Shown in pieces: positions 1 through 64,000 of a stretch of 64,000 nt of DNA. Source of the stretch: Trachythela sp. YZ-2020 (lineage: Eukaryota; Cnidaria; Anthozoa; Malacalcyonacea; Clavulariidae); contig JADLSH010000073.1 of assembly GCA_016169945.1 (NCBI GenBank), positions 620,001 through 684,000 of the forward strand, read 5' to 3'. A model generated the notes under the pieces. The model was not told the origin of the DNA and ran no database searches. It saw nothing but the letters and a program-made list of their open reading frames with translations. The number at the start of each line of letters is the position of its first letter. Position 1 is the first letter of the stretch. Both the position numbers and the translations under genes were made by a program.

Positions 1-101
1 GAATGACCGGCCCAAAAGAAATAAGTTGTGAGAACACGGATTAACCCACACATTTGATTACTCAACCTGTAGAAATATTGGAAATTTTTTGTGTTGTTTA
101 G
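1..101 (+). other. Intron, left edge
   Basis: AT-rich sequence ending in a pyrimidine-rich acceptor (gttgtttag) directly before the first visible Ig exon. The upstream signal-peptide exon must lie outside the window. Confidence 0.5.
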
Positions 102-434
102 CACAACTCTATCGACCTGGGAAAAGCTTGACATTTTTACCTGGATCAACTGGGAGAATAGCGTGGTCATATGTTGGTGATATATCTAAAGTGATTACTC
201 GGGTTTGGACTTTCAGAAGTAGTGATGGTAGAATTTCAGGAGAACTTGCAAGAATACATGATGATCGTACTGTCGTGATATCAAGCAGCAACTTACTAGA
301 TGTTGCGATATTGAAGCCAGCCACATTGGTTTTAAAAAATGTTAATGAAAGTTATAATGGAACATATATATTTTCACTTGTCACATCTGATAGTTTCGGC
401 GGTGCTGTATCTAATGTTGTTGTATTTATTGCAG
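102..434 (+). CDS. Exon: V-like Ig domain lacking cysteines
   Basis: A 111-codon phase 1-1 exon. The acceptor AG is at 100-101 and the donor gtagat follows 434. The translation reads like an N-terminal V-set domain: an early strand with SLTFLPGS, a Trp in IAWSYV, and a late ESYNGTYIF that corresponds to the canonical DxGxYxC with Phe in place of Cys. No cysteine is present in the exon, so the usual B-F disulfide is absent. Such cysteine-less V-like domains are known in invertebrate IgSF recognition proteins. In receptors of this layout the membrane-distal domain is usually the ligand-binding one; here that is inference. The domain assignment rests on the F-strand motif and exon phase. Confidence 0.75.
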
Positions 435-3400
435 GTAGATTTTCATGTTTTTTTAAATTTCTGGGGTGATGCTTTTATCAGTTTTTGAGTTGCACCATTG
501 ACATGGGCAACCATCTAGGCAACGTATGCAGTAGAAATGTTTACTATTATATTCAACTGCAATTTAGCCCTGCAAAATGACTTTTCGAAATTTACTGTTC
601 ATACTTCTATTACATTTCAGTAAAGCCAAATGTGACATACAGTTTTTTCAGTCATATCACAGTAAATGAAGGTGATAATTTCACATGTGTATGTAAAGCA
701 CAAGGTGGTAACCCTCCAGCCAATGTAACTTGGTATGATAAAGATCGCGTGCAGATTGGTAATACAGGAAGGGAACAAACACTAACTATCAGTAATGTTA
801 CTGAAACCTACAGTGGAATATACACGTGTGTAGCCCAAAGCCACATCAATGCCACGAATGAAAAGTCAATCAAAGTAAAAGTAAGACTTAATTGTAAGTA
901 TATAATTGATACTCAAGTCAAGCATTAGACACTATTTCAGCTATAGGCTCTGCTTAAGGGCATTGAAACTTGGAAGTAAAAATTTTGAATAATAAATCTA
1001 TTTCCTATAACCTTGATTATGCCCGTTACTTGTTAGGGATGCACAAGATATTATATATATCCAGCCTGATAGTAATATATTTTCATCCTATATCCGTGCG
1101 AAGCGATTTGCCCGATATTATTTATATACGGTTCAGGCCTTCTTTTCAGTTGACTATTTGTCAATTTTCATTAGTAACAAAGAGGTTTTGTTTCTTCGCA
1201 GTTAAACCTAACAAGACAGTCATTACGTTTACACCAAAACCAGCTGTAGTTGGTGAATCAGTTGTCATAACGTGTGAATCTAATGGTCTTCCTGGACCAA
1301 GGTATATCATATTCCATAATGGTGCCGAGGTCAGTACTGAGAAGGTGTATGTCATATCTAAAGAGAAGCGGAGTGATGCTGGAACATATAAATGTGTTGC
1401 AAAGAATAAACTTGGAAATGATTCAGCTTCCAGATATTTACCCATCGTAGGTAAAATTAGATTTTTAGGCACATTATCTTCGCCCATTCTATATCACCGG
1501 GCAAAAACTCGTGTGGGAAGAACATGGAAAGAGAAAACATTAGTATAGTATATACATCGAGTAATGCGAGTAACATTGATGCTGCAACTTGCCACAAAAA
1601 CTGATTTCCGTGCATGTTAATTAAAAATGTTCAAATATTTTCATATAAGTGATAAGTTACCAAACATGAGACAACATTCGTAAACAGTTCTAACTAACAT
1701 GCATTGAAAATAGTTTTTGTTGTAAATTGCAGCAATTTTGTTGCTCGTATTATTTTGTCTTAAGTGACGCCTCCATGCTTCGTTTATACATGCAGATTTT
1801 GTGTTTCCATAGGAACTTACTTCATACAAGCCTATTATTTTGTCCCGAGAGACCCTATTAGTAAATTTGATAGTAAATAAGATTGAGGGCAACAGATACC
1901 ATGTTATACGGATTTGCGAAAGTCTATAATTCACTAGTTACTACACATTGCTTTCCGAAAAGCGTCTTCCTTTGCATGTGTCAGAGTTTAGTAAGAATTT
2001 TGGTTTTGCGAGGAGGAGGGAGGAATTATTCAATTATTGTGCCAAATGGTCGGCATAACGTCCGTGCATAATCATGACGGCCATATCAGCGTTTTGCTCG
2101 GAAAATGACCGGTAGCTGACTGTTATATCGCACACTGCAGGAGTTAAAATATTATCTTGTTATGAAAGTTCATACTAAATCTTTAACAATCTTTGTCATC
2201 ATTTTATCATCATTATATAATTAATCAAACAATGATTTACGAAATTTATGCGAATAAACCTCAAATTATAATTTTGATGTAGTAACACAGTGCATGTACA
2301 ACATGATTTTCGTATAAGAATTGTTTAATTACCTTTTTTCAAAAATATTTCTTCTAATATTATCATTTTATTTTCAATTTGAGGCACCAACAACACGACC
2401 ACCGACACCAACTACAAAGGCAAACATGACTACTCTCCGTACCTTAATTTTTGTGAAATGTTGAGTTTTACTCTAACCGTACAAAATAATTTTCCTTAAA
2501 AATGCACTTACTATATACATGGCTTCATTACATTTCAGCGAAGCCAAATGTGACATTCAGTTGTTCCAGTCCCATCGCAGTAAATGAAGGTGATAATGTC
2601 ACATGTGTATGTAGAGGTGAAGGTGGAAACCCTCCAGCCAATGTAACATGGTATAAAGATGGCGTCCAGATTGGTGAAACAGAAAAAGAAGACCAAACAT
2701 TGACTCTCAGTAATATTGATGGAACTGACAGTGGAACATATAAATGTGTAGCCCAAAGCCACACTCTAACAGATGAAAAATCAATTGAAGTAATAGTTAA
2801 TTGTAAGTATTATGGGGGCTTCTGTGGCGCAATCGCCAGAGCAAGCGCCTTCACATCTGTGTCGTGGGTTCGATTTTCTGCGGACTCTACGCATGTGAAA
2901 AGTATACGTCAAAGCGCTCTTCCCAAAGTCGTGGTTTTCTCCGGGCACTCCGATTTCCTCCAACAGAGAAAGTTGACTGGGTGAATTAGGATATATAGAT
3001 TAGGAAAGTAATGTCACAATTGTTGTAAAAATATATAGTGTAGGCTATAAGTACGTAATGTTGGTAAGCGAAAAACTTGATGTAATCACAATGTTAGAAG
3101 AAAATAGCAAACGATTAAGATGAACGATTGTGTCCAATGATGTTAACATTGACCGTTCTGGTAACATTGAAATATTCGTATTAAAAGTATATATAATTAT
3201 AAACATTTATAAGATCAAACTGGAAGCAGTTGTGAAAAATCCAACTATAGGCCCTCTTGTGTCCTTGTCCTTGTGCAGAGTCCGGTTGCCAAGAGCGAGC
3301 TAGCCAACTAATTCTCTGCTTCTGATTAGGTCATCCACGAATACCACGATAAACTAAAACCTTCAGCAATGTGTCCTGCATGTAATGTCAAAAGTCTAAC

Positions 3401-6400
3401 CGTGTCCAGTTATTTTATACATTTGCTCTACCGATGGTATCGAGCACTCTCGATATACAAACACATGTCTGGCCCCAAGACACTTCACGCATGTCTGGAT
3501 GCGCATGTGTACGAGTATTGTACCACGAGTATGGTGTATAAATACGAAGTCACTCGCATCTAGACTGCGTTACAACTTGACGAGCCGTTGAACGGCGAAA
3601 CATGCATGTCTGCAGATTTAACTATATGCTCCTTCACTTGTGTTGTTGAGCACTCTCATGAGGTTAATTGGTGGCTACAAGCGATAATGCAAAGCTCACT
3701 TCCCTTGTGGTCGTATGAGCACTCTGGCCCCAAGACACTTCACGCATGTCTGGATGCGCATGTGTCTGAGTATTGTACCACATGCGCTTCATGGTGAGAG
3801 CAAGAGTATGGTGTATAAATACGAAGTCACTCGCATCTAGACTGCGTTGTAACGCAGCTGCACTGACGAGTCGTTGAACGGCGAAACATACATGTTTGCA
3901 GATTTAACTATATATATTATATATATTTTGAACACTCAACACAAATGTTTTCGGCAGGTTAATTAAGTTGAGGTATAAATCCAAGCATAGTTGTGAGCTG
4001 GTTACGGAAAAAGATTGGGTTTGCACTCATTCGCGCCCAAGTAATTTGTATTCGTGGAAGTCGTTCGTGGCGTTGTTCAGGAGTTCCATTTAGATCGGAC
4101 ATTGAACTGTCGGAGAAAAACTCTAACTTTTAATTGATTGACCTTTTAAGTATGATTTCGTACATGTTTATTATATTAAGTTGAGGTTGCTATTTAAAAG
4201 AACATTGTCAAGCATCTTCGCGAAATATAATATCAAGCAGCATTCTTTTTTCATTGTCTTGTGACTAGAAAAGGGTCGGTTGAATCATAACCAAATCACT
4301 TGAGAAAAGTGTATACTTTTGTACTGGAAGTATATATTTTCTTTATCTGTCTTTTAAATTTTCATATCCATGAGGCATGACCATGTTCCTAAATGTCAGC
4401 ATGTTATTCACTGTTTAATTCATTAAGGTTAATTGGTCTGACTTGCAGGAAAATATGTACCGACGGCCAGCTGTTAAATGTACTTCGAGTTTATGTATTT
4501 TTAGCATTTTACAAATAATATTGTTTATAAATGACAGCAGCTATTTGCCTATTTTCATTAGTAACAAAGAGGTTTTGTTTCTTCACAGTTAAATCTAACG
4601 AGACTGGTGAACCAGTTGTCATACCGTGTGAATCTGATGGTCTTCCTGAAACAAGTTATATCGTATTCCATAATGGTACCGAAGTCAGTACTGAGAAGGT
4701 GTATATCATATATATAGTGAAGTGGAGTGATGCTGGAACATATAAATGTATTGCAAACAATACGCTTGGAAATGTAAACGCTGAAGGTAAGATTAGATTA
4801 TTATATATATACTATAGAAGCATTTTTTTCGCCCATTCTATATCACCGGGCAAAACCACATGTAATAGGGACATGGAAAGGGAAAACATTAGTATAGTAT
4901 ATATGGAGGCTCAGGCGAGCAGTAATATATACTCAAATATGTTTGAAGGTGGAGTAATACGAGTAACAAAATTGCTGCAACTTACCACAACAACTAATTT
5001 CCATGCATGTTAATTAAAAATGTTCACACATAAGTGAAACGTGAGACAACATTTGCAAACAGTTCTAACTAACATGCATTGAAAATAGTTTTTGTTGCAA
5101 ATTGCAGCAATTTTGTTGCTCGTATTACTTTGTCTTCGCCTCCATGCTGCGTTTAGATGCAGTTTTTGTGTCTCCATAGAAACTTACGTCATAATATATG
5201 CCTATTATTTTGTCCCAAGAGACTCAATGCCTATTATTTTTGTCCCAAGGTTTTGGGTTTAATTGAAGACAGGATAACAATACATGTTTATTGCACACTG
5301 CAGGAATTAAAACGTTATCGTGTTATGCAAGTTCATAATCTTTAACAATCTTTATCACCATTATGATAAATCAAACAATGATTTACGAAATTTATGCGAA
5401 TCAAACCTCAAATTATAATTTTGATGTAGCAACTCAGTACATGTACATGATTTTCGTCTTGTTTAATTAGCACCTTTTCAAGAATATTTCGCTCCACTGA
5501 ATGGTAAATTGGAGCCGTTATAGGTTTTCCTGAAAAATATAATGTTAAAAGCAATTATATTATCCAATTCTAAGTAATATTACGAACTTTACAAAAAATT
5601 ATACTGATTCATATAGACGTCATATCAAACCAGTTTGCGGAAATGTTGGTGTATGATTATCCTTTCGTGTGGTTCATCATTTAATACTGTCCCCTCATTT
5701 TGTAATGTTAAAAATGTTTGCCTGTTTCGCAAATTAAATATTTAAAAGTGTAGTAGAAAGTGGGGGGGGGGGGTCAATCCCATTTTCAAAGTCAACAACG
5801 TAATCCCAGTGGTCCCAATCCTGTTTTTTTTTGTGGAAACTATAGGCAAATCCCTACTCTTGTTAGGCAGGGCCGTAACGAAGCCCCCCCCCAAGATTTC
5901 AGAATATTTAGACATCTTTTCGGAAATAGAAATGTCTGAGAGAAATGGAAGAAAAAATCACGGCATTGAATCACTCAATAAAAAATGCCCATGGAAGGAA
6001 AGTGATGTTCATGAGCTTATAAAAAAATTTCCAATGCGGCCAATCGATCACTTCAAATTTTGTTGCAAAGTTTGATATTTTTTTCAAGGATGACAAAGGA
6101 ATGTGACATAAAACTCTTCATAAATGCTGCCAGCAGAGTCAGAAATTATAAACAACACATTTTCCCGTTGACAAAATTAAATCGTGCATACACTGAGGCC
6201 ATAACGTTAATTCCTGCGACTGTCACAAAATCATGGGCCGAAAACACATAACAAGCTCCAATATCTTACATAGACCATATTTGAAATATGCACTCTAAAT
6301 TGTGTATGTTACCGCGATGTTTATAACTTTCTAAATGCTATGAAACGTTTACGCAGAATGCAGGAAATACCGTTTCAGGGACCCCAAATTTGACAATTGG

Positions 6401-7061
6401 GGCAAGCTCCTTTAAACTAGAGGCTTTATATGTAAACTATGTTAACTGAGGGTTCAGTAATTACTTGGGAACTAATGATTTTGGAAATCCATACAGTTAA
6501 CGTTCTGAATTTTTAAAATTTTTCATCTGCACTCTCCCCCTCCCCCCCCCAATCAACCATTAGGGGTTAGCTACGGCCCTGCCTTCAGGATCCCCAATCA
6601 ACCATTAGGGGTAGCTACGGCCCTGCCTTCAGGATCCCCTTACATATACCATTCATATTTATATTTATATACCTAAATTAGTTATATAGTTATAGCTTTA
6701 TTATAGTATACTTTTAAAATTTTAATATTACTGTATTATAATGTCTCTAATGTTATTGTAAATATTATTCATGTAATCTTCAATAGGGGAAGAGCCACTT
6801 TGTGGATCTTATTGAATAAATCATTTTATTATATAAAGTATAGTGCTTTATAGATATTTCGAGCACTGATAAAACTGATAATCTCACATGTGAGATTATT
6901 TATGATAATCTCACATGTGAAAATTATCGCTTTTGAAGTTTATGAAAATGGATATTTTATTTTATTTTATTTTATTTTGTTTGAAAAGACTGTACTTGTC
7001 ATATCATGTTCAACACTCGAAATAAATCTGGTATTTCCGCGCACCCATGTATTATTCTCTA

Positions 7062-7110
<49 letters not shown>

Positions 7111-7698
7111 AAAAATAATTAATATTATTATTATAATAAATAATTATTATTATAAATAATTATAATATTATTATTATTATAAATCATTATTATTGTTATT
7201 ATTGTTATTATTATTATTATTATAAAATATGTATCTTGTATTCTGCGTAAGAAACTTCGTAACCATAACAACACTCAGACAGACTCAAACCATGACGAAT
7301 CCTTTAATCATGACAAATATATCGAAAGAAATTTCTGGGGTTATGTAAAAAACATCCTGACTAAGAAAGACGCTGTACTTCCATCCTTTGGCATGGCGGA
7401 GTGCGTAGATTACTTCAGTAAAACTTTAGCTGCTATTCACCCGAATAAACTATTTCATATTCCAAGCTGGATTCCTAAGTTATCTGATCCTCAAGTGCAG
7501 TTTGACCTTGACCCGCCTTCTTATCAACAAATTACTGCTGTCATCCGTAAAATGAAAGCATCTGGCTCTCCGTGTCCTCTCGATCAAATCTCAATTATAT
7601 GCTTTATTTTATTTTGTTTGAAAAGACTGTACTTGTCATATCATGTTCAACACTCGAAATAAATCTGGTATTTCCGCGCACCCATGTATTATTCTCTA

Positions 7699-7732
<34 letters not shown>

Positions 7733-10700
7733 AAAAATAATTAATATTATTATTATAATAAATAATTATTATTATAAATAATTATAATATTATTATTATA
7801 AATCATTATTATTGTTATTATTGTTATTATTATTATTATTATAAAATATGTATCTTGTATTCTGCGTAAGAAACTTCGTAACCATAACAACACTCAGACA
7901 GACTCAAACCATGACGAATCCTTTAATCATGACAAATATATCGAAAGAAATTTCTGGGGTTATGTAAAAAACATCCTGACTAAGAAAGACGCTGTACTTC
8001 CATCCTTTGGCATGGCGGAGTGCGTAGATTACTTCAGTAAAACTTTAGCCTGCTATTCACCCGAATAAACTATTTCATATGTGGAAAAGAGCATGCACTA
8101 TACTAATTTATAAAAAAGGCAACACAAGTATTCCCTCAAATTTCCGACCTATCACACTTGAATCTATACCGCTTAAAGTATTGTCTCCGTAATGTAATGT
8201 ACTCCTTCCTCACCGCTACTGGTAATAACTTTATAGAACATAATATACAAAAAGGCTTCACAAAGTGTCTGGCACTCTTGAACATATTGCACAAATGGCC
8301 TATATTATAAACAAAGGTTACAAAGCTCGGATCAAACAACGTTCACTTGTCGTCACACCACTTGACCTCAAGAATGCTTTTGGTGAAGTTCATCACAACT
8401 TAATCCAATCTATCCTTGGTTATCATCACATTCCTAATCACATCAACAATATTATAGAAAGTCTATACACTGATTTCAAGACTTCTATTATTACTTCCGA
8501 GTTCCGTACCCCTTTTATACATATATATATATGTATGTATATGTGTATATATATATATATATGTATGTATATGTATGTGTGTGTGTGTGTGTGTATATGT
8601 ATATGTGTATATGTATGTATGTATGTTTGTATGTATGTATGTATGTATGTATGTATGTACTTATTATAGATATAGCTAATTATTCGTTTTCATTATTTGT
8701 TGCTATATGACGTGACGTTGTATATTATTAATTGTATATATATATAGAAGTAAATTTTGTTAATGATTGTATCATGCAGGACCCCACTGAAAAACACACT
8801 AGTGATGTGGGTATCCTGGATAAATATAATTATAAATAAATAAATACCTGTTGGCCGTGGAGTATTACAAGGTGACTGCCTCAGTCCTTTACTATTTAAT
8901 ATGTGTTTTAACACTTACATCCAACATATTAAAGATGAAAAGTATCGTCAGTTTGGTTTCTCTCTCCAATTCCTAAACCCCATCCACTGGTTTCAGTTTG
9001 CCGATGACGCTGCAGTTATTACTGGTCAGGAGTCTGAAAATCAACATCTCCTTAATCGATTCTCTATCTGGTGCCAATGGTCCAACATGTTTATTAGAGT
9101 TGAGAAATGTAGTACTTTCGGTATCAAGAAAGTCCTAACAAAATCTGTGCAATATCTGCCGAAGCTGTTTATCAATAAGCATGTCATACCAACCACTAAA
9201 ATCGGGGAATCATTTGAATATTTGGGACGATTCTTTGACTTTGATATGTCCAATCAAGCACATAAATCTAAACTACTCTCTCTGATAGAAGAATTGATGT
9301 CTGATATAGATCTTAAACCTCTGCATCCGAAAAATAAACTTCTTCTTTACAGTCGCTATGTTTTGTCTAAACTCTCCTGGCATTTTACCGTCGCTGCTAT
9401 ATCCAAAACTTGGGTCATTGAAAATATTGACTCTCTGGTAAACAATTACATTCGTAAATGGCTGGGAGTACCTATATCTGGAACACTTATACTAACGTCT
9501 ATCTAACCCGCAACAAGTTTGGTTTAAACATCCTACCTGCATCCGTCAAATTTATTCAGTGTCAAACAGTTCTACGCAACGCCTTAAAAACATCTCCAAA
9601 CGATTCTATAAAAGAACTCTGGAAGTCAACTAATACTCATACTAACATCCAATACGATAGCTACAACTCAACCAAGGAAGTTTTAAAGAATTTTCATTCT
9701 GTCCAAGAGGATAAACTTAGGGGCCACTTGACATGTCAAGGTTCCTTTTTTGCGTCTACTGGAACAGTAGCCGCTATATCATCGGCATTTTGATTGAGAC
9801 GAACGATAAGTGGGAAAGTTGGGTGGAACTTGATTTTTAATGAGACCATATATGGAAATGCGGTATTCATATTTGATGATCTCCGACGCCATTGATGATA
9901 GAAGAAAAGTTTTACTGCAAGCTTTATACAACACTTTACAAAAGTTTCTTTTCGAAGATTGTTAAGGTAAGATAACTATTTATTTTGAAAGATTAAAGTT
10001 CAGGGCGTTTATAGTTCAATGTACCAAGTGTATCACTGATTTTTGGAACTGTGAAAGTTGCGTATTTTCATATTTATGTTTTGAGCAAAGTCGAAGCCTT
10101 GAATTTTATGTATTTTTTTATTTATTATTAAATATGATCATTGTCAACCTTGTTTTGTTTACATAATGAATAATACCAATACCTGCTTTGAAATATTATC
10201 AATCTAAATCAGGCGAAAGGATAATGTATATCCAAGGATGGCAAAGATGCTTTATGGATTACAAAATAATGGGAGGTTTATATATGATTTGGAGTTTACA
10301 ACCTGTATATAAAACTTGATATAGTACATAAAGAAATACCACTTTAGCAAGTTTATGGATGTCAACTTATCTTGCAATCCCATGCAGCAGTGCAACACAA
10401 ATCATATACATTGCATTAACAGTCCAAGTATCCATGTTGTGAACAAAAACATGTGGAACAATGATTTTAACAGCTTTTCAAATGCTTATCCTTGATGGCT
10501 TCAATTTAAGAAAACCCATCCTTAGTTGATCCCCTGCCACAAGTTTCCAGCATATAATGAATTGCACGTCTAATGTTGTCTAAAGTCCAAAGGCAAAACT
10601 GTGGTTAGTGTGGTATAAAATATGGTCAAATCTACCAATAATTCTCCCTGGGTATGGTGTTGTTCCACTGACTGGTCTATGGCAATGCATACATCTATGG

Positions 10701-12137
10701 CAATGCATCGAGCATTGACAACATGTTTTTGTTTGTATCTTTCAGGTGTATTCAACACACTCTGTTCAGAATTACAAAGATTGCTGTGTTGTTGTGACCT
10801 GTCAGAACTTGTCGAGAACTTTAAAGCAAAGTAATATAGGTTATATAGCTCACATAGACTCTTTATTCAAGCTACTGGTACAAGTCAGTGACTACAACAC
10901 TTTTACATGTAATATTGTATTGATTAATATGGACATATTGAACTACAAGTTGCTTATGTGTGTTCATTTGAATTATAGTTTTATAATATATTTCTTTATA
11001 ATGGTTATATTATTTTTAAAACAATAACCTGATATGTACTTTGAGACATTGGTTTCTATCAGATCAAAGATCATGATTGGGGGGGGGGGAGGTAGCTACC
11101 GCCCCTGTCTGCTATGCTTATGATTCAATATGCCCTTGGGATGACTTTGTTACTAATCTGATGTGAAACATATTTAAAAAAGTATCTCTACTTCCAGTTT
11201 CAGAATGCCTGGAAGAAAAATAAATCCTATTGCTATTCAGTCTCTACCAGTAGACGCATGTACGCCATAGCGTACCTATTTTTACAAATGTTTCCAAATT
11301 CTCCCTGTCACAACTTAACGCGATATGGTCTTTATCCCAATCAAAACTACTAAAGAATATTTTTAATTTCACAATTCGCTATACATAAACAACACTCTCC
11401 CTACTCGAAAGAACCTAAATAGATGGGGTATCTCATCAAGTCCTGACTGCTCATTCTGTTTACAGCCTGAAACCCTTCTACACGTTGTTGCCGGTTGTCA
11501 ACATTACTTGGAACGATTTACATGGAGACACGATTCAGTACTGAATTTTATTGCAAAAACTTTTCAAACTATAAACGCGTGTAAACTATTTGTTGACCTC
11601 CCTGGATTTGACAGCCCCTCGATTATAACAGGAGACGAATGTCGTCCAGATTTACTTCTTTCCACCTCAAACAAACACCTCTATATTGTTGTCTCACCGT
11701 AGGATTTGAATCAAACCTCTCAAACAACGTTAAACGCAAGAAAGCAAAATACAAAGACCTGATAAGAGAACAAAATAGAAACTTTTCAACTGTGAAATTT
11801 GTAAATCTGTCAATCAGCTCACTCGGTGTGTTTGACAAAGAATGCCATACCTTCATTGGAATGTTGAATGATTTAGGACTCGACAAACAACACCAACAAT
11901 ACTGCATAAGAAGAATGATATCCATAGCCATCCGAACTTCGCATTATATTTTTTGTTGTAGAAATAAAGAATGGACTAATCCTGAACTAAAGAATATTTA
12001 GATTATCCGTATTTCCTTTAAATATTAATAATATATATATATAGCCTTATGTGATTTAAGTAGTCAATTGTAAGTTACCTCTAGAAGTGAGATTTACAAT
12101 TGTATATATCTAAGAAAAAGTTGTATCAATAAAGTTT

Positions 12138-12180
<43 letters not shown>

Positions 12181-15100
12181 GAAAGCCAAATACAAATATT
12201 TAATTGAAGAACAACGCGAGCACTCTGCATCCGTCGAATTTGTAAACTTGTCAATCAGCTCTCTTGGTGTTTTCGATAAAGAATGCTTTACCTTTATAAA
12301 AATGTTAGACAATCTAGGCTTGGATAAAAAACACCAACAATATTGCATGAAAAAGATAATGTCTATCGCAATTAGAACGACATATTATGTTTTCTGCTGT
12401 AGAAACAAGGAGTGGACCAATCCTGAACTGCTTAACTTTTAATATGTATAATCATTTGTCTATAATTCTTTTTGTGATTGTAAATAGTTCATGTAGTAAC
12501 ATATATAGTAATCTGCGATTCGTGTAGCCAATTGTAAATTACCTAATATAGTGAGATTTACAATTGTATGTAATGTTAAAAAATTTGTTTCAAAAAATAA
12601 ATAAATTATTAACTATCTGATTGTTCTGTATCATCTATACTAAAGTACTTCACATTACGTTGGTGAACTGTACAGTTTTTGGACATGCACATCTTCAATA
12701 TATTATTGTACATACAACTAATGTGAGCATGGACAAGAAAATTAGAATGGCATTGGTAATACATTCTTTCAAAGCACAATAATTTAGGGGACAAAACACA
12801 CCAGTGAGTGACAAGATTGCTCGAGTCCGAAGGGCCTAGCCTTGACAAAAAATAGTCTGGTACATTGCGGCTTAATGGGTTGACAAGAAATTTAAACATT
12901 GGGAGATATCTTAACCCGTATTAATGCGCAAAACCCTATACCCTTGAGTAATATAATTATCTGGTGTACACAGAGTAAAATACCAAAGAAACGTGCATTA
13001 TGGCGCATTGGCAGTTAATGGGTTAAGGAGGAAACCCTTACTATAGATTTACCTCTATTTGTTTTAGTTGTAAAAAGATGTGAATGTTGTCTAAGTTGTG
13101 GTGCCATTGCAGGAATAATTATTGGTGTGTTGGTGTTAGTGGTGATTATTGTTGTTGTAGTATATTGCTGTAAATCAAGAGGAAGTAAGTTATTTCAGTT
13201 TCTTAAAACGTATATGGAACTTAAGTTAATTCAATCCAGAAATTGATGACAAATACTTCAATGTGGTGATTTCTATTACTGAGGGGCTGTTTATATGGAG
13301 ATCGATCTTGATGTACAATTATTTTATAGTAGAAATGCTTTGTGTCTATATGGACAACTGGGCTAGTCCGCTTGCTCATATCTCACTTGAAACAGGCGAG
13401 ATCTCGGTTACTGGGATGAAAATTTCCTCATTTTAAACACCACTAACCGGGCTAGACCGGTTCATGCCGGGATAAAAGTACAAAGACAAATGCAGCTGCT
13501 ATAGTTACTGTCAAAAAAGACAAATCAGCTATTGTTCCGGCAAGCAGAATGAAATTTTCCTATAAATACACTAGTCAAAATTCATCTCGTTTGTCTGGCT
13601 GTCTCGCTTACTTGGCCTGCCCGGTTCCATGTAAACAGCCCCTAAGTTGTCCCATAAGTTGTTATGTAGCCTGTTGTAACTAGAAGTTTTTAAGTTACCC
13701 CTAGATGGTGGGTAACTTATAGAATATGAATTTCATGCTATATTTGCAAAAGATTTACCAGCGGCATTTTTCACTCGTTATTTATAATTATTCATACAGA
13801 CACGTTAATTGTATCTAGTATAATTAGATTTTTCAATTAAGATACCATGCTGGAGTTTATGTTTTTAATAATTTTTCATTTTCTATTTTAGAATGTGGAG
13901 TATCGTAAGTGAATGTTTTTATTTAAAAGTTTGTTGTAAAAAGTGTTTGGTAGGAAATGTATAATACCTATGTATTTTAGGATGTATAAAGAGAAGGTCA
14001 GGGGCGGATTAGCCCACCGGGCTACCGGGCGATGCCCCGGTGGGCCCCCGCTTTTCTACAATTGAGGGCCCTTGATTTCATACTGTAAAAAGACAGACAA
14101 AATCTCAAGACAGCCATCACACCTTTGTAACAAAATACCAAAATACAACATCGTAGTTAACTAGCATATTTATTTTGTTATATAGTTATTCTTCACTACC
14201 ATGCAAAATGAACACTAAAATGACCTGGTGTATGCATGTCAGATCTTCCCCAGAACTCAGGAAATGCCATTTCCGAGACTGCGGATTTCAAAATTTTCCG
14301 AGGGAACATCCCCCCGGACCCCCTAGAGTTTCTCTAGCCCCCTAACCAATGTAATCGTCAGCCGCCACTGCTACATTGTAAAAGTCTTAACAAAATATTA
14401 CTGTTTTAATGAATAGATATAGAAGAAGCAGACTATCGGGTTTATATCGCAGTCAAACTTTTTAATTCATAGTAATCGCGTTTCTGTGGACTTGTTTCGA
14501 TGACGTCACAAAGGGGGCCCTTATGCGTTAAAGCCCGATCCCACTGATGGTGCTAATCCGCCCCTGGAGAAGGTATAATCCAACTTCAGCATGTCTGTGT
14601 GCATTTAATATTGGGTTTTTTGATAATTTTACACAGCAACAACAATCAGGCTTTTAGCTGCCCAATGATACCTTTTTGTATCATTATAAGGGAAAATGAG
14701 CAAGTATGAATCGAATAAAAACTGTCGGTCGAAATCACATTTTTCCACCGTTGGGAATTGGGTGCAAAACTATTGAAAACAAATCCCATTTGGATCTCAA
14801 ATTCATGAATTTTCATTTACTGAAAAAGGCATAACATATGAATAAAATTAAATTTATTGTTTAGCAAGACACATTGTTGATTAATTGCTTTCTCTTTTGT
14901 TATGTACTGCTTAAATTATGCACAGAGGTGGAAAAATGTAGTTTCTACCGGCAATTTTTAACCGGCTTGTATTTTGTCATTTCTGCTTAGAACGATGCAA
15001 TGTACAAAATACATTTTTCTACCTCCTCCTTATTTTTCCGCATGGTTAAAACAGTACATATTAACAAAAGAGAAAGCAATTAATCACTAGTGTGTATATT

Positions 15101-18100
15101 AAAACTAAAGTGACAACATTTATGGAAATTTATTTAGATCCAAATTGGATTTAGTTTCAATAGTTTTCCCAGCGGTGGAAAAATGCGAAAAGTGCTGTGT
15201 AAATTTTTTATCAATACACCCAATGTCAAACGCACGCAGACATGCTAAATTTGGGCCCTGTATCAGCCTCGTACCCAGGCGCTTTTATTAAAGGGGGGAA
15301 AATCGCGTACAGCTAATTTATAGAGATTAGTGGCTGAGATTAGCGAGCGCGCGGGGGTGCTCGGGGAGGACGCGACGAAGGAAGCGCCTGGCAGAAAATG
15401 AATTCAACATGGCGGTGGTGTTTTATCGTCCATGAATGCAAATGAGGAAATCTTGCAATTGTCGTCGCAAACTGAAAGATTTATACACAGAGCTGTATGT
15501 TCGAGAAAGATTTTTTGTCCAAATGTTGAAAGCGCTGCGAAAGAAGATTTTTTCTTGAAACCAAAAAGCATTTTTAGTTTACTTTTATATAATGTAATTA
15601 AAAATGCTGCTATTAAAAATTTGCAATTTAAAATATTGTTTTAAGTTTACATTGTACTTTCCTGCAAGTGTTCTCGCTAATTCTGTGTCCTCATTGTCTA
15701 ATGTCTTGCATCATTGTCTGCATCTTCAATCACAGTTTTCCATATCATTAATTTGGTTTTTGTAAAACCAAAATTTCTGTTTTACGCTTACTGAATAATT
15801 CCTTGCGAATCATGGGCTTTCTGCCATGTTTTCACAGAAAGATTTAATAGTATAGACAACAATTCATCAAGCCATAAAAGAGTAACAACCGAGGATCATA
15901 TAACACCACATGAACATATTTTTACATTTGGTGCAAATTTTACAAGGTACATCATAAAATATCAGTTACCAAATGTGTACAGAGGCAATTGTACACACAC
16001 TGTGTACAGCAGTGTACCTGTAGACCATCATTTCGCATACTCAAATTGTAATGAATTCATGCTGTTTAAAACATTTTATCAAGAATGGCTCTTGTTTATA
16101 TTGTATAGGGGGTACTTCTGTATTTATTTACCAACAATATTGAATATATTGAAGCCACAACATAAACATTTTTGGTATAATATCAGTAAACAGCATTTCA
16201 AAAGCAACATCTGTTAAATTTGTTTGCAAAAAGGGTAGGGGCCATAGAGCCTGTTTACAGAGCCTGTCGAAATTCCGTATTTCGATGAGCGATTTGATCT
16301 TTATGGAGCGAAAGTGGGAGGCATGACCCCAGGAAGATTTTTTAAAAGTCTCAGGTTTTAAAACTGTAGCAATTGAAATGCCATGGAAAGCAAAATTTAA
16401 AGAAAAATATATAAGCTCAGCAAATAACTTCATTGAATTTGTCATTGAATTAACCACCTCATAGTCTCTTCACTTATTATGCAGGCCAGAATCATGATTT
16501 CTGCAAATGAAATCAGCTTGTATAATGTACAGGGATAACATGCTACAAACACTAAATTAATACATCTAGCTAGAAATATACTCTTCAATTTCAAGCTATG
16601 GCATGTACAGTACACCGAATTATTTTACGAAAACGATACACTCTTTCATGATCAATCCTGAAATGATTGATCCTGAAAAAGGTGCTTTGATTGTTCAAGC
16701 GAAAATGCTCTTCTCATTGGATGTCAAATCAAGCAAATCCATCAACAATGACTGTTTGACATAAATATTTGAGTCTGCATCAATACTCAACAACATGTTC
16801 CAGCTCAGTTGACAACTTAATATGTCTTCTCTCATCACACTGGAAACTGGACAAATTGTAACCTAAAAACACACAAATGTAAAAATCATAAAACTATTCG
16901 ATATCTATCCATGTAACATTCATTCAGGGTTGTTTGCATGATCATAGTCACCTAGTGTACATGCATGTACATGAAAATTGTTTGGGTTTTTACCCTGCAG
17001 CAGCGAAAGCTACGTTTAATTCATCATGTAGTAGAACTTGAGGATGACAGGATTGAGACAGGATGCTATCAAAACAATTTTGTATCACAACGTTTATTAT
17101 TGTAAAGTATAGACCCCTTGCCTTGTTTACGTTTTTCTGACAGGCAAAAGTTTTTTAAGTTCTCAAGAGAGTTTCGTTTTTGTGATATACATTGTTCAAT
17201 CACAATTGAGGACATATAAATCTTTTGTATAATCGGAATTTGCCTGCTAGAAAAATGTAAACAAGGCAAGGGGTCTATTAAAAGCCAGAAAGAGATTGCA
17301 AAGTCAAAACAAAGCGACAACAATTAAACAAAGATTACATTATTAAACTATATGCACCGAAATTTACAAAATATTACCTTCAAAATGATAATTCTTGAAG
17401 CGATTTCTCCAGGGACCGCGGAGACGGGGGGGCTGGGGGGCTATAGCCTCCCCACTTTTTTGTCAACCAAAAATAAAGTAAAAAAGCTTTAAAAAGGGCG
17501 GGGGTATCTATCTATGATTTAGCCCCCCCACTCTCTAACATGCTCCGCAGGCCCTGATGGATGATGGACGCATCAAGTATCAGTATATATCACCATTAAA
17601 TATATACATAAACAGTACTTCTAGATTGATTTTTTTTAAAATAAAGGTCTGTCCATTCAGTCATCAAAGATAACTCGCCAGAGAGAAAAAGTACTGAAAT
17701 AGTACCTCAAATCAAGCGATGGAAAGGATTCTTCAGAAATCGGTCAAAATTCTTCACTTTTCTGCATTTTAGGCGCTTCCCTCTCTCGTTGTGTCCTCCC
17801 CAAGCACCCCCGCGCGCTCGCTAATCTCAGCCACTGATCTCTATAAATTAGCTGAACGCGATTTTTTCCCTTTAATAAAAGCGCCTGGGTACGAGGCTGG
17901 CCCAGTGAACTCTATATATACTGGAACGATAACTGTAGGTAAACATGCCCATACTTGCCTGAAGCCAAGATGGCGGCCAATAGAAGCTCGTTACTATGGT
18001 GATTGTAGGTATAAATGTGCGTGTTTTTTGCGTGGGCCTGTCACGAAGAGTCGGAGCACTGGAACGAGTTAAATTTTGTTAAAAGTTTTTTTCCAGTTTT

Positions 18101-20725
18101 TGCACGAAAATACTCATTTTTAGTGATATATAACCTATATATAAGACAAAAATTAAATGAAAAGCTAACATTGATGAAACTTTAGTCCATATTACTCTTT
18201 GTTCTTTTGAAATTCCTCACAGAACGTCCTGAAAAAACAAAAGTTTGCCGATGTTTTTTGGCGCGAACTTGTTTTTCACTCATCAAATAAGTTGAGATAA
18301 CTTTGTTATTTATAACAAAATGTTTCGGCCAATTCTCAAATTTACTTATTCTGAAAGACGACTTTCTCTAGTTTCCCAGAGGCATAAAAAAGCTCGACTT
18401 AACAAACAGTACGCTGAAAAATGATATAACTTTCCGATAAAATGATGCAAATTTTTCGTACGGAAAGTCGGAATTTAGTGAATTTCCGCGCAGGGGCCTG
18501 GATCATACCTACAAGACGAAGCTTCAAAATTCGGGTGGCTCCCTACAGTAATGCATGAGATGATCGCGGGACGAGAGTCAAAAACGCGTGGCAAGTACGT
18601 GGACTTTCCCACGCAAATTCAAAACAAAGATATTTCGCCAGGTTTTTCAAAATAATTTTTACCATTCTGAAAGATTTGTAATGAAAAAACTTTGAATAAT
18701 CCTTAGTTTTATGTGACAAAGCATCAGTAACACCAATGAGTGATTTTAACTATGATACAAATATCGCTTGGATAAAAAAAGCTTGACAGCAATATAAAAG
18801 TGAATTTTTCAAAAACATTTTAGATATAATGTTCACTAATAAGAGTTTATTAAACATTTATTAACTATTGTATAAAGACTGTTCAAGGTTATAAAAGTCG
18901 TTTAGTGATACTTGCATGTTTTTTACAAGTTAAACAGTAAAAATATCACAGTTCTATAGCAAAATACCGACTTGTTCATCTTCAGCAAAATTACAAAACT
19001 AGGCAAAGATATGTCCAGCTGTACGGCTGTTGAAGCTCGTGAACTGAGTAAATGACAGGATTCAATTGGACTTAAATCGATCTAACCCTTCACAGCATTT
19101 CTTGATTGTCCATGGCTCTCAAATATATTGAATAAACGTCAAAATCAAAAGATAAAAACAACATTTGCCACTCGTTTTTGCACGATGAAAGCACAACTTG
19201 CGCCCGCGAACTATTATTAACTAGTCAGCGGCGTTTTTATGTAGGGAATTGACCAAGGAATTGACCCAATTTTTCACCTTTATATGCGTTTTACTCTTTA
19301 GTTTTATCGGTAACCTACCTTCAAATTTTGACCATAAATTTTAATTTTGGTAAATTTCATATATTTCAATTTTAAAGAAAATCGCTAGTGTAGAAATCTT
19401 TATATAAAATTTTCGAGTTTAAAAAAATTGCACACTAGCGATTTTGATTAAACTTTCATAATAGTTTCAGAACATTATGCTTAAAACTTATATGAAATAA
19501 AAAAGATGGGTCACCGACTTTGTTTTTTAGATACGGACAATTTTATGCGCATAGTAACCACATTTCAGGCTTACGTCTTGTTACCATGGCAACGATGACA
19601 CTACCTGAACCGGGTTTTAAATATTCCATAGATGGTGAATATTACCCTCGAGTATAAAAAACGTCGTCATCTGCGATAATACTCGTTTAAAAACGATTTA
19701 TTATAAAGCTAAAATAACTGTAGGGAGCCACCTTAAATTAATTGGCTGATTATGAATCACATGACATGAAATTAAATCTTGTTTCTTGGACTGTTTTGAG
19801 TACGTATTTAATATATAATTAACTCAATAAATCATTAAACAAAAATGATCTTTTTGTTCCTAGATAAAACAATGAATGAATTGTTTTGTACAACGCTAAA
19901 AATACTCTCGTGCAGTGAAAGATGGAATATTCCATTCAATTCTGTTGTCGCCTAGTCGTGAATGGAACAATTCCATCTTTTGCTTCATGAATATATGCTA
20001 ACCATTGTCTGTTGCAATGTTGTTTTATATAGAGGAAATGCAAACGTGAAACCAGTTGGCAATCGTGAAAACCGCTACGAGCTAGAAGAAAATGAACAAC
20101 CCGGTGATGATAACGCCTATGATACAGTGTATCCCTCCGGTAGTGATGGAGCGTCCGGAAGTAACAAACAAGAAAAACCGGTATGTGAAGGTGGAATTGT
20201 ACCATAAGTTCATTAGGAAAATCAGAATTATTTTTTAAGAAATGATTTATTAGGGAGCAAGTGTGACAGTTGTGCTTGGCTCGCTTTCCCTTGCTGCTGA
20301 GTTGAGCCTGCTACTGTAAGTCGAGTGTAAGATATTTACTTATGTTGGGTAACTTCTCTATGCTTAAAAACGCGCGTAAGTGGAGTTTGGTTGGTTCTCT
20401 TATGTGCTTCGAGAGTTTTTCTCCGAGTTCTCTGCTTTCCCTGCCTCACTAAAAACTAACCTTTAGGTCTTAGTTCCCAACTCCATCAGCGTCAGCTGCA
20501 CTATAAATTTATCATGATTAAATATATTATTATTAACTTTATTACCACTATTGCTAGTTCTCAAGAGTGCCATATTTTCTTTTGCAGTTATATGCAACAC
20601 TCGACACAGTCGCCATGGAGTCAAATGGTTCGATAAAAGAAGATGAAGATCGCCCTGAACCCTCTGGATATGCGAGTATCAACCATGGCGAGACCGCGGA
20701 GGTGCCGAACGTTGACCAAGTGTAA
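102..20725 (+). CDS. IgSF transmembrane receptor with ITIM-like tail (multi-exon, 5' partial)
   Basis: I join nine exons: 102-434, 621-893, 1202-1450, 2539-2802, 4589-4786, 13113-13184, 13892-13904, 20033-20180 and 20588-20725. Every junction has AG/GT borders and the phases agree (1-1 for all Ig and TM exons, then 1-2, 2-0, 0-stop). The product is about 560 residues: a V-like domain without cysteines, four Ig domains (a1, b1, a2, b2), one transmembrane helix, and a tail of about 98 residues with tyrosines in YELE, YDTV, YATL and YASI contexts. The architecture fits a cell-surface adhesion or immune receptor signalling through SH2 proteins; that role is inferred. Cnidarian allorecognition proteins such as Hydractinia Alr are also IgSF with tyrosine-motif tails, but orthology is not claimed. 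The signal-peptide exon is not in the window. The introns hold a SINE, a retrozyme and several transposons. The long TM-to-tail introns are the least certain joins. Confidence 0.75.
435..620 (+). other. Intron
   Basis: A 186-bp intron with gt...ttacatttcag borders. Nothing else was recognised in it. Confidence 0.7.
621..893 (+). CDS. Exon: Ig domain a1 (I-set-like)
   Basis: A 91-codon phase 1-1 exon. It contains the canonical Ig signature: NEGDNFTCVC (B-strand Cys), GGNPPANVTWY (C-strand Trp) and ETYSGIYTCVA (F-strand Y-x-C). Several N-x-S/T sites are visible. It starts with KPNVT after the acceptor and ends just before gtaagta. It is about 80% alike by eye to domain a2 at 2539-2802, including the ends of the exon, which shows that a1 and a2 are duplicates. 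An alternative donor at 881 is possible but would break the shared exon end. Confidence 0.85.
894..1201 (+). other. Intron
   Basis: A 308-bp intron between Ig exons a1 and b1. The last about 60 bp (ttttcattagtaacaaagag... to the acceptor) are nearly identical to those before exon b2 at 4589, evidence of the internal duplication. No other feature was seen. Confidence 0.7.
1202..1450 (+). CDS. Exon: Ig domain b1 (I-set-like)
   Basis: An 83-codon phase 1-1 exon. Its motifs are GESVVITCESNG (B-strand Cys), RYIIFHNGAEV (C strand with Phe where Trp is usual) and RSDAGTYKCVAKN (F-strand DxGxYxC). The acceptor is cttcgcag and the donor gtaaaatt. It pairs with b2 at 4589-4786, which matches it closely but is shorter. 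Confidence 0.85.
1451..2383 (+). other. Intron after b1, copied after b2
   Basis: No exon was recognised here. Blocks around 1576-1800 and 2156-2350 recur in order at about 4972-5190 and 5305-5490 after exon b2, so this intron was copied with the Ig pair. The first of these blocks also has a third, decayed relative at 49782-50170. Confidence 0.75.
2384..2438 (+). CDS. Possible Thr/Pro-rich linker exon (doubtful)
   Basis: One frame reads APTTRPPTPTTKANMTT, a typical mucin-like spacer, between b1 and a2. Related coding potential (DPTTGSPTKANITSTS) occurs at 49337-49390, so the block is conserved in the local family. However, the available acceptor (tttgag) gives the wrong phase for the phase-1 neighbours, and no good donor exists beyond a weak gtacct at 2439. 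It may be a dead or alternatively spliced linker exon. Confidence 0.3.
2539..2802 (+). CDS. Exon: Ig domain a2 (I-set-like)
   Basis: An 88-codon phase 1-1 exon. It shows NEGDNVTCVCRGEGG, PPANVTWYKDGVQIG and GTDSGTYKCVAQS, a complete Ig disulfide pair plus C-strand Trp. It is the duplicate of a1. The donor gtaagt at 2803 is followed after 10 bp by a SINE insertion. Confidence 0.87.
2813..2990 (+). mobile_element. tRNA-derived SINE with conserved core domain
   Basis: It starts with a tRNA-like head: A-box-like ctgtggcgcaatcgcc and B box gtgggttcgatttt. A core, tcgtggttttctccgggcac..., follows, which also occurs in SINEs at 31578, 36897 and (reversed) 61724. The core resembles the deeply conserved Nin-DC-type SINE domain of cnidarians and deuterostomes, named from memory. 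It sits in the intron 10 bp from the a2 splice donor. Confidence 0.75.
2991..3439 (+). other. Intron, no feature recognised
   Basis: AT-rich sequence between the SINE and the retrozyme. No coding potential or clear repeat was seen. Confidence 0.5.
3577..3615 (+). ncRNA. Degenerate hammerhead ribozyme (copy 1)
   Basis: TTGACGA 3577-3583 (C3 changed to T), a perfect stem II gccg/cggc (3584-3587, 3593-3596), GAAA 3597-3600, stem III acat/atgt, and a GTC cleavage site ending at 3610 followed by tgcag. The upstream stem I strand is missing, so cis-cleavage is unlikely; its tgcag could still be used by a ribozyme reading around a circle. Confidence 0.7.
3858..3901 (+). ncRNA. Type I hammerhead ribozyme, complete core
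   Basis: Stem I is ctgca 3858-3862 pairing with tgcag 3897-3901 (5/5). The core CTGACGA is at 3863-3869. Stem II is gtcg 3870-3873 with cggc 3879-3882 (one G-U) and loop ttgaa. GAAA is at 3883-3886. Stem III is acat 3886-3889 with atgt 3892-3895 and a 2-nt loop. Position 17 is T3896, so cleavage is predicted after 3896. All invariant core bases are present; the site is GUU rather than the better GUC. Confidence 0.85.
3961..4588 (+). other. Intron before b2
   Basis: Unrecognised AT-rich sequence. Only the last about 60 bp match the region before exon b1. Confidence 0.55.
4589..4786 (+). CDS. Exon: Ig domain b2 (shortened)
   Basis: A 66-codon phase 1-1 exon, acceptor ttcttcacag and donor gtaagatt. 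It matches b1 but lacks about 11 residues near its start (KSNETGEPVV against the longer b1 opening) and a few at its end. The B-strand Cys (VVIPCESDG) and F-strand WSDAGTYKC are intact, so it may still fold as a C2-like short Ig domain. The reading frame is open. Confidence 0.8.
4787..5867 (+). other. Intron (duplicated block, then unrecognised)
   Basis: The region 4787-5500 matches the intron after b1. From 5500 to 5867 there is AT-rich DNA with a 13-base G run at about 5762. No exon was recognised. Confidence 0.6.
5868..6625. mobile_element. hAT-like non-autonomous element
   Basis: The left end CAGGGCCGTAACGAAGCC at 5868 is mirrored by the right end ggttagctacggccctg ending at 6581. This right end is repeated once more in a 44-bp tandem copy ending at 6625. 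CAGGG...CCCTG termini with poly-C/poly-G subterminal tracts are typical of hAT MITEs. A clean 8-bp target duplication is not visible (ttgttagg against ccttcagg), and the interior has no transposase. Confidence 0.6.
6640..6835 (+). mobile_element. LINE-type 3' tail
   Basis: An AT-rich 3' UTR-like stretch ends in a stem-loop (aagag-ccac-ttt-gtgg-atctt, 6789-6810) followed by AATAAA at 6815-6820 and an A/T tail. This layout is typical of non-LTR retrotransposon 3' ends. No coding part is attached. Confidence 0.45.
6878..6927. repeat. 22-bp perfect palindrome and a second partial copy
   Basis: ataatctcaca is followed at once by its reverse complement (6878-6899). Then, after tatg, a second copy gataatctcacatgtgaaaa follows. 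Confidence 0.8.
7063..7225. repeat. (ATT)n microsatellite
   Basis: A long ATT/TTA tract with interruptions. It is repeated in shorter form at 7700-7846 in the duplicate. Confidence 0.9.
7226..7598 (+). pseudogene. R2-like retrotransposon, region before the RT palm
   Basis: The frame reads NFWGYVKNILTKKDAV, AECVDYFSKTLAAIHP and IRKMKASGSPCPLDQISI. The last is the RT motif 'KSxGsPGPDxI' region of R2-superfamily elements, which I recall in very similar form from anthozoan genomes. It is interrupted after ISIICF by the tandem duplicate. A copy of its first part is at 7847-8085 with a frameshift. Confidence 0.7.
8086..8518 (+). pseudogene. R2-like retrotransposon, RT fingers and motif A
   Basis: The translation gives WKRACTILIYKKGN, SNFRPITLESIPLKV, EHNIQKGFT and then (after a frameshift) motif A as TPLDLKNAFGEVHHNLI, followed by IIESLYTDFKTSI. 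There are stops and frameshifts. It is broken by a microsatellite-containing insertion at 8519. Confidence 0.75.
8519..8846 (+). mobile_element. Insertion: TATG/TG microsatellite plus retroelement 3' tail
   Basis: It splits the RT frame between FRTPFI and PVGRGVLQGD. It begins with an AT/TATG/TG array (8519-8662). It ends with a small hairpin (ggaccccac ... gtgggtatcc, 8779-8816) and (taaa)n at 8832-8846, as in retroposed 3' ends. Confidence 0.6.
8847..9754 (+). pseudogene. R2-like retrotransposon, RT motifs B-E and thumb
   Basis: It contains motif B GVLQGDCLSPLLFN, motif C QFADDAAVIT with the catalytic DD, the KCSTFGIKK region, and SFEYLGRFFDF. The thumb follows with KNKLLLYSRYVLSKLSW and NYIRKWLGVPIS. 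A frameshift near 9480 moves to NKFGLNILPASVKFIQCQTVLRN in another frame. The frame ends at an insertion at about 9755. The order and the FADD motif fit the R2 superfamily with a restriction-like endonuclease. Confidence 0.85.
9755..11258. mobile_element. 1.5-kb insertion with short inverted ends
   Basis: GCGTCTACTGG at 9755 is mirrored by ccagtagacgc ending at 11258. The R2-like frame ends before and resumes after (CQGSFF, then TNVSKFSLSQL). The interior includes a G run at 11081, a weak hAT-like end near 11088-11110, and no recognisable transposase. The superfamily is unknown. Confidence 0.5.
11259..12132 (+). pseudogene. R2-like retrotransposon, CCHC and endonuclease end (copy A)
   Basis: It has NALPTRKNLNRWG-like sequence and then a zinc knuckle CSFC...H..C with spacing C-x2-C-x7-H-x4-C. 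The core of a PD-(D/E)xK endonuclease follows (CRPDLLLSTSNKHLYIV). A one-base loss near 11691 removes the expected Glu codon and shifts to VGFESNLSNNVKRKK. The C-terminus SSLGVFDKECHTF ... NKEWTNPEL ends at 12001. The 3' UTR follows, with a stem-loop and aataaag, and then an ATT tail. CCHC plus RLE downstream of the RT is diagnostic of the R2/NeSL group. Frameshifts make it inactive. Confidence 0.85.
12065..12102 (+). other. 3' UTR stem-loop of R2-like element (copy A)
   Basis: caattgtaa pairs with ttacaattg (9/9) around a loop of 20 bases. It is conserved in copy B at 12529-12566 with changes only in the loop. Confidence 0.75.
12133..12178. repeat. (ATT)n tail
   Basis: A trinucleotide tail directly after the copy A 3' end. 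It joins the 5'-truncated copy B. Confidence 0.9.
12179..12612 (+). pseudogene. R2-like element, 5'-truncated 3' end (copy B)
   Basis: An open frame from KKAKYKYLIEEQ to NKEWTNPELLNF (stop at 12440-12442) is the last about 85 residues of the same endonuclease domain. It is diverged from copy A and unbroken. A 3' UTR follows with the same stem-loop (12529-12566) and an aaataaataaattatt end. It represents a second, independent subfamily or insertion. Confidence 0.8.
12613..12914. other. Intron, no feature recognised
   Basis: The open frame on the minus strand here has no family resemblance and looks incidental. Confidence 0.4.
12915..13022. mobile_element. piggyBac-type MITE with TTAA target duplication
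   Basis: The ends are TTAA|CCCGTATTAATGCGC and gcgcattggcagttaatGGG|TTAA. CCC...GGG termini abutting TTAA on both sides (12911-12914, 13023-13026) are the piggyBac hallmark. It is 108 bp long with no coding. Confidence 0.75.
13113..13184 (+). CDS. Exon: transmembrane helix
   Basis: A 24-codon phase 1-1 exon between gccattgcag and gtaagtt. It encodes a Gly followed by about 18 Ile/Val/Leu/Gly residues and then YCCKSRG, a single-pass helix with a basic stop-transfer and a possible palmitoylated CC. The phase and strand match the Ig exons upstream and the tail exons downstream. The nearest Ig exon is 8.3 kb upstream, the gap being filled by transposons. Confidence 0.85.
13283..13642. mobile_element. 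MITE with ggggctgtttatatgga ends
   Basis: ggggctgtttatatgga at the left is mirrored by tccatgtaaacagcccc at the right. It is 360 bp long, with GAGATCTCG-like internal motifs. A related element is at 54771-55136. Confidence 0.75.
13643..13891 (+). other. Intron
   Basis: AT-rich sequence. A small inverted repeat aagttacccctagatggtgggtaactt lies near 13690-13720 and a polypyrimidine acceptor at the end. Confidence 0.5.
13892..13904 (+). CDS. Micro-exon (13 bp) of the receptor tail
   Basis: aatgtggagtatc is flanked by ttttctattttag and gtaagtga. It takes phase 1 from the TM exon and delivers phase 2 to the exon at 20033, which restores frame (K-C-G-V-S). Without it the tail frame would not match. 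The support is phase plus strong splice sites only; transcript evidence would settle it. Confidence 0.6.
13999..14566. mobile_element. hAT MITE with 8-bp target duplication
   Basis: CAGGGGCGGATTAGC and gctaatccgcccctg termini, flanked on both sides by the perfect 8-bp direct repeat gagaaggt (13991-13998, 14567-14574). It is 568 bp long and has no transposase. The TSD length and CAGGG ends establish the hAT superfamily. Confidence 0.9.
14588..15246. mobile_element. Foldback element (about 660-bp imperfect palindrome)
   Basis: Successive blocks are mirrored: agcatgtctgtgtgc with gcacgcagacatgct; tttttccaccgttggga with tcccagcggtggaaaaa; attgattaattgctttctct with its mirror near 15075; and gaggtggaaaaatg with the mirror near 15024. 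The whole can form one long hairpin. Confidence 0.8.
17110..17277. mobile_element. Tc1/mariner-type MITE, nested
   Basis: TA-GACCCCTTGCCTTGTTTAC is mirrored by gtaaacaaggcaaggggtc-TA with arms of about 40 bp. The TA at both ends suits a TA target duplication. Confidence 0.75.
17412..17552. mobile_element. Short hAT-like MITE, decayed
   Basis: CAGGGACCGCGGAG at the left is mirrored by ctccgcaggccctg at the right, with G- and C-runs inside. No target duplication is seen. Confidence 0.5.
17900..18533. other. Intron, no feature recognised
   Basis: A short GC-richer patch (aagatggcggcc) and otherwise AT-rich sequence. Confidence 0.4.
18534..19732. mobile_element. 1.2-kb non-autonomous element, GGTGGCTCCCTACAGT ends
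   Basis: ggtggctccctacagt at the left and actgtagggagccacc at the right, the latter followed by TTAA. There is no coding. A small internal inverted repeat (aaatcgctagtgt ... acactagcgattt, 19379-19446) is present. The superfamily is not certain. Confidence 0.65.
19918..19981. repeat. Hairpin
   Basis: aaagatggaat..ttccattca is mirrored by tgaatgga..attccatcttt, 50 bp before the acceptor of the first tail exon. Confidence 0.75.
20033..20180 (+). CDS. Exon: cytoplasmic tail, part 1
   Basis: A 148-bp phase 2-0 exon (acceptor ttttatatag, donor gtatgtg). It encodes about 49 hydrophilic residues rich in Asn, Glu, Ser and Gly. Tyrosines sit in RYELEEN (Y15 of the exon), NAYDTV (Y29) and TVYPSG (Y33). 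YDTV has the YxxV shape of SH2-binding sites. There is no enzymatic domain. Confidence 0.75.
20588..20725 (+). CDS. Exon: cytoplasmic tail, part 2, with ITIM-like motif and stop
   Basis: A phase-0 terminal exon, 45 residues then TAA at 20723-20725. LYATLDTV gives a YxxL motif at Y2. PSGYASINH gives SxYxxI at Y28, which matches the ITIM consensus [SIVL]xYxx[ILV]. The 22-residue spacing between the two motifs is longer than that of a classical ITAM. ITIM-type motifs recruit SH2 phosphatases in vertebrates; here that function is inferred. Confidence 0.8.
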   Translation, partial: LYATLDTVAMESNGSIKEDEDRPEPSGYASINHGETAEVPNVDQV

Positions 20726-23100
20726 ACAGAAGAACTGTGGATGGCGAACAGTAAGTGTGTTTCGGATTGCATGAAAATAATGGCCCTTTGCATAACACTT
20801 GGGCTACGTTTACACCAGTCAGTAAAAGTAGTAATAAAAACCGTTATTAATGCGCCGTTGTTCTCACTTATCTTCTTTCTGTTTTGTTCATGAATTATAG
20901 AAATTATTTTGATAAATGTAATGATAAAACAGCAATTTAAATTCATACGTACTTTATTTTATAGGAAAGATCTTCTGTGGGGTGTTGTATGTTGTAAAAT
21001 TTAACTTGTAATATGAACTAGCTAGTATAATTTTTATAAAGTAATCGATGATAGGTGTAGTGCATGAACATATGTTAAAGTAGTTTTTCAGTACATTTAA
21101 TCATTTTCTTAAACTTTTTGTTCAAGAATATTCGATGTTGCATGCATTGTTTAGCATGCAGTGAACAATATTAAGCACGATAATATTAAAACTATTTTTC
21201 AAACAAATATTAAGCTGGGTATATAATATTAATATTTAGCTAAGTAATAGTTGTCTAGAAAACAGCTTCAGAAGAAACGAATTGTTGGCCGAATGGGAAT
21301 ATTTCTTTCATTCATTGTCTCGTATTGTCATCTTCGTTGAGTTCTATATAGTATATACATTCGCGAGCGTATTGTATAATAAGATATTAAAACACGAACC
21401 GAAGACGAGCGGTTGAATACTTATACAACATGGTAGCGAATATTGGATACAGTTTGTGATTCGTCTTGAGAAGTCCGTTCGTGAATGATATGAACATTGA
21501 TATGATATTTTGTGGGGGAAATAAACATAAAGTTTATGTAAATCAGAAGGGTTTTGTATTCAGATATACAAGCTCCTTCACGGTCATGATTTCTGTTACG
21601 TTTTCTTCTTTAATTATGAATTCGTAAATACTTAAAGGAAATGGCAACAAAAATTTTGTTTTGAACGTTGAGAATAATTACTAAGACCTTTTACATATTC
21701 TACGTAACTTTTTTAATTTCTGAGATTTGTGACCAAAGACATCCTGTTATCCACCATCTTGTTTTATAATTCGATCTAATTAAATGACGTCCAACAGGGG
21801 TAGACGTTATAAAACTGGTAAAAATAACCTAAATACCAGTGGAGAGCTTCTACATAGCTGGTGGTTCAATTAAAAATAGACGAGTAGAAAAATAATAGAA
21901 TTTAGCATTATAATGACACGAGGATTGCTCAATATACATACAAAATAGTTTACCCTGTTGTGACGTCAAGCATACCGAAGATGGATATGCATATCCAAGC
22001 TGGCGGAATGCACAATTATTTTTGATAATATGAATTAAGTGGGATATTCTTTATACCAAGAACGATACAGGAAAAATATGTATCGGTTTTGCAATATATT
22101 CAATGTCTCTTCCAAATGGGACAAACTTAATTTTTATTGCTATTTCCCTTTAAAGGTAAACAGGTTTTTTTATTAATTATACTTGAAATTCTTGGCTGCC
22201 TTCGTATTTATGGAAACGCTCAATTTTGTCTTATATAAAAAGCATTTTGGGCACCTAAATGTTATTAGCTCTAATGGATAATAATAATAAGTAATTATTT
22301 ACATTATGTCATTAATAAATATATGGTGTAATTAAGTACTTAATACGGTATGTACTTAATACGGTATTATTAAGAATGTAAAAGTTCAAAGTTGTAGTTT
22401 ATTTTGTATATTGAGATTTCAATTAATTGATCAAAATCCATTATTACCGAAGGTAATCCAAATGTACCATGTTATCGCGTGCGTTAGGTATTTAGTTCAA
22501 ATGTTTACTTTTTCGTATCAGTGAAAGAGCAGGTTGTAAGAGCAGGTTGTATCATTGCGAACAAAAATGACCGAATACAATGATATGATCCGAGTATGTA
22601 TTCAATATATAATTAACTCAATAAATCATTCAACAAAAACAATTCTTACTTAACTGTTTTTCAATGTAAAGCGAAAAACAATACCTGTAGCATCATTCAC
22701 ATAACTATTTTCTCAATTTTGATTGGCGAATTTTTCTGCAAATAACTGGTGCAAATCACACGTCACCTGCAAATAACTTGTGTAAATAATGGTCTGAGCA
22801 TGCGCATTGGCCAAATCCGTTGCTCAGGTGCAAATAATGAGCCGCTGATCCTCATTAGCTTCGCTTTTGTAAACATTGAAACGACGGCTCGTCTATTTTG
22901 CTGAACTTTTACAAACTAGAATTTCGTGTTTGCCTACGTATAAAAAAAAACAAGCCAAACTTGCAGAAAACTTACCTCGCTACAAGGGAAATGACATATT
23001 GCGATGGAAAACGTTTTACAGCTGAACAAGGAAAATTTTACGTGGACAAAGGCAAATAAAAGCAACGATAAGCTCTATATGACCTGTTTACCTATGTGAT
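20726..23100. other. 3' UTR and AT-rich intergenic spacer
   Basis: No gene was recognised. A 48-bp block at 19799-19846 (in the last long intron) recurs at 22592-22640. Short TGCAAATAA repeats occur near 22738-22840. The remainder is featureless to me. Confidence 0.4.
21520..21525 (+). terminator. Possible poly(A) signal of the IgSF gene
   Basis: AATAAA about 800 bp after the stop, the first clear hexamer I noticed in sense orientation. It is unverified. Confidence 0.35.
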
Positions 23101-24381
23101 TTTTAGCCATTGTTTGAGTGTTTGAAAAAGTGGCAAACGAGAGCCAAAAGTTAAGAGGTTAGCCTTCGCTGTTTGGTGACTTTAGAAACTTTTTGAGTTT
23201 TTGAAAGTGCCGAAAAATGGCCAAAAATTTAAGTTTGCGATTTTTAGCCAGATTTTGAGTGTTTGCAAAAGTGGGCAAAAAGTAAAGGGGTTAGCCTTAA
23301 CTTTTTGTGGATAAAAAGTTAAGGGGTTAGCCTTTACTTTTTAGCAATTTTTAGCCACTTTTTGAGTTTTTGAAATAGTGGCTAAAAATGGCCAAAAAAT
23401 AAAGGGGTTAGCCGAAAAAAAGTTAAGTTGTTAGCTAGGCTTTACTTTTTGGCCATTTTTAGCCACTTTCTGAGTTTTTAAAAGTAGCTATAAATAAGTT
23501 ATTTTTAGCCACTTTTTGAATTTTTTCCCTCAAGAGGTTTAGTAAAGGGCTAGCGCTAGTTTGCCTGGTGTTACTGCAGGAGGAACCGGAGAACTTTGAA
23601 AAAGTGGCCACAAATGGCCAAAAAGTAAAGTGATTAGTCTTAACTTTTTGTCGAAAAAAAGTTAAGGGGTTAGCCTTTACTCTTTGGTCATTTTTAGCCA
23701 CTTTTTAAGTTTTGGAAAAAGTGGCTAAAAATTGCTAAAAGTCTTAACTTTTTATCAAAAAAATGTTAAGGGTTTGTTTTTTTTGTTTTTGTTTTTTTAA
23801 TTTATTCAAATGCATGACCTATTTACAGGTATTGCTAGAATATAAAGAATTTTTAGCCACATTTTGAGTGTTTGCAAAAGTGGGCAAAAAGTAAAGGGGT
23901 TAGCCTTAACTTTTTGTGGATAAAAAGTTAAGGGGTTAGCCTTTACTTTTTAGCAATTTTTAGCCACTTTTTGAGTTTTTGAAATAGTGGCTAAAAATGG
24001 CCAAAAAATAAAGGGGTTAGCCGAAAAAAAGTTAAGTTGTTAGCTAGGCTTTACTTTTTGGCCATTTTTAGCCACTTTCTGAGTTTTTAAAAGTAGCTAT
24101 AAATAAGTTATTTTTAGCCACTTTTTGAATTTTTTCCCTCAAGAGGTTTAGTAAAGGGCTAGCGCTAGTTTGCCTGGTGTTACTGCAGGAGGAACCGGAG
24201 AACTTTGAAAAAGTGGCCACAAATGGCCAAAAAGTAAAGTGATTAGTCTTAACTTTTTGTCGAAAAAAAGTTAAGGGGTTAGCCTTTACTCTTTGGTCAT
24301 TTTTAGCCACTTTTTAAGTTTTGGAAAAAGTGGCTAAAAATTGCTAAAAGTCTTAACTTTTTATCAAAAAAATGTTAAGGG
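23100..24381. repeat. Palindromic minisatellite with a 609-bp tandem duplication
   Basis: Alternating sense and antisense copies of ggctaaaaatggccaaaaag / taaaggggttagcc and tttttagccactttttgag. The segment 23240-23848 is repeated at 23849-24457 almost unchanged (offset 609). The ORFs inside are identical duplicates with no family. Confidence 0.85.
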
Positions 24382-27335
24382 TTTGTTTTTTTTGTTTGTT
24401 TTTTTTTAATTTATTCAAATGCATGACCTATTTACAGGTATTGCTAGAATATAAAGAAAGATATAAAGAATAAGTAAATATAAAGGAAAGAGTCTATGGT
24501 ACAATATATAGTTAAATACATATAAGTTAGTAAATAGAAAGTTGTTTTTTTGGGGGGTTTTTTTTGTTCATTTTTTTTAGTATATCCCAATATAATATAT
24601 AATATATAATCTTTTAATTATCTCCGGGCTTCCAAGGATTTGACGCTTTCTTCTCTCTCAATTGAACAGAGGAAGAGATAGTTTGAAAATAAGTTTACAA
24701 GAACTGTATCGTTTGAAGACATCGTATGTTCTAGTAGTTTTTGCTTAGTTTCTGTTGTGGTTTTGGAATTAAAAATGTTTTTAAGTATGTTGTTTGAATT
24801 GTTTCGTAAGTTTTCGTATTTCTGGCAGATAAAGGCAAAATGAAATTCGTTTTCCACTTCACCAGATTTACAAAGTTTGCAGATACGTTGTTCACGAGGA
24901 ACATTTTCGTATCTTCCACGTTCGATTCGTGGTTTATGATTACTTACTCTATATTTAGAAAATGTTCTCCTTATTGTTGGGTTTTTAATGAGGAATAGGT
25001 ATTCCTCCATTTTGTATTCGTTTTTGAACGTACAAAAGAAGGATAGTTTAGATGAGGTAGTCACTTTATGTCGCCAGAATTCGACATATTTTCGTTCATT
25101 CTATTTACGATGGTTTTGGTTTCATAGTTTATGATATCATTTTCAATATTTGATGTATTGTCGTAAAACGATTTTAGCATGGTTATGGCGTTAGTATAGT
25201 AAGATTCTTTACCATTATTATATAATTGTTTGGACATTAGGAAAGATTGTTTTACAATTGAGTTATCGTCTAGTTTAAGGATATGTTTCATGTAATTGAT
25301 TATATTCTTTTTAATTGAAATCAGAAGTGGATATTTTCCAAGTTCACTTCTGCAAGCTATATTGCTTGCTTTTCTGTTTACACCCAAATATAGCTTGCAG
25401 AATCTTAAAAGAACTTTTTCTGTTTCGGAATTATCCCATTTGTTTAAATAATTTTTTTCGTATGCTCCCCAGACTTCTGAGTTATACAGTAGAATGGGGG
25501 AAATAATTGCGTCAAAAATTTTGGTAGCTGTTTTTGGTGACAGTTTATGAAAATCTAACTTAGATACACTATAAAGAGCATGCAAAGCTTTTTCGCTAAG
25601 TTGTTGTTGTGAAAGTTTAAATTTGCTATTTGGTACAAGTTTGAGACCAAGATAGGTATATTCTTTCACGATATCTATATTTTTATTTCCAATATAGAAA
25701 TGAAGGTTTGGTAATTTTGAATTGTGTTTTTTGAAAAATCATAATTTTCGTTTTTTTGATATTGACTTCCGTTAGCCAGTTATTGCACCATTCGTGGAGT
25801 TGGTTTAGACAATTTTGTAGACCTGATTTTGATCGTGAGAGGATGATGAGATCATCTGCATATAGGAGACTGTTAATAGTAGTTCCGTTTAGTAATACAA
25901 ATGGATCTGATTGTGTTTGTTCAAAAAGTGTTGGAAGTTCGTTTATATAGATATTAAATAATAAAGGGCTTAAAACGTATCCTTGACGAACACCCTTTTT
26001 GTATGAAAAAAATGGTGTTCAGTCTTCCGATAGTTTTATTGCACATTTTGTGTTTGAGTAGAGGTCTTGGATTAAGTCGTAGAAATGCCCCCCTATTTTA
26101 TTTTTGATTAGTTTGTAGAATAGGCCTTGATGCCAGACGGAATCAAAAGCTTTTCTAAAATCGACAAAACATGCATAAATCTTTTCATTTTCACTCTGTT
26201 TAACGTATTTATCATGCAGAGTTTTCAGCGTGAAAATATGGTCTGCCGTTCTATTTCCAGGCATAAATCCAATCTGAGTAGGGTGAATTAGTTTATTTTC
26301 ATTTGCAAAATTCATTAATCTATTATTCAAAATTGAGCAAAATAGTTTGCCCATACAGCTTGAAACGCATATACCTCGATAATTGTTGGGGTCAAGGGAG
26401 TTTCCTGATTTATGGATCGGGGTTATTAGGCCCTCGGTCCACATTTCAGGAAACTTTCCTGAAGTTAAAATGTTGTTGAAAACTTTTAAAAAACCTTTCG
26501 AAAGAATTTCAATACTAGATTTTATCATTTCGTTTCTAATTTTGTCGCTATAAACAGCTTTCTTTGATTTTAACTTTTTGGCTGCTTTTAGTAGTTCAGC
26601 TTCAGTGATGGTTCCATCAAGTTTAGTAAATTTGTCTTTAATTTTTTCATAATTTTTTAGGCATTCACGGATTTCGCCTTGTTCCTTATTTAATTTATGT
26701 TCTGAATGTAACGATTCAAAATGATTTAGCCATTCACTTGGCTGTGGTATTTTCTTAGTTGCATTAAAGTCAAGATCATCACCGCTATTTCTAAGATTTT
26801 TCAAAAATAGCAGTGGATCTTCGCTAGCTTTTTCAAGTTCTTGGATTTTATTACAATGGAAATTGTTCTTTTTCATTTCTAAAGTATGTTTATAATCTTT
26901 CAGAGCTGTGTGGTATGTGTTTCTGATTTCATTGTTATTTTGGTCCCTATGTTTCTGATTTGCAAGTTTTCTTAACTGGTGTCTTTTGAACCTGCATTCT
27001 TTATCAAACCATTTTTTGTTTGCAACATTATTAATCTTACGTCTATATTTTTTCTTTTTAATTTTTAGAGATTTTTTAGATGCTAGGTGAATAATATTTT
27101 GAAAGTCATTAACACATTTGTTAATGCTTTCTCTGTCAGATGTAAAATTATTATCAAGAAATGTGTTCAATTGTCTTTGCGATTCAACTGATTTTAATTC
27201 TTTCTTAAAATTTTCGTTTGAATCATCAGACCAAATATATTGACGTGGTAATTTTGATAATGGGGGTTGTGAGGGGATATTATTATTTGTTTTATATGTT
27301 TTATGTAAATAAAAATTTTTGAAAAACTGGGGAAC
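24381..27335 (-). mobile_element. 5'-truncated LINE inserted in the minisatellite
   Basis: On the minus strand it runs from about 27335 (junction with satellite sequence, which resumes at 27340) to a poly(A) tail seen as T runs at 24384-24409. AATAAA on the minus strand is at 24415-24410. The endonuclease region is missing (5' truncation). The last 80 bp plus poly(A) are also present at about 23765-23850, carried along by the 609-bp duplication. Confidence 0.8.
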
Positions 27336-27344
27336 AGTGGCCAA
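24618..27344 (-). pseudogene. Non-LTR reverse transcriptase (LINE), nearly intact
   Basis: The order on the minus strand is a basic pre-RT linker, then ITPIHKSGNSLDPNNYRGI, QIGFMPGNRTADHIF, motif A FVDFRKAFDSVW, motif B KKGVRQGYVLSPLLFN, motif C LLYADDLIILS, NIKKTKIMIF and EYTYLGLKL. A C-terminal ICKLCKSGE..NEFHFAFIC zinc knuckle closes it. Only three lesions break it: TGA at 26021-26019 (after LSED, probably from CGA), one extra base in the A6 run at 25727-25732, and one lost T near 25080. Restoring frame at each is apparent from continuous family motifs. The first few residues at 27344 come from the satellite. It is of jockey/CR1-like type; the clade is uncertain. Confidence 0.88.
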
Positions 27345-27686
27345 AAATAAAAAGTGTTGGCCTTAACCTTCTGTTGAAAAAATGTTAAGGGTTCAATCTT
27401 AGCTTTACTTTTTGGTTATTTTTGGCCACTTTTTGAATTTTTTCCCTACAGGTTTAGTAAAGGGCTACCGCTAGTTGACCTGGTGTTACTGCAGGAGGAA
27501 ACCGGAGAACCTTGGGAAGCCGTGTTGGGTAGAGTCAAACTGGAAAAACAACTGGTTGAATAGCACTAATTATTGGGGCTTCGGTAACGGATCAAGTCTT
27601 CCGAGTGATTGAAATTGTGGGTTTGACAAGGCAGGCCAGAGGGGAGGAGGGGCAGAGAGGGCAAAATACCCAGGGGCCGTGCTGTT
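27336..27686. repeat. Third minisatellite piece and spacer
   Basis: The block aaagggctaccgctagttga through ctggtgttactgcaggagga matches 23541-23596 in the same orientation. It shows that the LINE split or neighboured this repeat. ggaggaaaccggagaacc at 27497 resembles the reverse of the SINE core domain. Confidence 0.6.
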
Positions 27687-27825
27687 CAGAGGGGTCCGGA
27701 AAAGTTGGGTTGGGATGACGCGTCACTTCTCAAGCTTTTATGTGCGCTTACTCGTTCAATCTACTTAACATTTCTGGAATAAATGGTATAACAGAATCCA
27801 TATCATGTTAGCTAAACACGCCTAA

Positions 27826-28066
27826 AGGCGGATTTCCAGTCCATGCACGAAGCTCCTCGCAGCTCGCTGCGAGTACTCGTAGACGTTCTGCGAGTGTTTT
27901 ACCGCTCGCGGGAAATAGTTCAAAATTTTGAAATATTTTTACTCGCTGCGAGAGCTCGCAATAATAAACCAATCATAAAACGGCGTATGGTGGCAACGGA
28001 ATGACATTCGTGCAAGTACTCGCAGCGAGCTGCGAGGAGCTTCGTGCGATGACTGGGAATCCGCCT
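27826..28066. mobile_element. MITE, AGGCGGATTTCC ends (copy 1)
   Basis: aggcggatttccagtcca...gaagctcctcgcagctcg is mirrored at the right end; arms of about 50 bp. TAA lies at both borders. The ends resemble those of the TTAA-flanked MITE at 55141. Confidence 0.8.
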
Positions 28067-28734
28067 TAAACTGCATTATTCGAAAGTTTTTGTCCTATGA
28101 CTAGATAAAAATCTTTCGCGAAAAATTTGCCGGCGATAGTGGAGCCAGAACACTGCACAGCGTTCACATCCCTAGCGACCGTTGAGTGGACGGAGCAAAC
28201 TAAAGCGCATGGGTGCGAGACTGAGGGGGGGCACGCGTTCACCAAACTGCCCTGGGCCCGTGACTGGGTCTCGCCGACCTTGGAGTTTGATTCTCACTGA
28301 GGTCCTGAGCCACTTATAGCGCGGTGGGTAAAAATACAAAGTAGAACATTCACGACCACATCAGCATTACCTGTAGTTAATATACATATCGTGATTAAAT
28401 ATTACCGAATCATCATCAGACCAATCAGTTGACCTGATGATGATTCAGTAATAGTATCGGAATATAGCCATTTAAATTTACGTTTTGTTTTAGTCCATAT
28501 CTTGGGTTTTCAAGATGTTTTCATTTTTAACGGTTTTTCATGTTTTGTACTTTAGTGATTATTATATATGATAATAATATTAACATATAATGTTAGTTCA
28601 AGAAGACGTAGCAATCACAAACATAAAAGATCATCTGCGTGACCATTTTCATTTATAATATTCAGTTAACCGTATGAACAAAGCAAAAGCAAAAATCATG
28701 TTTAAAACACTTATGATGATAACTGGGGCCAAAA

Positions 28735-29065
28735 TGTCTTAATGAATTATTTACTTTCAAAAGGAAATATTAAACCACTCAAGTACCATACGTTTGCTGA
28801 AGCCTCCATATGGAACTCCCTACCAGAAAACATATAGAGAAAGCACAACGCTGTCAAGCTTTAAAAGGAAAATCGCTACCCCTTGCTTTTAAAACCAAAT
28901 GATTCTTGTAAATAGTATAATCATTGTATATTTTATATTTGCATGCTAATTCTTTCCTAATTCTTTCTTTTACTTGTAACTATTTGTTAATGTTTCACAC
29001 GCCCATTGTGGAAACCAGCTTTAGCTGACAATGTTAGCGTGGTATCCGATAATCATCATCATCAA
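28735..29065 (+). pseudogene. LINE C-terminal RT remnant and 3' tail (copy 1)
   Basis: It reads LKYHTFAEASIWNSLPENI then a stop. This is the typical end of a CR1/L2-like RT (WNSLP). The 3' UTR ends ...gctttagctgac... and (ATC)n-like repeats. Confidence 0.6.
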
Positions 29066-29159
29066 CAGATGGAACCGAATGAATTCGGTCCGGTCTTGCG
29101 TGAGTTGCGAAGTCTAAATGAGACATAATCGACTTTATAATATAATGCTATATGCTATG

Positions 29160-29962
29160 ATGTTATGAGCCTGTGCTTACGAAGATAAATACCTCAGCCG
29201 AATTGAGAAATTTTGTAGAAGAGCTGTCAGATTGGTCAGTATATGCCGCTAAATATGTACCAATTCATGACATGCAGGGATTGGTAATTAATGAAAAATG
29301 TCATTTCATTAATAATGAAAACCATCCACTCTACAATCTGCTTACACACTGAGAAAGACAAGACATCTTCGAGATCGTGCATGGTCACGACTTCAGTTTT
29401 GCCACGTGTTCGCACAGAACGTTTAATTAAACAGTAAATTTTAAACAGTTTTGGTATATATAGACACATACATAAAATCTAACAAATCTGAGATACAAAT
29501 ATATAAAACTAAAGTCTAAATTAAATTACCCATTTTATAAACTTTCAACTGAAAACTGTAGGAATATCATAACAGTATTTAGCAACTAAAGACATTATTG
29601 TTTTGTCTTGTATATATATAGCCATAATATATATATAAGAAGATCTTGAGAATTATAAATGAGCAGAATGAACTATTTATTCTACATAGATTATTTATAA
29701 AATTAACTCTAAGATTGGTGAACTTATTGTTTTTGCATAACATTAAAAAATGTTTCATTTAGGGATTTTAGATCCCAATGTTTAATTGTACTAGATTAAT
29801 TGTTACATATTTACATGTTTTATATATTTTTTATATCGAAAAGTGTTGTAAAATCGCAAGTCTGTTGCTGAGTATCTTATATAACAAAGACTTTAAATGA
29901 ATGAATGAATGAACGAATGAATGAACGAACGAATGAATGAATGAACGAATGAATGAATGAGT
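29160..29962 (+). pseudogene. Second LINE remnant with (AATG)n tail (copy 1)
   Basis: The frames give YLSRIEKFCRRAVRL and ENHPLYNLL followed by RQDIFEIVHG with stops, a degraded RT C-terminus. An AT-rich UTR and an AATG/AACG array (29896-29962) suggest a LINE with a tetranucleotide tail. Confidence 0.6.
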
Positions 29963-31577
29963 ATTGCACGTAAATAATCAAACATTGAACGATATTAAGT
30001 TATAAACCTATAGCAATTAAGTTGAGCGGAAACATAACAAAACTAATCACCGCTGCGAGGCCCATCAGGAGTTCCTATAAGCTTCAATAACAACAACCCA
30101 CTCTATTATGGATTATAAAACTGGCACAGACATAATATTAAACACGAATTCATACACATGGACTTAAGGTAGAAAACTAAAAACGTTTCAAAATTGCTTC
30201 AAACGTTAATTAAAAACGTTTGATATACAGAACATACAGAAAAGAAGAACAGTTTTTGAATTGACATTGTCATCTGTTCTATTAAATCTTCATAATTCCA
30301 CAAAAGTTACAAACTCCACTGGATAATTGATTCAGTCTTAAACTAGTTAAAGATTAACAAGCAATCGAAAACACTGAAAGAATCGGGGAAAGAATTAGGC
30401 AAAATTTCTATAGCCGTTTTAGCCGCTAAAGAGAGTGATAAAAATTACGACTTTCTTTAAACTCATTTGCCGCTGCAAATGTTCTTTCTTACAGTTAAAA
30501 TCTGACCGTAGATCGTAAGAATACTTTTTGTAGCTTCAATATCGCTTTTACATCTTACAATAAATTGCATCAAATAGAGCGAGTCAAGTCGTTTGTTAGG
30601 TGCCATTAATCTTTGCTTGAAGTATATATCATTCACTGCTCAATTTCCTTTGTGATTTAATCTTGGCTTCATTTAGCATCATGTTACTCTGTCGGAATGT
30701 ATAAAAAATATGATAAGTATGAAAAGAACGTTACAGGCCCTACAGACTACCCTACAGACTACTGAGAGGACTACTGTGCGTTGAAATATGTAGCCGCTTT
30801 TCCCTACAATATGTCACATGAGATAAGTGTTAGGAAGTTCTGAAACTGTCTGGCAAATATTGAAAATCAAACCAAAAAGTCTAAATTTCTGTACAAAATT
30901 AGGTTACATCCTCACTGGTTTCGCGCACGAATATATTTCTCTTTGATCAGGACCCCATCATTGACCTAAATATATATGTAATCGAGCGCGAAACGTAAGG
31001 ATTTGACAAAATTTATATGTGTGATATATGGCAAACTTTTTAATAGAAAGTACAGCACTCGAATCTTTGAGTCATGACAAATTTTGAATCTCGAGGCCAG
31101 ATACAAAGTCCAGTTCTTATATACCATGCATAATATACCTTCGAGCTTTATGGTCCTAAACCACAAACATCTCTCAGTTATTACGGTGTATAGAACATAT
31201 AATCTCCCCTCTCAAGAGTGGGAATTTAAATAAATATCAGCCAGACAAGAAAAAACAGGAAATAAGACACACCATACTATCAGATCAAATTTTTAATAAA
31301 TAAATATTCTTCTACTATGTACATTCTATCCAACAGTTTCGTCATTTAAATATATGTAAATTTGCAGTTCGCGAATGTTCGAGTGTTGTTCACTGTTTAC
31401 AAGTAACTAGGACAAATATTTACAAATGAAGGCGTAAACACGCTTCAGTTCGTCGGGCAGATTATTGTATTTCATTCCAAAGCCCGCGTACAAATGTAGA
31501 ATTGCGCGAAAGACACACAATCCTAATAGGTACCTTTAACTCTTATCACCTGAAAAACGAGTTCACATATCAATCAA
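29963..31577. other. Duplicated non-coding segment (copy 1)
   Basis: No gene was recognised. The 66-codon frame on the minus strand at 30966-31166 is identical in copy 2 but has no family resemblance. Confidence 0.5.
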
Positions 31578-31873
31578 GGGGCTTCGGTGGCGAAGTGGTT
31601 AGCGCACTTGCCTTTCACCTCTAAGGCCGCGGGTTCAAGTCTCAGTGAGAACTTTCTCAATGCGACTCGAACCCAGTCCTCAAGTGAAAAGAGTAAAAGT
31701 CAACGCTCTGCCGAAAGTCGTGGGTTTTCTCCGGGTACTCCGGTTTCCTCCCACAGGGAAAGTTGACAGGGTGGGTTAGGTAAAAGGGCCCACAGTAATT
31801 GGCATATGCTGTTGTGGTGACCCTGCCCTAGTTGGCGAAGCTAAATAATAAAAAAAAAAAAAAAAAAAAAAAA
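31578..31873 (+). mobile_element. SINE, full length, poly(A) tail (copy 1)
   Basis: A tRNA-like head (ggtggcgaagtggttagcgc as A box, gcgggttcaagtc as B box), the core gtgggttttctccgggtact, the 3' part ttggcgaagctaaataat, and about 24 A. The flanks atcaa suggest a short TSD. Confidence 0.88.
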
Positions 31874-33013
31874 TCAATTCTGTAATTGCCGACCCCCAAT
31901 CGCGACGCACAGTCACAGACGCTTTAGAAACAACTTACTAACAGATCCAATGCAAATTGGACCGCAGGTATGGCTGAGTAAACCGTAGTTAGGCAAAATA
32001 AACCTTCGCATGGCTAGCAATTGGTGGTTAAATAAATGTTATTTTTGCTAGTTAGACTACCTAATTGTCTGCGGCAATTTTATTCATCAGTCCAGTTGAA
32101 ATTTACAAAAATCACCAGTTAATATGACTTTAATTGCAGTGAAATTGTGAATAAATCTCTGCAATTTGGCAAGACCGGCTATCATATGGTTAATAGACAC
32201 ACAGAACAGACCAAAGCAGAAAATTATTGCATTAATTTTTTGCACAAAAGAAAACGGCATGCCACATAGACACGGAGTCTCGAATCACATATTGGGTTAT
32301 TGTTTAGTCAATTTGCTTACGTTTTTAGAGAATTAGAACTATTCGAAATATACAAACATTTTAGCGTGATATAGCAAACGTGTGTGAACGCCATTAAACT
32401 TCAATTCAAAGATAAATAGCGGAAACCATTAATATCGTCACGAAAACCACCAAAACGCGAGCCAAGCAAAGATTTTGGAAAACAAACAAAAATTCACGGG
32501 TGCAAAATTCGCAATCAAGCGCAAGTTATCAGCTCTGCTAACGTCATAGCATAAGTGGGATTTGAATTAATCTAAAAGATTGGTATGCGCGATAACAGTT
32601 TTGACAATTTTTACTTCAGCCACTGATAGAAACAAGCTGGTCTTATCTACGCTTGAATGTAATACGGCAGTAGTATCATGTAACCCAGACGTTGAAAGGG
32701 TGGGCTGTTTACGTTTCGAAACCTAGCAAGCACCGCCAAATTTGCGCAATGACTTCATTTGTAATAAAAGCGAGCAACTGGAAAAGAGTCGCAATAGAAG
32801 ATGTTTTGATGCTTAAGGACGAATTTCTACAAAAATATGAAATACTGTAAAGTATTTCAAAGTTAGAAGTATATTCAAAGTCGACCTGAAATTATGAGTT
32901 TAAATCTAGCTATATATAAGATTTTAATGCCCGGATTTGTGGTACGAATTCGTTCTAAGCATGATTCTCATCAGTGTAAAATTCACCTGACTCATGAAAC
33001 ACGAGAACTTGTT
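31874..33013. other. Duplicated non-coding segment, right part (copy 1)
   Basis: No gene was seen. From about 32666 it holds the left arm of the foldback element described at 37966-39124. Confidence 0.5.
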
Positions 33014-33151
33014 CAGAGGGGTCCGGAAAAGTTGGGTTGGGATGACGCGTCACTTCTCAAGCTTTTATGTGCGCTTACTCGTTCAATCTACTTAACATTT
33101 CTGGAATAAATGGTATAACAGAATCCATATCATGTTAGCTAAACACGCCTA

Positions 33152-33393
33152 AAGGCGGATTTCCAGTCCATGCACGAAGCTCCTCGCAGCTCGCTGCGAG
33201 TACTCGTAGACGTTCTGCGAGTGTTTTACCGCTCGCGGGAAATAGTTCAAAATTTTGAAATATTTTTACTCGCTGCGAGAGCTCGCAATAATAAACCAAT
33301 CATAAAACGGCGTATGGTGGCAACGGAATGACATTCGTGCAAGTACTCGCAGCGAGCTGCGAGGAGCTTCGTGCGATGACTGGGAATCCGCCT
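33152..33393. mobile_element. MITE, AGGCGGATTTCC ends (copy 2)
   Basis: The copy of 27826-28066 carried by the tandem duplication. Confidence 0.8.
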
Positions 33394-34061
33394 TAAACTG
33401 CATTATTCGAAAGTTTTTGTCCTATGACTAGATAAAAATCTTTCGCGAAAAATTTGCCGGCGATAGTGGAGCCAGAACACTGCACAGCGTTCACATCCCT
33501 AGCGACCGTTGAGTGGACGGAGCAAACTAAAGCGCATGGGTGCGAGACTGAGGGGGGGCACGCGTTCACCAAACTGCCCTGGGCCCGTGACTGGGTCTCG
33601 CCGACCTTGGAGTTTGATTCTCACTGAGGTCCTGAGCCACTTATAGCGCGGTGGGTAAAAATACAAAGTAGAACATTCACGACCACATCAGCATTACCTG
33701 TAGTTAATATACATATCGTGATTAAATATTAATATTGCCGAATCATCATCAGACCAATCAGTTGACCTGATGATGATTCAGTAATAGTATCGGAATATAG
33801 CCATTTAAATTTACGTTTTGTTTTAGTCCATATCTTGGGTTTTCAAGATGTTTTCATTTTTAACGGTTTTTCATGTTTTGTACTTTAGTGATTATTATAT
33901 ATGATAATAATATTAACATATAATGTTAGTTCAAGAAGACGTAGCAATCACAAACATAAAAGATCATCTGCGTGACCATTTTCATTTATAATATTCAGTT
34001 AACCGTATGAACAAAGCCAAAGCAAAAATCATGTTTAAAACACTTATGATGGGACCAAAAT

Positions 34062-34393
34062 GTCTTAATTAATTATTTACTTTCAAAAGGAAATATTAAA
34101 CCACTCAAGTACCATATGTTTGCCATACGAACTCCCTACCAGAAAACATAAGAGAAATTAAAGCACAACGCTGTCAAGTTTTAAAAGGAAAATCGCTACC
34201 CATTGCTTTTAAAACCAACTGATTTTTGTAAATAGTATAATCATTGTATATTTTATATTTGCAGGCTAATTCTTTCCTAATTCTTTCTTTTACTTGTAAC
34301 TATTTGTTAATGTTTTACACGCCCATTGTGGAAACCAGCTTTAGCTGACAATGTTAGCGTGGTTAAATAAAGATAATCATCATCACTAAGACA
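34062..34393 (+). pseudogene. LINE C-terminal RT remnant and 3' tail (copy 2)
   Basis: The duplicate of 28735-29065, with a small deletion (loss of the WNSLP context) and a better-preserved taaataaagataatcatcat tail. Confidence 0.55.
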
Positions 34394-34489
34394 TCAACAG
34401 ATGGAATCGGATGAATTCGGTCCGGTGTTGCGTGAGTTGCGAAGTCTAAATGAGACATAATCGACTTTATAATATAATGCTATATGCTA

Positions 34490-35289
34490 TGATGTTATGA
34501 GCCTGTGCTTACGAAGATAAATACCTCAGCCGAATTGAAATTTTGTAGAAGAGCTGTCAGATTGTGAGATTGGTCAGTATGTGCCGCTAAATATGTACCA
34601 ATTCATGACAGGGATTGGTAATTAATGAAAAAATGTCATTGCATTAATAATGAAAACCATCCACTCTACAATCTGCTTACACACTGAGAAAGACAAGACA
34701 TCTTCGAGATCGTGCATGGTCACGACTTCATTTTGCCACATGTTCGTACAGAATGTTTAGACAGTAAATTTTAAACAGTTTTGGTATATATAGATACATA
34801 CATAAAATCTAACAAATCTGAGATACAAATATATAAAACTAAAGTCTAAATTAAATTACCCATTTTATAAACTTTCAACTGAAAACTGTAAGAATATCAT
34901 AACAGTATTTAGCAACTAAAGACATTGTTGTTTTGTCTTGTATATAGCCATAATATATATATAAGAAGATCTTGAGAATTATAAATGAACAGAATGAACT
35001 ATTTATTCTACATAAATTATTTATAAAATTAACTGGTGAACTTATTGTTTTTGCATAACATTAAAAAATGTTTCATTTAGGGATTTTAGTTCACAATGTT
35101 TAATTGTACTAGATCAAATTGTTATATATTTACATGTTTTATATATTTTTTATATCGAAAAGTGTTGTAATTAAAATCGCAAGTCTGTTGTTGAGTATCT
35201 TATATATATAACAAAGACTTTAAATGAATGAATGAATGAACGAATGAATGAACGAACGAATGAATGAATGAACGAATGAATGAATGAGT
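34490..35289 (+). pseudogene. Second LINE remnant with (AATG)n tail (copy 2)
   Basis: The duplicate of 29160-29962, with the array at 35224-35289. Confidence 0.6.
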
Positions 35290-36896
35290 ATTGCACCTAA
35301 ATAATCAAACATTGAACGATATTAAGTTATAAACCTATAGCAATTAAGTTGAGCGGAAACATAACAAAACTAATCACCGCTGCGAGGCCCATCAGGAGTT
35401 CCTATAAGCTTCAAAAACAACAACCCACTCTATTATGGATTATCAAACTGGCACAGACATAATATTAAACACGAATTCATACACATGGACTTAAGGTAGA
35501 AAACTAAAAACGTTTCAAAATTGCTTCAAAGTTAACTAAAAACGTTTGATATACAGAACATACAGAAAAGAAGAACAGTTTTTGAATTGACATTGTCATC
35601 TGTTCTATTAAATCTTCATAATTCCACAAAAGTTACAAACTCCACTGGATAATTGATTCAGTCTTAAACTAGTTAAAGATTAACAAGCAATCGAAAACAC
35701 TGAAAGAATCGGGGAAAGAATTAGGGAAAATTTCTATAGCCGTTTTAGCCGCTAAAGAGAGTGATAAAAATTACGACTTTCTTTAAACTCATTTGCCGCT
35801 GCAAATGTTCTTTCTTACAGTTAAAATCTGACCGTAGATCGTAAGAATACTTTTTGTAGCTTCAATATCGCTTTTACATCTTACAATAAATTGCATCAAA
35901 TAGAGCGAGTCAAGTCGTTTGTTAGGTGCCATTAATCTTTGCTTGAAGTATATATCATTCACTGCTCAATTTCCTTTGTGATTTAATCTTGGCTTCATTT
36001 AGCATCATGTTACTCTGTCGGAATGTATAAAAAATATGATAAGTATGAAAAGAACGTTACAGGCCCTACAGACTACCCTACAGACTACTGAGAGGACTAC
36101 TGTGCGTTGAAATATGTAGCCGCTTTTCCCTACAATATGTCACATGAGATAAGTGTTAGGAAGTTCTGAAACTGTCTGGCAAATATTGAAAATCAAACCA
36201 AAAAGTCTAAATTTCTGTACAAAATTAGGTTACATCCTCACTGGTTTCGCGCACGAATATATTTCTCTTTGATCAGGACCCCATCATTGACCTAAATATA
36301 TATGTAATCGAGCGCGAAACGTAAGGATTTGACAAAATTTATATGTGTGATATATGGCAAACTTTTTAATAGAAAGTACAGCACTCGAATCTTTGAGTCA
36401 TGACAAATTTTGAATCTCGAGGCCAGATACAAAGTCCAGTTCTTATATACCATGCATAATATACCTTCGAGCTTTATGGTCCTAAACCACAAACATCTCT
36501 CAGTTATTACGGTGTATAGAACATATAATCTCCCCTCTCAAGAGTGGGAATTTAAATAAATATCAGCCAGACAAGAAAAACAGGAAATAAGACACACCAT
36601 ACTATCAGATCAAATTTTTAATAAATAAATATTCTTCTACTATGTACATTTCTATCCAACAGTTTCTTCATTTAAATATATAAACTTAGTGATATGTACA
36701 TGTTATGTACAGTTTACAAATAACTAGGACAAATATTTACAAATGAAGGCGTAAACACGCTTCAGTTCAGTCGGTTCAGATTATTGTATTTCATTCCAAA
36801 GCCCGCGTACAAATGTAGAATTGCGCGAAAGACACACAATCCTAATAGGTACATTTAACTCTTATCACCTGAAAAACGAGTTCACATATCAATCAA

Positions 36897-37148
36897 GGGG
36901 CTTCGGTGGCGAAGTGTTAGCGCACTTGCCACCACCCTCTAGGCCCGCAGGTTCAAGTCAGTGAGAGAACTTTCACAATGCGGAACAGTCAGTCCTCAAA
37001 AAGAGTAAAAGTCAACGCTCTGGCCGAAAGTCGTGGGTTTTCTTACCGTACCGGTTTCTCCAGAAAGACAGGGTGGAGGGACAGGGTAAGGGCCTGGCAC
37101 TGGCGATAATTATCTGTTATTGTTTGACCTTGCCTTATTGGCGGCTGG

Positions 37149-37176
<28 letters not shown>
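36897..37176 (+). mobile_element. SINE (copy 2, strongly diverged)
   Basis: Same position and structure as 31578-31873. Many substitutions and small deletions run from 36905 to 37150, although flanks and tail position are conserved. Confidence 0.82.
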
Positions 37177-37179
<3 letters not shown>

Positions 37180-37965
37180 ATTCTGTAATTGCCGACCCCC
37201 AATCGCGACGCACAGTCACAGATGCTTTAGAAACAACTTACTAACAGATCCAATGCAAATTGGACAGCAGGTATGGCTGAGTAAACCGTAGTTAGGCAAA
37301 ATAAACCTTCGCATGGCTAGCAATTGGTGGTTAAATAAATGTTATTTTTGCTAGTTAGACTACCTAATTGTCTGCGGCAATTTTATTCATCAGTCCAGTT
37401 GAAATTTACAAAAATCACCAGTTAATATGACTTTAATTGCAGTGAAATTGTGAATAAATCTCTGCAATTTGGCAAGACCGGCTATCATATGGTTAATAGA
37501 CACACAGAACAGACCAAAGCAGAAAATTATTGCATTAATTTTTTGCACAAAAGAAAACGGCATGCCACATAGACACGGAGTCTCGAATCACATATTGGGT
37601 TATTGTTTAGTCAATTTGCTTACGTTTTTAGAGAATTAGAACTATTCGAAATATACAAACATTTTAGCGTGATATAGCAAACGTGTGTGAACGCCATTAA
37701 ACTTCAATTCAAAGATAAATAGCGGAAACCATTAATATCGTCACGAAAACCACCAAAACGCGAGCCAAGCAAAGATTTTGGAAAACAAACAAAAATTCAC
37801 GGGTGCAAAATTCGCAATCAAGCGCAAGTTATCAGCTCTGCTAACGTCATAGCATAAGTGGGATTTGAATTAATCTAAAAGATTGGTATGCGCGATAACA
37901 GTTTTGACAATTTTTACTTCAGCCACTGATAGAAACAAGCTGGTCTTATCTACGCTTGAATGTAA

Positions 37966-39124
37966 TACGGCAGTAGTATCATGTAACCCAGACGTTGAAA
38001 GGGTGGGCTGTTTACGTTTCGAAACCTAGCAAGCACCGCCAAATTTGCGCAATGACTTCATTTGTAATAAAAGCGAGCAACTGGAAAAGAGTCGCAATAG
38101 AAGATGTTTTGATGCTTAAGGACGAATTTCTAAAAATATGAAATACTGTAAAGTATTTCAAAGTTAGAAGTATATTCAAAGTCGACCTGAAATTATGAGT
38201 TTAAATCTAGCTATATATAAGATTTTAATGCCCGGATTTGTGGTACGAATTCGTTCTAAGCATGATTCTCATCAGTGTAAAATTCACCTGACTCATGAAA
38301 CACGAGAACTTGTTTTGGTTTCGCAATTTTGTATCATGAAAGCGATTTAAAACAATCTATATATGGTGATTGGTACAAAATTAATCCTTTTAGGCGCAAA
38401 TTCATGCAGGGTTTTAACACCATACATGTATATATTCACTCTAACAGTTTAACTGCACTTAGAAATAACAACTAGTGAACTAGCAAAAAATATACTCTGG
38501 CACTCATCTTGCACTTGAGTGAGAAAACTCCTAATGAAAACTGTTAGTCTGAAAAGGAGAATAGTTTGCGAAGGAAAATTCTGTACCAATTGCACCAAAT
38601 TATTTGGTCATCTGAATACAATTTGGTCATCCCAATATAGCACTCCCTGTTGAGACTATTTTGCCGTTTGGCACTTTGCCTTTAGGCATGGTCGCAACGT
38701 GAAGGCTACCAGGTTTATCTTAAAATACCAGCCATGCATAGACTAGTCGAAATATTTTTTGTTAAGGCACAATTTTAGTCAAAAAATACGGCGATGGACT
38801 GAAACATGAAACTAAGCTTAATTAATATATCGTTACCAAAGTTAGCTTTAAACTCATATCATGTTCACATATACCATCCAAATATTAAATCGAAATTATT
38901 AATTTCATGTGATATTTTGTTACTTTGTCTCTGACGCGACAAAGGTACGTATTTGGACTATAAACCGGTTAGAAATTTCATAATAGTTGAAATAAGCTGA
39001 ATTCTCAGCTTTTGAATACAGAACGCAAATTTGGCAGCAAGCACTGCTTCGAAACGTAAACAAATACAAATCAAATTGTTTTCATTTCAAAAGTATATTG
39101 GTAATTATGATACTATTACCGTGT
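37966..39124. mobile_element. Foldback-type element beside the ankyrin gene
   Basis: acggcagtagtatcatgtaa and gctgtttacgtttcgaa...caaatttgcg (37966-38060) are mirrored at 39021-39124. The interior about 960 bp is unrecognised. Only its left part is present in duplication copy 1, so the duplication end cuts through it. Confidence 0.6.
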
Positions 39125-39307
39125 GTTGCCCCACGAACATTTGTTTGTCGCTGAAGATAATTTGCCTTCAGCAAACGCAGAGGTCAAATATATTGATGTA
39201 AGCAGAGTTCAGGTAGCTACCCTGGTTGCCTTCGGTCGGCGGTTCCTTGGCGTGTCGGTGTGTTGCATTGGCTCTGACCACCATGAAAGGACTCACAGGT
39301 TTCCTGT

Positions 39308-39952
39308 TTATGCTGACACCAAACTGCTGTCGATGAAATTACAAAAACTTCGGTCCACAAATCCGTCCTTGATGCTGTCAACAGGCGCACCGTTTTTGAT
39401 TAAGATTTCTGCGCATTCGAAGTTCCCAGCGCAAACGGCCGCTTCGAGTGCGGTGAATCCTTCAGGAGTCGTAATGTTCAAATTCGCTCCGTTTTCAACC
39501 AATATTTCCGTGACTTCTTCCAGCCCTGAAAACGCCGCATGATGTAGCGAAAATAGTCCGAGTTCTGCACCGCGGTTCACGTCGACCCCGTCTACTTTAA
39601 CAAGTTTTAAAATCTCCTCAATGTTGTTCTCGAGCACAGCCGAGTGAAGTAAAATCTCGGGCATTAGCGAGACAGTTCGTTTTTCTTGTCTTTGTAAGTT
39701 GATGTTCTCGTTTAAAGCATCTGAGAAAGTTTTGCTGGGTTTCCCACTTGGCGAACAAGGCGATAAGGGAAAGGAATAGCGGTTAAAGTCTGAGAGGGTC
39801 GGGCTAAGCGGCGCGATGTTCTCTTTGAAAGCCATGGGTCGGTTCTTCATGTTATTGCTTTGATCTGACGTTACACCATCGGGAAAATGTCTCGCATGTC
39901 TTCTCGAGTGTAAATTGTCTGGTCTTGCGTTGCGATTGAGTTGGTCGTGCAT
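39308..39952 (-). CDS. Three-ankyrin-repeat protein, PP1-regulatory-subunit-like
   Basis: A 214-residue single-exon frame. I start at the ATG at 39952, which has a strong Kozak context (tccaccATGc); the longer frame to 40027 begins with TTG. Residues 1-90 are polar and disordered with SP sites (LSPT, LSPCSPSG). RTVSL at 92-96 resembles a weakened RVxF PP1-docking motif directly before three ankyrin repeats at about 98-130, 132-164 and 165-197 (LHHAAFSG, TALEAAVCAGN). A docking motif immediately before ankyrin repeats is the layout of MYPT/PPP1R12 and PPP1R27, so a protein-phosphatase-1 partner is likely by analogy. The tail (DGFVDRSFCNF...) is unlike those families. GC content is higher than the surroundings. 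No poly(A) signal was found nearby. Confidence 0.85.
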   Translation of the reverse strand: MHDQLNRNARPDNLHSRRHARHFPDGVTSDQSNNMKNRPMAFKENIAPLSPTLSDFNRYSFPLSPCSPSGKPSKTFSDALNENINLQRQEKRTVSLMPEILLHSAVLENNIEEILKLVKVDGVDVNRGAELGLFSLHHAAFSGLEEVTEILVENGANLNITTPEGFTALEAAVCAGNFECAEILIKNGAPVDSIKDGFVDRSFCNFIDSSLVSA

Positions 39953-40150
39953 GGTGGATATTACAAAATACTGGTCCTTCTTCAAAATATAGGTCAAATT
40001 TAGATCACTTTTCTTGCAGTACAACAACGAGTATGAACAGATTTAAATTTCGCGTGTCGTCGCTTTCAATCTGTCCTAAAAGGCTTGCTGTTCCCTAAAT
40101 GGTTTGTCAACCTGCTGAGTTACAATACAGTGTAAATTTGGACTCCTTTT
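39953..40150 (-). other. Predicted 5' UTR of the ankyrin gene
   Basis: From a TSS expected about 30 bp below the TATA box to the ATG. Confidence 0.5.
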
Positions 40151-40174
40151 GAGCATACACAAAAGCTTTCTCCC

Positions 40175-40181
40175 TTTTATA
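40175..40181 (-). promoter_or_regulatory. TATA box
   Basis: TATAAAA on the minus strand, 223 bp upstream of the ATG. Confidence 0.75.
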
Positions 40182-40229
40182 CAATGCGATGCAACCTGAT
40201 AGGTGGGATGCTTGGCGAAGCTGTTTTTG

Positions 40230-40290
40230 ATTGGTTGGGCGTTTAAGGCGCTCACTTCTCATTGGTCGAGCGCAGACGACAGACGATTGG
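40230..40290 (-). promoter_or_regulatory. Three CCAAT boxes
   Basis: CCAAT on the minus strand at 40234-40230, 40265-40261 and 40290-40286, spaced 31 and 25 bp, about 50-115 bp above the TATA box. This is a typical NF-Y arrangement. Confidence 0.75.
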
Positions 40291-40429
40291 TCATTAGCGA
40301 AGACAGGAGGCGGAAACGACTAATCTGGCGAACAAACAAAGTTTGAAAGCTGTTCGGGATGCTTATCAACTTAATAAATGACACACACAAGCCCGACAGC
40401 AATGCGTGGTATTGAAAAGGCTAAGCTAT

Positions 40430-41627
40430 TATCAGGGTTAAGCTATGCCGTCATCCGATCACGGAGTGTGTACATCGGATCCTATACTTATACAGGATCA
40501 TATTAATCACAATGCCTTGCCCTAAGGAGTGCCTGACCTGTTAACAATTAGATCCGTACACGTACAATTAAAGAATCAGTTTAAGTAATTTAGACTCAAT
40601 TATACAGTATCTGCTGCCAAAAACAACGAAACTGGCCTATACCCAATTTGTTGTACAAGCACAAATATAGAGAGGATCACACATGCCTTGCCGTGAGGAG
40701 TGTCCGACCTAACAAAGTAGATCCGTAAAAAGACTTGAAGAACCAAATTTAGACACGATTCTACTTATCTTCTACTTATCTGTTGTTGTACGACGTGTAC
40801 ACCCTATGCTTATAGAGGATAATCACGATGTCTTGTCCCAAGGAGTACGTACCTGACCTAACAAAGTAGATCCGTGACTAATTTATTCATGTTAAAAATA
40901 GTGAGAAAAAGAGAATGCCACTAGTATGGCCTAGTATCATAATTCTAATTTTTTTTAATTAAAAACTCAAAATGAATAAAACTAAATATGTTCAATTAAG
41001 GACATTGGAAGTTAGAAGTGATCATGCACATATATACAACTTGTGTTTAAGCTTTCTTGATGAATGGTGCTTGATCAGATCTAGTAATTTTTTGTCCTGT
41101 TTGTTTTAACTAAGTATACTGGCATTTATCGTGCGATCCATGTAAGAAACAGCAAGATTGTGGCTAAAACGTGAGTCACACAATGCCACAATAAAGGCAT
41201 GAGCAATGGCATGTATGTAGTAGATATAAATAATTGGCCCAAAATGTCGATTGAAAGATCTTATACGTGTTACATATAAGACTTTCTTTTTGCTGACCCT
41301 CAAAGGTGAACATTTTGCATTTTTACTCAAGCAGAACTTTAGTCTTCACAGATTTCAACGAACGGCCTTTTGGTTCCCCTTGTAATAGAATTGAGTCTAA
41401 ATTGATTCTTTGTACTTTTAAGGATTAAGGTAACAGTGTCATTAGACACGCCTTTGGGCAAAGCATTGTGTTTATGGCCGTTTATGTTCCTTTAGTATAC
41501 GATGTACACTTCGTACAACGAGTGGTACAACAACACTTTTCAATTGCGGATCTACTTTTTTAGGTCAGGCACTCCGTAGGGCAAGGCATTTCGGTTATCA
41601 TCCTCCATAAGTATACGCTCTACATAT
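40430..41627. repeat. Five copies of a 60-75 bp repeat in opposed orientation
   Basis: ggatcac...atgccttgccctaaggagtg..ctgacctaa..tagatccgt occurs direct at 40491-40558, 40670-40728 and 40811-40875. It is inverted at 41546-41612 and, degenerate, at 41425-41500. Outer parts (ctatacttata / ataagtatacg) are also mirrored, so this could be one transposon with subterminal repeats. No coding was recognised between them. Confidence 0.7.
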
Positions 41628-41798
41628 CCGAGGGGAAAATCACTCCTAAAAAGTATACGAGATATGTTATTTTCGATTACTTTGTCATTTTTCTACATTT
41701 TTGTGATTTGTTTATTTTTTGTGATTTTTTTTTGTGATTTTTTTGTGATTTTTCTGAAGCTGTACGAGATTCAAATCAGTGATTTTCCCCTCGTACGG
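41628..41798. mobile_element. MITE, CCGAGGGGAAAATCACT ends
   Basis: ccgaggggaaaatcact is mirrored by agtgattttcccctcgtacgg. The interior carries repeated ttttttgtgatt units. Confidence 0.75.
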
Positions 41799-42400
41799 TA
41801 GGCTCACTGACACTTTTCAGTTGGCGCGGTTTTCATTTTTTCCTGGTAGGAGTCTAAATTGGTTCACTTAAAGATTTTCTGCGATGGCACATGCAGGACA
41901 TCTGTTCAGTAAAAAGTTTAATATTGCAGTCATGGTGATGCAATATTACTTGACTAAAGCCGGGCTGGCCATATACTAAACAGTCCCTAAATCTGGCCTA
42001 CCCCGTGAATCTGGCCTACTCTCTACCATAATTGTTCTGAGAATGTGGGTTTTCTCATAAATTTGTGCTGTATTGAAATACGGAAATACAACATGAGTTG
42101 AGCCTGTTTCACAACAGGTCGAGGTCACTGTTGGTACTCGCATGAGATCGGCAGTGTGCTCAAATAACATGTGTAAGTGAGATCCTCTTTCCCTCTTGTT
42201 GAGGAGGGTTTTGGTACCTTCTCTCAATACTCTAATCAGGAACCAACAATCAACATAACAGGGGGGCTGACAGGCTGACGCTCCTGCCAGCTGGAGGCGA
42301 AGAGTGCTAAAATAAAAATAAAATAAAAAATATGTACCGAGGGCATACATGCTGCAACACACCCGGGCTTACGTAAGTGGCCTTGGATTAAAGCGCGCCA
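41799..42400. other. Unassigned, possible retroposon tail
   Basis: On the minus strand nothing conserved is read. An aaataaaaataaaataaaaa tract at 42309-42331 could end a plus-strand SINE or LINE fragment. No family was recognised. Confidence 0.3.
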
Positions 42401-45242
42401 TCCTCTTTGGGAAACTCGAGATGATGTATTGAGTCACATTTTGCGTAAGCCTTATGTTGACATAGCATTTTTTTATCAGTAATGACAGAAGGACAACATT
42501 CGCAGGCTAAAAGTGCGGCAAAACACGACCATGATTTTAACTATATACCTCGTGGCTAATGCAGTGGTTACTAAACTATACAAAACGCATGCGGTCATCT
42601 CAAAATTTTGGAAATGTCTTATCGCATGGCAATTATCAATCTATCCGTATGAAAATATAGAAATAAATATATATCCCATTAACTTACCTTTAAAATTTTG
42701 TATGATTTAAACTTGTTTGGAGAGACAGACTAATTATATATATGCAGGATATGTGAGTTGAAATTCTGCTAAATACAATTACGAATTAATTAGGTTATAA
42801 GGTTAATTAATAAGGATTATTAAAAATTTAAGGTAGCATTGATCCAGTTCTCATACAACCGCGTCAGAGGAAGTGCTAATTGATATTCTACATAAACTCT
42901 TCTGGAAAAAAATCCGACCTTATACTGTACTCTAGTTCCGACGTTAATGGCGAACTTGCGGTATATTTAGCCCCTTTAATTTACCTCACTCAGATTTTGT
43001 AGTTTTTGGCGTTGTTGTTGACCTCACCGGACTACTGCAGACTGCAGTGTTTGTTACTTTGTTCATGTTTTTCAATTAGACTACCACGGCCATATGCATG
43101 TTTTTAATGAGCATATAATTAGCTATACTCGTGTGTCAACTAGTATAATTGCATATGGTGTATGCAATTTAACTAATGTTCATGCCAATCATGCGCCATC
43201 CTAATGAAACGACTTGCAGTGAAATGTACTGAATAAGAAAAATATAATCGGTTGTTTTGGAAGCTGCATGGTCATGACACACTGCATACATTACATGGTT
43301 ATATGTGGTGGCTAGTGTCTTTCCGCTTACAGTTGTCTGTGATAGAATATCGCCTCAGTCGCGCTGCATGCAGTGGAGTAGTAAACGATGTTTCCTAATT
43401 AACTTTACCAAACACTGCAAGTTTTCCGGAGATTGCATGTACCAATAATTAGCTGTACCTCTAGGCTCTATGGCGAGGACTGTTTATACCTGAAATAGAG
43501 ATATCCAGTATACATAAGAATTGAGTTAGGTTAGTTTTTAAAAATAGCATATTATTGCATATTACATCAATTATCAGTATTTGGTGCGAACTCCTCACAC
43601 TGTCACTGCCGGTTGTCAAATTAAGTTGGATCAACTGAATAAATAAGGGAGAACCACCACGAGCTTAACAACAATCCATTGAGTTTAGTAGGATAACCAC
43701 CATGTAGCTTTTTTTAATTTTCCAAGGCAAGCTGGTCAGGGGTATCTCCCAGGAGTTCTGTGTAAAACATAATTCAATTTGCGCTTTCCGCTTGCGGATA
43801 CTGCAAAAGTATAACTCCCACCCATATAGACTCTACGTCTTCTAGACTATTTTTATCGTCCAAGGGAAATCATTGATGAACTATGTAGTTCTTCTCTCAT
43901 TTAACTGCCTTGCTCACTCATGCTCTCAACATACGCAGGGACGCCGTGAATTCAGCCCCCTCTGCGCCTTCTCCTGAGGCAAAAAAAATAGCCAAAGTGC
44001 TAAAAAAACAATAATAGAAGAAAACAGCTTTGTAAACTAGACGATCAGTTCATATTAGAGCCAATTTTCTTTCTATTTCGTTTCGCTCTGTACTCCTGTA
44101 TATCTATTTGTACATAGATATATAACTCAATTGATTAAATGAAGGTTATTAAAATTTGAGATCAGTTCAAACAGTTCCGGGCATCTGCTGTCTGCTGCAC
44201 GATAGTAGTTAAGGCCCAAGGAGCCAACTATCGCTCCAAGTACATGGCCGCGTTCTAGAGTTGAAATTTCGGACTTTGTTTTACTGAAAACGCTGGCAGC
44301 AAAGCTAAGAAGTTATTTATATCACTAATGCAAATTACCGAACTTTCAGATTTATGTATTAAAGTTTAGCGGCTAATCGATTCTAATCAGTTTTACCCGT
44401 TTACTTGTTGATCAACTACTATGCCTGCAAGACTACCACAGCCATATTGACTGCGAAATAAATTTTCACTTCAAATTTCCGTTTAACTTTCAGGCAAATC
44501 TTAATCGGCGGTAAGACTGTCCTGTCATGGAGCCATGATGTTCCAATAACAGGAAGAACGGCTAGGCAAAATCCGCTAATACTTTAGTATAATCAGGCGG
44601 ATACAGTAAGTGTTATAATGATAAATAACCCTCGAAGTTCGTCTGATCAATTGATAAAGTAGCAAAAAAATTTGAAAAGCATATAGATTTTTAGATAACC
44701 AAACTCCACAAGGTTCTATGACGCATGCATGTAGCTCTTTCAAGATCAAGTTCTATACACCCATCATCGGTGCGGTTATCTGGAAACTTAAACTTATCTC
44801 ACTTCATTATTCAATATTTTTTGTTTTCCTTTGTATTAATATAATAATATTCTATTTTCATGCAGTCACAAGGATATTTGATATTTTTCAACGTACTCTT
44901 AACTATATAAACTATAGAAAATAACACTACCAAAAATGTTCTTAGATTTTGTATACAATACACGTTTCAAAAAAAGACGCGCCTGAAAACTCAGTGACTT
45001 TGAGACTTAGCAATATTTAAATAAATAAATTAAAGAATGGATCAATATAGATGGATTACTAGTCATCAACTCCTCCGCAAAGCTTCGCCTTTGACAGGAT
45101 TGACGATATAAACATGGCGTCATGATGGGGAGATAATCGTGCTCTTTTATACTTTGCGTAACTATTGCAAAAAACAGGAGGTCGCGTTTTCACTCCAACG
45201 CTATTATAGACCCCATACCTTCTTTTTCATCGACTTACCAGA
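42401..45242. other. AT-rich intergenic, nothing recognised
   Basis: No gene, RNA or structured element could be supported. An isolated cagggacgccgtgaattcag near 43937 resembles a single hAT end without a partner. Confidence 0.4.
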
Positions 45243-45715
45243 ATAGACCAATTCGTAATGTCGACTGTCCATCCAAACGACACGTTCTGCGTCGGGATAA
45301 AATTGCAGAATCATAACATGTAGTTTAGTCTGGAAGATTTATAATATGCAAATATCAAAGTAAACACCTGGTCAATCATTCATTCTGCAATACTTTTTGT
45401 ACTAACATACTTTGTCCACTGTGTAAAGCAAAATAAAGAAAGTTGCACTTAAAAAGAGAATATTTTTTGTGTAATTTGAATTCTTTGAGCAACGTTATGC
45501 ACATTCAAATCACATTGCAGTTGTATCTGTTTGTAAAATACAAAGAATGATGGAACAATTGAAACTCTGATATGCATATTTTAAAAGTCTCAGCTACATG
45601 TTATGATTCCAACATGTTATCCTCGGACGCAGAACGCGTCATTTCGATGCGCGCGCTGCGCACTTATACTGCGTTGCTGGCGGTTTTAAGGGGTCGACAT
45701 TACGAATTTGTCTAT
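45243..45715. mobile_element. Inverted-repeat element, atagaccaattcgtaatgtc ends
   Basis: atagaccaattcgtaatgtcgac and gttctgcgtcgg..ataa..catgta on the left are mirrored at 45600-45715. It includes gctggcggttttaaggggt, which is also the end of the MITE at 62030. Confidence 0.65.
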
Positions 45716-45984
45716 GTGAAGCTCAAGAAGCCTCTATAGGGAGAAGAGAGTCGATATTGTTGATAAGATAGGGCTGGTCATTACGATTACGGCATAGTAT
45801 ATCATATTCAAATGACAAAATTTGACAAATACGTTTAGCGCCCACCATATTTTGCGCCCTGCACTATTAACGAGTGTGACGCACCCATCAGTAATATCAC
45901 TGCATAAATTCTCGAGGGAAATTTGCGCAAATATATCCCACAACTTTCTATACTCAAATATATAGCATGAGATGAAAAGCACTT

Positions 45985-46075
45985 TAGCATGGCGTGTTGG
46001 TGGCATAATGGTTAGTGCATGCATGCGCTTTTCACGTCTGCGACCTGCGACAGCGTTCCATGCATTCCTGCATTT
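45985..46075 (+). mobile_element. tRNA-like SINE head, weak
   Basis: ggtggcataatggttagtgc resembles a tRNA A box. No good B box and no tail are seen. Confidence 0.3.
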
Positions 46076-46120
46076 TGTAGTTGTGGGATAGGAATTTCGC
46101 AAGAGTGCTTCCAGTTTGAC

Positions 46121-46207
46121 TTATCACAATTAACGTTTTTTCCAATCGTACTGTTTGCAAATATTCGATAATGTGTGATAACCAGCCAAAAACGTTAATT
46201 GTGATAA
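46121..46207. mobile_element. Hairpin MITE
   Basis: ttatcacaattaacgttttt is mirrored by aaaaacgttaattgtgataa; 87 bp. Confidence 0.75.
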
Positions 46208-47030
46208 CACAGTCACAGTAACATTGACTTGTACAATCTCTCAATTTATTGGCGTCAGTCGTCTAATCATGGGCAAGCAAAGTATAAAAGAATGCGGAAA
46301 AGAAGACATCCACAATTGCGCTGTATTAGATCTATAGTGCGCATGGCCTTAACAAAGTCAAAGGTGACGAACAAATATCAACAAATGTCACCGAAGTATG
46401 GTTCCACATTCTTGTGGGGGATCAGTTTTTCAACTCCTACTCATCACAATTCGAGCTATATCATGCCGCTATGAAGACGAAATGAGGACATATATGGTCA
46501 TCGGATTCAGTCATGAGATTAAACTCAACACGTTCTTCATACATTATATGTTACATGTTACAGGGTATGTGTAATGGTTATAGACAACTATAAAAATATT
46601 GATAATGTCATTCATGAAGCATTTTGACGCACTAATTGCAAAATATCTACTTGACTCTTGAGTGTGCTCAGTGTAGTGAAAGTGTTGATGGTATACAAAT
46701 CAGCCATTGTTCTGTGCGTTTGTGCTGTGTAATGATTATTTTTAAACTGGGGAGACTTATGTTGAAATATATGATAGCACGTCCACCAGAGAATTGAATA
46801 ATTGAAGTATTTCACTAAACTAACAGCCATAACTACCCTACATGACCCCCTTTCAATCAGATCAATGTGATTTTATACCACATAATTTATATTACTTCAA
46901 CTAGAATATACTGTTCTCACTAGAGGTCTATATAGTAAAGAACGTCCCTTATTAGTGCCGTGGGAAGAGGACCCAAATTTAAGCACTCTTTACACATGCA
47001 AATGAGATAAAATTACAATCAGACAACTGC
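46208..47030. other. Intergenic, nothing recognised
   Basis: Short frames on both strands lack family resemblance. Confidence 0.4.
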
Positions 47031-47090
47031 ATATTACAGGAATCGAACTTCACCAGTAACCAGTGCACCACGCCACTATGCACGGCCGGT
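47031..47090 (-). mobile_element. tRNA-derived SINE head fragment
   Basis: On the minus strand: tagtggcgtggtgcactgg (A box) and gaagttcgattcctg (B box). It lacks the acceptor stem of a real tRNA gene. Confidence 0.5.
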
Positions 47091-48238
47091 ATAGGCAATC
47101 GAAACGTTCGATGAAACGTTGATGGTATAAATGAAAGACCATTGTGCCACGTACCAACATCCGAACTCAACCCTTTTTCCCAAACAAGGCAATTTAACAT
47201 AACTATGTAGGCAAAAAGCGCGGTGATCTGCTAAAGTGCGCGCATGCAATCAAGCCGCGCACTGACGCAGGTTACTCACACATTCGGCATCTTGCAAAGG
47301 GAGGATAGCTGTCTATAGGGCAGGGCGCGGGTGTGAGACAAAGGCGCACCGTTTGTCGATAACTGATTTGAAAAATCCCATGTTTCGGGCGAGCTAGTGT
47401 AAGATCAATGCCGAAACAAACATATCAAATGTTGGCAATATGTTAAATTAATATGTGCCTTTGATGGGACCTTTTTCGTTATAATTCCAATATGATTTGG
47501 TGAAAACACTTATGTCACTTATAGAAACTTTAATATTTAGAATCATATTCACTCTCTATATTCACTTTCATATATTATTATGATATTTTAATATAAAAAG
47601 CTATTCCACGAATACTGTCATGCTCTAATCTATAATGACGCTGGGAAATTATCGTCAGATCGATACGAAATAGATAGATCTCTGGCAACCAGCTCTCTCT
47701 TGACGTCACATCTGATCAGGAAGTTGAAAATTGTATTTCACCACTCTTCATAACAGACCCAAATTATAAACTTGAGGTTCAGATTACCTAACTGATAAGG
47801 AATATTTGGGGGTTGAAGATACGGTTTGTGCATTCGTCAGTGCAAGTAGGTCCTTAAAAAATACCTGCCAGTGCATAGACCAAGTGCTTCCTGAATTTCA
47901 TCATAAGTATAGAAACTAGCTGATAAAATACCACACCTATCTAACTCTATTTTTTAAGGGTAACTCTATTAGATCCAAACTGTTGTTCTTCGTGGAAAGT
48001 TAAAACTAAATGTACTTATGATGGAAGCCCTGGAAGTTCTCTCGAATTGTTCTACCTAAGGTCCAGTAAGGGTCATTCCGTAGTGTAGGCGCTACAAGAG
48101 GAAACATCAGTTAAACTATAACTGCAATTTATAATGGTAGCCCTATATGTTAGTTCTGTTCCGAGTGTTCTTCTCGATGTAAGGTCCTGCAGTAAAACAA
48201 TTCCTTATTCGTCCATGCATGGGTACGAAACTACAATC
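47091..48238. other. Intergenic, nothing recognised
   Basis: AT-rich with no supported feature. Confidence 0.4.
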
Positions 48239-48562
48239 CAGGGGCGTATTACTCCGAAAAAAGGTACGAGGATTTTTGGGAGTTCAAAATCCTATGATAT
48301 ACATTTTCGGATTTGGGGATTTTTGACGAAATTTTCAGCGCAATTTATTAAGGGGCATTTTTAGCTCGATTTTGGGGATTTTGGACAGTTGAAAGGGACT
48401 TTCCAAAGGATTTTGAGTCACTTTCTAAGAATTTTGAGGATTTTATAGGAATTTTTCGGATTTGGAAATGTTAGGGATTGGACAAATTTTGATAGGATTT
48501 CGAGATTTTTTGGAAGATGTTTGAGTAAGCGTACGAGGATTCTTAGAGAAATATACCCCTCG
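48239..48562. mobile_element. Decayed hAT-like MITE with ggatttt repeats
   Basis: CAGGGGCGTATTACTCC at the left is weakly mirrored by agagaaatataccccTCGG at the right. The interior repeats ggattttgg-like units on one strand. Confidence 0.5.
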
Positions 48563-49329
48563 GCTAAAATAGGAAACCTTCACTTACGAAACTAATGTTA
48601 TCTTGGATATGATCTCTGCATCAGAAACAGAGTATAAGACTAATAAGAGATCTTATTATAGTAACGGTAATCTAAAATCACAGCTCCCGTAAAAGGTCGC
48701 AAGAGGTATTTCCCATCGGTATCGGTTCAAGGACTCTCGCGCTGAGACGAAAAACAGCAACACAAATCAGATTTTAATCATTTTAGGGTACATTAAATAC
48801 GGCTGATAAAAATAGAGATACTCAGGTACACCCCTATTATATAAGTCATGCATGGTACAAGAATTTAAACAGACAAATGATAACACAGCCATTCTGGGTG
48901 TGATTCTACGAATAAAAAACATTGTTTAAAAAAATGATTTAAAATATTGTAATGCTGCGATGCATCTTGGAAGTAAAAGACTATTTGGAATTTGGATTAT
49001 ACTTTGAAGGAGGTGTTATCGAGCACAGGAAGTTGGATTAAAAAACTGAGCTGAAAGCCCTAAAAGAAGAATGATACACTGTCTTTAATTAGTCTTAATT
49101 TTATACGGCACTTGTTCAATATAAGATTTCACCATCGAGAAATATTACGTATATACGTGAGGTAAATCTACAGTGTACGTGCGTAAACTTGAATCTTCTA
49201 TCGGTTGCATCCCAATTCACAATTGATATGGGATGATCTTGACTTTGTGATCAATACTTTTTCAAATCATTTCAATATCTATACTTTCGGTTCTTATTAT
49301 TTTATTCATTTATTTATTTACAAGATTTG
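48563..49329. other. Intergenic, nothing recognised
   Basis: No supported feature before the IgSF-related remnant. Confidence 0.4.
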
Positions 49330-50170
49330 CCAGACAGAGATCCAACAACGGGGTCCCCAACAAAGGCTAACATTACTTCTACATCAGTACAAGAATTGGC
49401 TTTTGCCAAACAACATTAAATAGATAAACTAGTGAGTGGTCGAACGGAATAGCATTTGACGCACACTGAATTAAAAGTTACTGGGTTGTCCCGATTGTAT
49501 AAATAATTAAATATGTTCTAGAAGGTCGTAGAAGGTATAGTTAAATAATATTAGAACATTTACTAGGCATAGAAAAACATAAACACATGGATTTAATTGA
49601 TACATTACTCATTTATATATAGTAACAATTTTGTAGAAAAAAACGGGTGCAATATGATAATTAAGTTAAAAGCTCACAATATGTCAGAAATTTATCTTCA
49701 AGAACAAAATAGAAGATGAAAGTAACACTCATAAGTCATAAAGCTCTTGACCTAAAGGCAAATAAATACGGGCAAAATTGCTGCAACTTGATACAAAAAC
49801 TTATTTCAACGCATGCAAATTAATAATGTTCATATACGTAACAATAATTAACAAGACATATGAGAGAACATTCGTGAACATTTCTATAGCCTGCATCGTT
49901 CCCTGGTTAACTGTTGTGAACATATCAAGGTGACCGATGTAATATAGTGTTAGTAAAGATTGATTTTCATACAGCACTCTCAAGACAAGATATATTTAGA
50001 CTATTTCACATCGTCGAACATGACTTGTTCATGACAGTTAATACGACCAAACGGAAACGGCATGCATGCAGGCTTTATTCTCAACATTCTTTATTTTGAA
50101 ATAAATTTTTGTTGCAAGTTTTTGTTCGTATTACTTTGTAAGTCTGTAATGTCTGTTTAGGCAAAGTTTA
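49330..50170 (+). pseudogene. Remnant of an IgSF-receptor paralog
   Basis: 49337-49390 reads DPTTGSPTKANITSTS, like the Thr/Pro block at 2384-2438. 49782-49880 and 50100-50165 match the introns after b1 (1576-1770) and b2 (4972-5145): ttgctgcaactt, the catgca..attaataatgttca block, gagaacattcgt, and gttgcaa..ttttgttcgtattac. No Ig domain remains between them. Confidence 0.6.
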
Positions 50171-50740
50171 AACGTTCTAGACAGTTAATTGATCAGAGCA
50201 ATGTTACCATTTTGGTACAATAGTTTTTATTCCTATAGATGTATGACAGCGAGAATTATCAGAGATTGAAGCAAGAAATCGTGAGACTTGGTGTCCAAAA
50301 TCACGGGTTTCACGTTTAAAAGCGTATACTGCAGACTACCGTACTATTTGGCATGTAGCTAAGTAAAGTGATGATGAATATAAGACATAATTGCTCTAAT
50401 ATTATCTTGAGCGTCAATTCACATTTTCACATCAACTCGCACATATACTATTATTACATGCACGCACTTTTTCACAAAACAAGTTTTCATCTTAAAGTTC
50501 AACTAATAGAGTGTTATCAGAAAACCATTCACGTCTGCTTGTGGGTGGTATATTTATAGACAATATAATTAAATTAATCTTTAGAAATTTCACCATGACC
50601 GATTTGAATTGAAGGTGCGTCTCGTGTCTGTCGGCTGGGGAACATGCATGGATTGGAATAAATTAAAGTAAACCCTCTTTACTTACATAATAGGCGCTTT
50701 ATAACCTTGAACGTGCGGTGCCAGTGTGGGTATAGAGTAT

Positions 50741-50943
50741 AGCAAATACGGCGGTTGACTGTTGTGTAAAACTATACCTGAAAAGTACAATGAGAACTTC
50801 GACGTTTCGAGCAAAGGCCCTTCGTCTGGAAGTTAGTAGAATGGGTCGGGGGAAAAACATGTGCTTTTATAGTGAATACAAAAGCGAAGGGCCTTCGCTC
50901 GAAACGTCGAAGTTTTCACAACAGTCAACCGCCGTATTTGTTT
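50741..50943. mobile_element. Penelope/retrozyme-type inverted repeat
   Basis: caaatacggcggttgactgt (50745) is mirrored by acagtcaaccgccgtatttg (ending 50941). Inside, gaacttcgacgtttcgagc...ggcccttcg is mirrored by cgaagggcc..gctcgaaacgtcgaag. This tail sequence is common near Penelope-like elements in invertebrates (from memory). Confidence 0.6.
50795..50834 (-). ncRNA. Decayed minimal hammerhead ribozyme
   Basis: On the minus strand: stem I aacttc (50834-50829) pairs 6/6 with gaagtt (50800-50795). The core is CAGACGA (50828-50822; one change, U4 to A), stem II gggc/gctc, GAAA 50808-50805, and a two-pair stem III ending in GTC. Ultra-short stem III is typical of Penelope-associated hammerheads. 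Confidence 0.55.
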
Positions 50944-52177
50944 GATAACCTTGTTTTTGGTTTCGTCTGATTACACAGAAGCATGCAATAATTTGCATGA
51001 TCAATAGAGAAACCTTCTCGAATTGGTCATGGTTGCAGCTTTACGTGGCAGCAGATGGTCGACTTTAGATGTGTTAATTGAAAACTTATAGAAGCAAAAA
51101 AATTTGAAACAAAATCTATCTTTTATAAGACAGCTATTTTTTGAAATCCATACTATGGGAATAAAAGAGAAATTACATTTCCATAGTATATTTCAACGTT
51201 ATATCAATAGTATATATCCATAGTATTTCCATACTATTGTCATTTTCATACTATTTACAACAAGGATCCATGCTATTTCCATACTCCATAGCAAGGATTT
51301 TTAAAAGATTTTCAGTGATATAAAGAATTTCCAAGAATTACTATATTGCTCATTCTGATAACTGTAGGTCGGTTGACCACCATTGCACGATATTTATACT
51401 AGTGAAACCCACCTATTATATTGCAGAATACAGATAATTCTCAGTTCAAATAATCCAATGGTATATTGTGGGCTTATGTTATATTAAAAAAATACGAACA
51501 GTTGAATACGAGTAAAATCTAGTGAGCCTAAAGCTACAATCTGCATCAAAAATCTTCTGACACATAGGGTTTTCCCCTGCTATCAATCGGTTGCAAACTC
51601 ATGATAATTTATTGTCGCTGTTCACCTGAGGATTTGCCGATTTTTACCAATATCGAGGAAGGGGGAAAGGGTATAAAGCATTCATTTAATCAGGTGGGGC
51701 CTGATCGCAGGTTAGCCTAAAGGCTAAAAGTCTAAATCAAACATCATAAGATCATAAGGTAACTAGCACTGTCTTTGTACAAATACAAATTCTATATGGA
51801 AATAGTATGTATCCTATAGTTGGGAATAGTATGAAAATAGCAATTAGTTATACTAATTAAATTATACTAATTTCAAACTACTTGCCATTTTCATGGAAAT
51901 ACTATATGGATATATATATCATTTCCATATTATTTCCACAGCTACTGACTCATCCATAAGATTTTGAATAAATGTTGTATATCTATAAGCATCTGCCGGC
52001 TAGACCACATCAATGCATATGTTCCAATTTTAGAAGCAATATATTTCAACAACAATGATGTAGTGAAAGAGGTCGACGACTTTTAATACACCCCCATGCA
52101 ATGTGTTATGTTTTTGCGGTCATTGACCTACGCGTGATAGTTCTGTCGCTTTATCATCGAGTAACTGATTGTTCCCA
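50944..52177. repeat. Spacer with scattered atttccatactatt repeats
   Basis: Forward and reverse copies of ccatagtatttccatactat-like words cluster at 51147-51295 and again at 51795-51945. The rest is featureless. Confidence 0.6.
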
Positions 52178-52531
52178 CCTTAACACATAGATATCTTAAA
52201 TACACTAGATAGCGCATCTCTTTTAGTAAAATTGAAGCCAGGAATATTTCAGCGGTTTTCCCCATTTGAATGGATGGCGGCCATATTGCTCGTTCCCACT
52301 CGCTAATAAACACTTAAAAGACACCAATAACTTTCATGATTTGAATAGTTTAAAACTGATTTGGGATAGGTTTAACCGAATGTTTAAGTTCGCTGTTTAA
52401 GAAATAAAAAAATATACGAATCTTGTCATTTCATGGGAACGACCTGAGACTGCAGTCACGGCTTCAATTTTTGACTTGCGGAATAATTAGATGCACTATC
52501 TAGTGTATATAAGATATCTATGCCTTAACAG
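52178..52531. mobile_element. Inverted-repeat element around 52.3 kb
   Basis: ccttaacacatagatatctt..cactagatagcgcatct (52178-52220) is mirrored at 52490-52528. The interior contains ggatggcggccatattgctc. Confidence 0.65.
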
Positions 52532-52926
52532 CTGCATCATGCCATTAAGCTTACATTACTCATTAGTGCACAGTATCGGTCTTGTAAATTGTCAACGTTT
52601 TTGGCATATTTCGTTGCATTCCACAGGATATAGTATACATAGATATTAGATTATAAATCAGAAAACAAAACTGAACAGTATAGTTCAATTATGGTTTAAT
52701 GGCACTTCACAAACGAGTCTAAAATCATATAGTAACATGACAAAAGTTATAGTATCAGTACAAAACATAAACACTAACGAATTTATACCTCCAAACACAG
52801 CAAAATCTTGTTAGTAACTTAGTACGACTTTGCATGTATAACCTCCGATCCCAACACAAGCAAATTCACATATACCAAATATACCGCCATGTTGAATTCC
52901 GAGGCGCAATAACTATGACGTCTAAT

Positions 52927-53178
52927 AATTTACTCCTTCTTGGGGAGTTACGACTCCTGGAGTAAAATTAAGTTAAATTTACTCCTCCGGTGGAGTTAAA
53001 TTGACTCCCAGTGCCAAGTGGAGTATATTTTAATTAATTGGAATGCGCACCGAGGAAGTGGAGTTGTAGTTTTAAAATCCATTTTTGGAGTAGATTTTAC
53101 TCCAAATTTTTACTCTCCCAAGGGGAGAAGTTTTAACTCCTATGGTGGAGTTAAAATAACTCCTTGAAATTAACAGTG
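52927..53178. repeat. GGAGTTAAA / TTTAACTCC array
   Basis: At least 14 ACTCC or GGAGT words in both orientations within 250 bp, ending ttaacagtg. This resembles widespread animal MITE or satellite-like elements built of the same word. Confidence 0.75.
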
Positions 53179-54496
53179 AACAAGACGTCAGTTGGTACAT
53201 AGACAATCGAGAGGAATGGACTGCAGGAAACGCCATTGTTTCGCGCGTTGCTACCGTGATACGGCCTGCAGTCACAATCATACTAAGTTTTTTTGGAAAC
53301 GGAAAACCGCGCAACAATAAATTAATGATCGTTTCGTAGCTTTGTTATTGGGCAATCGGTTTTTAAAATTCTTGTAGAAGAAGAAACATTTGCTATCGAG
53401 TTACAGGGTTGATTTGCGATGTTTACTTCGACTATATATAACAATGCCCAATGGCTGATTTGTTGTACGCGTATAATTACTAATTACCAAACTTGACAAG
53501 TTTTTCCGGAATCTGGGTGGAAAATATCATAATAAAAACGGATATCCGTTTAAACCATAATTGGCCGGAAGAGGTTTGCATGTTTAGAGCCTTGAAGGAG
53601 GGTAAGATGTTAGTACCCAAATTTAGCCTATATATATATATGCGTCCGGAAATGTTATTCCAAAGATATATATCAGATCTTTGAAACTATGAAAATTGAA
53701 TGTTTTACGACATATGCACTCCGCAAATTCGAAAGATATTGAACGCCGGCAATATCTTTAGGAATTTTAGAAATGGCTCCTGAACGGTTAAACTAATACT
53801 CAATTTTAATAATGCCTGCATGCAAGCAGTGTTTTATTCAGTTATTGTCAGTCAATTCAGTCGTTGTTCAAAAGAATTGTCATTCACTTTTTGATATTCA
53901 CATTTCTTTATTTCTTTCCACAAAAATCCGTTATTTATTATTCCCGATACTCGTTAGCTGAAACTCAAACACATTTTCGTCATTCCGCTTACACGCACCC
54001 CCGCGAGATTGTATATATGACGTCTGTCTGTTTCATTGAAATTGCACGACAAAGGAACTTTATAGAAATTGAAAAGACAGGATGACACTGGATGACTGTT
54101 TGATCGCTGTATAACAAAGCTCAATTTAAACCATTATTATAAGAGTAGTTTTAAGGTGAAGGCCATCCAAGGCTCAAACAGTGTTTCCTGCAGTTAGGCG
54201 TGTTTCCTTTATATACTGCCCGGCTGCAAACATGCAAAATAATAGGCTGTATACATACAATCCTACACTCAACGGAGGCGGGGATGACGATTTCGAGCCA
54301 AAACCATGCACCTCTTCTATTTATACCGTGTATACTGCATATTTGTTTTTATTGTGAGTATATATATATACATTAAATATATATTTAATTAAGATTCAAT
54401 TATAGTTTTGAACGGATATGATTTAGTTTATTAAAGTGTTCAAAGGAAAATGTACAAATAGAGTATGCATGGACACATAGGATTTTCAAAAACGCC
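53179..54496. other. Intergenic, nothing recognised
   Basis: Short frames only, no supported feature. Confidence 0.4.
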
Positions 54497-54528
54497 AACC
54501 TCGTTCACGGGGCCTGGGAACGAGGTTG
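54497..54528. repeat. Short hairpin of transposon-end type
   Basis: caacctcgttcacgggg-cctgggaacgaggttg. It resembles the CAGCCTCGTnCCCAGG ends of the 15264-17899 element. Confidence 0.6.
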
Positions 54529-54548
54529 AAGAGCGCCAAAAGGCACTA

Positions 54549-54731
54549 TAGACCACTTTCATAATTCAGATGAGTTTAAATATTCTTTTATGTGCATCTT
54601 AATAAGCCTTATCAGCCTCGTTTCTGTGACTGAAATTGAATAGAATTTATTAACCTGAACGAGGTCAACGAGGCTTATTAAGATGCACATAAAAGAATAT
54701 TTAAACTCATCTGAATTATGAAAGTGGTCTA
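54549..54731. mobile_element. Tc1/mariner-type hairpin MITE
   Basis: TA|TAGACCACTTTCATAATT is mirrored at the right end with arms of about 65 bp. TA flanks both sides. Confidence 0.85.
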
Positions 54732-54770
54732 TATGGGAGCGAGTTACTCGCCATGCCGGGTCAAAGAAGC

Positions 54771-55136
54771 GATCTGTTTATATGGAACCGAGTTACCATG
54801 TATTTGCCGCTGAATACATTGTAATTATGCCTCTTTTATACACTTTTGAGGGCTAGATTGGGCTATGTTATTTATCAAAGTAGGAAAACCGAAAGGAAAC
54901 ACGCATGCCCTGTTGGTGAATTACGCGGGAAACGTGTTTACATGGTAATATATTGATCTCGCCCAGGCGAGATCTCGCCTCTTTCTGTCGGGATCTCGCC
55001 ATGGCGAGTTACCCGGTTGTGCCATGTAAACAGTCACCCGGCAAAACTATAAGTTTCTATAATAGCTGGGATCTCGCCGTTAATTGCCGAGTAACTCGCG
55101 CCTTGCTCGGTAACTCGCCTCCATATAAACAGGCCC
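54771..55136. mobile_element. MITE, ctgtttatatgga ends (second copy of family)
   Basis: gatctgtttatatggaaccg and ctcgcctccatataaacagg are mirrored. The same family as 13283-13642. Internal gtgtttacatgg...ccatgtaaacag repeats suggest a nested or rearranged relative. Confidence 0.65.
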
Positions 55137-55140
55137 TTAA

Positions 55141-55311
55141 AGGCTGATTTCCATTCAGTGCAAAATGTCGCGCGATCGACCTTTTGCGATCGTTTTCTTT
55201 TCAATTGTGAGCCCTCGACTGGAACAGATCTGGTCGAGGGCTCATAATTCAAAAGAAAACGATCGCAAAAGGTCGATCGCGCGACATTTTGCACTGAATG
55301 GAAATCAGCCT
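55141..55311. mobile_element. Near-perfect hairpin MITE flanked by TTAA
   Basis: Arms of about 80 bp (aggctgatttccattcagtg ...) mirror each other almost exactly around a 13-bp centre. TTAA lies at 55137-55140 and 55312-55315. Confidence 0.9.
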
Positions 55312-55315
55312 TTAA

Positions 55316-56357
55316 GGCCTAAGGCTAAGTATACAAACGATTATAAGGGAACATAAATATTGTACAGTTGAACAAAGTTCGTATATAGTTTAACAATGTT
55401 ACCGCGGCTGTTGGCTGTTTTGCAATTAACTCGAACGCGTGGTGCCAGTTGATAAAGTGTTCCAAAATTATTTCTTACCAGACCATTTTAAGAGACAAAT
55501 GGTAGTGAAAAGTAGACAAATCGGTTTGTTTCAGCTGTCTTAAAGATTGAAGAAGCAACCTTTAGCGAAAACATGTCATAAGAGGACATAGAACAAATCC
55601 ATATCAAACCTATGACCATTGTCTTGCAAGCTATACCCACTGCACCTGGCCCTGCATATAGTATAAAATTTGTGTATGACGCAGACGAAAGAGAAATATT
55701 GTAAACAACATGAAGCAGATATAACCATAAAAACACCGAAAATGCGTCATAACGCAGAGCTGATAGGTCTTTATCTTAACCATCAATTAAAATTGTCAAC
55801 TAAAATGGCGCCACTTTTTGATAAAATCCTTGATCAGGACAGTGGGGTATGATTCTAGTCACGCGACGGTATACACCGCACGCGATATACGCAAATTATA
55901 TACATATTTGGAAAAGGTTGGCAAAATAAACAAGTTGTTTATCGTAATTGATCATTAATGAATGGATAAGCTTGTTTGTGCACACTAAACAGACGGCCAA
56001 AACACAAGAAAAAAAGTGCGCATCACTAATTCTTGAATCTGTAAAGGTTTGACTGAACTTATGTCCAGTAAATGACTATAAATAACTAAAATAAATTTTA
56101 TGGGAACAATTAACGTAGCTATGGCTTTTAAAATCGTTTATGTAAAAAATACTACAGTATCAAATTATATAATATTTTCATCATAATAATTCTGCATTCA
56201 AGAATGCAATACGTTCATACCACATTTTACTCACTGCTGTCTCATACATTGAAGCAAACGAGTTCGCCCCTTAATGAAGATTTGGACACCAGCCTGTGAG
56301 TATAACATATATACTCTTGTTGATACTCTAAATATCAACGTTGCTAACTTAAAGATG
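55316..56357. other. Intergenic, nothing recognised
   Basis: Overlapping short frames with no family. Confidence 0.4.
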
Positions 56358-56586
56358 ATGTAAAGTCCCGATGTAAACAAACCGGCAACGTCCGTTTGTT
56401 TACATTTTAAACACGCTATATTTTAAAAATTATGATGTGTTCTGGTTCGCTATATGCTTTAAATAAATACAGATTCGAGTTTCAGATTTAGAAGATGTCG
56501 AATTTTAGTCGAAACAACGCGAAATTTGGGCATTGTTTACATCGCGGGACCCCCCATAGCACATGCGCAGAACGGACTTTACATGG
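56358..56586. mobile_element. Inverted-repeat element, gatgtaaagtcccgatgtaaac ends (weak)
   Basis: gtaaagtcccgatgtaaac at the left is matched by gtttacatcgcgggac and ggactttacatgg at the right, with a gap in the arm. Confidence 0.5.
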
Positions 56587-57631
56587 TCTTTAACATTTTA
56601 CCTGTATAAACTAAATTTAAACCGTTTTTTTCTTGGCAATATCTTAATTGTTCAAGGGTATATACCGGTATAGACTCTGTGTCTGCTTTGGAATACGTCC
56701 GGAAATAAGACCAACAAGTACATTTAATTCCGAGCATTTCACAATAAAACAGGGTATTAATGTCGCTACCACTGATCTAACGGAAATAAACTGGATTGAG
56801 TATCCATTGCGTTAAACATTAAATCGGAAGTCAGCCATTACTCAGGAGTAAATGTATATATGTTGCCGTTTCCCAGTTTCCGCGCGGTTTTGCAATGCAT
56901 TCTTGGATCGCTAGGGGGCAACTATATCATGGTAGAAATTCGTTGTTTGTGAACATTGTGAACATTGGGTGACTTTTAATACTGTTAATATATTTTCATG
57001 TTATACCTATATAAAACGGATAGAATTGCGAACAAGTTTTAACTATGTTGTAAATATCTTGCTCTAGATTATCTAATTTATTTAAAAAGCAGTTGCAAGA
57101 CTGAGCCCAATTGCGCAGTCACTCTATGGGTCTTGCATAGCTAGGGTTTCTTTTTAGGAATTATATAAGTAGCCCAGAATGGCCATTTCGTCGTGCGCTT
57201 TCATGGTGATTTCTTGCAACAGAACAAAACATTGTATCATTTTTTCGCGTGGCCCACCCTTTTAAGGCCATCTTTCTTTGGATGGCCCACCGCTTAATTC
57301 CACCAGCCCCTCTCCCCTCCCAGATAAAAAATGGACGGTCCTTTATATTTGTACGTTCAATTGAGGCGACCAGACAACCACTGCAGGAGTCGAATCCAAG
57401 AGCAAGTGTTGTGTTGAAAGTTATATGGACTAATGAACCATGTACTATATTACAATTCAGGTAATCTTTTAAAGTTAAAGTCCAATTATATTCTTTCAAA
57501 GTTAAAGTCCAATTAAATTCTTTTAATACTTTCCCGACTCCCCTGCACACGATTTCCGTGCGACAAATCGGATTGGGAAATTTCAAGTGAAACATATGAA
57601 AAAAAACAACATATGGCTATTTTAAGAGAAA
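56587..57631. other. Intergenic, nothing recognised
   Basis: The 144-codon minus-strand frame at 57161-57595 contains a small internal repeat (WTLTLK twice) and no known domain. I do not call it a gene. Confidence 0.4.
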
Positions 57632-58288
57632 TACAGGCATTAGGGATTATTCTAAACTGGATTTGCTACCACTTCTTGGAGTTGTAAAAATATTTCTGGA
57701 GTTGTAAATGGAAATTACTGGAGTGGTTAGCTTATATTTTTATTTTCAATTTGAACAAAAGATCAAAACTGTATATACTATTATTTATACCATAGTTTTA
57801 TCCAACACGATAATTAGTAATTCACAAGGAATATAGCACATATAAACATTGACATATATAGCTAGGACCATTTTTCCGCAACACATATGAAAATGAATAA
57901 CCAAAATCGGAAAAATTGTCTGCAGAGGTGACTTGCCTATACTGACTGTAGTACAGGTACTTTCCCAGCGGTCTCACCCAAGGTGTATGTGAAGGTGCGC
58001 ACGAACCATGGACCACGGATCATTGGGTGAGACTCGGTCCTTGATGATAAGAATGGCATATGTGTTGTGTTATGTACTTTCTCATGCACTGAACTTGGAA
58101 ATGGTCGCCGGACTTCTCCAAACTTTAATATAGGAGCGCGCGTGAAAATGCTGTAAATATACGATACTTGATTTCAGTGAGTGTGCCCCCAACAACCCTA
58201 AAAATATTTGCTATAGAATGATTTATTGTTTTGAGATTTCTTAATTTACTGGAGTTGTCAAATGTTCTTAGAATAATCCCTGACATGC
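57632..58288. mobile_element. MITE, TTAGGGATTATTCTAA ends
   Basis: caggcattagggattattct at the left is mirrored by agaataatccctgacatg at the right. Inside, a smaller hairpin (tctcaccca ... tgggtgaga, 57972-58032). Confidence 0.7.
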
Positions 58289-59590
58289 ATATATATGAAC
58301 GTATTAAGTCACTATATTTGCGACCATTTTATTAAAATTAATGGTTCCAGACAATATAATACTGTGAAACTAAGGAGATTATGTTAAGTGAATAGGCAAT
58401 GAATTAGTCTAAGTGATATAAGACATACATGTAATCTCCTCAGAAAAGTACCTCCACTGAAGTGCATGAATAATACTTAAATTTAGGGCATGACAAATCA
58501 AATTAGCCTACATATGCTGTCACCATGCAAAATACTCAATATATAAGCTTTTTCAATATGGATAATAGCAATTTGTGTATGCAAGTGGCACTTTGTACTA
58601 TCTATATTGGTTTTTTTTCAGTGACATATCGGCTTTGCAAAATAATTTACCTAAATGGCATCTAGTTAAGCAGCACATACATAAAATCAGTGTTATTTAT
58701 TGTAGAACATATAGATTATAGTAGTTATTTAAATATTCTTTAATATTAATTAAATACGATTGTAAATACAGTAATTACCCTACATAATACGTAATTAGTT
58801 CTAAAAAGAGTGTAAATTCAATTGTAATTCAGTTTTATGACTGCGAAAATTGATTTATTAAACAATTTATTTATTTAAAGAATATAATTGCTAAATGAAA
58901 CTAGTGATTGAAAAACAGAACAAGATGCTCTATGGAGCGTTAAGTCGCTGGGGATATTGGAAATACATAGGCTATGCCGTAACGCTCAGGCTTACATGCA
59001 GCATTCCATATATTTTACTCCATTCCGACGGTCAGGGTTCAGGGTGCCTGCATGTGGACGGCTTCGAATCCCCAAAACTGGCAAAAGCAAGAACAAAGCG
59101 TCATAGCAGAAATCTATCTCAAGTTCGAAAAAGCATAATTTAACTGTGTGCATGCATGCTAGACTGTTACATGCAGTCATATTATAATATATTATTGCTT
59201 AAATTTTGCAATAATTATCACTAAAAGTAAAACATCTTAATGAGAATCATTCCATGCAAAGGCAACAACACTAATACATCCATTACCAAAATGCTAGAAT
59301 TACAGCTATCATTATAAATCCAAAATCTACAACAGCACGACTTGCTTGTCAGCGAGAACGTTTTAATCGTTTTCAAAAACATATTAAAAAACTCATTAAT
59401 AATTCATGAGGAAAAGACAAAGGAAATCACTACCGTGTCAGTGGTTTTATATGTGATAAAAAATCATGTTAATTTACATAAACTTTAGCTTTGATTTTCT
59501 CGGCTTAGACAATGTTTATTTTTAAAATTACTTCGCCAATGAACTCATAATATGGGTCGTTTTTTAAGCCATTTAAAACACTCGCAGTTC
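58289..59590. other. Intergenic, nothing recognised
   Basis: AT-rich, no supported feature. Confidence 0.4.
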
Positions 59591-59651
59591 GTGCTTTATC
59601 AGATATAAAACACTCGTGTTGCGCACTCGTGTTTTATATCTGATAAAGCAC
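59591..59651. repeat. Perfect 23-bp-arm hairpin
   Basis: gtgctttatcagatataaaa and its mirror around a 15-base centre containing two copies of ctcg. Confidence 0.9.
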
Positions 59652-59685
59652 CCCTGCTCGTGTTTTAAATAGTATTAAAAATCAT

Positions 59686-59890
59686 AGTATTATTTATATA
59701 AAAACATCTTCCTATATACATTCTTTATAGAAAGAGACCTCTTTTAGCACAAGTTAATTGGAACAGCTCGTATATTCATGAGTATATACTATTCTTTATA
59801 TAAGCATCTTCATATACATATTCTTTATAGAAAGAGACCTTTTATATAGCCTACGGCTACGCTAATAAAAACAGCTCGTATATGTCTATT
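59686..59890. repeat. Tandem duplication of about 100 bp
   Basis: ttctttatagaaagagacct at 59721 and 59821, and acagctcgtatat at 59763 and 59871, in order. Confidence 0.85.
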
Positions 59891-61723
59891 AGATTATATA
59901 TGTGGATTTACATAATGCTGTAATTTCATATACCCCATGCATATAAAAGGATATATACACTTCACCTTGTGCGATTAAAATTAAATCATAAATCGGAAAC
60001 ATGCACAAATAATAATAAGCACAAAAAAAGAAGACAAGAGGAATAAGAAGGATAAAAAACTTCAATAGTTAATTTGTCCATCCTTAATTTCGAAATTAGA
60101 TTTCTTTTGTCTGGACCAGAATGGATTAAACACGTTTATCGTATTTTGTGCAAAACATTATTTTAGCCTATTTTAAGCTCATCGGGAAGCTCCTAATTCC
60201 TCTTGGTTGCATGCACGAAAACATGAAACGGCACAAAAATAACAACATGAAAGAAACATTCATGCTATTGGCATTTATATAACATGATATTTTAGAATTC
60301 TCAATCCTTGCTTCTTGTTAATGTTCTTATATCATCAAGCATTTTCACAATAAGGTAACGTAAAACGCTTCCTGAATGCGATAGTACTGGACGATAAAGA
60401 AATTCAGAATGACAAACTTTTAGCATGCGTTCATCGCTGAATCCCAGTCTTTTGCACCAGAGCCAGAGGAAACCAGAGCCAGAGGTATAATGATGTCAAA
60501 ACTTCTGCATATATGTGTATGTCGGTTAAAATTACCAGCGCTTATTGAATATTCTAAATTACGGTCATCTCTCTCGCTCGATAACTGAACGCTGTCGTGT
60601 TGAAAGAGATGACCAAAATTTAGAATATTCCATCTACAAAACCCTTCAACGCACAATTTAGAATATTTACACCCTGGCTTATATACAATACTGTCAATGC
60701 ACTGGCATCACCTTAGTATATATATACATGAACTTGTGGTTAGCTCTTGGCAACTGGACTCATGTAGCTTAGTGCATAGGTGTCAGATGTTGGGATCCGT
60801 GGTAACCCGGTTACCTGCACGAGTGACTTGAGCTAACTGCAAACCTGGGTCAGAAGGTCTCGCACTCTCACGCGCGCTGGTACAGTAGACAATATTGTCT
60901 GTGGTCAGATTTGCGTGTTTTTCTCTCAGACCATGTTTCCTTTCGCCAAGGCTAATTGCTCAAAATATCCCACCACTCCCGATTCCCCCGCTGTGGCTCA
61001 CTCGCTTCGCTCGTAAGCTGCGCGGTCCCGAATCTAATGCTAACTGCAAATTATTTCTGGCTTATACCTGCAAAAAAGGTAAATATACAGGCATGGCTTA
61101 GTGGTGGCAATTGGAAGACTGTTCCACAGCACGACACCACAATGTGTGCACGTCCGTTACGATTAACTGGAAACCTGGGGAGGTATCAAACCAATCTCCA
61201 TATCAAATCCAAATTTAGGATTTGACAAGGCATTTATCAAACAAAAATAAAATATTGGGCCATTGGGGGCCTCTTTGACCATCCAGGCAATCTTATTTTA
61301 CAAAATGTTTCTGACAAGATGACCCCCTGGTTCACCCTGGTCGACGGTCACGTCCTCCTTTATGATCATCGCCCGCTCAGCACCCCAACCCCCCCCCCCC
61401 CCACCAGATCAAGCTGGATCCCTGCTTACATATAGAACAGACAGCTACCAGGACGTCTTTTAACATATTTTAAAGCTATTGGGGTGCACGGTCCACAGTC
61501 CCCCATGTTGCCCCGCCCAGTAAACCCCAGTGGCAGTAAGCTATTTTTGCTCCCAGTGAAGGACCGTTTCGTCTTAGGGAAGCTATGGGAAAACTAACCC
61601 CAAGAAAAGCGCATGCACGCAACACATTCTTCACTTTACATTTTATCCTCGAAATTATCCCTACTACAAATTGATGCATGTTCTTTACTGAATATACTTT
61701 ACTTCGTAAATTGAACATTTATA
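59891..61723. other. Intergenic with one hairpin
   Basis: The hairpin is 60547-60630 (gaatattctaaatt..ggtcatctc and mirror). A C13 run lies near 61390. No gene was recognised. Confidence 0.45.
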
Positions 61724-62020
61724 GTTTAGTTTAGTTTATTGTGTTTACCACTCTGAGGTGGACGAAAAGCCTTAACAGGTTTTACAGCCCAATTGACAAA
61801 GGTCTCCGAGTGTTAGTTGTGGTTTCTTTTTGTGCGAGAGGAAAACCGGAGTACACGAAGGAAAACCCTCGATGCACATCCAATCTCAACTAACATAAGT
61901 TTATCAAGCACAGGGAAGTTACCCACTGCCCAGCTTATGTACATCCCTGCCATCGACCTGATGAACAGTGGACTTAACTCAGAGGTGAGTGGCAGCGCGC
62001 TAACCGCATCTGCCACCCGT
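61724..62020 (-). mobile_element. SINE, full length
   Basis: On the minus strand: a degraded tRNA-like head (gcagatgcggttagcgcgct), the core gggttttccttcgtgtactc, then a 3' tail ttcgtccacctcagagtggt ... aataaactaaactaaac. It shares the core domain with the other SINEs but has a different head and tail. Confidence 0.75.
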
Positions 62021-62029
62021 GTAGAATGT

Positions 62030-62137
62030 GTAGCTGGCGGTTTAAAGGGGTTGGGACTTGAGGCGCGGGCAGGAAAAATTTAGGAGTTGAGGCGCGGGAA
62101 AGGGGTCAACTCGCAACCCCTTAAAACCGCCGGCTAC
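62030..62137. mobile_element. Hairpin MITE, gtagctggcggtttaaagg ends
   Basis: gtagctggcggtttaaagg is mirrored by ccttaaaaccgccggctac. Inside, two ttgaggcgcggg repeats. Confidence 0.8.
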
Positions 62138-62778
62138 GCATGCAGGGTACCATACATGCACCCGTTGTTCCCTAAAATCTATATACTTCCCTATTTATAT
62201 ATATACTGTTTCGGTGTTAACTTCAGGGAGGGGAGAATGGTTAGATTCAGATTTTCTAATGACTAAATTGTCTTTTGCCCGATTCTGTTCTTTGATATCC
62301 TCTCGATATATTCAACTTTGTTCAATATACAAATATCATACTTGCAGTAAGCTTGGGCGTCCAAGCAATAGTAATACGAACACGTTCCTCTTCATTTTGA
62401 AAACCGAGCATCCCAGGCAGACCATATTAGGATCCGCTGGTCTGGCACTTTTTTGTGTATATAATTTTCACTCAACGTTGACCGCCTGGAACGGTCTACT
62501 CAACCAGAGTATATACCGCAATAAATTCTCCCATCAAAACCCGTTTCCTATTGATCAGTTGTCCATTCAATTATTGTAGTTGTAGTGTTCACTGCCGTCA
62601 AACAGGGTACTCACGTGTACTGAATACAAATATACCCGCAGGTGTACACAAACATTCCTAGTTGATCATCTTTGTCATGTAAAGTCCCTCCAATTCATAT
62701 CCTAGCTTACGATAGTAATTACGAGTACCAACACCTGAAAAAAATCATATTCAAATGTATTATAATATATATCTAATA
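62138..62778. other. Intergenic, nothing recognised
   Basis: The 121-codon plus-strand frame at 62214-62579 has no recognisable family. Confidence 0.35.
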
Positions 62779-63328
62779 TAGATCGTTTTCACTGACGTCA
62801 CGGCTTTCTTCCCAGCTTATTTTAGTGTAATATTTTCTATGTTTTGCATAGAGCAGGCAAAAATGTACCTAGAGCCAAAATTTGGGAGCGATAGCGTTTT
62901 TGGTGGCTGAACTGTGGGGAAATTAAAATGTCAAATGTTTGCTTGATTAGTAGTGATTAGTACGGGTTGGTGTACGACTTTGGTACACCAACATGGCGGC
63001 CAAAATACTAAGGCCCGAAGAAAGCCGAATTTTAATCAAAATGGTTAGATTTATACACAAAATGACTTAGATAGCACATTTAAAGCTTAACCAAGCCTAA
63101 GACGTCGAATTGTGTGAAAGAAATAGCTTTCCGCGACCTTTGAAAATGCGCTGACGTCAGCATTGCCAAAATTCAAAACTCTATAACTCTAGAAGGAATG
63201 GTCGTATCAACCTAAACTTTTCAACAAAAACTCACAACAACGATCTGCAAAACATATATAACGACCAGCTTTATAGGATTTATAATTTAGATTTTAGAAT
63301 TTTGATGACGTCACGTGAAAACCATCTA
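62779..63328. mobile_element. MITE with CRE-like sites in its ends
   Basis: tagatcgttttcactgacgtcac is mirrored by gtgacgtcatg-type sequence ending accatctata. TGACGTCA-type palindromes occur in both ends, with another (ctgacgtcag) at 63151. Confidence 0.75.
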
Positions 63329-63344
63329 TAAGAACGTTTTTGAT

Positions 63345-63571
63345 TGGCTGAAAAGCGTGCTCAATAACTCAATTGATCACACGGGAATTTAACAGCAGAA
63401 ATTAAACTTGTTGTCACGCTATTTTTGTGTTGCTTATATATTATAGCCGAGACCAACTCAAGCGCTAGAGCCAACTCAAGCGCAACTCTCGGCTAGCGCC
63501 TCGACCAACTCTTACGCTTTTTCGTGCTCTCCCAACTTCCCGCGTGCTCAATAACTCGATTGAGCACGCTA
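63345..63571. repeat. Direct repeats gcgtgctcaataactc
   Basis: gcgtgctcaataactcaatt at 63355 and gcgtgctcaataactcgatt at 63541, each followed by its own small mirror. Between them, gccaactcaagcgc is repeated. Confidence 0.6.
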
Positions 63572-64000
63572 AACCATGAAACAATTCTTAAATACAGTAT
63601 AGAGTAATAGTGATAAAAATTTCACTAGAAGAGTCAATGGTAGAGATTCGTGGCTCGATGTGCGTTGCAGGGAATGAAGTCCAACGAAGTCAATGAACTA
63701 ACACATAAGTGTTACACCAAATATAACATTTTAAGAACCGCGCGCAGTCAGCGCACGACTCACACAAGTTATATAGAGTGGCAAGCAAGCCGCTCACTGC
63801 TTATTAGCTAACATATAGCCACCAGGATCAGCGATAGCCACCTATAGTGAAGTACTCAATTTTTATCAGACTATTCCCAATTTGGGTTGGCTACCAATGA
63901 GAGCGCATATATGGCACATGCTTACAGTAATGGCCTGTTCACACGATCCGATTTGTCGGATCGGATTCTCCTCCAGACGTATGTGATTTCATACATTACA
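63572..64000. other. Right edge, possible start of another MITE
   Basis: Only the last about 70 bp show structure: gatccgatttgtcggatcgga after ggcctgttcacac, like the end of an inverted-repeat element running out of the window. Confidence 0.4.

Follow-up and report, generated by a model that had tools for sequence, protein, structure and literature searches.

Our analyses of a 64,000-nucleotide stretch of genomic DNA (the window) point to a 5′-truncated type I hammerhead retrozyme that was inserted in sense into an Ig-gene intron and forms a chimera with the tail of a Penelope-like element (PLE). We propose that retrozyme RNA is copied by the machinery of PLEs, with occasional template switches, and we assign this reading a probability of roughly 70%. 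What the analyses show is the retrozyme family and its array structure, a covarying hairpin and a target site that both element types share, joins between them, and the protein fold. Array ends, target, hairpin and joins are best read as signs of PLE mobilisation, which does not amount to proof.

Structure of the intronic insertion

The host intron (2803–4588, plus strand; GTAAGT donor, TTCTTCACAG acceptor, splice sites assigned by eye) separates Ig exons a2 and b2, and the first-pass annotation had correctly placed the element there, between paired Ig exons and in sense. The exon pair is tandemly duplicated, and the sister intron a1–b1 (894–1201) is without the element. Aligning the two paralogous introns (2803–4588 versus 894–1201) gave no signal; an empty site is not demonstrable because their sequences do not align.

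All parts of the insertion lie on the plus strand. It opens with a 3′ tail fragment of the element PLE-W (3383–3465), which lacks about the last 20 nt of a typical PLE-W tail and bears the PLE-tail hairpin GCUC-UACC-GAU-GGUA-UC-GAGC-ACUCU (3425–3450; identical in the PLE locus L169). The 5′ part of the annotated span, formerly counted as retrozyme, belongs to this tail, which had gone unrecognised and tells more than the ribozyme beside it. Retrozyme unit 1 (3468–3610) follows, 5′-truncated so that it begins at unit position 115, and marked by internal deletions. Unit 2 (3611–3896) is complete with 286 nt, which is the tandem spacing originally given, and is 96.0% identical (267/278 aligned positions) to the family majority. 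It contains hairpin A of the PLE type GCUC..GAGC-ACUCU (3628–3656), hairpin B as a second copy of this motif (3694–3725), and TATAAATA (3814–3821), a possible promoter element that is also present in the family majority sequence. The array closes with TGCAGATTTAACTATATA and an AT tract (3897–3928), by eye the family's standard end, albeit not scored as standard by our script. The element had been called dimeric; its tandem nature stands, with about 1.5 units instead of two full ones. In terms of repeats, 3468–3627 recurs as 3723–3913, and 3628–3722 is single-copy. Extending unit 1 leftwards as retrozyme gave a weak match (8/150 shuffles equally good), and the PLE tail explains this sequence; rightward extension of unit 2 beyond 3913 was weak as well (14/150). 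No open reading frame (ORF) over the array exceeds 79 aa.

The window has further features of its own. A dispersed, possibly SINE-like repeat (2892–2990 and 31681–31780, 83% identical) shares the retrozyme's intron. A recent tandem duplication is indicated by repeats (29896–29960 and 35223–35287) and by identical ORFs that recur at a distance of about 5,327 bp. An ankyrin ORF matches an octocoral protein, from Dendronephthya gigantea, at 85% identity; among its 18 hits no other bears a species name, and an octocoral host is hence probable.

The hammerhead ribozyme

Unit 2 holds a complete type I hammerhead (copy 2, 3858–3901) with predicted cleavage at 3896|3897. Stem I pairs CTGCA (3858–3862) with TGCAG (3897–3901), and the core CTGACGA (3863–3869), stem II (3870–3882) and GAAA (3883–3886) follow. 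Stem III has 3 bp (3886–3888 with 3893–3895) and a loop at 3889–3892; H17 is the U at 3896. By eye, stem I contains an inner loop, and an outer helix may form (3903–3908 with 3846–3852). Invariant bases, stem I pairing and a cut after 3896 had all been claimed for this copy, and we locate them as described. The degenerate hammerhead of unit 1 (copy 1, 3577–3615) had likewise been recognised: T3577 replaces C3 (C3 to U), the core-adjacent 3′ strand of stem I is missing, and GTC (GUC) is retained at 3608–3610. An Rfam covariance search, suggested as a check, did not bear the ribozyme out, since the window gave no match at gathering score and only Hammerhead_3 at 16.5 bits. This silence is weak counter-evidence because a type I motif at 10481 of the viral contig L001 likewise goes unlisted at E values up to 1.

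With a descriptor of core and three stems, copy 2 was the sole match on both strands of the 64 kb window, and 150 dinucleotide shuffles of the window gave 2 matches in total. A three-stem core by itself could thus be chance, at about one per 75 windows, so the genome copies decide whether the hammerhead is real. By these copies, the window hammerhead is confirmed as genuine at the level of sequence. The minimum fold of 3840–3910 has three stems with shifted pairs and a stability like that of shuffles (z −0.6). In a longer window piece, the enforced hammerhead stems reached −16.5 kcal/mol versus a minimum of −17.9 kcal/mol; for the family sequence these values were −14.0 and −18.9 kcal/mol. Folded as circles, the window unit and the family gave z −1.0, an ordinary value, and z −2.9, respectively. 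Copy 2 departs from the family in its GUU cleavage site, in a stem II weakened to a G–U pair, in an insertion within stem I and in a stem III that no longer forms the perfect family palindrome.

Hammerheads found in viral contigs with the generic type I pattern served as controls only. Contig L001 contains two type I motifs by descriptor and a weak type II match of 28 bits, below gathering (8300, 10481 and 13418), and stretch L071 has at least five type I pattern matches within about 3 kb (10410–13228). The retrozyme element itself was not found in the viral-contig scans, nor did a distant search of phage records find anything.

The retrozyme family in the genome

Related tandem copies, whose absence had been named as grounds for rejecting the retrozyme, were looked for throughout the assembly (578 Mb, 396 contigs) and proved abundant. 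The 34-nt ribozyme core of the family has 3,410 exact copies (reversed control, 0), and the cores come with arrays of 275–286-nt units. A 446-nt array query gave at least 102 matches, the best 40 of 979 first candidates being scored. From 36 stretches picked for holding the best matches (L133–L168), we took 141 complete monomers with a spacing of 270–290, dropping others. Their length mode is 281 nt, and their identity to the majority has a median of 99.6% and a minimum of 95.4%, which places window unit 2, at 96.0%, near the old end of the family range. GC content is 47.3% in the family majority and 46.9% in window unit 2, both below 50%. Retrozyme membership is well supported and, judged from these comparisons, the window copy is a degenerate member of a young, abundant family.

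Our search expression covered hammerhead core and spacing, and pairing was judged by eye. In the 36 stretches, 195 of its 209 matches were of the family core type, with C3 intact in 194 of these 195; their cleavage sites were GUC in 176 cases, GUA in 18 and GUU in one. All 18 GTA-site units found, together with 17 GTC units, lie in the longest array seen (C287:467204–477978; L133/L134), and this confinement suggests local amplification. The longest array piece comprises 31.7 unit lengths. Stem III of the family is the palindrome ACAUGCAUGU, of a kind that might permit paired hammerheads; for amphibian retrozymes, hammerhead action as dimers has been described (PMC7229834).

The Penelope-like partner

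Window 3383–3465 is 97.6% identical to L169 2934–3016. A 141-nt query retrieved 46 genome matches including the window, most of which span window 3383–3465. The other PLE-W tails examined retain their final 20 nt in 11 of 11 cases, up to CTATTTGATAT.

For the PLE reverse transcriptase, the best fold matches were telomerase (the protein modelled was P0020, which shares 81% identity with the L169 ORF), and the PLE partner in L169/L172 is hence predicted to encode a telomerase-like reverse transcriptase. A pattern of YxG, R, H, E and N is invariant in 34 relatives of the PLE protein; it is a candidate GIY-YIG motif, probably that of a nuclease. Pfam and NCBIfam gave no match for the reverse transcriptase or the GIY-YIG part, and the GIY-YIG fold was absent from the fold matches of the model (residues 1–483). 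The L169/L172 PLE has its hammerhead in terminal repeats and occurs partly in tandem copies. On the minus strand of L172, hammerhead and hairpin lie at 121/191 and again at 2515/2585, flanking coding pieces, and in L169 a hammerhead-like core precedes the hairpin. This order, hammerhead then hairpin, is common to retrozymes and PLEs. The PLE coding pieces in L169–L172 are associated with other tails than the retrozyme unit.

PLE features also surround the arrays. PLE-type hairpins beside arrays number 22 in 43.8 kb (16/36 loci), versus 1 in 60 kb of control (20 stretches at fixed coordinates), a nearness for which a common preference for TA tracts alone would suffice. Eleven of the 36 array stretches (L135, L136, L141, L147, L152, L153, L156, L160, L162, L164 and L167) contain 14 minimal hammerheads, 11 of them of one type, and by eye some sit in long inverted repeats of the PLE tail. 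According to PMC7761336, nucleotides of helix III are usually missing from minimal PLE hammerheads. Unlike PLEs, the retrozyme is without an ORF and has a fuller hammerhead with a 3-bp helix III and a tetraloop.

A hairpin shared by both element types

The motif GCTC-N-GAGCACTCT is found in PLE tails and in both halves of the retrozyme unit, the 9-mer GAGCACTCT occurring twice per unit versus 0.001 expected. We chose 13 hairpin types by eye, from 42 strings plus one extra, and scored the inner helix, i.e., the bases after GCUC against those before a 2-nt bulge that was assumed post hoc, after inspection of the data. Pairing was seen in 32 of 39 cells. When the 3′ arms were shuffled among the types, the mean was 23.4 cells, and none of 20,000 trials reached 32. 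Three of the 13 types (RZ-A, L166 and L197) pair at just one of three inner cells, and a plain MAFFT alignment of ten types recovered only the outer GCUC/GAGC stem, with inner helix and covariation not seen. PLE-W copies terminate past the hairpin and retrozymes ahead of it, PLE-A copies by eye doing either, and the copying start points are hence not identical.

Array ends and target sites

We delimited 48 arrays in L133–L168 and the window. A 3′ end was visible in 43 cases, and 38 of these ends lie 17–19 nt past the cleavage site, at TTTGACTATATA, as scored by script; two more are standard by eye (window and L161+), and three deviate (L143 twice, once at TTTGACT without TA, and L146). (TA)4 or longer follows 34 of the 43. 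The 44 counted 5′ ends, including a cut between two stretches of one array (L134) and a restart within an array (L135), are scattered over the whole unit. A hotspot lies just before hairpin B at unit positions 72–88 (12/44, 2.7 expected), with the caveat that at position 74 the match can extend into the TA tract. It looks as if copying stops after passing hairpin B; a promoter-driven 5′ end was also considered. Close upstream of 28 of the 44 5′ ends we found (TA)4 or longer; in 20 control stretches, 1.0% of 53-nt segments drawn at random had such a tract. This layout, with the 3′ end constant, the 5′ ends uneven and TA tracts on either side, would be expected of target-primed copying with an internal start.

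Joins between PLE tails and retrozymes

We counted as joins those places where a retrozyme follows a PLE tail within 65 nt on the same strand, in this order and orientation only. Two patterns gave 19 places (7 + 12, the window among the 12), and reversed patterns gave none, a control that addresses chance, not independence of the insertions. By eye, the TA tract is missing at 11 joins (3/7 + 8/12). Clear shortening of the PLE tail was seen by eye at about five of these, namely in the window, in C303 (L153), in C200 and at a pair in C96 that may be a single event copied. In L153 the tail is broken at GTAGACC with the retrozyme directly after it; in the window the break lies in C/A-rich sequence, 15 nt past the hairpin motif. 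Given that the last 20 nt are present in all 11 other PLE-W tails, a PLE piece that lacks its 3′ end, like that of the window, is hard to obtain via ordinary priming. The PLE-W piece of the window differs by 2.4% from L169 and unit 2 by 4.0% from its family, so both could be of the same age. Alternatively, the window join could stem from two insertions and one deletion.

This alternative belongs to the strongest rival explanation, which we nevertheless consider unlikely. Here, retrozymes and PLEs would use separate machineries with only a (TA)n preference in common, a LINE would move the retrozyme, and joins would result from later deletion. Indeed, (TA)n flanks both element types, and a TA tract is present at 8 of the 19 joins (at one only TATAT), as expected if independent insertions hit one (TA)n. 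At the remaining TA-less joins most of the PLE tail is present, by eye, and little beyond the TA run is missing. The window also has reverse-transcriptase ORFs that we judged LINE-like (RVT_1 in 8844–9503 and 26022–27362). Separate machineries, however, leave unexplained why a covarying hairpin lies next to the array end, and they do not account for the window, C303 and C200 joins, with their shortened PLE tails and no intervening TA.

Discussion

In the mechanism that we favour, copying of retrozyme RNA by PLE machinery, retrozyme arrays would be transcribed, and their hammerheads would cleave the transcripts into 281-nt RNAs, which would probably be circularised. The PLE protein, a predicted telomerase-like reverse transcriptase and probably GIY-YIG nuclease, would bind this RNA, as we propose, by virtue of the PLE-tail hairpin that it contains. 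It would then open an AT-rich (TA)n site and might initiate at ACUAUAUA, immediately 5′ of hairpin A. More than one round of copying would produce tandem arrays that share one 3′ end and differ in their 5′ ends. If the enzyme occasionally left the retrozyme template for PLE RNA, past the PLE hairpin, chimeras would arise, and the window may be such a product. Circular RNA, protein binding, template switching and activity are the parts of this scheme that we infer. Only marginally do we favour its extension to metazoan retrozymes in general, which would then be PLE parasites: the PLE protein would recognise the covarying hairpin, perform rolling reverse transcription of circular RNA from an internal UAUAUA and, near the AC-rich initiation site, jump to PLE RNA to form chimeras.

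Like the metazoan non-LTR retrozymes described by Cervera and de la Pena 2020 (PMC7229834), the family has a type I hammerhead and non-coding tandem units within 170–400 nt, a GC content below 50%, arrays from dimers to long multimers and thousands of copies, with PLEs present too. In contrast to the retrozymes in the available text of that paper, it has two PLE-type hairpins per unit, its arrays finish at a constant 3′ position next to (TA)n, and it occurs fused to PLE tails; moreover, its host appears to be an octocoral, and the family is known here from sequence. The PAc PLE of Anolis resembles the PLEs found here in its tail hammerhead, telomerase-like reverse transcriptase, AT-rich targets and internal initiation, and the C/A-rich fusion point of the window recalls its AC-rich initiation loop, as far as the source describes them (PMC11167929). 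In the literature searched we found no report of a shared hairpin or of PLE–retrozyme fusions, although papers on PLE hammerheads may contain one. In SINE/LINE pairs with a common 3′ tail, the non-autonomous element bears the tail structure of its autonomous partner. The retrozyme differs from such pairs in that its template is probably circular and excised by a ribozyme.

A domesticated intronic ribozyme that cuts the Ig-gene pre-mRNA to control its processing seems very improbable. Its sense orientation within the intron and the complete core would fit, and hammerheads have been named in introns of two human genes (PMC6155905). The window copy, however, is one among thousands. Its GUU site, stem II G–U pair and stem I insertion, together with a degenerate partner copy in which C3 and one strand of stem I are gone, speak against such a role and make strong activity of the predicted ribozyme doubtful. 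It is also doubtful that it cuts the host pre-mRNA, and host-gene regulation is the least likely part of any reading. Hardly credible is a simple satellite DNA spread via unequal crossing-over with the ribozyme as passenger, for which the regular 280-nt spacing and mixed GTA and GTC units of the C287 array could be cited, against dozens of dispersed loci with one common array 3′ end and scattered 5′ truncation.

PLEs have been regarded as strong candidate movers of animal retrozymes, with shared hammerheads, tandem copies and coexistence as the argument (PMC7229834). In one genome, the two element types now turn out to have a structured tag and a target site in common, along with a copying start that can be defined and direct chimeras. 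Whether PLEs are the movers hence becomes a question for assays of binding and copying, in which hairpin and start site can be named. If true, PLE copying would explain how a circle made by a ribozyme becomes a tandem array.
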